From: Effusibacillus pohliae DSM 22757
GTDB lineage: Bacteria; Bacillota; Bacilli; Tumebacillales; Effusibacillaceae
Assembly: GCF_000376225.1 (NCBI RefSeq)
Contig: NZ_AQXL01000105.1
Span: forward strand, 1-38,882
DNA length: 38,882 bases
Direction of reading: 5' to 3'
Part shown: positions 1 to 38,882 of the stretch, piece by piece
Layout: every line of letters begins with the position of its first letter
Position numbering within the stretch: the stretch's first letter is position 1
The notes under the pieces: generated by a model
What the model was told of the DNA's origin: nothing
The model's database searches: none
The model's input: the letters and a program-made list of their open reading frames with translations, nothing else
Program-made: the position numbers and the translations under genes

Positions 1-102
1 CAGGAGTTCCTTGGATGCGGGATTGTTGTACTCTACATCAAGTTGTTCAACAACGAACTGCAGGTAGGCTTCATGAGAACGAGCAACGGGAATCATGAAC
101 AT
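1..102 (-). CDS. Hypothetical protein, N-terminal 34 codons (cut by window edge)
   Basis: An open reading frame on the minus strand starts at ATG 102 (second ATG at 96) and runs off the left edge without a stop. The visible residues begin MFMIPVARSH and continue with an acidic stretch. I do not recognise the family. No convincing ribosome binding site is visible; GGGTG lies close to the start and an in-frame stop lies 15 bases upstream. It could be a chance frame. Confidence 0.35.
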   Translation of the reverse strand, partial: MFMIPVARSHEAYLQFVVEQLDVEYNNPASKELL

Positions 103-217
103 CACCCAAACCGTCTAGTAGTAGGCAATTAGATGCCTCCATCGCGATTGTTGGGGTGATTTGAAAAAGTCAAGAGGAAAATTTGTTCGCACTCCTGTTT
201 TGGGGGTGAAACAATAA

Positions 218-259
218 ATGGCCCTAGTCAAGAGACTAGAGCCTGTAAGGAAATTTTAA
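218..259 (+). other. Candidate 13-codon peptide ORF with internal hairpin
   Basis: ATG 218 is preceded by GGGGGTG at a suitable distance and encodes MALVKRLEPVRKF before TAA. Inside it, CTAGTC (224-229) and GACTAG (234-239) form a perfect 6-bp stem with an AAGA loop. It lies just upstream of the zinc-finger gene at 297, so a leader-peptide role is possible. It is very short and may be chance. The rest of 103-296 shows nothing else I can support. Confidence 0.25.
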
Positions 260-296
260 TTCCGAGAGTCTTACGATGATCAAGGGGGGTGACAAG

Positions 297-476
297 ATGA
301 TCTGTCAGGAATGCGGCAAGGACGGTGCGGCCACGATTACCCACCTGCCTTTGCCTGACGAAGGCAGCAGCGTGGAACTGTTTGAAGCGGAAGTGCTTTG
401 CTCCTCCTGCCTCCACGCCAAGACGGCGGCGTTTGGAATTCTGATGCGAACCTATACCCCCAAGCGCAGCTCCTGA
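297..476 (+). CDS. Small zinc-finger protein resembling the McsA N-terminus
   Basis: A 59-residue protein starting MICQECGKDG. It has a CxxC pair near the N-terminus and a second CxxC (CSSC) about 35 residues later, the spacing of a four-cysteine zinc-binding module. The opening resembles the first metal-binding module of McsA, the activator of the McsB arginine kinase, but the rest of McsA is absent. I chose ATG 297 because AAGGGGGGTG sits just upstream; the in-frame ATG at 276 would put that site inside the gene. It stands alone, facing the minus-strand thioesterase gene. Function unknown; a zinc-binding adaptor or regulator is an inference. Confidence 0.6.
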   Translation: MICQECGKDGAATITHLPLPDEGSSVELFEAEVLCSSCLHAKTAAFGILMRTYTPKRSS

Positions 477-689
477 GTTTTCCTCCTGATCCATCAGAAA
501 CAATCCGCTTCGCATGTTGTATACACCCATTGTTTGCGATCTGCGTTTTTCCGGCGACTTATAAAAAATGTGGACAAAGCGATCGGCCGGCCGGTTCCGT
601 TGGTTTTGATTTTCAGTTGGAAACGGCCGGTCGCAATTTGTTGGACAAGCGGTTGACCAATCAGCCGCTAACATCCTGCGATCCCGCTT

Positions 690-1172
690 TTAAAAGTCAA
701 ACTTTTGCCGCCGCCGTTTGCGCTGGGCAGCCCGTTCTTTCGCCAGTTCATATTGATACTTTTCTTCATCCGTTTCCGGTTGGATCGGCGGCACCTCGAC
801 CGGCCGTCCCTGCTCGTCCACCGCCACCATTGTCAGGAACGATACGCCTGTCACGCGTCGTTCCCCTTTTGCGGGGTTTTCCCCTTCGATGGTGACCATC
901 ACTTCCATCGACGTCCGGCCCGTCCAGGTGACGGTCGCCCGCAAGATGATCACTTCGCCCAACCGGATGGGAGCCAAAAAGTCGAGGCTGTCAAATGATG
1001 CGGTGACGACCGGCTTGCCGCAATGGCGTGACGCGGTGATTGCCGCGATGCGGTCTACATAAGACATCACTTCTCCGCCGAAAATTGTTCCGTGGTTGTT
1101 GGTTTGGGCGGGCAGGATGATATCGGTCATTTCGGTACGCGATTCGGATGGAGTTTTCGCTTTGAGTGACAT
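690..1172 (-). CDS. Acyl-CoA thioesterase, hotdog fold (YkhA/YciA type)
   Basis: A 160-residue single hotdog-domain thioesterase that should hydrolyse acyl-CoA to free acid and CoA in the cytoplasm. The N-terminal half carries the family pattern TNNHGTIFGGEVMSYVD, where the long hotdog helix follows the glycine pair, then a SFDSLDFLAPIRLGE block typical of YkhA/YciA enzymes. The C-terminus is a highly basic tail (KRRRQKF). AAAGGAG lies 7 bases upstream of the ATG. It is divergent from the MFS gene at 1456, and the 283 bases between them contain only the MFS promoter that I can recognise. The acyl chain preferred cannot be read from sequence. Confidence 0.88.
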   Translation of the reverse strand: MSLKAKTPSESRTEMTDIILPAQTNNHGTIFGGEVMSYVDRIAAITASRHCGKPVVTASFDSLDFLAPIRLGEVIILRATVTWTGRTSMEVMVTIEGENPAKGERRVTGVSFLTMVAVDEQGRPVEVPPIQPETDEEKYQYELAKERAAQRKRRRQKFDF

Positions 1173-1399
1173 GTGTTTGCTCCTTTCTCTTCCTCCATGC
1201 TTGACTTCCTGTTGTATAGTCTACACCAAGATGGCAATAGATCCCACATGAAATCTATACGGCGAGCGAAACGGCGCTGCAGTGTGATGACTGCCAGCGG
1301 CAGCAGTATCAAGCTGCAGATCACGCGCATTATGAACACGATGGCCATTCTAATGTTTCGACGACCGCGCGAAAAGTCTTGCGTGTTTCGACTGTTTTC

Positions 1400-1428
1400 T
1401 TCTCAATTTTGCCGATTTCCGTTACAAT
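1400..1428 (+). promoter_or_regulatory. Probable sigma-A promoter of the MFS gene
   Basis: TTCTCA (1400-1405), a 17-base spacer and TACAAT (1423-1428) lie just upstream of the ribosome binding site of the gene at 1456. The -35 matches consensus at 4 of 6 positions. Confidence 0.45.
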
Positions 1429-1455
1429 AGGGGATAGGTTTAAGGAGATGAAATT

Positions 1456-2625
1456 ATGAACCAGACGGCGGCAGCAAAGGTACGAACCGTGACGTACCGG
1501 TTTTGCGGCTTTTATTTTTTTCTGTTTTTCGGGTTCGGCGCCCATCTTCCGCTGCTTTCGTTGTATTTGCAGTCCTACGGGCTGTCGGGTGTGCAGATTG
1601 GGACGCTGTTTTCCGCCGGCCCGATCGTGTCGATTCTGATGCAGCCGCTCTGGGGGATGCTCAGCGACCGGTTTCAGGCCCACAAAAAGATTCTGGTGCT
1701 GACGCTCGGCTTGTCGGCACTGATGGGACCGCTGTTCACAAGCGGCGGTTCCTACGCGGTCTTCCTGTTGCTGTACTTGCTGATGGTCTTGTTTCAAAGC
1801 GCGATTGTGCCGATCATTGATGCGATGACATTGTCGCATGTACAGGAAAATGGGGGCGACTACGGCAGTGTGCGGCTGTTCGGCGCACTCGGTTTCGCGA
1901 TCGCGGTGTGGGTCGCCGGACACATGTCCGGGGCGTACGGGCTGCAGTCGATTTTTTATCTGTATGCGGCGTCGTTTGCCGTTTGCATGGCGATTGCGGC
2001 CTCGCTGCCGCATCAGGGGCTGCCGCTGGCGACGAGCATCCGGTCGGGGATTGGACAACTGGTGAGGATCCCGCAGTATATCGTGTTTTTGCTGGCTGCG
2101 TTTTTGATATTCGGGCCGATCAATGCGAACAACGCCTATTTTTCTTTGTTCTTTAAGGGGATTGGCGGTGCCGTGGCGGGCGTCGGAATAGCGTTTCTGC
2201 TGTTTGCCGGTTCGGAAGCGCCGGTGATGCGGATCGCAGGCAAGGTGGCCAATCGGATCGGCATGCTGCCTACGATTATCCTGGCCGGGATGGTGTCAGG
2301 CATCCGCTGGTTCTATTACGCGACGGCGCCTTCACCGCAGATGGTGATCGGTTTGTTCTTTTTGCAAGGCCTCTCGGTCGGGCTGTTTCTGGCAGTGGCG
2401 GCCCGTTATATCCGGGAGCAAACGCCGCGGGAAGTGCAGGTTACCGCGCAGGCGATTTACGCATCGGTGGGCAACGGGTTGGGCACGGTGGCGGCCAGCT
2501 ATGCGGCCGGATGGCTGCTTGATGGGCACGGCATCTTTTCAGTTTATCAATACTTTGCCGTGTCGTCTGTGGCGGGGGCTCTGTTGCTTGGCGGCTTGTG
2601 GCTGCGGCAAACATTCCGCGTCTGA
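1456..2625 (+). CDS. MFS transporter (MFS_1-like, YwbF/HcaT-type)
   Basis: A 389-residue integral membrane protein with about twelve hydrophobic segments, the normal size of a major facilitator permease. After the second helix comes the family loop GMLSDRFQAHKK, the MFS motif A. The opening pattern YFFLFFGFGAHLPLLSLYLQ is typical of the MFS_1-like group that includes B. subtilis YwbF and E. coli HcaT. The substrate cannot be deduced. AAGGAGATG precedes ATG 1456. The cbiX-like gene follows 33 bases downstream on the same strand, so the two are probably cotranscribed, which leaves open transport of a metal-related or tetrapyrrole-related compound. Confidence 0.85.
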   Translation: MNQTAAAKVRTVTYRFCGFYFFLFFGFGAHLPLLSLYLQSYGLSGVQIGTLFSAGPIVSILMQPLWGMLSDRFQAHKKILVLTLGLSALMGPLFTSGGSYAVFLLLYLLMVLFQSAIVPIIDAMTLSHVQENGGDYGSVRLFGALGFAIAVWVAGHMSGAYGLQSIFYLYAASFAVCMAIAASLPHQGLPLATSIRSGIGQLVRIPQYIVFLLAAFLIFGPINANNAYFSLFFKGIGGAVAGVGIAFLLFAGSEAPVMRIAGKVANRIGMLPTIILAGMVSGIRWFYYATAPSPQMVIGLFFLQGLSVGLFLAVAARYIREQTPREVQVTAQAIYASVGNGLGTVAASYAAGWLLDGHGIFSVYQYFAVSSVAGALLLGGLWLRQTFRV

Positions 2626-2658
2626 GCGGGAGGCGATATACAAGAGGAGGGCTGCGGT

Positions 2659-3033
2659 ATGCAGGGCATTCTGCTGATTGGGCACGGGTCGTCTGTGGCG
2701 GAAGCGAATCGGGGGTTGCATCGATTGGCGGAGGAAATCCGCCGCCGCAGGGAAATTGGGGTGGTCGAGGTGGCGTTTTTGAACTTGTGCCCGCCGGACA
2801 TTCCGACCGCCGTATTGACCTGCGTGAAAAAAGGGGTCACGCATCTCAACGTCATCCCGTATTTTTTGACGGATGGCGTTCTGCTGCGCAAGGCGGAGCG
2901 GATCGTGCGCGAAGAAGTGGAAAACTTCCGCGGCATGACGATGAGTTTCGGACGGCCGATCGGAGTGGACAGGCGGATCGTCGGTGTGCTGAAAGACCGC
3001 ATTCAATCAGCGCTCGCGCAGGGATCGGATTGA
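2659..3033 (+). CDS. CbiX-type sirohydrochlorin chelatase-like protein
   Basis: A 124-residue protein beginning MQGILLIGHGSSVAEANRGL, the GHGS motif of the CbiX/SirB chelatase family; this histidine is the metal-inserting residue in the family. It has a single domain of about 120 residues, the length of the small archaeal CbiX-S or half of a bacterial two-domain SirB, so it would act as a dimer. Known members insert cobalt, nickel or iron into sirohydrochlorin. A second conserved segment, NVIPYFLTDGVLL, matches the family's FFL-G-H region but here has T/D instead of histidine, so metal specificity or activity may differ. GAGGAGGG precedes the ATG. It follows an MFS gene in a likely two-gene unit. 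Confidence 0.8.
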   Translation: MQGILLIGHGSSVAEANRGLHRLAEEIRRRREIGVVEVAFLNLCPPDIPTAVLTCVKKGVTHLNVIPYFLTDGVLLRKAERIVREEVENFRGMTMSFGRPIGVDRRIVGVLKDRIQSALAQGSD

Positions 3034-3138
3034 AAAAACGGTTCGTTGCGGAGCGGGCGGAATGCAATCGATCCGGAACGGCGAGTCCGGCTGCAGTGGA
3101 TCCTATACGGGGATCATAAACGTTTTTTCAACATTCAC

Positions 3139-3167
3139 TTGAAATGCAACAGATACAAAGCTATAAT
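3139..3167 (+). promoter_or_regulatory. Strong sigma-A promoter of codY
   Basis: TTGAAA (3139-3144), an exact 17-base spacer and TATAAT (3162-3167). This is the best vegetative promoter in the window and gives an untranslated leader of about 165 bases before codY. The rest of 3034-3340 contains no recognised gene. Confidence 0.75.
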
Positions 3168-3340
3168 CGTGTTGCGAAATTTGCTGATTTGTGTCGAAGC
3201 TGTATGTTTTGCGCAGTCTTTTTTAACATTTTGTGAATTTTAGAAGATTCGGAGAAAGGAGCTTGAACTTTTTCGCTTTTTGCAATATTTTATAGATGGA
3301 TGGGCCGAATTTAAAAAATAGGGAAAAGAAGGTGAAAGAA

Positions 3341-4123
3341 TTGCCTCTCTTGGAGAAAATTCAGGAATTTAACCGTCTGTTACAAAAATCGGCTTTGCAA
3401 GGTGTCGATTTTAAAGAGTTGGCCAAGCTGCTCAGCGATATGATCCGCGCAAACGTCTATATTGTCGAAAAGAACGGCAATATCCTCGGATACGGGTTGG
3501 CCGAATACGAATTGACACTCGAATGGAACCAGATCATGAACGTGGAAAAACGGTTCCCAGGCGACTTCAACGAAACCCTGCTGAAGTTTGACGAAACGGT
3601 GAAGAACCTGCAGGACAAAGAAGCGCTCTACGTCTTCTCGGAAGAAGAGAACGAAGTGTTCAAGAAGAAGAACATCACGATCGTGCCGATCCGCGCAGGC
3701 GGACAGCGGTTGGGCACCTTGCTGCTGGCCCGGCTGTACCAGGAATTCACCGATGACGATCTGGTGCTGGCCGAGTACGGAGCAACGGTCGTCGGCATCG
3801 AGATCATGCGGGCGCAGCAGGAGGAAATTCAGATCCAGGCCCGCAACCGCGCGGTTGTGTCGATGGCGCTCGAATCGCTGTCGTTTTCCGAACAGGAAGC
3901 GATCCACCATATTTTCCAGGAGCTTGAAGGCAATGAAGGGCTGCTAGTTGCGAGCAAGGTGGCGGACCGGGTAGGCATCACCCGTTCGGTGATCGTCAAC
4001 GCGATCCGCAAGCTTGAATCGGCGGGTGTAATCGAATCCCGTTCGCTCGGCATGAAGGGAACGTACATCAAGGTTCTCAATCCGCTGTTCCTGGAGCAAC
4101 TGAACAAGCTGCACAGCCGGTAA
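3341..4123 (+). CDS. codY: GTP-sensing global transcriptional repressor CodY
   Basis: CodY binds branched-chain amino acids and GTP through an N-terminal GAF domain and represses stationary-phase and nitrogen-utilisation genes through a C-terminal winged helix. Both are visible: the GAF part covers about residues 1-155 ([13 protein letters not shown] start) and the winged helix covers about 200-255, with recognition segment [21 protein letters not shown] chose TTG 3341 because GAAGGTG sits 6 bases upstream and it gives 260 residues, against about 259 for B. subtilis CodY. The in-frame ATG 3296 would add 15 non-family residues and has no Shine-Dalgarno. Here codY is monocistronic, with its own promoter and terminator, not in the clpYQ operon as in B. 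subtilis. Confidence 0.97.
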
Positions 4124-4195
4124 CGGTTTCCGGCCCGGTTCAACGGCAGCTGGCTCAGGCCGGAATTGGCGGTCTGAACCGAAACCGATTTTTTT
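4124..4195 (+). terminator. Rho-independent terminator of codY
   Basis: The left arm CGGTTTC (4124-4130) plus CGGTTCA (4136-4142) pairs with TGAACCGAAACCG (about 4175-4187), with a 5-base bulge, followed by seven T (4189-4195). It begins directly after the codY stop. A second stem (GCCGTTCG 4207-4214 with CGGACGGC 4240-4247) follows before the ahcY promoter. Confidence 0.8.
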
Positions 4196-4235
4196 CAAAT
4201 GTGAAGGCCGTTCGCGGAGACTTCTCCGGAAGTTT

Positions 4236-4263
4236 CTGACGGACGGCTGTTTTGTGATATGAT
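4236..4263 (+). promoter_or_regulatory. Probable promoter of ahcY
   Basis: CTGACG (4236-4241), a 16-base spacer and TATGAT (4258-4263), about 30 bases before the ahcY start. The predicted leader is too short to hold a SAH or SAM riboswitch. Confidence 0.45.
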
Positions 4264-4292
4264 GGAGCAGAACGAAAGAAAGGTGGTATCTT

Positions 4293-5555
4293 ATGTCGAG
4301 CGCTGCCAACGATTCGCAAATCCGTGATTTGAAATTGGCGCCGCAAGGCAAGCTGAAGATCGATTGGGTGGCTGCCCATATGCCGCTGCTCAACAGCATC
4401 AAGGACCAGTTTGCGAAAGACAAACCGTTCAAAGGCAAAAAGATCACGATCTGCCTGCATTTAGAGGCGAAAACCGCCTATCTGGCGAAAGTGGTGCAAG
4501 CCGGGGGAGCGGAGGTGGCGGTTGTCGCATCCAATCCGCTGTCGACGCAGGATGACGTTGTCGCCGCATTGGTGGACAGCGGCATCTACGGGTACGCCTG
4601 GTACGGGGCGACGATGGAAGAGTACAAGCATCACATTCAGCTGGCGCTCGATTTTCGCCCCGATGCGATTATCGACGACGGGGGAGACCTGGTGTCGACG
4701 TTGCATAGCGAGCGGTTGGAGCAGGCGAAGACGATTCTCGGCGGCTGCGAGGAAACGACCACCGGGATTTTGCGGCTGCGGGCGATGGAGAAGGAAGGCA
4801 AGCTGCAGTTTCCGATGATGGCGGTCAACGACGCGTATTGCAAGTACCTGTTTGACAACCGGTACGGCACCGGGCAATCGGTCTGGGACGGCATCATGCG
4901 GACAACCAACCTGGTGGTAGCCGGCAAAACGGCGGTCGTCGTCGGATACGGCTGGTGCGGCAAGGGAGTCGCGATGCGGGCGAAAGGGCTCGGCGCGAAG
5001 GTGGTAGTGACGGAAGTCGATCCGATCAAAGCGGTAGAAGCGGTGATGGACGGGTTTGCAGTGATGCCGATGATCGACGCGGCCCGCATTGGAGATTTCT
5101 TCATCACTGTCACGGGCAACAAGGACTGCATCACGGCCGAACATTTCTATGTGATGAAAGATGGCGCCGTGCTCTGCAACGCCGGCCATTTCGACGTCGA
5201 GATCAACAAGCAGGATCTGTACGCATTGGCGAAAACGGTGCGGAAAGTGCGCCACAATATCGAAGAGTTCATGTTTGCTGACGGGCGGAAAGTCTACCTG
5301 CTGGCGGAAGGCCGTCTCGTCAACCTGGCGGCCGGGGACGGGCATCCGGCGGAAGTGATGGACATGACGTTTGCACTGCAGGCGCTCTCGCTGCGCCATG
5401 TGGTGGAAAATCGGGCCGAATTGCAACCGAAGGTGTATTCGGTTCCGGCTCACTTGGATCGATACGTGGCACAACTTCGCCTGAAAACCTGGGGCGTCCA
5501 GATCGATGAATTGACGGAGGAGCAAAAACGTTACCTGGACAGTTGGGTTGAGTAG
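4293..5555 (+). CDS. ahcY: Adenosylhomocysteinase (S-adenosyl-L-homocysteine hydrolase)
   Basis: A 420-residue cytosolic enzyme that splits S-adenosylhomocysteine into adenosine and homocysteine, removing the product inhibitor of methyltransferases. Family landmarks are present: [20 protein letters not shown] near residue 55, the substrate-binding [18 protein letters not shown] region near 180, the NAD-binding loop [20 protein letters not shown] near 220, and the C-terminal [16 protein letters not shown] block. The length suits the shorter bacterial form without the roughly 40-residue insertion. The C-terminus ends KRYLDSWVE rather than the common KPDHYRY, so the lysine and tyrosine that reach the partner subunit's NAD are not obvious. 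AAAGGTGG precedes ATG 4293. It has its own promoter and is probably monocistronic; B. subtilis uses the Pfs/LuxS route instead. Confidence 0.95.
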
Positions 5556-5628
5556 GAGCAGCGGTCAAGCCGGTCGCTGCATAGGATAGGAAAGTGAATC
5601 CGGCTCTTGGATGGAGGGATCCGAACGT

Positions 5629-6345
5629 ATGCACCGGCTGATCGGGGTGACAAGCTCTGTTTCTGTGTTGCGTTCCGGCGTGGAAGGAATCTTTGCGGGG
5701 GATGATTATACGGCGGCGATTGTGAAAGCGGGCGGATTGCCCGTGGTGCTGCCGATGATCACGGAAGACGATGCGCTTGCGGCGCTGGCCGATCGCTTGC
5801 ACGGGCTGCTGTTGACAGGCGGCGTCGACCTCGATCCGGCTTACTTCGGCGAACAGCCGATCCCGCAGTTGGGCGAGGTGACTCCCGTCCGGGACGAGAT
5901 GGAATGGAAGTTGACGAACCTGTTTCTTGCCCGGAACAAGCCGATTTTTGCCATTTGCCGCGGAATGCAGGTGCTGAATGCGGCTGCCGGCGGCAGCTTG
6001 TACCAGGACTTGGCGGCCCAGAAACGAGGTGTGCTGCAGCACGCGCAACGGGCGCCGCGCTGGCATGCGTCGCACGAAGTGACGGTTGTGCCGGGCACGA
6101 AACTGGCCGAAATCCTGGGAGCGGGCACGATTCGTGTCAACAGTTTTCACCACCAGGCGGTGAGACGGGTGGCGCCAGGATTTGTCGTGTCGGCGACGGC
6201 GCTCGACGGAGTGATTGAGGCGTTTGAGAGCACCGGCCATCGATACGTGGTCGGCGTGCAATGGCACCCGGAAAACATGTGGCAGCGCCAGCCGATTTTT
6301 CATAAGTTGTTTCAGGCGTTTGTGGACAGTTGCGAAGAAACGTAA
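5629..6345 (+). CDS. Gamma-glutamyl-gamma-aminobutyrate hydrolase family protein (class I GATase)
   Basis: A 238-residue class I glutamine-amidotransferase-type hydrolase of the PuuD/peptidase C26 family, which cleaves gamma-glutamyl amides. The catalytic cysteine is in IFAICRGMQVLNAAAGGSL and the His/Glu pair is in QWHPENMW near the C-terminus; LLTGGVDLDPAYF forms the oxyanion-side loop. I chose ATG 5629 because GGAGGG (5613-5618) fits it; the in-frame ATG at 5611 would put this site inside the coding region. Its neighbours are ahcY upstream and amj downstream, neither of which suggests a substrate. Some relatives act in polyamine degradation, but no puu genes are nearby, so the substrate is unassigned. 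Confidence 0.88.
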   Translation: MHRLIGVTSSVSVLRSGVEGIFAGDDYTAAIVKAGGLPVVLPMITEDDALAALADRLHGLLLTGGVDLDPAYFGEQPIPQLGEVTPVRDEMEWKLTNLFLARNKPIFAICRGMQVLNAAAGGSLYQDLAAQKRGVLQHAQRAPRWHASHEVTVVPGTKLAEILGAGTIRVNSFHHQAVRRVAPGFVVSATALDGVIEAFESTGHRYVVGVQWHPENMWQRQPIFHKLFQAFVDSCEET

Positions 6346-6352
6346 AATAGGG

Positions 6353-6383
6353 AACAAGGGCGCTTTGACCGGCGTCCTTGTTT
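6353..6383 (+). terminator. Terminator-like hairpin between the C26 hydrolase and amj
   Basis: AACAAGGGCGC (6353-6363) pairs with GCGTCCTTGTT (6372-6382) through one G-U pair across an 8-base loop, followed by a short T run. It may be only partly efficient, letting some transcription reach amj. Confidence 0.55.
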
Positions 6384-6403
6384 ATGCACGGAGAGTGAAG
6401 GCG

Positions 6404-7237
6404 GTGGAGAGGCTGAACAGCTTGACCGGCGGTCAGGTGGGGACAGGCTATCTGTTGTTTGTCTTTTTGATGATCGCCTTAACCAACTTTTTTGATACAA
6501 CTGCTTACGCAGCGCGATTGGCCGGTGTTCGGACACAAAAAATCAGCCTTGCGAATTCGTTGTTTGCAATGCTGACATTCGGCTCCCGAACGACAACCGC
6601 TTTGTATTTGCCGGCGATTGCGGCGATTGCGCAACGGGCGATCAATCAAGGGTTTGACCCGTTGCATCAACTGCAATTCGTTTTGCTCGGCGCGGCGGTT
6701 GGGACTGCAATCGCCATTGTGTTCCTGCCTGCCATCCAGAAGTTTTATGAGTTGGGCATCGATCGAATGGAACAGCAGGGATCGGCACTCAGTACGTTCA
6801 AGTCGCTGTTTCTGCACAAGCAAGGCTGGATCGATTTGGCGAAGTGCTGGCGATGGCCGCGCCGGCAGATGTGGAAGGGAATCAGCCTGACAGGCGTTCC
6901 GAAGGATATGATCGTATTGAATGCTGTTTTGTACGCATTTTTTACGGTGGGTTCAGTCGCCACATATTATGCCGGTTCGCTGAATCCAGCTGCCGCGTTG
7001 ACTGCCACCGGACTGTCTCCCGCGATCAACGCGGTCGCCGCTTTTTTGCTGTTGTTTCTGGTTGATCCGCGCGGCGCGATTATCATGGACCAGGGGATTC
7101 AGCGGAAGATTCCGTTTGAAATTGTGAAATCTTCGATGGTGTATTTGGCCCTCAGCCGGCTGGTGGGAACGGCCCTGTCGATTCTTGTGTTATATCCGGC
7201 GGCGCTGTTTGTGTCATTTTTGGCAAAGTTTATTTGA
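6404..7237 (+). CDS. amj: Alternate lipid II flippase Amj (YdaH family)
   Basis: A membrane protein of about 277 residues matching the Amj/DUF2837 family. Amj moves the peptidoglycan precursor lipid II across the membrane and substitutes for MurJ in B. subtilis. The first helix is followed by NFFDTTAYAARLAGVRTQK, the family's conserved charged loop, with further hydrophobic helices around residues 70-110, 165-185, 195-225 and 250-275. The start is probably GTG 6404, with GGAG about 10 bases upstream; the in-frame extension back to 6215 overlaps the preceding gene and is basic and non-membrane. In B. subtilis amj belongs to the sigma-M stress regulon; no sigma-M promoter is evident here. It is convergent with the DUF1450 gene. 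Confidence 0.85.
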   Translation: MERLNSLTGGQVGTGYLLFVFLMIALTNFFDTTAYAARLAGVRTQKISLANSLFAMLTFGSRTTTALYLPAIAAIAQRAINQGFDPLHQLQFVLLGAAVGTAIAIVFLPAIQKFYELGIDRMEQQGSALSTFKSLFLHKQGWIDLAKCWRWPRRQMWKGISLTGVPKDMIVLNAVLYAFFTVGSVATYYAGSLNPAAALTATGLSPAINAVAAFLLLFLVDPRGAIIMDQGIQRKIPFEIVKSSMVYLALSRLVGTALSILVLYPAALFVSFLAKFI

Positions 7238-7246
7238 CGAAAAATA

Positions 7247-7266
7247 CCCCCATCAGCCGATGGGGG
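7247..7266. terminator. Bidirectional terminator between amj and the DUF1450 gene
   Basis: CCCCCATC (7247-7254), loop AGCC, GATGGGGG (7259-7266). T-rich tracts lie on both sides (TTTC rightward, TATTTTTC leftward). It overlaps the last codons of the DUF1450 gene. Confidence 0.75.
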
Positions 7267-7498
7267 TTTCGATTGCATTGCGCAGTTTGTCCAACAGCTC
7301 CGGCGGCGTGGAAGCCGCTACGATTTCCCGGTCGTCGGCGATGACAAACGGTTTCTTGAAGCATTCCGAACAGTTGCCGAGGCACGCCCAGCGGCGCTGT
7401 TCGATGTGCGGGAACTCCCGAGCGATCGTATCGAATACCAAACCGGTGCCGTTGTTTTGCAGATTGCTGAAACAGTATTCCAGTTTGCGAATTGCCAT
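7253..7498 (-). CDS. DUF1450 family protein (YuzB-like)
   Basis: An 81-residue protein beginning MAIRKLEYCFSNLQNNG. The DUF1450 pattern is clear: an early CxxN segment, a central CLGNCSECFKKPFVIADDRE with a CxxxCxxC cysteine group, and a leucine-rich C-terminus. The cysteine layout resembles thioredoxin-like [2Fe-2S] ferredoxins, but no function is established for the family that I know of. GGGAGG lies about 8 bases upstream of ATG 7498. It was chosen over longer overlapping frames because only this segment has family features. It ends inside the shared terminator with amj. Confidence 0.85.
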   Translation of the reverse strand: MAIRKLEYCFSNLQNNGTGLVFDTIAREFPHIEQRRWACLGNCSECFKKPFVIADDREIVAASTPPELLDKLRNAIETPIG

Positions 7499-7529
7499 TG
7501 AAGTTTCCTCCCAAATTGCATGAACCGTT

Positions 7530-7680
7530 TTATGCACGACGCCGGAACCAATGCTGCAAGCCGATTCCGGCTGCCGCCAGGAGCAGCAGCGAGCCCCTCC
7601 AGCAGGAGGGCGGAGCCCATTCCGGGATAGCCGGCCTGATGGATCCATGTGAGGAACGTCTGCCAAAATGAAGGCAACAA
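7530..7680 (-). pseudogene. Remnant of a DedA-type membrane protein gene
   Basis: AAGGAGG lies 6 bases upstream of TTG 7680, an excellent start. The frame reads LPSFWQTFLTWIHQAGYPGM, the usual opening of a DedA/SNARE-associated membrane protein, followed by SALLLEG where DedA proteins enter the conserved LPFPG loop. That loop and the whole core are missing. In the next frame the text continues LLLLAAAGIGLQHWFRRRA and stops, which looks like the last helix and basic tail of a DedA protein. The simplest reading is an internal deletion with loss of frame. An unrelated small protein of the first frame remains possible. Confidence 0.4.
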
Positions 7681-7821
7681 AGGGATTCCTCCTTTTTGCA
7701 TTGTAACACATGAGTACAAGGTACAAGGGGGCGGACCGATCTATTCCAGAAAAAATCGGGATGCGGCCGACCGGATTTTTTCTTACAATGGAAAGCGATG
7801 AAACCATGAGGAGGAGCGGTC

Positions 7822-8805
7822 ATGACGGATGTAGTGTCACTCGGCGAGATGCTGATCGATTTTATGCCGGACCGGCGGGGGAATCTGGCGGATGTGGAGA
7901 CGTTCCGGAAAGCGCCGGGGGGCGCGCCGGCGAATGTGGCGGTGGCCGTGTCACGGCTTGGCGGACAGGCTGCTTTTATCGGGAAAATGGGACGTGATCC
8001 GTTCGGCCGCTTTCTCGTCGAGGTACTGGAACGGGAAGGGATTGACACGCGCGGCGTGGTGCTGACCGATGAAGCGAAAACCGGACTGGCGTTTGTCGCG
8101 CTCGATGAGCGGGGCGACCGCAGCTTCCTGTTTTACCGGGATCCGTCGGCCGACATGCTGCTGCGGCAAGCAGATGTCAACGAACAGTTGCTGCGGGAAG
8201 GAATCGTGTTTCATTTCGGATCGGTCACACAGGTCCACCCGGAATCGCGGCAAGCGACGGTGACGGCGGCGCAGCGGGCGAGGGAGTTCGGCAAAATCGT
8301 CTCGTTCGATGTGAATCTGCGGCTCCATCTCTGGCCGAGCCTGCAGGCGGCGGTGCAGCAAATCAGCGAAACGGTGCCGCTCTGCGACATTCTGAAAGTG
8401 TCGGAAGAGGAGATGGAATGGCTGACGGGGACGTCCGATCTGCCGGAAGGCTCGCAGACCTTGCTGCAAAAAGGTCCGCAACTGGTCGTGGTGACATTGG
8501 GCGACAAGGGAACGTATTACCGGACGGCCGATTTTGCCGGGCGCGTTCCGGCGTTCCGTGTCCAACCAGTCGATACGACAGGGGCGGGCGATGCGTTTGT
8601 CGGCGGGCTGCTGCTGCAGGTGTGCGACCGGGTGAAGGGCCGCTCGCTTGCACAGGTGATCGGCTTTGAAGAGGAGCTGCGGGAAGTGATCCGTTATGCG
8701 AATGCGGTGGGCGCGCTGACCGTCACCCGGCCGGGGGCGATTCCCGCTTTGCCGACCAAGCGGGAAGTGTACGATTTTATGTACGCGCACCGGGCGAAGA
8801 GGTAG
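7822..8805 (+). CDS. PfkB-family sugar kinase, probable fructokinase
   Basis: A 327-residue ribokinase-fold kinase that phosphorylates a sugar with ATP. Both PfkB signatures are present: the N-terminal GG-A-N motif in APGGAPANVAVAVSRLG (about residues 33-48) and the C-terminal DTTGAGDAFVGGLLLQ (about 250-265), whose aspartate is the catalytic base. Overall it resembles bacterial fructokinases such as ScrK; 2-keto-3-deoxygluconate kinases look similar and cannot be excluded. GAGGAG precedes ATG 7822. There is no sugar transporter or hydrolase beside it, so the substrate is not supported by context. It appears monocistronic, ended by the hairpin at 8860-8895. Confidence 0.85.
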   Translation: MTDVVSLGEMLIDFMPDRRGNLADVETFRKAPGGAPANVAVAVSRLGGQAAFIGKMGRDPFGRFLVEVLEREGIDTRGVVLTDEAKTGLAFVALDERGDRSFLFYRDPSADMLLRQADVNEQLLREGIVFHFGSVTQVHPESRQATVTAAQRAREFGKIVSFDVNLRLHLWPSLQAAVQQISETVPLCDILKVSEEEMEWLTGTSDLPEGSQTLLQKGPQLVVVTLGDKGTYYRTADFAGRVPAFRVQPVDTTGAGDAFVGGLLLQVCDRVKGRSLAQVIGFEEELREVIRYANAVGALTVTRPGAIPALPTKREVYDFMYAHRAKR

Positions 8806-8859
8806 CAGGAATGCACGGGCGCATCGAAAAAACTCGATGATACTGCTATTTCAAAGAGC

Positions 8860-8895
8860 GGGGGCTGCCCGAACCGACTTATTCGGGTAGCCCCC
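8860..8895. terminator. Shared terminator hairpin between the PfkB kinase and the DUF3055 gene
   Basis: GGGGGCTGCCCGAA (8860-8873) pairs with TTCGGGTAGCCCCC (8882-8895) with one mismatch near the middle. Short T-containing tails lie on both sides. It sits between convergent genes. Confidence 0.65.
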
Positions 8896-8910
8896 AGCTT
8901 TGTATGCCGA

Positions 8911-9198
8911 TCAGTATTGTTGATGGCGGACAGGGTCGGTCAGCGATTCCTTCAGAAAATTCGACAGATGTTGCGCATCTTCCAGGCTGAGTTTGAACCA
9001 GTTCGCCAAATAGTCAATATTCTCAACATCGTCGCCATCCAAGAGTGCGCTTCGATTGGATTGCAGACAGGTCACAATCGTCTTTCCATAGAAGTGTTCG
9101 GAATTGGTCAACGTAAAATCAAACCGTTTTCCCCCCGTAATAAACCCGATGTGGCGGGTCCGGGTCGTTTCCACTTCATCGAACAAAATCTCATCCAC
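8911..9198 (-). CDS. DUF3055 family protein
   Basis: A 95-residue soluble protein. The family's segments are visible: DEVETTRTRHIGF at the start, then a FDFTLTNSEHFYGKTIVTCLQSN core and the C-terminal leucine-rich helix ending FLKESLTDP. No biochemical function is known to me. I chose GTG 9198 because AAAGGAGG lies 8 bases upstream and the family begins at this point; a longer in-frame version from 9282 adds 28 residues without family similarity. It is convergent with the sugar kinase gene and divergent from tex. The 9199-9524 spacer holds no recognised gene. Confidence 0.78.
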   Translation of the reverse strand: MDEILFDEVETTRTRHIGFITGGKRFDFTLTNSEHFYGKTIVTCLQSNRSALLDGDDVENIDYLANWFKLSLEDAQHLSNFLKESLTDPVRHQQY

Positions 9199-9524
9199 TC
9201 GAATCGCCTCCTTTTGCGAAAAATTTCCGAGCATGCGGATGATGCCGTACTCGAGTACCTTCATCATACTCGATTTGATCAAAAAAATAAAGGGCCAATT
9301 TCAAAAAACCAAGACAAAATTTCTGTCGCTGCCATCGAAATGTACATTCATCTATTGGAATACAAACGAATTCTAGAAAAACGGAATGGACAGACTTGGC
9401 TGCTCTCCGATTGGATCCACTTCCGTTCGACGCAAGTTCGGTTTCCGCTGTTGCAGCCACTGCTGGAACAACTCGAACGCGGCTCCTGCAGGTGGTACAA
9501 TGGGGGCAGAACGGAGGGGGTTGG

Positions 9525-11729
9525 ATGGCGATGGAAGAACCGGATTTTGCGCACATCATCGGCGGGGAGCTGAATCTCCGCAAACAACAGGTGGCGGCCG
9601 CGATCGCGCTGCTGGATGAAGGCAACACGATTCCGTTTATCGCCCGCTACCGGAAAGAAGCGACCGGTGAACTGGACGAAAATCAGCTTCGTGCGATCCA
9701 GGAACGGCTGGCGAGCCTGCGAAACCTGTTCGCCCGGCGGCAGGAAGTGTACCGGCTGATCGAGGAACAAGGGAAGATGACGGACGAATTGGCGGCGGCG
9801 ATTCAACAGGCGAAAAACCTGACCGAGCTGGAGGATCTGTACCGCCCCTACCGCCCGAAACGGAAGACCCGGGCGTCGGTCGCGCGGGAAAAAGGACTGG
9901 AACCTTTGGCGCAATGGCTCGTGCAGGACGGAAAAGGGGACGTTCTGGCGGAAGCTGCCCGCTACATATCGGATGAAACAGGAGTGGCCACGGTGGAAGA
10001 GGCGCTGCAAGGGGCACTCGATATCTTCGCTGAGGAAGTGGCGGATGATGCGGAAAACCGCAAACGGGTCCGGGAGCTGACCCTGAAACACGGAACGATC
10101 GTCAGCAAGGCGGTCGATCCGTCGGTCGAATCGGTCTACCAAGCCTACTACGAATATGAAGAGCCGCTCGGCAAAGTGCCGCCGCACCGGATCCTGGCGA
10201 TGAACCGGGGGGAGCGGGAAGAATTTTTGAAGGTGTCGGTGAAAGCGCCCGTGGATGAAATTCTCGCCTACCTGCAAAAAAGGGCGTTGCCGAAGGCGGA
10301 GAACAGGCCAAACGCACCGATTGTCCAAACGGACGCGACTCCGTATTTGCTGGAAACGGTGCATGATGCGTACAAGCGGCTGATCGCCCCGGCGGTCGAG
10401 CGGGAAGTGCGGGCGATTCTCACCGAAAAAGCGGAAGAACAAGCGATCCGCGTATTTTCCGCCAATCTGCGGCAACTGCTGCTGCAACCGCCGGTGCGAG
10501 GCAAGGTGGTGATGGGGATCGACCCCGCCTACCGCACAGGCTGCAAGGTTGCTGTGGTCGACGAGACCGGGAAAGTGCTGGACATTGCGGTCACCTATCC
10601 GACTCCGCCGCAGAACAAAACGGCGGAAGCGAAGCGGATCCTGGCGGGACTGATCGAAAAACACGACGTAGACGTGATTGCCATTGGCAACGGTACGGCC
10701 TCCCGCGAAACGGAGCAATTCGTCGCCGATCTAATTCGGGAATTGCCGCAGGAAGTGGTTTATGTGATCGTTTCCGAAGCGGGAGCCAGCGTGTATTCCG
10801 CATCCAAGCTGGCGGGCGAGGAATTTCCCAACCTGGACGTGGCGGAGCGCAGTGCGATTTCGATTGCCCGCCGCTTGCAGGATCCATTGGCGGAACTGGT
10901 GAAAATCGACCCGAAATCGATCGGCGTCGGCCAGTACCAGCACGATGTTTCCCAGAAACGGTTGGAAGAGCAGTTGACGTATGTGGTGGAATCGGCGGTC
11001 AACTCGGTCGGGGTCGATCTGAACACCGCTTCCCCGTCGCTTTTGTCCTACGTATCCGGGCTTTCGCCGGCGGTCGCGAAAAGCGTCGTCGCGTACCGCG
11101 AGCAAAACGGGAAATTCGAAACCCGCCGCCAACTGTTCGATGTGCCGCGGCTGGGACCGAAAACGTTTGAGCAGGCGGCCGGATTTTTGCGTATCCCAAA
11201 CGGGGGGTATCCGCTCGATAATACGCCGATTCACCCGGAATCCTACGCGGCTGCCGAGTCCCTGTTGGAAAAATTGGGCTTTACCGTGGAAGCCGTGAAC
11301 GATCCGGAACAACGTGAACCGCTCATGCGGGCGCTGCAGGGGGTGGATGTGACGGCCGTGGCAGCGGCACTGGGGATCGGCGTTCCGACGCTGCGGGACA
11401 TCATCGAGGCGCTGCAGAAACCGGGCCGCGACCCGCGGGAGGAATTGCCGCCGCCTGTATTCCGCACCGATGTACTGAAGCTGGAAGATCTGGCGGAAGG
11501 CATGATTCTCAAGGGGACTGTCCGGAACGTGGTCGATTTTGGCGCGTTTGTCGATATCGGGCTGAAAAATGACGGGCTGGTACATATCTCCGAACTGTCC
11601 GACCGGTTTGTGCGGCATCCGATGGATGTGGTGGCCGTCGGCGATATTGTCGAAGTGCGGGTGAAAAGCATCGACCGCAACAAAGGACGGGTCGGCCTGT
11701 CGATGAAAGGGCTGCCGGCTCATAACTAG
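9525..11729 (+). CDS. tex: Tex family RNA-binding protein (S1 domain)
   Basis: A 734-residue Tex/Spt6-like nucleic-acid-binding protein thought to act on transcription complexes. The usual order is visible: an N-terminal helical region from FAHIIGGELNLRKQQVAAAI through IPFIARYRKEATG (about 1-200), a YqgF/RNase H-like domain containing MGIDPAYRTGCKVAVVDETG (about 325-450), a helix-hairpin-helix module with VDLNTASPSLLSYVSGLSP, and a C-terminal S1 domain beginning GMILKGTVRNVVDFGAFVDI. I chose ATG 9525 because GGAGG sits 7 bases upstream; the frame is open back to 9396 without support. TACAAT at 9496-9501 may be its -10. Confidence 0.95.
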   Translation: MAMEEPDFAHIIGGELNLRKQQVAAAIALLDEGNTIPFIARYRKEATGELDENQLRAIQERLASLRNLFARRQEVYRLIEEQGKMTDELAAAIQQAKNLTELEDLYRPYRPKRKTRASVAREKGLEPLAQWLVQDGKGDVLAEAARYISDETGVATVEEALQGALDIFAEEVADDAENRKRVRELTLKHGTIVSKAVDPSVESVYQAYYEYEEPLGKVPPHRILAMNRGEREEFLKVSVKAPVDEILAYLQKRALPKAENRPNAPIVQTDATPYLLETVHDAYKRLIAPAVEREVRAILTEKAEEQAIRVFSANLRQLLLQPPVRGKVVMGIDPAYRTGCKVAVVDETGKVLDIAVTYPTPPQNKTAEAKRILAGLIEKHDVDVIAIGNGTASRETEQFVADLIRELPQEVVYVIVSEAGASVYSASKLAGEEFPNLDVAERSAISIARRLQDPLAELVKIDPKSIGVGQYQHDVSQKRLEEQLTYVVESAVNSVGVDLNTASPSLLSYVSGLSPAVAKSVVAYREQNGKFETRRQLFDVPRLGPKTFEQAAGFLRIPNGGYPLDNTPIHPESYAAAESLLEKLGFTVEAVNDPEQREPLMRALQGVDVTAVAAALGIGVPTLRDIIEALQKPGRDPREELPPPVFRTDVLKLEDLAEGMILKGTVRNVVDFGAFVDIGLKNDGLVHISELSDRFVRHPMDVVAVGDIVEVRVKSIDRNKGRVGLSMKGLPAHN

Positions 11730-11786
11730 GGTGTCGGAAGGCTGCCGGGCATTGGTTGGAGACGGCGGGAGGCAGGCACGCGGCGC

Positions 11787-11817
11787 TCATATTTTCCCTC
11801 CGACGTGGTGATACTTT
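11787..11817 (+). promoter_or_regulatory. Possible sigma-E-like sporulation promoter of the coat gene
   Basis: TCATATT (11787-11793) matches the sigma-E -35 pattern; GATACTTT (11810-11817) resembles the -10 at five of eight positions. The 16-base spacer is slightly long. Placement before a spore coat gene makes this worth noting. Confidence 0.3.
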
Positions 11818-11866
11818 TTATTTGTGGGCCAGTGGCCTGCAAAAAATCACACTGGAGGAGATGGAC

Positions 11867-12496
11867 ATGGCAGCAAATCTGGGTGCGCATGAAGTGATGG
11901 AACTGCACGAAGTGCTGACCGACGCGATCGACGGGATCAACCAGTTCCAACTGTACCGGCCGCACGTGCAAGATCCGCAGCTGCGGCAAATCCTGGACAA
12001 GCAGATCCAGTTCATGACGCAGGAATACAACAGCATCGTGCAGGCGCTGCAGCAGCAGGGTGCAGGCCAGGCGGTTCCTTACCGCACGCCGCGGCAGGCG
12101 AACGTGCAATACGGATTGCAGAATCCGGCCACCGTTACGCCGAACGCTTCCGCCAATCAAATGGATGACCGGGATGTCGCGAGCGGCATGCTGGGCTGCC
12201 ACAAAGCGTCCGCCTGCACCCGAATGGTGGCGGCGCTCGAGTTTGCCAATCCGCAACTGCGCCGGATGGTGCAACAGTCGGCGGTCAACTGCGCGGAGCA
12301 GGCATACGAAGTGTGGCAGTACATGAATCAAAAAGGCTATTACCAGGTACCGACGATGCAGCAAACGACCACCAACACGATGCTGCACACCTACGGTGCT
12401 GCACCCATGGGCAACATGGGCGGGATGGCTGCCGCCGGCCAGGCGAACCAGCAAATGGCATCCCAACAATCGCCGGCAAACCCGCAATATCAATAA
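11867..12496 (+). CDS. CotF-like spore coat protein
   Basis: A 209-residue Coat_F family protein, a component of the spore coat made late in sporulation. Two helical ferritin-like stretches are visible: residues 5-65 (HEVMELHEVLTDAIDGINQF and onward) and about 105-160 (CHKASACTRMVAALEFANPQ through QAYEVWQYMNQKGYY). The last 45 residues are Gln/Met/Ala/Asn-rich with no clear fold, as in many coat proteins. GGAGGAG precedes ATG 11867; ATG 11861 lies too close to it. It sits alone between tex and a strong terminator, consistent with independent sporulation control. The exact coat layer is unknown. Confidence 0.82.
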   Translation: MAANLGAHEVMELHEVLTDAIDGINQFQLYRPHVQDPQLRQILDKQIQFMTQEYNSIVQALQQQGAGQAVPYRTPRQANVQYGLQNPATVTPNASANQMDDRDVASGMLGCHKASACTRMVAALEFANPQLRRMVQQSAVNCAEQAYEVWQYMNQKGYYQVPTMQQTTTNTMLHTYGAAPMGNMGGMAAAGQANQQMASQQSPANPQYQ

Positions 12497-12546
12497 GAGC
12501 AGAGGAAACTTGGCTAAAACCGCCCGCCACATCACCAAGCGAAGTG

Positions 12547-12565
12547 ACGCTACGCTTCGTAGCGT
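12547..12565. repeat. Perfect 8-bp hairpin downstream of the coat gene
   Basis: ACGCTACG (12547-12554), loop CTT, CGTAGCGT (12558-12565). There is no T tail, so it is not a typical terminator by itself. It lies between the coat gene stop and the terminator at 12615. Confidence 0.5.
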
Positions 12566-12614
12566 ACTCCGAGACCCGTGTGCGGGCAACGCCGAGTTGA
12601 TCGTCCGGTGATCA

Positions 12615-12648
12615 AAAAATCGGCCTACCGTCGCGTAGGCCGATTTTT
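12615..12648. terminator. Strong bidirectional terminator
   Basis: AAAAATCGGCCTAC (12615-12628) and GTAGGCCGATTTTT (12635-12648) are perfect inverted repeats around loop CGTCGC, giving U-tails on both strands. It should end the coat gene transcript. Confidence 0.9.
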
Positions 12649-12871
12649 GTTGGGGTACGCCCGGGAGAAACGGTTGTCGGCTGCGTTACCGGCTCCCAGG
12701 CGCTGATCGCGGACGAGTTGAACAATACGACGGCCATTCTCGCGTCTGCCGCACTGGTCAGCGTCGGGACGGCTGCAGGCATCTTTGGCTCGCAGTGGGA
12801 TCCACCATGTTCATGTCCACATCGAACCGCTGGAAGAAGGCTGGACAGCCGGAAAAAAAGCGGCGCGATGA
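12649..12871 (+). pseudogene. Frameshifted relic of a small protein gene
   Basis: The frame from 12649 reads GETVVGCVTGSQALIADEL and continues through an Ala/Val/Gly-rich hydrophobic stretch to GIFGSQW. If one G of the GGG at 12797-12799 is dropped, the frame carries on as IHHVHVHIEPLEEGWTAG and stops at TGA 12871. Both halves look like real protein, a membrane segment followed by a His-rich polar tail, so a one-base frameshift is likely. No start codon is available, because the upstream end meets the terminator at 12615-12648. I do not recognise the family. Confidence 0.4.
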
Positions 12872-12956
12872 ATGGCGGTACAGGCTGAACGTTCCGGAGA
12901 GGGTTTGCCGGAAGCTTGGAACAGCCGGGATTCCGGGACAGTCGGAACCGCGGAAG

Positions 12957-12986
12957 TTGCTCGCGCTTTTCCCGGACGGTTATAAT
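12957..12986 (+). promoter_or_regulatory. Promoter of the thiL-tsaEB-rimI-tsaD operon
   Basis: TTGCTC (12957-12962), an 18-base spacer and a perfect TATAAT (12981-12986), 37 bases before thiL. No other gene or promoter is visible in 12872-13023. Confidence 0.65.
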
Positions 12987-13023
12987 GAAAAAATGAACAT
13001 GCTGGGCTGAAAGGATGACGGGC

Positions 13024-14034
13024 ATGAATCTGCGGGAACTCGGGGAGTTTGGACTGATCGACCGGCTGCGGGCGAAACTGCATCCGGCCGATCGATCGGT
13101 GGTGGTCGGTATCGGCGATGATGCGGCCGTTTTGGCTTATGATCCGGCGTCCCATGTGGTGATGACCAGCGACATGCTCGTTGAAGGCGTGCACTTTCGG
13201 GAGGACACGATCGATTTTCATTCGCTCGGCTGGAAGTCGATCGCGGCTTCCTTGTCGGATATCGCCGCCATGGGGGGGATTCCGCGGCACGCGGTGGTGT
13301 CGCTGGCGGTTCCTTCCGCGTACGAGGTTGCAAAATTGGAACGGCTGTATGAAGGAATCGCGGAGATCTGCCAGCAATACAGCACGCATGTGGTGGGCGG
13401 CGACATCGTCAAAACGGACGGGCCGTTGGTGATCTCCGTCACCCTCAACGGTGAGGTGGAGCAGGGGAAAGCGCTGCTTCGTTCCGGCGCGCAGCCGGGA
13501 GATCTCGTTTTTGTGACGGGGACGATCGGTGGTTCGGCAGCCGGTCTCGCTCTGCTGGAAAGCGGGCAACAATCGTTGCTGCCGCCGGACGAACAGCTGG
13601 CGCTGCTGGCGTTTCACCAACGCCCGATCCCGCAGATTGAGGCTGGCAGGCTCCTTGCCGCCAGCGGGGAGTGCACGTCCTGCAATGATGTGTCGGACGG
13701 ACTTGCCAGCGAGCTAAACGAAATTGCAGCGGCCAGCGGCGTCGCGATCCGGATCCAAGAACGGCGGCTGCCGATCGCGCCGGCCGTCGCCAATTTTGCC
13801 CGCAGGTGCGGCCGAAGCGCCACTGATTGGGCGTTGTACGGGGGCGAGGACTACCAGTTGGTTGGGACGTTCCGTCCGTTGGGCTATGCGGCGCTGGCCG
13901 CGGTGTTCGAGATGAGCCGCATCCCGCTTGCGGTGATCGGTCGGGTGACGAACGGGTCGGGCGTTATTCTGGAAAAATCGGCCGGCGGCGAGAGGGAGCT
14001 GGCTGCGCGGGGATACAATCATTTTGCCGAATAG
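13024..14034 (+). CDS. thiL: Thiamine-monophosphate kinase ThiL
   Basis: A 336-residue enzyme that phosphorylates thiamine monophosphate to the active cofactor thiamine diphosphate. It has the AIRS/PurM-like fold: MNLRELGEFGLIDRL at the start, the metal-ATP loop VVVGIGDDAAVL, then TSDMLVEGVHF, SDIAAMGG and the later VSDGLASELNEIA, all typical of ThiL. AAAGGA lies 8 bases upstream of ATG 13024; ATG 13015 overlaps that site. It heads the operon with tsaE 11 bases downstream, the same order as ydiA-ydiB-ydiC-ydiD-gcp in B. subtilis. Confidence 0.95.
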   Translation: MNLRELGEFGLIDRLRAKLHPADRSVVVGIGDDAAVLAYDPASHVVMTSDMLVEGVHFREDTIDFHSLGWKSIAASLSDIAAMGGIPRHAVVSLAVPSAYEVAKLERLYEGIAEICQQYSTHVVGGDIVKTDGPLVISVTLNGEVEQGKALLRSGAQPGDLVFVTGTIGGSAAGLALLESGQQSLLPPDEQLALLAFHQRPIPQIEAGRLLAASGECTSCNDVSDGLASELNEIAAASGVAIRIQERRLPIAPAVANFARRCGRSATDWALYGGEDYQLVGTFRPLGYAALAAVFEMSRIPLAVIGRVTNGSGVILEKSAGGERELAARGYNHFAE

Positions 14035-14045
14035 GAGGGGCGCGC

Positions 14046-14513
14046 GTGTTTCGGAGGACGACACATTCGCCGGAGCAGACCCGGGCCGTTGCGGAGCGGC
14101 TGGCGCGGCTTTTGCAGGCGGGCGATGTTCTGACTTTGACGGGCGATCTGGGAGCGGGCAAGACGACTTTCACACAGGGGCTGGCGAAAGGATTGGGGGT
14201 GGAGGAGCCGGTCAGTTCGCCCACCTTCATGCTGATCCGGGAATATGAGGGGCGGCTTCCGCTCTACCATATGGATGTCTACCGGCTGGGGGAGCAGGCC
14301 GGTTCGGAGGATCTCGGGATTGAGGAGTATCTGTACGGGGACGGGGTCTCGGTGATCGAATGGGCAGAATTTGTGCAACCTCTGCTTCCGGACGACTATT
14401 TGCAAGTAACCATTCGGAAGACGGGGGAATCGGAACGGCGGATTGAAATCGCCGGGCACGGTGTGCGGTTTGCCCGAATGCTTGAGGAGTTGGACGAAAC
14501 ATGCCCTATTTAG
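14046..14513 (+). CDS. tsaE: tRNA t6A37 biosynthesis ATPase TsaE
   Basis: A 155-residue P-loop ATPase that works with the TsaB-TsaD complex in making N6-threonylcarbamoyladenosine at position 37 of ANN-decoding tRNAs. The Walker A GDLGAGKTTFTQG lies at about residues 33-45, followed by SSPTFMLIREYEG and the family's YHMDVYRL and IEWAEF segments. GTG 14046 is the start, with AGGAGGGG directly upstream. Its 3' end overlaps the tsaB start by 13 bases, indicating translational coupling. TsaC/Sua5, which makes the threonylcarbamoyl-AMP donor, is not in this window. Confidence 0.95.
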   Translation: MFRRTTHSPEQTRAVAERLARLLQAGDVLTLTGDLGAGKTTFTQGLAKGLGVEEPVSSPTFMLIREYEGRLPLYHMDVYRLGEQAGSEDLGIEEYLYGDGVSVIEWAEFVQPLLPDDYLQVTIRKTGESERRIEIAGHGVRFARMLEELDETCPI

Positions 14514-15304
14514 CGGTCGATACAGCGACCCAGACGCTGACGGTGGCGATCGGCGAACGGGACCGGTTGCTGGCGGAAGCGTCTGTCGTCGTCAAGAAAA
14601 ATCATTCCAACCGGCTAATGCCGCTGATCGAATCGCTCTTGGTCAGCGCCGATTTGACGCCGGAGGACTTGAAAGGCATTGTGGTGGGGCACGGGCCGGG
14701 CTCTTATACGGGGGTGCGGATCGGCGTCACCACCGGCAAAATGCTGGCTTGGGCCTTGAAGATCCCGATCGTCGGAGTCTCCAGTCTGGACGGGTTGGCG
14801 ATGCATTACCGGGATGCCGACTGTTTGGTGTGCCCGCTGTTTGACGCCAGAAGGAAACAGGCGTATTGTGCCGTCTATGGGCGGCGGGAGGTACCGCGTG
14901 ACGGTGGTGGGGATGTTGCGGCGGACGGGCAAGCCATTTTTGCCAAAATGGAGCCGGACGCCATCCGCAAACTGGAAGATCTGTTCCCGCTGCTGGAGCG
15001 GCGGTTGGCGGAGCGCGAGAGTATTGGAAGTTCGCGGAGGGTGCTGTTTTTGGGCGACGGAGCGGACCATTACCGTGACCTCATCGTCGACCGGTTCGGG
15101 CAGCAGGCCTGTTTTCCGGCAAGCGGGGCGCGCAAACTGGTACGGGCGGCTCATCTGCTGGAAGCGGGGATCAGGCGAATCGAGGCGGGCGATACGGCTG
15201 TGGCGGAGCGGTTTGCACCGCAATACCTGCAACTGGTTGAGGCGGAAGCGAAGCTTTTGGGCATGCAGACGAGCGATGCATGCGGTAAGGATGGTGCCTG
15301 TTGA
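14501..15304 (+). CDS. tsaB: tRNA t6A37 biosynthesis dimerisation protein TsaB
   Basis: A 267-residue ASKHA-fold paralogue of TsaD that forms the core heterodimer with it and is not itself catalytic. The N-terminal MPYLAVDTATQTLTVAIGE and the conserved HGPGSYTGVRIGVTTGKMLA are diagnostic. It is longer than the roughly 230 residues of many TsaB proteins, with a variable insertion around residues 128-175. It overlaps tsaE at its start, and its stop TGA overlaps the TTG start of rimI. Confidence 0.94.
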   Translation: MPYLAVDTATQTLTVAIGERDRLLAEASVVVKKNHSNRLMPLIESLLVSADLTPEDLKGIVVGHGPGSYTGVRIGVTTGKMLAWALKIPIVGVSSLDGLAMHYRDADCLVCPLFDARRKQAYCAVYGRREVPRDGGGDVAADGQAIFAKMEPDAIRKLEDLFPLLERRLAERESIGSSRRVLFLGDGADHYRDLIVDRFGQQACFPASGARKLVRAAHLLEAGIRRIEAGDTAVAERFAPQYLQLVEAEAKLLGMQTSDACGKDGAC

Positions 15305-15783
15305 GCAAGATTACCTACCGCCGGATGCAGCTGTCAGACATTGACCGGATTCTGGAGATCGAACGGCAGTCGTTCTCGGCTCCCTGGTCGCGGGCGGCGT
15401 TTGAAAGAGAGCTGACGGGCAACCATTTTGCGAAATACATCGTGGTCGAAGTGGACGGACGTGTCGTCGGGCATGCGGGCATGTGGATTATCGTCGATGA
15501 AGCGCATATCACCAACATCGCGATCGATCCCGCCTACAGGGGCCGCAAGCTGGGGGAGAATCTGCTGCGGCAGATGATGGCGCTGGCTGTCTGGAACGGC
15601 GCCAGGCGGATGACGCTGGAGGTGCGCGTCTCGAACCAAACCGCGCAAAATCTGTACCGCAAACTCGGATTCCGCGGCTGCGGCATCCGTAAAAACTACT
15701 ATTCGGACAATCAGGAAGACGCGCTGATTATGTGGGCGGAGCTTAACCCGAATCAGCACGCGACGGATTCGATGGAAGGATAA
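15301..15783 (+). CDS. rimI: Ribosomal protein S18-alanine N-acetyltransferase-like GNAT RimI
   Basis: A 160-residue GNAT acetyltransferase of the RimI group, which acetylates protein N-termini such as that of ribosomal protein S18. The acetyl-CoA site is seen as AYRGRKLGENLLRQM (R-G-x-G/L pattern) at about residues 79-93; ITNIAIDP before it and NLYRKLGFRGCGIRKNYYSD after it are typical of RimI. The start is TTG 15301, overlapping the tsaB stop; upstream GTAAGGATGG supplies a weak ribosome binding site and coupling probably helps. Position between tsaB and tsaD matches ydiD of B. subtilis. Confidence 0.92.
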   Translation: MSKITYRRMQLSDIDRILEIERQSFSAPWSRAAFERELTGNHFAKYIVVEVDGRVVGHAGMWIIVDEAHITNIAIDPAYRGRKLGENLLRQMMALAVWNGARRMTLEVRVSNQTAQNLYRKLGFRGCGIRKNYYSDNQEDALIMWAELNPNQHATDSMEG

Positions 15784-15789
15784 GATGAC

Positions 15790-16890
15790 GTGATGGGTTG
15801 GCTACAACGGGCAAAAAGCAAATACCAGACGGACAGGGCGGCGGGCCGGCCTACCCTGATTCTCGGGATCGAAACCAGCTGCGACGAGACGTCGGCTGCG
15901 GTGATTCGCGGCGGCCGCGAGATTTTGTCGAACATCGTCTCCTCGCAGGTGGAAATCCATCAAAAGTTTGGCGGCGTGGTACCGGAAGTGGCATCCCGCC
16001 GGCATGTCGAGAATGTCGCGATCGTTGTGCAGGAGGCGCTGGACAAAGCGGGTGTCGGCCTGGATGATCTGTCGGCGGTTGCGGTCACATACGGACCGGG
16101 ACTGGTTGGCGCGCTGCTGGTCGGCGTGACAGCGGCGAAATCGATCGCCTACGCCCGGTCGCTGCCGCTGGTCGGTGTACATCATATCGCAGGGCACATC
16201 TACGCGAATTTTCTTGGGGGCGGGATGGAGCCGCCGTTGGTGGCGCTTGTCGTATCCGGCGGCCATACGGAGCTGATTTATATGCCGCAGCACGGCAGGT
16301 TCGAATTTCTCGGCCGGACGAGAGATGACGCGGCGGGTGAAGCGTACGACAAAGTGGCGCGGGCGATGGGGTTGCCGTATCCTGGCGGACCGGCGATCGA
16401 CCGGCTCGCGCATGTGGGGGATCCGGAAAAAATCGTGTTTCCCCGCGCCTGGCTGGAAGAAGGGTCGCTCGATTTCAGTTTTTCCGGCTTGAAGTCGGCG
16501 GTGATGAACGCGTTGCACAATGCGAAACAACGCGGCGAAAGATTGGATCCGGCAGATGTGGCGGCTGCTTTTCAGGCTTCAGTCGTCGATGTGCTGACGG
16601 AAAAAACGGTGCTTGCCGTTCGCCGGACAGGCGTCACCAACGTGGTGGTGGCGGGCGGAGTGGCGGCCAACCGCGGGCTCCGTGACAAGCTGCAGGAACG
16701 GGCCGGGCAGGAGGGATTTTCCGTGCTGTTCCCGCCGCTGTCGCTCTGCACCGACAACGCGGCGATGATCGCGGCCGCCGCCCATCCGTTTTACGAAAAA
16801 GGGTGGTTCCACAACCTTGACCTGAACGCCTATGCCAGCCTCCCGCTCACGCAGTGGGAAGCAGGTCCGTTTGTGGATTTGGCGAAGTAA
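15790..16890 (+). CDS. tsaD: tRNA t6A37 threonylcarbamoyltransferase TsaD
   Basis: A catalytic subunit of up to 366 residues that transfers the threonylcarbamoyl group to A37 of tRNA. Landmarks: [14 protein letters not shown] near residue 27, the iron-binding [11 protein letters not shown] histidines near 135, [11 protein letters not shown], and the C-terminal [10 protein letters not shown] with its metal-binding aspartate. The start is GTG 15790 or ATG 15793; GGAAGGA favours the former slightly. About 20 extra residues precede the usual family start. It is the last gene of the operon. The DnaA-box cluster begins 33 bases after its stop. Confidence 0.96.
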
Positions 16891-16922
16891 AGCAGCCTCT
16901 TCTGGATGTGCGCCTGAAGGGG

Positions 16923-17130
16923 CTGTCCACAAACTTGTCCACAGTTTTCACAAGTTGTTCACAATGTTTCGTGGATAACTTGCAGGATGTGCACAGGATA
17001 AGGGGGAAGAACCTGTTCATTTATCACCAGATATTATGTGAATTGCCTGTGGAATTTGTGGATAAAAGAGATGGTTTCCCCTTTTTTCAGGAGCTGTCGG
17101 TGATATTTCTGTGGATAACCTTGTGGATAA
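16923..17130. promoter_or_regulatory. DnaA-box cluster (candidate DnaA-binding locus outside oriC)
   Basis: Three perfect TGTGGATAA boxes lie at 17057-17065, 17110-17118 and 17122-17130, all in one orientation. CGTGGATAA (16970-16978) and, in the opposite orientation, TTGTCCACA (16935-16943) differ by one base. CTGTCCACA (16923-16931), TTGTTCACA (16955-16963) and TTATCACCA (17021-17029) differ by two. Eight sites in 208 bases is far above chance. An AT-rich stretch follows at about 17131-17160. The region lies between tsaD and a sporulation-type histidine kinase gene and contains no plausible gene. dnaA and dnaN are not in the window, so this is more likely a satellite DnaA cluster than oriC. 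Confidence 0.85.
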
Positions 17131-17244
17131 TGGAGATAAAAATTTTGCCTCTTTTGGAAAGAAATCGCTCTCAATAGCAGGAATTCGATTTCATTCAGTA
17201 GAATTCAAAACGTAATGGGCGATGGCTGGTGGGGGGCGGCAGTT

Positions 17245-18660
17245 TTGAAAGCGAACAATTGGGACCCGTTACACGAACGGATTCTGGATTCGATCCCGGT
17301 TGGGATCATCGTGTATGATTGCGCCGGAAACGTTACATACGTCAACAAGATGGCGGAAGCGATCACAGGTTACAACTTGCAGGAGATCCAGTTGTTTCAG
17401 AAAATCAACCATGTGCTCGACGGCGATCAAGAGATATTTTGGAAAACGTTGCAATCGGGACAGCCTTTTTTCGGATTTGAGTACTATTGCCCTGCGAAGG
17501 ACGGAACGGAAATCCCGGTCGTAACTTCGACAACGCCGCTGTTTGACGATGCCAACCGGCAGATCGGAATCGTCGCTGCATTGATCGCTCATTCGGAGAT
17601 GGGCCGCTTGCGTGCTGTGGAAGAGCATGCCTCTCTGATCTTGGATCATATTTCGGACGGAGTGATCACGCTGAATAGGGAAGGGGTGATCACCGGTTTC
17701 AACCGGGCAGCGGAAGATATTACGGGCCTGAACAGAGAGGAAGTGAAGAATCGCAAGCTGCAGCAAGTGTTTCCGTTTGAACCGGCTGTGCTCGATAAAG
17801 TGCTGGAGACGCTGCGGATCGGACGGGAGTACAAGGATATTAAGGCGCAACTGCAGGACAAACAAAGACGAACCCGGTATATACTGGTGACGACGCGGGT
17901 CTTGCGCAACCGGACAGACAACGTGATGGGCGTAATGTTGACATTCAGGGACATCACCATGCAGGAGCTGCTGGAAGAGCAGGTCCGCCAGTCGGAAAAG
18001 CTGGCGGTGATCGGCGAGTTGGCTGCCGGTACGGCGCACGAAATCCGCAACCCGTTAACCTCGGTCAAGGGGTTTATTCAGTTGCTCGACCGCAAATATC
18101 AGGAAGACGCCCCGGAGAAGGAATATTTCCGGATCATTCTGTCGGAACTGAACCGGGTGAATGATATCATTCGCGAATTTCTGCTGTTGTCGAAACCGAC
18201 CGACCCCAACCTGCGGCTGATCGATATCAACTCAGTACTGGAGGACATCCGGACCCTGATGAGCAGCGACGCGCTATTGCGCAACATTGAGCTGAACATT
18301 CGATTGTCCGATGTTCCAGTTGTCTGCGAAGTGGATGTCGAACAAATCAAGCAGGTGTTTATCAACCTGATCCGCAACGCGTTCGAAGCGATCGGTTTCA
18401 ATGGCAAGCTGTCGATCGGCATCCGGGTGATGCAGGACGAGTGCGAGGTTCATTTTACCGATAATGGGCCAGGCATACGGAAAGAGGTGTTGGCTCGCAT
18501 CTTTGAGCCGTTTTTTACCACCAAGGAGGAAGGAACGGGCCTTGGCCTGACCGTGTCCTACCGGATCATTCAAAACCACGGTGGGACGATTCTGGTCGAA
18601 TCGGAGGAAGGACAGGGGACCACTTTCCGCGTCCGATTGCCGCTTGCAAAAACACAGTGA
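17245..18660 (+). CDS. PAS-domain sensor histidine kinase (soluble, sporulation-kinase/NtrB-like)
   Basis: A kinase of about 471 residues with no membrane segment. Two PAS domains (about 10-115 and 130-240; openings ILDSIPVGIIVYD and ILDHISDGVITLN) are followed by a HisKA helix with the phospho-accepting histidine in GTAHEIRNPLTSVKG (about residue 265) and an HATPase_c domain with NLIRNAFEAI, DNGPGI and GTGLGL boxes. Layout and sequence style resemble KinA/KinE-type sporulation kinases of Bacillales. No response regulator is adjacent, as usual for phosphorelay kinases. TTG 17245 has GGTGGGGGG upstream; ATG 17215 is in frame but lacks a site. Its promoter region overlaps or adjoins the DnaA-box cluster, so DnaA may regulate it. 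Confidence 0.85.
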   Translation: MKANNWDPLHERILDSIPVGIIVYDCAGNVTYVNKMAEAITGYNLQEIQLFQKINHVLDGDQEIFWKTLQSGQPFFGFEYYCPAKDGTEIPVVTSTTPLFDDANRQIGIVAALIAHSEMGRLRAVEEHASLILDHISDGVITLNREGVITGFNRAAEDITGLNREEVKNRKLQQVFPFEPAVLDKVLETLRIGREYKDIKAQLQDKQRRTRYILVTTRVLRNRTDNVMGVMLTFRDITMQELLEEQVRQSEKLAVIGELAAGTAHEIRNPLTSVKGFIQLLDRKYQEDAPEKEYFRIILSELNRVNDIIREFLLLSKPTDPNLRLIDINSVLEDIRTLMSSDALLRNIELNIRLSDVPVVCEVDVEQIKQVFINLIRNAFEAIGFNGKLSIGIRVMQDECEVHFTDNGPGIRKEVLARIFEPFFTTKEEGTGLGLTVSYRIIQNHGGTILVESEEGQGTTFRVRLPLAKTQ

Positions 18661-18714
18661 AATAAAGCCGCAACAAGATACAGAATTGATTGATAATTTT
18701 CGCCGCGGCTTATT
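18661..18714 (+). terminator. Weak terminator-like stem after the histidine kinase
   Basis: AATAAAGCCGC (18661-18671) can pair with GCGGCTTATT (18705-18714) with one bulged base and a 33-base loop. There is no T run. The remaining 18715-18952 shows no supported gene. Confidence 0.25.
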
Positions 18715-18952
18715 GTGTCGGGAAGTCGTTTGACAAAAACTTGGCGGGGCTTTGCGGCCTCCCATGTTTGCAGCAAGCGAGTGGGGCAGGATGGGGGTCT
18801 ATGACAAGATATTCCTGGCTGGGCTCCTTACCGGCAACGTGACGGTCGGAAAAATGCTGGCTTGCAACTTCCGCTTTGGCAACTTCGGTAAACACATATG
18901 TTTAGCTTCCCATATTCTGGACACCCTAATGGAAAAACGTTGAGGTGGTTGC

Positions 18953-21055
18953 GTGTTCCGTGTATGGGCGAAGCTTTTGGCGGTCTGTTTATGGTTCGCC
19001 GCGATTGGAACGTGGTGGTTGTCAGGGGAAGGCGGTCCCTCGGTGGCAGGTGCAGGCGGTTCGGTCGCGGCATCGAACGTATCGGCGGCTGTGAAGGTCA
19101 GCGATAAGGCCAAACAGGCCGGTGCCGCGGCGGACGACAGGCGGCGGGTGATCTTGCTGGTGGCGGACCGGCTGCGGGAAGCGGATGTTGCCAATGTGGC
19201 CCTGCCTCATTTTCGCGACTGGACGAAACGGGGCGGCATTGGCTTGATGAATGTGAATGCAGGCGGCGAGGGGCTGCGAAAACTGTTGCCGCCCGACGGT
19301 CACACGGCGGGTGGCGGAAGCATGACTGTGATCGAATGGGATCAATTGCAAGCGGTTGAAGCGGAAAAAGGGCAGCTGCCGAACGATGAATACATACAAC
19401 GCCGGCAAGCGGCGCTCGTCGAACTGGACCGGCTGGCGGGGGAACTGTTGCGGCGGGCTGGTCGATCCACGCTGCTGATCGTGGCGTCTTCCGGTGTCGG
19501 TGCCGACAATCAGGGCGGCCGTTGGAACAGGCAATTGGTGCCGCTGCTGATGGCGGGCGGCGGGATCACGCCCGGCAGTCTTTTGACATCCCCGTCCACT
19601 CGCCGGTTGGGGATCGTGACAAATTTGGATGTGGCGGCGACGATTCAGGATTTTCTGGGAGTTGAAAGGCCGTCGGGATGGACGGGACAAACGGTCAATG
19701 GGATTCAAACAGGCGAAGATGTTTGGAACACACTGCACGCGATTGCCCAGCAGGCCCACCGGACATATGCCAAACGGGTGCCGGTTCTTACGCTGTTTGG
19801 CGCTGGTGGCGGAATCTGCTTCTTGGTGATGGTTGCGGTCTTGTGGAAGCATGGCCGGGGCCGGTGGCGTCAGGAACATGACAAGCGTATGTGGCATCAG
19901 GAACATGGCAGGCGCATTGCAGCTATGCCAATGTGGAGAGGAATCAGGCGCTCGCTGAACCGTCAAAAATTTGCGGCTGTGCTGATGTGGGGAGGCACCG
20001 CCGTGCTGGCTGCACCGGTAGCGTTTTTGCTGCTGCCGCTGCTGGAGACAGCCATGCGGCCGCAAGGGGGGCCGGCAGAATGGAGATGGCCGGTAGGGAG
20101 CACGGCGGATTGGACATGGTCGGTCGTGATGCCGGCGCTTTTGCTGGCGATGACGTGGGGATTGATGCGGATCCGCAACCTGCTGCAGCGGTTGTTTGTT
20201 TTGGCCTGCTCAATAGTCGGACTGGTGGTGGCGGATGCGGCAGCCGGAGGGCGGCTGGCGCAAGGGGCGATTTTGTCTTATGACCCTGTTGTGGGAGCCC
20301 GCTACTACGGAGTGGGAAATGAGTACATGGCGTGCATGGTGGCCTGGCTGCTGCTCGCCTGCGGCTATCTGTTGTGTATGCGGCCAGGCTGGCGGACGAG
20401 GATGGCGTGGGCGTTTCCGGTGTTGGGGGCAGGGATGATTTGGTTTTTGGCCTCGCCTGAACTGGGGGCGAATGCAGGAGGCACCATCACGGCGGCGGCA
20501 GCGACGGCGGTGGCCGTGTCGCTCCTGTGGGGATTTCCGAAGCGGATCGGTTGGCCGGTCGGTCTCGCGCTGCTGGCCGGTTCGATCGTCCTGCTGATCG
20601 GCCTGCACGAAAATGCGGTGCGGCCGACGCACGTGTCGTTGGCTGCCGATTTGGTCCGGCAAGGGGACTATCAACAGATCGGTGCGCTGATCGGCCGGAA
20701 GCTGCTGATGAATCTGTATCTGATTCGCGATTATGCGGGTGCGCCGCTGCTGGTTGCCTTGATGATTCTGGCGGCGATTGCCGTTTTTCGTTCCGCGCCT
20801 TGGGTTTCCCGATTTTTTGAAAAAAGGGCCGGGCTGCAACCGTTTGTGAACGGCGGCGTGGCAGGCGCGCTTGTTGGATTTGCCGTCAACGATTCGGGCG
20901 TGGTGGTCGCCGCCCTGATTTTGCTGCCAGTCGCCTATACGGTTTGCATGCTCAGCCTTGTTGAAGCATTTCCCACTCCCCATACAATTGTTCCAATCTC
21001 TCTTTCGCAGCCTGATACGCCTGACTGGTGGCCTGGGCGCGATTCGGGTCGTTAA
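18953..21055 (+). CDS. Large membrane protein with alkaline-phosphatase-like N-terminal domain
   Basis: A 700-residue protein. A signal-anchor helix (about 5-23) is followed by an outside domain (about 65-260) whose strands VILLVADRL and TLLIVASSGVG and the segment IVTNLDVAATIQDFLGVE resemble the alkaline phosphatase/sulfatase superfamily, where the last block precedes the metal-binding end. The usual DGxR/HG metal ligands are not obvious, so activity is uncertain. From about 280 on there are roughly ten membrane helices with a basic cytosolic loop (about 300-335) carrying an imperfect repeat, WRQEHDKRM and WHQEHGRRI. Conserved-looking YYGVGNEYMA and FAVNDSGVVV lie between helices. GAGGTGG precedes GTG 18953. 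The 3' end overlaps the ABC-F gene on the other strand by 104 bases. Function unknown; an envelope role is inferred. Confidence 0.72.
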   Translation: MFRVWAKLLAVCLWFAAIGTWWLSGEGGPSVAGAGGSVAASNVSAAVKVSDKAKQAGAAADDRRRVILLVADRLREADVANVALPHFRDWTKRGGIGLMNVNAGGEGLRKLLPPDGHTAGGGSMTVIEWDQLQAVEAEKGQLPNDEYIQRRQAALVELDRLAGELLRRAGRSTLLIVASSGVGADNQGGRWNRQLVPLLMAGGGITPGSLLTSPSTRRLGIVTNLDVAATIQDFLGVERPSGWTGQTVNGIQTGEDVWNTLHAIAQQAHRTYAKRVPVLTLFGAGGGICFLVMVAVLWKHGRGRWRQEHDKRMWHQEHGRRIAAMPMWRGIRRSLNRQKFAAVLMWGGTAVLAAPVAFLLLPLLETAMRPQGGPAEWRWPVGSTADWTWSVVMPALLLAMTWGLMRIRNLLQRLFVLACSIVGLVVADAAAGGRLAQGAILSYDPVVGARYYGVGNEYMACMVAWLLLACGYLLCMRPGWRTRMAWAFPVLGAGMIWFLASPELGANAGGTITAAAATAVAVSLLWGFPKRIGWPVGLALLAGSIVLLIGLHENAVRPTHVSLAADLVRQGDYQQIGALIGRKLLMNLYLIRDYAGAPLLVALMILAAIAVFRSAPWVSRFFEKRAGLQPFVNGGVAGALVGFAVNDSGVVVAALILLPVAYTVCMLSLVEAFPTPHTIVPISLSQPDTPDWWPGRDSGR

Positions 21056-22952
21056 AAACTTCTGGTCGGCACAGATCGGCTTCCAGTGAAGCGATCTCCG
21101 CTTCCGTCTGTTCGATTTGCCGCTCTACCTGTTCGATCCGCTGCAGCCGTTTCCTTTCTTCCCGCTGCCGCTGGCGTTCCGCTTGCCGCTGCCGTTCCCG
21201 CTCTTCTTTTGACAAGCTGCCGTGTGGGGAAGCGGGCGACCGCTCGCCAGGCGGCGGAACGGATGCGGCCTGGCCGGTTGTCGGGTGGTGAGTCGGGTCA
21301 GGTTCCGGCAGTAGTCCGGATTGCCGCATGGCGGCCAGCTCTGATTTTTTCTCCAGGTAGTCGTCGTAGTTGCCGAGGAAGGAAGCGAGCCCCTTCTCCG
21401 TCAACTCGATGATCCGTGTCGCGATCCGGTTCAAAAAATAGCGATCATGCGAAATGAACAGAAGCGTGCCCGGATAGTCGTCGAGGGCGACTTCCAGCAT
21501 CTCTTTCGACAGCAGGTCGAGGTGGTTGGTCGGCTCATCGAGCAGCATAAAATTCGCTTGCAGCAGCATCAACTTGGCCAAAGCGACGCGGCTTCGTTCG
21601 CCGCCCGAGAGGGAAGCGACGGGCTTTAGCACTTCATCGCCGGAGAACAGAAAATGGCCGAGCACCGTCCGAATCCGGGTGTGGTCGAGCTTGGGAAACG
21701 CGTCCCATACCTCGTCCAAAACCGTTTTGTGCGGCGACAGATCCTCTTGTTCCTGCGTATAATAGCCGAGTTTCACGTTGGCTCCAAGCCGGATGCTGCC
21801 CGCCTCCGGCTTCAGAACACCGGCGATCGCCTTGATCAAAGACGATTTTCCGATGCCGTTGGGGCCGATCAGCGCGACCCGTTCGCCGCGGGTGATGTGC
21901 AGGTTCAGATTGCGGAACAGCCGCTTGTCGCCGTAAGAGAGCGACAGACCTTCCACCGTCAGCACATCATGGCCGCTTTGCCGCTCAACCGTGAAGGAAA
22001 AATGGGCCTGTTCCTGCGATGTGACCGGCTTGTCCAACCGCTCCATTTTTTCCAGCAGCTTGCGCCTGCTTTGCGCCCGTTTCGATGTGGTGGCGCGGGC
22101 GATGTTGCGCCGGATAAAATCTTCCATGCGGGCGATTTCCGCCTGCTGTTGTTCGTAGCGTTTGACCTGCAGGGCGAGCTCCGCCTCTTTTTGCTCGAGA
22201 AACGCCGAGTAGTTGCCCGTGTACCTGCGGATGCTACCGCGGTCCAGTTCGTAGACCACCTGGACCAGGCTGTCGAGAAAATAGCGGTCGTGCGAGACGA
22301 GCAACAGAGCCCCGGGATAGTTCTTCAAGTAATTTTCGAGCCAAGTGACGGTAGGCAGGTCGAGATAGTTGGTCGGCTCGTCGAGGATCAGCAGAGTCGG
22401 CTGCTGCAGCAGCAGCTTGCCGAGCGCCAGCCGCGTTTTCTGGCCGCCTGACAGGGATTGCACCGGTTGTTCCCACATCGCTTCCGGAAAATCCAGGCCG
22501 GTCAGGATCGAGCGGACTTTCGCCTCAACCGCATACCCCTGCCGGTCGGAAAATTCCTGTGTCAGCGCCGTGTATTCGCTGGCGAGCGGCTGGTAAAGGG
22601 ATTCGTTCCCGTAAACCTGCGGGTCGCTCATTTTTTGTTCCAGATTGCGGATGCGCTGTTCCAACGCAAACAAATCGGCATACACGTCGCGCATCTCCCG
22701 GTATACCGTTTTGTCCGAGCGGATCCCTGTCTGCTGGGAGAGGTACCCGACTGTTGCGTTTTTGCCGATGTGCACTTCTCCGCTGTCGGCCGTCAGTTCG
22801 CCGGTTATGATTTTTAACAGCGTCGATTTGCCGGCCCCGTTCGCTCCCACTAGACCGACCCGCTCGCCTGCGTGGACGGCCAGCGTGGCACCGTTAAGGA
22901 TCACGTCGGCACCGAACGATTTTGTGATTTGGCTGGCGGACAGAACGATCAT
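20952..22952 (-). CDS. ydiF: ABC-F family ATPase (YdiF-type ribosome-associated protein)
   Basis: A 666-residue soluble protein with two ATP-binding cassettes and no membrane part. Cassette 1 has VGANGAGKSTLLK, LSGGQKTRLALGK and LDEPTNYLD; cassette 2 has IGPNGIGKSSLIK, LSGGERSRVALAK and LDEPTNHLD. The linker (about 240-315) is helical and charged, and the C-terminus (about 560-660) is a long Arg/Glu/Gln-rich coiled coil, as in YdiF/Uup proteins that act on the ribosome. I chose ATG 22950-22952 for the GGGAG site upstream and because the family begins there. In B. subtilis ydiF directly follows gcp (tsaD); here it is inverted and separated by two genes. Its end overlaps the facing gene. Confidence 0.93.
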   Translation of the reverse strand: MIVLSASQITKSFGADVILNGATLAVHAGERVGLVGANGAGKSTLLKIITGELTADSGEVHIGKNATVGYLSQQTGIRSDKTVYREMRDVYADLFALEQRIRNLEQKMSDPQVYGNESLYQPLASEYTALTQEFSDRQGYAVEAKVRSILTGLDFPEAMWEQPVQSLSGGQKTRLALGKLLLQQPTLLILDEPTNYLDLPTVTWLENYLKNYPGALLLVSHDRYFLDSLVQVVYELDRGSIRRYTGNYSAFLEQKEAELALQVKRYEQQQAEIARMEDFIRRNIARATTSKRAQSRRKLLEKMERLDKPVTSQEQAHFSFTVERQSGHDVLTVEGLSLSYGDKRLFRNLNLHITRGERVALIGPNGIGKSSLIKAIAGVLKPEAGSIRLGANVKLGYYTQEQEDLSPHKTVLDEVWDAFPKLDHTRIRTVLGHFLFSGDEVLKPVASLSGGERSRVALAKLMLLQANFMLLDEPTNHLDLLSKEMLEVALDDYPGTLLFISHDRYFLNRIATRIIELTEKGLASFLGNYDDYLEKKSELAAMRQSGLLPEPDPTHHPTTGQAASVPPPGERSPASPHGSLSKEERERQRQAERQRQREERKRLQRIEQVERQIEQTEAEIASLEADLCRPEVFNDPNRAQATSQAYQAAKERLEQLYGEWEMLQQG

Positions 22953-22990
22953 GTGAATAGGCTCCCTTCCGTGCAGACAATGCATGTTTA

Positions 22991-23020
22991 AGTGTACCTT
23001 ACGGATCACGGCCAAGACAA
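22991..23020 (-). promoter_or_regulatory. Probable promoter of the ABC-F gene
   Basis: Read on the minus strand: TTGTCT (23020-23015), an 18-base spacer and TACACT (22996-22991), about 39 bases before the ATG. Confidence 0.4.
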
Positions 23021-23097
23021 CACAACAGTTTTGTCATCCAGGTTTGACTGTGGTAGTTTAAAATGGTAGAAGAATCCCGATGCCTCGGGGTGATGCA

Positions 23098-23667
23098 ATG
23101 GACAAAAACGAACTTCGCCGCCGCATCCTCGCGCGCCGGAACGGGCTGGACGGAGCGGAAAGGGCGAAAAAAAACGAAGCGATTTTCCGCAACCTGGTGT
23201 CGATCCCGCAGGTGCAAGCGGCTGGCACGTTCCTCCTTTATTTGGATTTTCGCGGGGAAGTGGAAACGGCTCGCATCTTGCAATGGGGGTGGCAAGCGGG
23301 CAAGCGGATGGCGGTGCCTGTGACGGTCCCGGCGGAACGCAAACTGGTTCCGGTCGAGATCCGCTCGTTTACAGAACTCGAACCCGGAGCGTACGGGATT
23401 CGGGAACCGAAGGCCGGCGGGCGGGTGCCGGTGCCTGTCGATACGATCGATGCGGTGCTCGTGCCGGGCGTTGCGTTTGACCGGCGGGGCGGCCGGTTGG
23501 GTTACGGCGGCGGGTACTATGACCGGTTTTTGCTGCTGCTCCGTTCCGATGCTTTAAAAATCGGACTGGCCTATGAACTCCAACTGGTGGAGGAAGTGCC
23601 GGCTGAGGAGCATGATGTGCAGCTGGATTTGCTGGTGACGGAAAACGCTGTCGTAAACTGCAGATGA
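23098..23667 (+). CDS. 5-formyltetrahydrofolate cyclo-ligase
   Basis: A 189-residue enzyme that uses ATP to convert 5-formyl-THF to 5,10-methenyl-THF, returning stored folate to the one-carbon pool. Family marks: basic N-terminal helix KNELRRRILARRNGL, LLYLDFRGEVET, and the C-terminal signature GGRLGYGGGYYDRFLLLLR with the glycine-rich phosphate loop. ATG 23098 has GGGGTGA upstream; the frame's earlier start at 23080 lacks a site. It leads a same-strand run through tatC. Folate supply beside molybdenum-cofactor genes may be chance or may reflect pterin metabolism. Confidence 0.93.
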   Translation: MDKNELRRRILARRNGLDGAERAKKNEAIFRNLVSIPQVQAAGTFLLYLDFRGEVETARILQWGWQAGKRMAVPVTVPAERKLVPVEIRSFTELEPGAYGIREPKAGGRVPVPVDTIDAVLVPGVAFDRRGGRLGYGGGYYDRFLLLLRSDALKIGLAYELQLVEEVPAEEHDVQLDLLVTENAVVNCR

Positions 23668-23691
23668 TCCTGATTGAAGGAGTGGCCTTTG

Positions 23692-24405
23692 ATGGAAGAC
23701 AAGGTAGTGATGATTACCGGGGCAAGCCGGGGAATCGGCGAAGCGGTGGCGCTGGAGTTTGCAAAACGGAAAGCGAAAATCGTGCTGGTCGCGCGCACCC
23801 CGGAAGATCTGGAACGGGTGCGTGGACGCGTGTTGGACGCCGGCGCGGAAGACGTTTTGACGATCACGACCGATATCTCGAAGGAAGAAGAAGTCGAAGT
23901 GATGCTCGATGTCACATTGTCCCGCTTTGGGCGAGTGGACATTTTGGTCAACAATGCCGGGGTCGGCTACTTCAAACCGGTAGTGGATACCACCCTGTCG
24001 GAATGGCAGACGATGTTTGACGTGAACGTGACCGGGCTGTTCCTTTGCACGCGCGGCGTGCTGCCGAAGATGCTGGAGCAGGGGAGCGGCCACATCATCA
24101 ATATCTCATCGGATGTGGGACGGCGAACGATCGCCGGTGGAGCGGGCTACTGCGCCACCAAGTTTGCGGTGCAGGCGTTCGCCGATGCGCTGCGAAAAGA
24201 GGTGCAGCGGCAAGGGATCAAAGTGACCAACATTCTGCCGGGTATGACCGATACCTATTTTGCCAACAGCGAGCAAGGAGCGGAGCACAAGCGGGACTGG
24301 CTGAAAGCGGAGGATATCGCCCGTGCCGTTCTGTACGCTGCCAGCCAGCCGCCGGGTGTGCTGGTGGATGATATCACGCTTCACCCGATGGTGCAGGAAT
24401 ACTGA
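23692..24405 (+). CDS. Short-chain dehydrogenase/reductase (3-ketoacyl-ACP reductase-like)
   Basis: A 237-residue classical SDR. The Rossmann motif TGASRGIG is at residues 9-16, NNAG at 87-90, and the catalytic Ser140, Tyr153 and Lys157 are all in place (ISSDVG, GYCATK). It resembles YqjQ/FabG-type oxidoreductases; the substrate cannot be assigned. Thr9 and Arg13 near the nucleotide loop fit NADP(H) preference, an inference only. AAGGAG lies 9 bases upstream of ATG 23692. It follows the folate gene by 24 bases, so the two are cotranscribed. Confidence 0.88.
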   Translation: MEDKVVMITGASRGIGEAVALEFAKRKAKIVLVARTPEDLERVRGRVLDAGAEDVLTITTDISKEEEVEVMLDVTLSRFGRVDILVNNAGVGYFKPVVDTTLSEWQTMFDVNVTGLFLCTRGVLPKMLEQGSGHIINISSDVGRRTIAGGAGYCATKFAVQAFADALRKEVQRQGIKVTNILPGMTDTYFANSEQGAEHKRDWLKAEDIARAVLYAASQPPGVLVDDITLHPMVQEY

Positions 24406-24470
24406 AGCGCCGAAGTGAAGCGAAGTATCGCAGCCGATTGGGAGAAAAAACGGGTACAGGAGTTGGATGG

Positions 24471-24965
24471 ATGCAGACAGAGCGCTATGTGATCGGATTG
24501 GGGTATGGCGGGTCGCTGCAGGCGATGGGCCGGTTCGAGTGGGATTTTCGCTGCAGCCTGGGGTTGCGCGATCCGCAGGATGTCGGCGGACGGGAAGCGT
24601 TTCTGAACGATTTTGCCGCTGCCACGTCGCCGGAAGCGCCGGTCGTGCTGGTGCTGGACGATTACAATCCGGCATTGTTTCGCACCTTTATGGAACAGGG
24701 AAAGCAGGCGATCCGCAAATCCCCCGATCTGTATGTGTTTGTGGTGGCAGAGGATCAATCGGCGGATCCGCCAGTCCAGTATTTTCTCAACATTGAATCG
24801 GATCCGGTCGGTGAATCGCTGCTGCCGCATCAGATGATACTGGATGCGGAAGGGGTGCCCGATGGGGTGCTGCTGTTTTTGCAAGATCGTTTGGGCGTCC
24901 GGTTTTACCGCAGAGATGAGGAACTGATGATGGAATTTCGGATCGACGAACTTCCGCTTGTGTAA
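24471..24965 (+). CDS. Uncharacterised protein in the molybdenum cofactor gene cluster
   Basis: A 164-residue soluble protein that I do not recognise. It opens QTERYVIGLGYGGSLQAMGR, has a hydrophobic strand VVLVLDDYNPALF and another LYVFVVAEDQS, then an acidic C-terminal half ending FRIDELPLV. No cysteine motif, P-loop or membrane helix is seen. ATG 24471 has AGGAG 9 bases upstream. It ends 14 bases before the molybdopterin-binding gene at 24980, so it is almost certainly in that operon; a role in cofactor synthesis or enzyme maturation is guilt by association only. Confidence 0.6.
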   Translation: MQTERYVIGLGYGGSLQAMGRFEWDFRCSLGLRDPQDVGGREAFLNDFAAATSPEAPVVLVLDDYNPALFRTFMEQGKQAIRKSPDLYVFVVAEDQSADPPVQYFLNIESDPVGESLLPHQMILDAEGVPDGVLLFLQDRLGVRFYRRDEELMMEFRIDELPLV

Positions 24966-24979
24966 AGGAGGGAGAGCCA

Positions 24980-25957
24980 ATGCGCGAGGTGCATGTCCGC
25001 GATGCTGTCGGCATGCGGCTGGCCCACGACCTGACGCGGATCGTACCGGGGGAGTTCAAGGGCCGGATTTTTAAAAAGGGGCATGTGATTCGGGAAGAGG
25101 ATATCCCGCTCTTGCTGGACATCGGCAAGGAACACATTTACGTGTTGGACTTGCAGCCGGGAGAACTGCATGAGGATGATGCGGCGATCCGGCTGTCCCG
25201 GGCGGTCATGGGAGATCATTTGACAGTATCGGAACCGTCGGAAGGCAAGGTGTCCCTGGCGTCGGGGATTCACGGTTTGTTGAAAGTGGACATTGAAGCG
25301 CTGTTGATGATCAACTCGATCGGCGAGTTGGCCGTCGTCACGAAAAAAACGAACCGCGTCGTGCAACCGGGCGAGGAAGTGGCGGCGATGCGGGCGATTC
25401 CGCTGGTGATCGCCGAACAAAAAATCGTGCAGGCGGAAACGATCGCCAAAATGTCCGCCCCGGTGATCACCGTATTGCCGTTCCGTTCACTTAAGGTGGG
25501 GATCGTGACGACCGGCAGCGAGATCGTCACAGGCCGGATTGCTGATAGGTTTGGCCCCCGCATCCGGGAGAAGCTTGCGCCGTTTGGCGCTGTCGTGCTC
25601 GGACAAAAAATCGTCGGTGACCAAAAAGCGGACATCCAGGCGGGCATCCGGGAGTTTTTGGCGCAAGGGGCGGAGCTTGTCATTTGCACCGGCGGCATGT
25701 CGGTCGATCCGGACGACCGGACTCCGGGCGCGATTCATGAGCTGGCAACCGAAGTGGTCGCTTATGGCATGCCGATTTTGCCCGGTTCGATGACGATGCT
25801 CGCCTATATCGGCGAGGTGCCTGTGTTCGGCTTGCCGGGCGCTGTGATCTATGAAGAGGTGACGGCGTTTGACCTGTTCCTGCCGCGCATACTGGCCGGC
25901 GACAAGGTGACGGGCAAAGAGATTGCCGAACTGGGGCACGGGGGTCTGCTCAAATGA
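24980..25957 (+). CDS. Molybdopterin-binding protein (MoeA-related, MoCF domain)
   Basis: A 325-residue protein. Residues 1-165 carry the DAVGMRLAHDLTRIVPGEFK start and KGHVIREEDIPLLLDIGKEH block of the stand-alone molybdopterin-binding proteins found beside moeA in Firmicutes. Residues 170-310 form a MoCF/MogA-like domain with the nucleotide-type loops VGIVTTGSEIVTG and VICTGGMSVDPDDRTPG. It should bind molybdopterin or its adenylylated form; whether it adenylylates it as MogA does is not known to me. AAGGAGG precedes the ATG. Its stop overlaps the moeA start by 4 bases, suggesting coupled translation and joint action. Confidence 0.88.
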   Translation: MREVHVRDAVGMRLAHDLTRIVPGEFKGRIFKKGHVIREEDIPLLLDIGKEHIYVLDLQPGELHEDDAAIRLSRAVMGDHLTVSEPSEGKVSLASGIHGLLKVDIEALLMINSIGELAVVTKKTNRVVQPGEEVAAMRAIPLVIAEQKIVQAETIAKMSAPVITVLPFRSLKVGIVTTGSEIVTGRIADRFGPRIREKLAPFGAVVLGQKIVGDQKADIQAGIREFLAQGAELVICTGGMSVDPDDRTPGAIHELATEVVAYGMPILPGSMTMLAYIGEVPVFGLPGAVIYEEVTAFDLFLPRILAGDKVTGKEIAELGHGGLLK

Positions 25958-27231
25958 TGCGGGTCGGCCTGTCGGTGGAGGAAGCGGTTCGCGAAGTGCT
26001 TGCTCATCTAAAACCGGTCGCTTCGATCGAGATGAACATCAAAGATTCGTTCGGCTATACGCTGGCGGAGGATATGTACGCTGCGATTCCGGTTCCGCCG
26101 TTTGACCGCGCGATGATGGACGGATTCGCCATCCGGTCGGCCGACGTGCAGTCCGCCACGCCCGAACGGCCTGTCAAGCTGCGCGTGCGGGGGCGGATCG
26201 GCGCGGGTGAATCATCCGATGCGGAGCTGCAGGAGGGGGAAGCGATCCGCATCATGACAGGCGCTCCGATTCCGAAAGGGGCGGATGCGGTCGCCCGGTT
26301 TGAAATCACTGACGGAGCGGACAAACCGGATGCGGCGGTGGTGGATGTGTATCTGCCGGCGCAGGGCGGCGAGTCGATTTCGCTGACCGGAGAAGACATG
26401 CAGGCCGGCAGCAAGATCCTGCAAAAAGGGACTGTCATCGGCCCGGCGGAGATGGCCCTGTTGGCGACGGTCGGGTTGGCCGCCGTACCGGTCTGCCGCA
26501 AACCGATCATCGGCGTGCTGTCAAGCGGCAGCGAACTGGTCAGCCTGGATCAGCCGCTGCCGTACGGCAAAATTTACAACAGCAACTCGTATATGCTGGC
26601 CGGCCTGATCAGCCAATGGGGAGGCATCCCTTACCTGTTGGAACAGGTCGACGACGAAGTCGAGCATGTGGAGCAGGCGATCCGTACGGCGCTCCCGGTC
26701 GTCGATGCGTTGGTGACGACCGGCGGCGTGTCGGTCGGCGATTTTGATGTGATGCGGACAGCGTACCATCTGGCGGGCGGCCAGATTCATTTTTGGAAAG
26801 TGAACATGCGGCCCGGCACTCCGTTTACGTTTGCGACGGTACAGGAAACACCGATCTTCGGCTTGTCCGGCAACCCGGCGGCCGCGTTCGTCAACGCGGT
26901 GCTGTTTTTGCAGCCGGGCATCCGCGCCCTGGCAGGCTGTTCGCAGCCGCTAACGCCGCCGGTACAAGTGGTGTTGGCGGATGAGCTGCAGGTAAAAGCG
27001 ATCGGCATGGATCGTTTCCTGCGGGCCAAAATCGTGATCGAAGCCGGCCAGGCAGCCGCCTATCCGCTCCCTTTCGGGCAAAGTGCAGGCGTGATGTCGA
27101 CGTTGGCTGGCATTCAGGGGTTCATCCGGATCCCCGCCAGGACGGAGGTCAAACGCGGGGACCTGGTTGAAGCGTACCTGCTTGACAAGCCGCTACCTGG
27201 CAACGGACAAGCCGGAGGCGATGATGCGTGA
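25954..27231 (+). CDS. moeA: Molybdopterin molybdenumtransferase MoeA
   Basis: A 425-residue enzyme that inserts molybdate into adenylylated molybdopterin to form Mo cofactor. Landmarks: domain I with VPPFDRAMMDGFAIRSADV, MTGAPIPKGADAV in domain II, the MoCF domain III (about 180-330) with VLSSGSELV, LVTTGGVSVGDFD and FGLSGNPAAAFV, and a C-terminal beta domain IV from about 335. The first ATG overlaps the preceding stop; ATG 25957 could also serve. The next gene, mobB, begins just beyond or across its stop. Confidence 0.95.
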   Translation: MMRVGLSVEEAVREVLAHLKPVASIEMNIKDSFGYTLAEDMYAAIPVPPFDRAMMDGFAIRSADVQSATPERPVKLRVRGRIGAGESSDAELQEGEAIRIMTGAPIPKGADAVARFEITDGADKPDAAVVDVYLPAQGGESISLTGEDMQAGSKILQKGTVIGPAEMALLATVGLAAVPVCRKPIIGVLSSGSELVSLDQPLPYGKIYNSNSYMLAGLISQWGGIPYLLEQVDDEVEHVEQAIRTALPVVDALVTTGGVSVGDFDVMRTAYHLAGGQIHFWKVNMRPGTPFTFATVQETPIFGLSGNPAAAFVNAVLFLQPGIRALAGCSQPLTPPVQVVLADELQVKAIGMDRFLRAKIVIEAGQAAAYPLPFGQSAGVMSTLAGIQGFIRIPARTEVKRGDLVEAYLLDKPLPGNGQAGGDDA

Positions 27232-27271
27232 GCGGCAGCAAACGGGCTCTGGCTGGCGGGAGGGGTACCGG

Positions 27272-27808
27272 ATGAGCGGGAGCAAACCGCCCGTTCCCGC
27301 GTTTGCGGTGGTCGGCTATAAAAACACCGGCAAAACCACTCTGGTGTGCAAACTGGTGGCCGAACTGAAACGGCGGGGATACCGCGTCGGAACGTTAAAG
27401 CATGATGCGCACGATTTTCAGCTCGATTATGAGGGAACGGACACGTTCAAACACCGGCAGGCGGGGGCGGACATGGTGGCGATCGCAAGCTCCGGAAAAT
27501 GGGCGGTTCAGGCCTGGTCCACGGGCTCCCCGTCATTGGAAGGCATGTTGAGCCGGTTGGATGCCGTCGACCTGGTAATTGTCGAAGGGTACAAGCAAGG
27601 CAACCTTCCGAAAATCGTGATGGCGGATCGGGATGGTGCGATTTTTTGCAACGAACGGCTGGAAAATGTGAAGGCGGTGGCGGCCGCTGGCGGCGAGGCG
27701 CCGCTTGCCCCTGCTTCTGTCGAAGTGTATGATAGAAATGATATCGTTTCATTCGTTCAACTGATTTTACGCACGTTTGCCCTGGAGCAGGAGGAGCGCG
27801 ATGGATAA
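27272..27808 (+). CDS. mobB: Molybdopterin-guanine dinucleotide biosynthesis protein MobB
   Basis: A GTP-binding protein of about 178 residues that assists attachment of GMP to the molybdenum cofactor. The P-loop GYKNTGKTTLVCKLVAELK follows the start, with KHDAHDF, TFKHRQAGA and IVEGYKQGNLPKI as MobB signatures. ATG 27272 has GGGAGGGG 5 bases upstream; ATG 27224 with GGAGG also fits and would add 16 residues. It overlaps tatC by 8 bases. MobA, the nucleotidyltransferase partner, is not in the window. Its presence implies the organism makes the dinucleotide form used by DMSO-reductase-family enzymes, many exported by Tat. Confidence 0.92.
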   Translation: MSGSKPPVPAFAVVGYKNTGKTTLVCKLVAELKRRGYRVGTLKHDAHDFQLDYEGTDTFKHRQAGADMVAIASSGKWAVQAWSTGSPSLEGMLSRLDAVDLVIVEGYKQGNLPKIVMADRDGAIFCNERLENVKAVAAAGGEAPLAPASVEVYDRNDIVSFVQLILRTFALEQEERDG

Positions 27809-28538
27809 AGAACAACATCTGGTCGAGCATCTGGCGGAACTGCGCAAGCGGTTGGTCATCACGCTGCTTGCGTTCGTTCTGTTTCTAGCCGTTTCATTTG
27901 CGTTCGTCGGGGACATTCTGCGATTCTTGCAGCACGCGGCCCCGCCGGGGGCGACCATGGTGGTGCTGGGTCCGGCGGAAGTGCTGCGCGTGTATATGAT
28001 TGTGGCGGGGGTGGCGGCGATCGGCATGACGATTCCGGTCCTGCTGTACCAGGCGTGGAAGTTTGTGGCACCCGGTCTGACTGAGACGGAACGAAAGGTG
28101 ACGGCCGGCTTTATTCCGGTGATCACCTTTGTTTTCTTTGCTGGCCTGGCATTTGGCTATTTTTTCATCTTTCCGACCGTCTACGGTTTTTTTGTTACAC
28201 TGGGGTCGCAACACTTTACCGTGATGCAGAATGCGGCCAATTATTTATCGTTCATGGCGAATATCGTCGTCCCGTTCGGCTTTATTTTTGAGCTGCCAAT
28301 TCTCGTGCTGTTTCTGACAAGGCTGGGGATTTTGACGCCCGAGTTCCTGGCGAAAAACCGGAAATACGCTTACTTTGTCTTGACGGTGGCGGGCGTCGTG
28401 CTGTCGCCGCCGGAACCGGTGAGCGACATCATCACCACACTGCCGTTGATTTTGCTGTATGAAATCGGTGTCACGCTGTCCCGCATCGCCTACAAGAAAC
28501 GATTGAAGCGGCTGCAGGCGAGCGGATTGGCCGACTGA
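27801..28538 (+). CDS. tatC: Sec-independent protein translocase subunit TatC
   Basis: A 245-residue polytopic membrane protein, the twin-arginine signal receptor of the Tat pathway that exports folded proteins. It begins with the cytosolic HLAELRKRLVI segment, has about six helices, and contains the conserved FVAPGLTETERK and FGFIFELPIL blocks. CAGGAGGAG precedes ATG 27801. It overlaps mobB, a linkage suited to exported molybdoenzymes. TatA, normally adjacent (tatAy-tatCy in B. subtilis), is absent here. A terminator follows. Confidence 0.95.
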   Translation: MDKEQHLVEHLAELRKRLVITLLAFVLFLAVSFAFVGDILRFLQHAAPPGATMVVLGPAEVLRVYMIVAGVAAIGMTIPVLLYQAWKFVAPGLTETERKVTAGFIPVITFVFFAGLAFGYFFIFPTVYGFFVTLGSQHFTVMQNAANYLSFMANIVVPFGFIFELPILVLFLTRLGILTPEFLAKNRKYAYFVLTVAGVVLSPPEPVSDIITTLPLILLYEIGVTLSRIAYKKRLKRLQASGLAD

Positions 28539-28598
28539 CTGCAGCCGATCAGCCGGCCGTGCAGGCAAGCGGCCCTACTGACTGTGCGAATACGATGC

Positions 28599-28624
28599 AA
28601 ACCGGTCTTCTGAGATCGGTTTTT
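28599..28624 (+). terminator. Terminator after tatC
   Basis: AAACCGGTCT (28599-28608), loop TCTG, AGATCGGTTT (28613-28622) with one G-U pair, continuing into TTTTT. It closes the molybdenum/tat operon. Confidence 0.8.
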
Positions 28625-28712
28625 GTTGCAGATGGGGGGAACGGGAGAAAGTGACGCCAAGTGTCCTGCTGTTTGTGATTCTGCCCGCAGGAGATTGGAG
28701 GAGGCGAACCAC

Positions 28713-29372
28713 TTGATCAAAGCGGTTGTGTTCGATTTTGACGGGTTGATTTTCGATACGGAGACACATGAATACCGGGTGTTGCAAGAAATTTACGGGG
28801 AGTACGGGGCGGAACTTCCGCTCGACGTGTGGGGGCAGTGTGTCGGTACGCATGCCAATTTTTTCGATGCGTATGCGTATCTGGAATCCTGCACCGGCAA
28901 GCCGGTCGATCGGGAGGTGCTCGGCAAGCGGCGGCTGGAGATGTTTGAAGAGCGGGTGCAAACCGAAACGGCGCTGCCGGGTGTGGAGAACTACCTGGCG
29001 GCGGCCAAACGGCTCGGGTTAAAAATCGGCCTCGCGTCCAGTTCGAGCCGGCAATGGGTGACCCGCTGGCTGACGAAGTTGAACCTGATCGACTATTTTG
29101 AGTGCATCCGTACATCGGATGATGTGGAGCATGTGAAACCGGATCCTGCCTTGTACCTGCGGGCGTTGGAGTGCCTGGGCGTAGAACCGTGGCAGGCGAT
29201 CGCCTTTGAGGATTCGCCAAACGGTGCGCTGGCGGCCAAGCGGGCCGGCATGCACGTGGTGATCGTGCCCAATTTTGTGACGCGGTCGCTTCCATTCGGC
29301 GAGCACGATCTGCGTCTCGATTCGCTGGCGGAGCTGGAACTGGAGCAGGTCATCGAACGCTTGGAGAAATAA
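28713..29372 (+). CDS. HAD superfamily phosphatase (beta-phosphoglucomutase-like)
   Basis: A 219-residue haloacid dehalogenase family hydrolase. Motif I is VVFDFDGLIFDTE, with the nucleophile and acid aspartates; motif II is GLASSSSRQW; motif III Lys is in VEHVKPDPALYL; motif IV is IAFEDSPNG. The helical cap lies between about residues 15 and 85, as in subfamily IA phosphatases and beta-phosphoglucomutase. The substrate is unassigned. The start is TTG 28713, with GGAGGAGG about 8 bases upstream; the frame is open to 28623 but that stretch overlaps the tatC terminator. It is a single-gene unit with its own terminator. Confidence 0.88.
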   Translation: MIKAVVFDFDGLIFDTETHEYRVLQEIYGEYGAELPLDVWGQCVGTHANFFDAYAYLESCTGKPVDREVLGKRRLEMFEERVQTETALPGVENYLAAAKRLGLKIGLASSSSRQWVTRWLTKLNLIDYFECIRTSDDVEHVKPDPALYLRALECLGVEPWQAIAFEDSPNGALAAKRAGMHVVIVPNFVTRSLPFGEHDLRLDSLAELELEQVIERLEK

Positions 29373-29398
29373 TGAGCGGCAGAACAACACGACGGAGT

Positions 29399-29430
29399 AA
29401 AACGGCGGAAGGCTTGCTTCCGTCGTTTTT
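29399..29430 (+). terminator. Terminator after the HAD phosphatase
   Basis: AAAACGGCGGAAG (29399-29411) pairs with CTTCCGTCGTTTT (29417-29429) with one G-U pair and a 5-base loop, ending in a T run. Confidence 0.85.
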
Positions 29431-29489
29431 GTTGCGGTTTGGATCAGTTCTTCCGGACGGCCCCATTTGTTCCAGTGGCTGATGCACGA

Positions 29490-29517
29490 TTGACATCGGC
29501 CAGAAATATGATAGCAT
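29490..29517 (+). promoter_or_regulatory. Promoter of the MFS/ArsR operon
   Basis: A perfect TTGACA (29490-29495), a 16-base spacer and TAGCAT (29512-29517). The -10 overlaps the palindromic operator. Confidence 0.55.
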
Positions 29518-29544
29518 CTAATTAGATAATTATAAAATTAGATG
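29515..29544. promoter_or_regulatory. Palindromic operator for the ArsR-type regulator
   Basis: CATCTAATT (29515-29523) and AATTAGATG (29536-29544) are perfect 9-bp inverted repeats. The left part is also a perfect 12-bp palindrome, ATCTAATTAGAT (29516-29527). The site overlaps the promoter -10, as expected for repression by the regulator encoded at the end of the operon. Confidence 0.6.
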
Positions 29545-29592
29545 TTTATCGAAACGTTGATTTTCTCCGGGGACGAAGGAGGGTACTGGATC

Positions 29593-30855
29593 ATGGAGCG
29601 AGCGAGTCGGCTGAGGGGAGCCGGGCTGTTGCGGGAAAACCGTCTGTTTCGCCGGCTGTTTCTGGCCGCGTCCATCAGTTCGTTAGGCGATTGGTTCAAC
29701 AATATCGCGGTGTTAAGCGTAATTCTTCAGTTCACCGGATCTCCGGCCGCCGTCGGTCTGACCCTGGCCATGCGCGTTTTGCCGTATCTGCTGGTCGGGC
29801 CGCTCGGTGGCGTGTGGAGCGACCGGATTCGACGAACCGCGATCATGATCAGCAGCGACCTGGCCCGTGCTGTGCTGGCGCTTGGATTTTTGCTGGTAAC
29901 GGATGCGCCGCGTATATGGTGGGCCTATCTGCTGACCGGTTTGTTGGTGGTGTTTTCCGCTCTGTACATGCCGGCCCGCTCCGCCTACCTGACAAGCATC
30001 GTGGAAAAACAGTCGCTCAGCCGGGCGAATGGTCTGCTGGCAGGCAGCAACGGACTGGTGATGGTGGTTGGCTTTGGGCTGGGCGGTCTCGTGGTTGCCA
30101 AGTTTGGTCCGACTGCCGCTTTCCTCTTGAATTCGCTGTCTTTTTTGATGTCCGCCTGGTTGCTGCGGCCGGGCGCTTTGCAGGAGAAAAAAGAGTCCGT
30201 GACGCCGCCGGATGTCGGTTCGTTTTGGCGGGAATTTCGCACGGGCGTGCGAGCGATTGGCGAAAACAGGCCGGTCGCCCTGTTGTTTTTGCTGGATATC
30301 GGCTGGTCGATCGGCGGCGGGGCGATTAACGTTTTGATATCGGTGATGGCCTACCAGGTGTACGACACGGGCAGCTCGGGCATGGGGATGTTATACGCTT
30401 CACTGGGGTCGGGCACGATTGCGGGAAGTCTTATTGCAGGCAAATGGCTGCACGATCAGACTGGGAAGATGCAGACGGCAGCGGGTGTATCCTTTTTGCT
30501 GGATGCGGTATCTCATATTCTGTTTGCCAACAGTGTGTCTCCTTGCTTGGGGAACCTGGCGTTGGCGGGGGCCGGGTTGGCTGGAGCGGCGGGAAATGCT
30601 GCCATCTTCAGCCTGATCGCCATGGTAACCGCGCATGAGGTACAGGGGAGGGTGTTTTCGATTTTGCATACAGCCGGCTCGTGCGTGCTCGCTCTGTCGA
30701 TGATGGCCGCCGGCTGGCTGACAGTCCCGTTTGGTCCGCGCCTGCTCGGAACGGTGGGCGGTGCTGTGATTTTGCTGTTTTCCATCGTATACTTGATTTT
30801 TCAATGTTTCGGACCACGGGTGAAAAACGCAAGGAGGGAATTCGATGCAACTTGA
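29593..30855 (+). CDS. MFS transporter, probable efflux pump (MFS_3/YfiS type)
   Basis: A 420-residue permease with about twelve helices. The pattern FRRLFLAASISSLGDWFNNI and the motif A loop GGVWSDRIRRTAIMI belong to the enterobactin-exporter/macrolide-efflux-like group of the major facilitator superfamily. AAGGAGG lies about 10 bases before ATG 29593; the in-frame ATG 29542 falls next to the operator and lacks a site. It overlaps the ArsR-type gene by 11 bases. Drug or toxic-metabolite export under control of that regulator is inferred; the substrate is not readable. Confidence 0.88.
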   Translation: MERASRLRGAGLLRENRLFRRLFLAASISSLGDWFNNIAVLSVILQFTGSPAAVGLTLAMRVLPYLLVGPLGGVWSDRIRRTAIMISSDLARAVLALGFLLVTDAPRIWWAYLLTGLLVVFSALYMPARSAYLTSIVEKQSLSRANGLLAGSNGLVMVVGFGLGGLVVAKFGPTAAFLLNSLSFLMSAWLLRPGALQEKKESVTPPDVGSFWREFRTGVRAIGENRPVALLFLLDIGWSIGGGAINVLISVMAYQVYDTGSSGMGMLYASLGSGTIAGSLIAGKWLHDQTGKMQTAAGVSFLLDAVSHILFANSVSPCLGNLALAGAGLAGAAGNAAIFSLIAMVTAHEVQGRVFSILHTAGSCVLALSMMAAGWLTVPFGPRLLGTVGGAVILLFSIVYLIFQCFGPRVKNARREFDAT

Positions 30856-31462
30856 CCGCCTTGTCCATTTTCATAAAGCGGTGGCGGACCCGATGCGAAT
30901 TCGGATTTTGGTGCTGTTGGCAAACGGGCCGTTGCATGGCCAGGCGTTGGCAGGAAAATTGGGCGTGACCCCGCCGACGATCACCCATCACATGACGAAA
31001 CTGCGGGAGGCCGGTTTGGTGAAAGAGCGGCGGGAGAAAAATACGATCTATTTTTACCTGGAGGAGAGCACTCTCCGGCGCCATGCGCAGGCGATTGTCG
31101 ACATGGTGCTGCAGGAGGGCCGGAAAGCAACGGGAGGCCTGCGGGAGCAGCAGGAGAAAGAACGGGCGCTTGTGATTCAGAGTTTCTTCACGCCGGATGG
31201 AAAGCTCAAGCAGATTCCAGCGCAGCGCAAGAAAAAGCTGATTGTGTTCGAACATCTGCTGCGGGGGCTGCAGCGCAACCGAAAATACACCGAGCAGGAA
31301 ATAAACGAGTATATCAAGCAGTTCCACGAGGACTGCGCAACGATTCGGCGGGAATTGATCGCCAACCACTATATGTATCGCGAAAACGGCGTCTACGAAC
31401 TGAATCCTCCCGAAATGTGGGCGAAAATCGAATCGTGGTATGGTTCCACCCCGGACGGATAA
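30845..31462 (+). CDS. ArsR-family regulator with C-terminal DUF2087 domain
   Basis: A 205-residue regulator. Residues 5-80 form an ArsR-type winged helix (HKAVADPMRIRILVLLANG, then LGVTPPTITHHMTKLREAGL as the recognition helix and KNTIYFYL as the wing). No metal-binding CxCxxC is present on the recognition helix. Residues about 120-195 match DUF2087 (KQIPAQRKKKLIVFEHLLRG, YTEQEINEYI, RRELIANHYMYRENGVYEL), a domain often joined to such regulators. AAGGAGG precedes the ATG inside the end of the MFS gene, so translation is coupled. It probably represses its own operon at the 29515-29544 palindrome. Confidence 0.88.
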   Translation: MQLDRLVHFHKAVADPMRIRILVLLANGPLHGQALAGKLGVTPPTITHHMTKLREAGLVKERREKNTIYFYLEESTLRRHAQAIVDMVLQEGRKATGGLREQQEKERALVIQSFFTPDGKLKQIPAQRKKKLIVFEHLLRGLQRNRKYTEQEINEYIKQFHEDCATIRRELIANHYMYRENGVYELNPPEMWAKIESWYGSTPDG

Positions 31463-31601
31463 AATAAAAAAGTGGCCCGCCGCCGGCCATAGAAAAACCA
31501 GCAATCCCGCCGCAGCAAATGATTGAAGCAACAATCCGGCGGAGAGCGTCCGGCAACAAAAAAATCGCACGCAAAAAGCTTAAAATTTTTCTTTTTAGGT
31601 C

Positions 31602-31630
31602 TTGCAAAGACAAATGGAAACCACTATCAT
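31602..31630 (+). promoter_or_regulatory. Sigma-A promoter of groESL
   Basis: TTGCAA (31602-31607), a 17-base spacer and TATCAT (31625-31630), 10 bases before the CIRCE element. Confidence 0.75.
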
Positions 31631-31640
31631 AAGAAGTGTG

Positions 31641-31667
31641 TTAGCACTCGTTAGAGGTGAGTGCTAA
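31641..31667. promoter_or_regulatory. CIRCE operator (HrcA binding site)
   Basis: TTAGCACTC (31641-31649), a 9-base spacer and GAGTGCTAA (31659-31667): a perfect match to the CIRCE inverted repeat. HrcA binds it and represses groESL until heat shock. hrcA itself is outside the window. The stretch 31463-31601 holds no other feature I can support. Confidence 0.97.
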
Positions 31668-31709
31668 CAGGCGGCGGAAAATCCAATATCAATGTAGGAG
31701 GGATAGTAC

Positions 31710-31994
31710 ATGATTAAGCCGCTCGGTGACCGTGTGGTGATCAAAGCTGTTGAACGCGAAGAGAAAACTGCTAGCGGAATCGTTCTTCCCGATACCGCAA
31801 AAGAAAAACCGCAAGAAGGCGAAGTGATCGCAGTAGGTCCTGGCCGTTACGAAGACGGCAAGCGGATTGAGCTGGACGTAAAAGTCGGCGACCGCGTCAT
31901 TTTCTCAAAGTATGCAGGCACCGAAGTTAAGTATGACAATGTCGAATATCTGATCCTGCGCGAAAACGACATTCTGGCTGTGATCGAGAAGTAA
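31710..31994 (+). CDS. groES: Co-chaperonin GroES
   Basis: A 94-residue co-chaperonin that caps the GroEL ring. It begins [15 protein letters not shown]; the mobile loop that contacts GroEL is [19 protein letters not shown], and [11 protein letters not shown] and [12 protein letters not shown] follow as in all GroES proteins. GTAGGAGGG precedes the ATG. It is controlled by the upstream sigma-A promoter and CIRCE, and groEL follows 51 bases downstream. Confidence 0.98.
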
Positions 31995-32012
31995 TCGACT
32001 CTGGCTGATTAA

Positions 32013-33662
<1,650 letters not shown>

Positions 33663-33696
33663 TAAGGACGGCGGACTGCGGTTCGCCGACAAGGCA

Positions 33697-33733
33697 GAGA
33701 ATCCCTTGTGCAGCAAGGGGTTCTCCGCTTTTT
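33697..33733 (+). terminator. Terminator of groESL
   Basis: GAGAATCCCTTG (33697-33708), loop TGCAG, CAAGGGGTTCTC (33714-33725) with one wobble pair, then TTTTT at 33729-33733. The prophage boundary lies immediately beyond. Confidence 0.85.
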
Positions 33734-33737
33734 GGTG

Positions 33738-33786
33738 TGCAAATCTGTACCTTGAATTTTTGTGGTTTGCAAATCAAATGCAAATC
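33738..33786. repeat. Three TGCAAATC direct repeats at the probable attachment site
   Basis: TGCAAATC occurs at 33738-33745, 33768-33775 and 33779-33786, between the groEL terminator and the integrase stop. Position next to int and at the chromosome/element border suggests the left attachment site or integrase arm-binding sites. The matching right end is outside the window, so the core cannot be defined. Confidence 0.5.
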
Positions 33787-33787
33787 T

Positions 33788-34927
33788 TTATTTCGGTAAA
33801 GCGTTTCGATTGCCGAAAAGTGCGTTTCCGAAATCTTTTGCTACCTGCTCCTGCAGTCCAGGTAAAACGTGAGAATAAGTGTCGAGGGTGATACTGATCT
33901 TGGAATGTCCAAGACGTTCGGATACAATTTTGGGATGGACTCCTTGCTGAAGCAATAAACTGGCGTGGGTATGACGAAGATCATGAAAACGAATGTAAGG
34001 CAAGTCTGCTTTTTGGATCAGCTTGGTGAAGTGTTCGCGTAAAAGAGACTGTGCGACCACATCACCATTTTTGCGGGCGACCACTAAGTCTTGATCCCTG
34101 TAGGCATCTCCCATCAGTTCCTTTTCTCTGTCCTGATCCTTTTTGTGTTTCAACAAATCCCCTATAACTTCATGAGGCAAGGCGATCATTCGCTTCCCGC
34201 TGTCGGATTTGGGATCCCCAAATTCGATGGTGCCTCTTACTTGGGTGGTGGTTCGTTGTACGAATAAACGCCCGTTTGGCAGATCGATATCACTCCACCG
34301 CAACGCGAGAATCTCACCTTGCCGCATCCCTGTGGTGATGGCCAATAGATACGCAATGTAAAACCGATCGTGACGGGCAACCTCCAGAAATCGTTGAACT
34401 TCCTCCAAGGTCCAAACAGAGAATTTTTTCTGCTCCGGCTTTGGAGCTTTTACCATATCCGCAACATTGCGGGGAAGATATTCCCAACTGACGGCTGTTT
34501 CCAGTGCGTCGTGGATCATGGTATGAATTTGCGACACATACCGGTTGGATAATGGCTTGTCTCCAGATTGCAATTTCGCATAGAATTCCCGTAAGTGCTG
34601 TGGCTTGAGTTTGCCTAACTCAATATGCCCAAGGTGGGGCTTTACATGAAGCCGGATGGTGCGTTCGTAGATTTCGTATGTCCGTAAACGCACACGGCTT
34701 TTTTTATCATCGAGCCACTTGTCCAGGAACGCAGCGAAGGTGTCCTTGGATGGTTCGGTGTAAAGACCTGCATGAACCTCCTGGACTTTGGCGGCCAGAA
34801 ATTTTTCCGCTTCTTTTTTCGTATTGAAGCCGCTGTGCCATTTGTATTTCTTTTTGCCTTTCTCATCGTATCCCAAAAAGAGAACCACGCACCATTTCGA
34901 TCCACGTTTTCGAATATGTCCTCGCAT
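33788..34927 (-). CDS. int: Phage-type tyrosine recombinase (integrase)
   Basis: A 379-residue site-specific recombinase that would integrate and, with an excisionase, excise the element. An N-terminal AP2-like arm-binding domain (about 1-55, GSKWCVVLFLGYDEKGKKKY) is followed by a SAM-like core-binding domain (about 60-160) and the catalytic domain. The active residues are visible: Arg202 (TTGMRQGE), Lys near 240, His315 and Arg318 (HDLRHTH), His341 (LGHS) and nucleophile Tyr351 (DTYSHV). GAGGGG lies 9 bases before ATG 34927. It is the first gene of the element next to groEL and closes the leftward lysogeny cluster. Confidence 0.95.
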   Translation of the reverse strand: MRGHIRKRGSKWCVVLFLGYDEKGKKKYKWHSGFNTKKEAEKFLAAKVQEVHAGLYTEPSKDTFAAFLDKWLDDKKSRVRLRTYEIYERTIRLHVKPHLGHIELGKLKPQHLREFYAKLQSGDKPLSNRYVSQIHTMIHDALETAVSWEYLPRNVADMVKAPKPEQKKFSVWTLEEVQRFLEVARHDRFYIAYLLAITTGMRQGEILALRWSDIDLPNGRLFVQRTTTQVRGTIEFGDPKSDSGKRMIALPHEVIGDLLKHKKDQDREKELMGDAYRDQDLVVARKNGDVVAQSLLREHFTKLIQKADLPYIRFHDLRHTHASLLLQQGVHPKIVSERLGHSKISITLDTYSHVLPGLQEQVAKDFGNALFGNRNALPK

Positions 34928-34939
34928 CCATACATCCCC

Positions 34940-35374
34940 TCACCAGTCATATTGCTTAAATCCTTCGTGATACACCAGTTGGGCCAGCTCCTGCTTTACA
35001 ACACCCGTTAGAACGCCGATTACGGCAAAATCGGTCGGTGCCAGTTCAAGCGGAGGGATCTGGTCGCCGGTGACCCGAAGCGTAACTTCCGAGTTGTAGA
35101 TGTATTCAAGAATCCGGATCGTTACCTCGTCGCCGAAAGTCACCAGGCAGATCTGCGCCTCGGAAGTCGGCCAGCGTTGTTCCCGAAAGATGAGATAGTC
35201 TCCCGGATGAATTCCGAAGCCATCCAGACCTTGGTCAGTGATTTGAACGGCATACCGCCTGTTGAAATCAAAAGTGGAGACTCTCAGAAGCGGGTAATCT
35301 TCCTTTGGCTCCAGGAGAGTCGTTGTAAGCGAGGGCACTTCTCCCACATAAGGGGTTTCGTAATCTTTTCCCAT
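34940..35374 (-). CDS. S24/LexA-fold protein lacking the catalytic dyad
   Basis: A 144-residue protein without a DNA-binding domain. Residues 42-63 (AVQITDQGLDGFGIHPGDYL onward) align without gaps to the LexA/CI C-terminal domain, and DEVTIRIL (82-89) to the strand that carries LexA's catalytic lysine; LAPTDFAVIGVLTGVV matches its last strand. The catalytic serine position is Gly49 and the lysine position is Arg87, so self-cleavage is not expected. GGAGGTG overlaps the immA stop 5 bases upstream. Being downstream of the ImmA protease and repressor, it may be a decoy, sensor or partner in repressor control; this is inference. Confidence 0.72.
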   Translation of the reverse strand: MGKDYETPYVGEVPSLTTTLLEPKEDYPLLRVSTFDFNRRYAVQITDQGLDGFGIHPGDYLIFREQRWPTSEAQICLVTFGDEVTIRILEYIYNSEVTLRVTGDQIPPLELAPTDFAVIGVLTGVVKQELAQLVYHEGFKQYDW

Positions 35375-35379
35375 CTGTT

Positions 35380-36021
35380 TTACACCTCCGCACGTTTTCG
35401 TTGATACACAACCCGCCCTTCGCGAAGGTAGTACTCGATCCGGGGATTCACCGGATGCCGTACGACCTGATCATAGTCCCGTCCGTATTGCGGCAGGGAT
35501 TCCAGAGCGGCCGCAAACTGCCGTTGGGCGGCTAGCATCTGAAGACGCTGCTCCAAGAGTTTCAGCCGGGCATCCATGAAGTAATCCGGGACGTTGAACG
35601 TATCCGCAAAATGGTCAACCAATTGCCCGCGGCTTTCGGCTGTTATCATGTGATCCGCGATCATCGGCGTGGGACACAGCAGATACATGGCGAACCTGTC
35701 CGCTTGCCATTCCTGCCTCGCCTTGAGGTCCGCGTTTATCGCTATTTGGTGTCCAACGTGGAGGAAAACGTGACCGAGTTCATGTGCCAGCTCCACCCGC
35801 TGTTGCGGTTCTGGCAGCCGGTCGTCCACGATAACGGACCACATGCCGCGCAGCTCATAACTGGCAGACGGATGCGGTTTGTAGTGGATCCAGATGTTCG
35901 CTTCCCGGGCCATCCAGTCAAGGTCGATCTCGTCAGGATTGGCAATATGGTGCTTGCGGTAGAAGGCGAGGATCGCGTCCTCAAGCGGAACTGGTTGGTA
36001 GGATTCGAGAAGTTCGAGCAT
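35380..36021 (-). CDS. immA: ImmA/IrrE family metallopeptidase
   Basis: A 213-residue zinc metallopeptidase of the type that cleaves or inactivates the phage/ICE repressor to trigger induction. The zinc motif HELGH is at residues 80-84 (VELAHELGHVFLH) and the third ligand region QEWQADRFAMYLL follows at 103. The C-terminal half is helical (about 125-185) and basic at the end. AAAGGAGG precedes ATG 36021. It belongs to the leftward cluster together with the repressor at 36418-36816, its likely substrate. Confidence 0.9.
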   Translation of the reverse strand: MLELLESYQPVPLEDAILAFYRKHHIANPDEIDLDWMAREANIWIHYKPHPSASYELRGMWSVIVDDRLPEPQQRVELAHELGHVFLHVGHQIAINADLKARQEWQADRFAMYLLCPTPMIADHMITAESRGQLVDHFADTFNVPDYFMDARLKLLEQRLQMLAAQRQFAAALESLPQYGRDYDQVVRHPVNPRIEYYLREGRVVYQRKRAEV

Positions 36022-36061
36022 GATGATGGCCTCCTTTCAGAACATATGTTTGGTTTTGAGA

Positions 36062-36086
36062 CGGAAAAGAAAAGCCCATGTGGGCT
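36062..36086 (-). terminator. Short leftward terminator between the coiled-coil gene and immA
   Basis: AGCCC (36086-36082 on the minus strand), loop ACAT, GGGCT (36077-36073), followed by TTTTCTTTTC. The stem is only 5 bp, so termination is probably partial and could make immA expression lower than that of the repressor. Confidence 0.45.
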
Positions 36087-36101
36087 ATAGAAAGCTGTTA
36101 A

Positions 36102-36413
36102 TTACTTAATGCGTTTGATCTCCCGGATTTCCGTCTCCTGTTCCAGTGAACGAAGCGCCAACGTTTCGAGGATTCTATCCTGCTTCTCTTGACTTTTGGC
36201 CAGGGAAGAGACCGCGTCTTTGATGTCGGATACCTTTTCGTTTGTTGCTTTCACAATACTTATGAGCTGAATCAAAATGTCACCTTGCTGCTTTTGTTCG
36301 GTTTTTATCGTCTCAACCGTCTGTTCAAGTACATGGATTTTCGTTTCCATTCGATCCATACGGGTCTCAAGACCTTCCAGTTTGGAAAGAACCAAATCCA
36401 GTTTGTCGCTCAT
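36102..36413 (-). CDS. Coiled-coil protein of the lysogeny cluster
   Basis: A 103-residue, highly charged protein. Heptad-like repeats run almost from end to end (LDLVLSKLEGLETRMDRMET, then VLEQTVETIKTEQKQQGDIL and onward), so it should form an extended coiled coil. No catalytic or DNA-binding motif is seen. GGAGAG lies about 7 bases before ATG 36413. It starts 4 bases after the repressor stop, so they are cotranscribed, and precedes a weak terminator and immA. Proteins like this are common in phage early regions; function unknown. Confidence 0.75.
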   Translation of the reverse strand: MSDKLDLVLSKLEGLETRMDRMETKIHVLEQTVETIKTEQKQQGDILIQLISIVKATNEKVSDIKDAVSSLAKSQEKQDRILETLALRSLEQETEIREIKRIK

Positions 36414-36417
36414 AAAA

Positions 36418-36816
36418 TCACTCTCCCTGCTTTTGCCCCGGTTTCCGGTTCTTCTCCAGTTCCCAGATCAGCCGCAACCCACGCATCATTTCTTCCTTCT
36501 GCTCCTCGGGCGACTTGTGGAAGTCGTAGAAGAACGCGCTCTCCAGGTTTTCCTTGACCCAATTGAGAAATTCGCGTTCTTCGGGAGAGATATCAGGGAC
36601 TTGTCCCTCTTTTGGTGGTTCGGTGCGGCCTTTGACTAAATAATCAACAGTCACACCAAAGAAGTCGGCAAATTTTTCGATCGTCTCGAGATCAGGTGTT
36701 CTGGTACCATTTTCATAACCAGATATGGTTGATTCGGCTAGACCGAACTTTTTCCCGAACTCTTTCATCGTTAAGTTTTTTTGTTTGCGCAATTGTCGCA
36801 GCCGTTCACCGAACAT
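36418..36816 (-). CDS. CI-type XRE-family repressor of the element
   Basis: A 132-residue repressor. Residues 1-65 are a Cro/CI helix-turn-helix (FGERLRQLRKQKNLTMKEFG, then LAESTISGYENGTRTPDLET as the recognition region). The C-terminal half (75-132) is acidic and helical, typical of ImmR-type repressors that are controlled by an ImmA protease rather than by self-cleavage. I chose ATG 36816 because AGAGGTG lies 6 bases upstream; the frame is open to 36855. TATAAT sits just upstream on this strand, and TTTGCA/TGCAAA operators fill the divergent region. Confidence 0.9.
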   Translation of the reverse strand: MFGERLRQLRKQKNLTMKEFGKKFGLAESTISGYENGTRTPDLETIEKFADFFGVTVDYLVKGRTEPPKEGQVPDISPEEREFLNWVKENLESAFFYDFHKSPEEQKEEMMRGLRLIWELEKNRKPGQKQGE

Positions 36817-36841
36817 AAGAACACCTCTAAGATGATTATAC

Positions 36842-36856
36842 TTTGCAGAATGCAAA
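36842..36856. promoter_or_regulatory. Operator 1 of the lysogeny switch
   Basis: TTTGCA (36842-36847), GAA, TGCAAA (36851-36856): a perfect inverted repeat, just upstream of and touching the repressor's own -10 region. A repressor or Cro binding site is inferred. Confidence 0.6.
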
Positions 36857-36878
36857 TTTGGAACTTTTTATAAAAAAC

Positions 36879-36886
36879 TTTGCAAA
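36879..36886. promoter_or_regulatory. Operator 2 of the lysogeny switch
   Basis: TTTGCAAA is a perfect 8-bp palindrome, a compact version of operator 1, located 6 bases before the rightward TTGACA. A further half site TGCAAA lies at 36940-36945, just upstream of the cro ribosome binding site. Confidence 0.5.
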
Positions 36887-36891
36887 ACGCG

Positions 36892-36920
36892 TTGACACTT
36901 TACATATTGAATAGTAATAT
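36892..36920 (+). promoter_or_regulatory. Rightward early promoter of the element
   Basis: A perfect TTGACA (36892-36897), a 17-base spacer and TAATAT (36915-36920), 42 bases before the Cro-like gene. Confidence 0.7.
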
Positions 36921-36961
36921 TGAGTTACACAATTCATAATGCAAAGAAGGAGGGTGATCTA

Positions 36962-37201
36962 ATGGCTAGTTTGGTGAGACAGGCCAGGTTGGAAGCCGGA
37001 ATGAGTATTGAAGAAGCGGCGAAAAAACTGGGCATTTCAGCTGGATACCTGTCTCAAATCGAGAAAGGGCAGCGTCAAGTCGGTGCAGAGAGGGCAGAAA
37101 AAATCGCCAAGCTATACAAAAAGAAAAAAGAAGAAATTTTTTTGCCAAGTCGCTACGCGATACGAGAAGTTGAAAATGAACATTCAGCTAACACGGCATA
37201 G
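36962..37201 (+). CDS. Cro-like XRE helix-turn-helix protein
   Basis: A 79-residue DNA-binding protein consisting of a helix-turn-helix (RQARLEAGMSIEEAAKKLGI, then SAGYLSQIEKGQRQVGAERA) and a short basic/acidic tail. Its position as the first rightward gene, divergent from the repressor, is that of phage Cro. AAGGAGGG lies about 6 bases before ATG 36962; the frame is open upstream to 36920 but overlaps the promoter. Its stop is joined to the ribosome binding site of the next gene, so the early genes form one operon. Confidence 0.88.
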   Translation: MASLVRQARLEAGMSIEEAAKKLGISAGYLSQIEKGQRQVGAERAEKIAKLYKKKKEEIFLPSRYAIREVENEHSANTA

Positions 37202-37216
37202 GAGGTGGCAAAAGAC

Positions 37217-37513
37217 ATGTCCTTCGAGGAAACCATCCGCCAAATCATACGTGAGGAAATCCGGGCGGCGTTCAAGGAACTTTCTGTTACCAATCACGAT
37301 ACGCGGGACTACTCCCAGTATCCGGCCAGCCTGAAGGTGGAGGACGTAGCCGAGATCATGCGGATCGGCCTCAATAGCGCGTACGAATTGACCCGGCGGC
37401 CCGGATTCCCGGCAATTCGAGATGGTTGGAAAATCCGAATTCCACGGGATGCGTTTTTCCGGTGGTATGAGCAGGAAGCGCTGCGTAACACCGGGGAGGC
37501 GGCCAGTCGATGA
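37217..37513 (+). CDS. Excisionase-like helix-turn-helix protein
   Basis: A 98-residue protein. The N-terminus is an amphipathic helix (FEETIRQIIREEIRAAFKEL); residues about 40-95 match the HTH_17/excisionase fold (KVEDVAEIMRIGLNSAYELT, then PAIRDGWKIRIPRDAFFRWY). Such proteins act as Xis factors or small phage regulators. AGGAGGTG fits ATG 37217; the GTG at 37205 lies inside that site. It is the second gene of the early operon. Whether it is the true Xis or a regulator cannot be told from sequence. Confidence 0.8.
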   Translation: MSFEETIRQIIREEIRAAFKELSVTNHDTRDYSQYPASLKVEDVAEIMRIGLNSAYELTRRPGFPAIRDGWKIRIPRDAFFRWYEQEALRNTGEAASR

Positions 37514-37539
37514 ATCCAAACGCAAGGAGGTGAACCTGT

Positions 37540-37728
37540 GTGACAACTGCTCAGAAGATCTGGTTACTGCCCGAAGATCAGCATAAACGGCTGGTCGAGA
37601 TCGCGGTCGAGCATAGCCGGCTGGCAGCCGAGTTTGGCCGGAGCGATACACCGGAGCAGCGCAAGGCGGAGATCTGGCAGCGCATCGAAGAACTGCGGCG
37701 GGAGCGTGCGGCCATTTTGGGGGAGTGA
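37540..37728 (+). CDS. Small helical element protein
   Basis: A 62-residue, Arg/Glu/Ala-rich protein predicted to be almost wholly helical (KRLVEIAVEHSRLAAEFG, RKAEIWQRIEELRRERAAIL). GTG 37540 has a perfect AAGGAGGTGA upstream. No family recognised. It lies in the early operon between the excisionase-like gene and further small ORFs. Confidence 0.6.
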   Translation: MTTAQKIWLLPEDQHKRLVEIAVEHSRLAAEFGRSDTPEQRKAEIWQRIEELRRERAAILGE

Positions 37729-37776
37729 CAGTCGGCCTGCTTTGATACTGGTGTAAGTTCTTGAGGGGGTGATTTT

Positions 37777-37833
37777 GTGGTACACATCGAGTTTCTTGGT
37801 TACGACAACAAACTGATTGCTGTGAGCAGATAG
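37777..37833 (+). CDS. Very small ORF in the early operon
   Basis: An 18-residue peptide VHIEFLGYDNKLIAVSR preceded by Met from GTG 37777, with GAGGGGGTGA upstream at proper spacing. The amino-acid composition looks natural, but at this length coding status is unproven. Region 37834-38010 contains one further weak candidate, ATG 37876 to TGA 37950 (25 codons), and nothing else I can support. Confidence 0.35.
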   Translation: MVHIEFLGYDNKLIAVSR

Positions 37834-38010
37834 CGTCCGCTGGTGGGGAACCAATCGGCCGCCGGTGGGGAGGTGATGTGGGAGGAAGTTCAGAGGAGCG
37901 TTCTAGTGAGGAGTCTTTATGAGGGGCACAGTCCCATCCTACCATCGTGACCCCGCACAATTCAGTCTGTTTATCGTGAGAAATATGCACACGGAGAGGG
38001 GGGACACAGG

Positions 38011-38298
38011 GTGAGAGGAAAAGAAATCGGCACTTTGCTGCGCATGTGCCGGGAACGAAAGGGGATGAGTCAGGAAGAACTCGCGCGGTACCTCAGAAAA
38101 GACCGGTCTGCGATCTCCCGCATCGAAAACGGCCATGACATCCCTGACATCGATGAAGTCATCTTGTGGGCTGAGGCCACAGATTCGCGAGAATTCATTG
38201 CGTTGATGCTGACCGGCTCGGAAGGCTGGAAGAGGCTCATGCGGTTGGAGATCGTGTTCAAGCAAATGAGCGCCATGCTGGCTGAGATTGGAGCATAA
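38011..38298 (+). CDS. Second XRE-family regulator of the element
   Basis: A 95-residue protein with an N-terminal helix-turn-helix (EIGTLLRMCRERKGMSQEEL, then RKDRSAISRIENGHDIPDID) followed by a helical tail (about 60-95) ending MSAMLAEIGA. The start is GTG 38011 after GGAGAGGGG. It differs clearly from both the repressor and the Cro-like protein, so the element has three XRE regulators. It may control later genes or copy-type decisions; function not known. Confidence 0.8.
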   Translation: MRGKEIGTLLRMCRERKGMSQEELARYLRKDRSAISRIENGHDIPDIDEVILWAEATDSREFIALMLTGSEGWKRLMRLEIVFKQMSAMLAEIGA

Positions 38299-38311
38299 GA
38301 GGGGTGAGAAT

Positions 38312-38440
38312 ATGGTTATCAAACCGGGAATCTGGCTAAGGTTTTCCAAGTTTGAGCGGTTGATGATTCTTCACGCCATCCACTTGGAACAGGCGATGGA
38401 AAGACAAGCCCGGCAAAAAGAAAAAATGACACGTTCGTAA
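38312..38440 (+). CDS. Small basic element protein
   Basis: A 42-residue protein (MVIKPGIWLRFSKFERLMIL start, then a His/Gln/Arg/Lys-rich helix). GGGGTGA lies 6 bases before ATG 38312 and the gene begins 13 bases after the preceding regulator. No family recognised. CACGTT (38430-38435) and AACGTG (38439-38444) form a hairpin across its stop codon. Confidence 0.5.
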   Translation: MVIKPGIWLRFSKFERLMILHAIHLEQAMERQARQKEKMTRS

Positions 38441-38515
38441 CGTGCCAAACAAAAAATATCCTAGTTCGATTCTACTTCGTGATTTCTGAAAACACAAGAG
38501 GGGAGAGGGGACAAC

Positions 38516-38734
38516 ATGCTGCCACAAAGCTACGATGTTTGGAAAACGGCTGCACCGGAGCCGAAAGAACCGGAACCGGTCTGTGAGTGCGATTACTGTG
38601 GCGTTGAATTGTTCGCTGGTGATAAAGCAATTCGTCTCAACCAAACCGTCCATGTTTGCTCCGCCGAATGTTTCCTCGGTCTGGTTGGCGATCAGCACAA
38701 TGCCACCGAAGTCACGCTGCAGGAGGTGTGGTGA
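38516..38734 (+). CDS. Small zinc-finger element protein
   Basis: A 72-residue protein with a Cys-x-Cys-x2-Cys group (CECDYCGVELFAGDKAIRL) and a later CSAEC, the pattern of a treble-clef or ribbon zinc finger. GAGGGGAGAGGGG precedes ATG 38516. The stop TGA overlaps the ATG of the recombinase gene, so they are translationally coupled; it may assist that DNA recombinase, an inference. Confidence 0.65.
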   Translation: MLPQSYDVWKTAAPEPKEPEPVCECDYCGVELFAGDKAIRLNQTVHVCSAECFLGLVGDQHNATEVTLQEVW

Positions 38735-38882
38735 TGGCGAAGCGTAAGGCGGATATCCTCGCCATGACTGCGGAAATGAGCCGGGAGGAGTGGTTGCGTC
38801 AGAGAAGGCGCGGCATCGGGGGTTCCGATGCCGCCGCCATCGCCGGGTTGAGCCGGTACAAATCGCGGATACAGGTCTATCT
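38734..38882 (+). CDS. YqaJ-type viral recombinase/exonuclease, N-terminal part (cut by window edge)
   Basis: The first 49 codons of a gene running off the right edge. Residues 20-49 (EEWLRQRRRGIGGSDAAAIA and onward) are the opening of the YqaJ/lambda exonuclease family, with the GGSD segment of the nuclease core. These 5'-3' exonucleases act with a single-strand annealing protein (RecT/Bet type) in phage recombination. AGGAGGTG precedes ATG 38734. Its presence supports a temperate-phage origin, similar in content to the B. subtilis skin element's yqa region. Confidence 0.85.
   Translation, partial: MAKRKADILAMTAEMSREEWLRQRRRGIGGSDAAAIAGLSRYKSRIQVY

Follow-up and report, generated by a model that had tools for sequence, protein, structure and literature searches.

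A DnaA-box cluster directly downstream of tsaD in Effusibacillus pohliae, a putative positional counterpart of the Bacillus subtilis gcp-ydiF cluster

We found nine candidate DnaA boxes at positions 16923-17139, directly 3' of tsaD, in the 38,882-nucleotide (38.9-kb) stretch of Effusibacillus pohliae DSM 22757 DNA that was analysed (the window). Judged by its sequence, the feature is an extra-oriC DnaA-box cluster. We consider it probable that this cluster is orthologous in position to the gcp-ydiF cluster of Bacillus subtilis and is a putative ATP-DnaA-holding locus that would restrain initiation. The B. subtilis gcp cluster is already described in the literature; conservation of the site across the phylum and a common geometry were not found in the literature searched, and an earlier description in Okumura et al. 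2012 is possible.

The cluster lies in the 324-bp gap between tsaD (gcp; 15790-16890, plus strand) and the gene for a PAS histidine kinase (17215-18660, plus strand), a gap that holds just short overlapping ORFs. The tsaD gene encodes a tRNA t6A transferase subunit (NCBIfam TIGR03723, 441.9 bits, cut-off 296.1) and is 74% identical to tsaD of T. flagellatus; the gene order 5' of it is thiL, a stretch without assignment, tsaB and rimI. Searching both strands for TTATCCACA with at most two mismatches and starts within 16881-17215, we found three perfect boxes, five boxes at no more than one mismatch and nine at no more than two. For comparison, 2000 single-base shuffles of the gap (325 bp) gave means of 0.004, 0.10 and 1.15 boxes at zero, at most one and at most two mismatches, and no shuffle held more than 1, 2 and 6, respectively. 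Across the entire window the count at up to one mismatch is ordinary (8 boxes, reached in 12 of 100 shuffles), and it is the local crowding that is unusual, with five of these eight boxes within 200 bp. The original prediction of eight DnaA-like 9-mers, three of them perfect, was borne out and understated the cluster, and the two perfect boxes described as 12 bases apart are those at 17110 and 17122. The AT-rich stretch said to follow the boxes is present but modest (67% AT in 17131-17214 and 59% across 16891-17214).

The boxes are arranged in two modules. The left module is mixed in orientation and comprises box 1 (16923-16931, plus strand, two mismatches), box 2 (16935-16943, plus, one mismatch), box 3 (16955-16963, plus, two mismatches) and box 4 (16970-16978, minus, one mismatch), the last opposed to box 3. 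This order of three plus-strand boxes and one minus-strand box, with steps of 12, 20 and 15, is shared by all four family genomes and by genome G117, which belongs to the same order. In the right module, all four candidate boxes are on the minus strand, including the three perfect ones: box A (17057-17065), box C (17110-17118, 53 bp after A) and box D (17122-17130, 12 bp after C); the fourth, box E (17131-17139), is degenerate with two mismatches and abuts D at 9 bp. The 12-then-9 step of boxes C, D and E was seen again in G129, G130 and G143. Outside both modules lies a weak box-like 9-mer (17021-17029, plus strand, two mismatches), which has a two-mismatch match at the corresponding place in G002 and G003 (locus L009 stands in for G003). 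In the family alignment, 46 of the 72 columns inside eight boxes are invariant versus 25 of 145 outside them, and some of these 25 form a single block, ATTATGTGAATT (17033-17044, strand not assigned), which is invariant across four genomes of the family amid an otherwise divergent spacer. The block is possibly a promoter element or a divergent box.

The DnaA-box cluster that the original prediction placed beside gcp in B. subtilis does exist. In the accessible part of PMC4447404, Table 1 lists region 4 as 'downstream of gcp; downstream of ydiF' with 10 sites, compared with nine candidates here, both 3' of tsaD. The same portion of that paper places the gcp-ydiF region among the strongest DnaA-binding regions in vitro, with a Kd of 0.15 µM with ATP and 0.33 µM with ADP, and 16-fold more of the region was recovered with ATP-DnaA than with ADP-DnaA at 55 nM. 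The gcp cluster presumably belongs to the set of six extra-oriC clusters in Okumura et al. 2012. Excerpts of two reviews (PMC5295017, PMC13220808) state that deleting six clusters in B. subtilis leads to early initiation, and in the first of them a single cluster returned at various places partly relieved the deletion phenotype; one of the two doubts a significant role for the clusters. By analogy with this deletion work, we infer that the tsaD cluster would tune initiation.

We surveyed tsaD loci in 161 Bacillota genomes, 121 across the class and 40 from other families (drawn from 192 non-class genomes, one per family, in handle order, where the place of tsaD was known). Clusters of four or more boxes within 250 bp follow tsaD on its 3' side in 98 of the 161 genomes and precede it on its 5' side in none; at a threshold of three boxes, the counts were 113 and 2. 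The flanks reached up to about 7.5 kb and, at contig ends, were shorter than 5 kb on the 3' side in 19 genomes and on the 5' side in 35, so that 1034 kb of DNA was covered 3' of tsaD and 964 kb 5' of it. Clusters of at least four boxes occur in 76 of the 121 class genomes, and in 28 of 39 families in the class and 22 of 40 others. The remaining 63 genomes are without such a cluster, and 11 of the 39 class families have none in any sampled genome, including f8 (4 genomes), f19 (8), f24 (4) and f29 (3). Most clusters start close to the end of the tsaD match (78 of 98 within 400 bp, three at 0.4-1 kb and 17 farther, up to 3.2 kb). Of 80 named tsaD loci, 22 reach five boxes or more within 300 bp, in each case 3' of the gene; Paenibacillus species, Tumebacillus lacus, a Moorella and several Clostridia genomes are among them. 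The 31 loci whose titles name other phyla have at most one box per 300 bp, an unfair test, as these are mostly GC-rich and some are short. Boxes beside tsaD are thus not absent from all relatives. Judged by this spread, the tsaD array is probably old in Bacillota.

Intergenic DNA is AT-rich and the 5' side of tsaD is mostly coding, which makes it an imperfect control for the 3' side; both points would favour chance or composition as the source of the boxes. This explanation is contradicted by the gap shuffles and by controls run on the same 3' sequence, and we give it next to no credence. The reversed motif gave no cluster of at least four boxes on either side of tsaD in any of the 121 class or 40 other genomes. 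Within the first 1 kb 3' of tsaD, where the true box motif gives clusters in 81 of 161 genomes, 292 of 300 permuted 9-mers (each unlike the box at four or more positions) gave none. The best permuted 9-mer, with 47 genomes, equals the box shifted by one base, and the next best reached three.

The neighbouring gene on the far side of the cluster differs between genomes. In many relatives, as in B. subtilis, it is a convergent ABC-F gene, which the window replaces with a co-directional histidine kinase gene; the claim that the position is kept while the neighbours changed therefore holds. With an ABC-F query identified by eye (L302), we found such a gene within the tsaD 3' flank of 83 of the 161 genomes, 64 with the cluster and 19 without. 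In all 64, the two genes are convergent and the cluster lies between their 3' ends; the same 64 are counted among the 98 cluster-bearing genomes. There is no flanking promoter in this setting, and hence the cluster is not explicable there as control of those promoters. The 19 genomes with the ABC-F gene and no cluster indicate that the cluster is dispensable or replaceable. The convergent ABC-F neighbour describes where the cluster lies rather than what it does.

The convergent setting of these 64 genomes would also suit a roadblock in which bound DnaA stops or insulates the converging transcription of tsaD and the ABC-F gene, and no intrinsic terminator was found at 16850-17300 of the window, where the scan stayed near shuffled levels. 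We consider a roadblock very unlikely. Of the 78 clusters that start within 500 bp of tsaD, 44 are also accompanied by a terminator-like hairpin, which precedes the cluster in 32 cases and otherwise lies within or after it (a scan without a shuffled control), and a roadblock has no need of helical phasing.

In the family of E. pohliae, a role in transcription has more in its favour. The array might let DnaA repress or activate the downstream kinase gene and so link replication to a sporulation-type phosphorelay. In B. subtilis, DnaA acts through sda, linking replication state to the sporulation phosphorelay. All four genomes of the family have the kinase gene after the cluster and on the same strand, and the kinase resembles AtoS and the sporulation kinase KinD, although it falls below the cut-off for both. 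Four genomes of family f11, three of them with the cluster, have a kinase 44-48% identical to it at 0.9-1.2 kb after tsaD. The invariant ATTATGTGAATT block inside the cluster and the lack of a detected terminator in the gap region fit such control as well. The sigma-70 scan of 16850-17300 gave one weak promoter-like match, near shuffled levels, and Rfam elements had no matches at 16500-17500. Set against the 64 genomes with the cluster flanked by two 3' ends, transcription control is an unlikely account of the array; a transcription role may have been added in this family only.

We compared the position of the cluster with distance from the origin in 27 of 30 genomes with known places of dnaA and tsaD, taking the contig as a whole circle. 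In the 19 cluster-bearing genomes, the cluster lies at 0.15-0.69 of a replichore from oriC, a spread that led us to reject a fixed oriC distance as the kept trait. In three genomes tsaD lies beyond 0.70 of a replichore, and all three are without the cluster, as are five in which tsaD is nearer; one of these five, G064, has three boxes. Hence, the kept trait is the gene neighbourhood, rather than a set distance from oriC.

We found that dense groups of perfect boxes are rare in the E. pohliae genome. Its 3.36 Mb contain the perfect box 39 times and the reversed control 7 times (583 versus 382 at no more than one mismatch). Three perfect boxes come within 250 bp of one another at only three sites, one 3' of tsaD, one 5' of dnaA (contig C114, about 35.6 kb) and one 5' of tsaC (contig C132, about 60.0 kb). 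The genome-wide check of box density thus did not refute the original prediction, with comparable perfect-box density confined to these three places. The prediction had also placed dnaA and dnaN away from the cluster, and both are on another contig, C114, where dnaA (33965-35287) has boxes on both sides and is adjoined by dnaN. Further boxes lie 5' of and inside the TsaC/Sua5 gene (C132, about 58.98-60.06 kb; L090:3981-5062) and at the jag-mnmE junction (C114, 38.05-38.49 kb; L089:11056-11488). The TsaC/Sua5 gene of B. subtilis is, we assume, ywlC. The dense places of this genome (oriC, jag-mnmE and TsaC/Sua5) correspond in their neighbouring genes to B. subtilis regions 1/2, 5 and 6, and Table 1 in the available part of PMC4447404 gives region 5 as trmE/jag and region 6 as ywlC. 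As a separate observation, box-like pairs 51 bp apart lie near four contig ends (C62:61/112, C63:6844/6895, C81:33/84 and C115:56675/56726) and might be a repeat at which the assembly breaks.

A second unwinding region, one of the roles first suggested for the cluster, or a cryptic origin would agree with the oriC-like box density and the modestly AT-rich (67%) 3' flank. The DnaA-trio argues otherwise, as we found it in two of 98 tsaD clusters versus 20 of 30 dnaA-dnaN regions, and neither dnaA nor dnaN adjoins the cluster. The window has no trio; since no trio was picked up in the dnaA-dnaN region of this genome either, that absence taken alone is weak. We regard an unwinding or origin function as extremely unlikely.

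The tsaD arrays share a geometry. In 50 tsaD 3' clusters, one per family, 88% of the 292 boxes are on one strand, and adjacent boxes are co-oriented in 199 of 242 cases compared with 40 of 106 in 18 dnaA 5' clusters. Same-strand spacings peak at 9 bp (38 pairs), 12 bp (30), 21 bp (27), 42 bp (17) and 53-54 bp (28) against a mean of 4.2 per distance. Same-strand pairs at 9, 12 and 21 bp occur in 32, 28 and 27 of the 50 clusters, respectively, and the twelve further spacings examined between 7 and 20 bp occur in 0-6 each. Over 15-130 bp, the spacings have a period of 10.9 bp with a power of 97 compared with about 1 for independent random values, although the test pools pairs within clusters, which are not independent. 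This period suggests that the boxes lie on one face of the helix, and the preferred spacings suggest a complex of defined shape, more than a sponge.

The clearest complete form of the array is A-9-B-42-C-12-D, to which a fifth box, 9 bp on, is added in some cases. Allowing B-C steps of 41-44 and two mismatches in one box, we found the four-box form in 13 of the 50 clusters. Aligned to this form, the window array has A, C, D and the degenerate fifth box in frame, and no box B is recognisable among its boxes at up to two mismatches. In a position-blind scan of 121 whole genomes at no more than three mismatches, the four-box pattern gave nine matches and the control none; seven of the nine sit 80-357 bp 3' of tsaD. 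Of the other two, one is on a broken contig, where it lies at an ABC-F-like gene's 3' end, and one is 5' of dnaA in a class genome (L308); both genes were identified by eye.

A triple pattern gave at least 104 matches in 79 of 199 phylum genomes and none for the control. Counting those in genomes with a known tsaD place (at least 86), 42 are 3' of tsaD and 44 elsewhere, and among the matches listed all 42 at tsaD are on the tsaD strand. Since both patterns were learned from tsaD loci, their geometry is not independent of those loci; the places found are. At 16 other loci with the triple array (L404, L406-L414, L416-L418, L425, L427 and L429; genes named by eye), an hpf-like (ribosome hibernation) gene is near in seven and a comFC-like gene in seven; six, in part the same loci, have the gene for an amino-acid ABC transporter binding protein nearby. 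Elsewhere, four perfect boxes lie in about 110 bp at L221 (about 2994-3102; G001:C1:2920993-2921101), 5' of an ORF that by eye resembles citrate synthase.

We compared tsaD with other sites that have box arrays. It is the commonest of three extra-oriC sites, with clusters in 23 of 30 (within 1.5 kb) versus 17 of 30 for tsaC and 4 of 29 for mnmE. We rejected mnmE as an equally conserved site, given that four or more boxes lie 5' of it in those 4 of 29 and within the gene itself in three of 29. The tsaC clusters are 5' of the gene in 17 of 30 class families and 3' of it in none of the 30. Their commonest spacings (17 clusters) are likewise 12, 9 and 21 bp; unlike those at tsaD, they sit on the promoter side of the gene and have no orientation bias (48% on one strand). 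The available part of PMC8203912 lists ywlC among DnaA-regulated genes, and tsaD goes unmentioned in the consulted excerpts of PMC12494982 and PMC7561715. The arrays at two t6A genes, tsaD and tsaC, may reflect chance of location or a link. Clusters 5' of dnaA were found in 18 of 30 loci (in 12 loci the contig starts no more than 150 bp from dnaA, and 11 of these are misses). Bacillota oriC regions have the same box consensus as the tsaD arrays, and the four-box match 5' of dnaA is of the tsaD type; unlike at tsaD, 9 and 21 bp are outside the twelve commonest spacings of the dnaA 5' clusters. Hence, with the same spacings at tsaC and the triple pattern elsewhere, the geometry belongs to a wider class of DnaA arrays and is not unique to tsaD.

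The E. coli systems offer a model for such an array. In the accessible text of PMC5742627, ATP-DnaA assembles head-to-tail, and the essential boxes of datA, the locus of DnaA-ATP hydrolysis, are unidirectional, have optimised intervals and carry an ATP-DnaA oligomer. The tsaD arrays are likewise non-coding and mostly unidirectional with preferred spacings, and the right module of the window is entirely on one strand; the left module is mixed. DARS1 and DARS2 have a fixed spacing of a small box core, in which box I faces the opposite way to boxes II and III. The left module of the window has the opposed pair at 16955 (plus) and 16970 (minus). DARS, which releases ADP from DnaA, favours ADP-DnaA (PMC5742627, in part), whereas the B. 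subtilis gcp/ydiF region favours ATP-DnaA (PMC4447404, in part). In addition, datA requires an IHF site, and a 2026 review (PMC13220808, as excerpted) describes B. subtilis as without IHF, datA and DARS, and states that it is unknown whether B. subtilis has regulators that balance ADP- and ATP-DnaA.

Taken together, the datA-like layout of the right part, the ATP preference of the gcp/ydiF region and the early initiation after deletion of six clusters point to a putative cooperative ATP-DnaA-holding locus that would restrain initiation. ATP-DnaA would bind the same-strand boxes head-to-tail in one cooperative complex. The array would keep DnaA off oriC, its dose would double at fork passage, and the smaller pool of free ATP-DnaA would restrain early or repeated initiation. 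Roughly 10-fold overproduction of DnaA did not cause over-initiation in B. subtilis, as reported in the excerpted review (PMC13220808), and this fits titration badly. We also raise a tentative and rather doubtful reading, in which the array at tsaD would be to Bacillota what datA is to E. coli: an old scaffold of preferred geometry on which a defined head-to-tail ATP-DnaA filament would alter the nucleotide state or activity of DnaA, and not merely its free amount. The step from holding DnaA to changing its nucleotide state is speculation.

An array kept beside one gene across much of the phylum, helically phased and mostly unidirectional, is a poor fit to a loose sponge. It is a concrete element to mutate, and its spacing predicts that a half-turn insertion would weaken function and that a full-turn insertion would keep it. 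If the array were a counterpart of datA, then, together with the array 5' of tsaC, control of initiation would be tied to two t6A tRNA-modification genes. The tsaD arrays may be a common buffer or switch for the timing of the start of replication.
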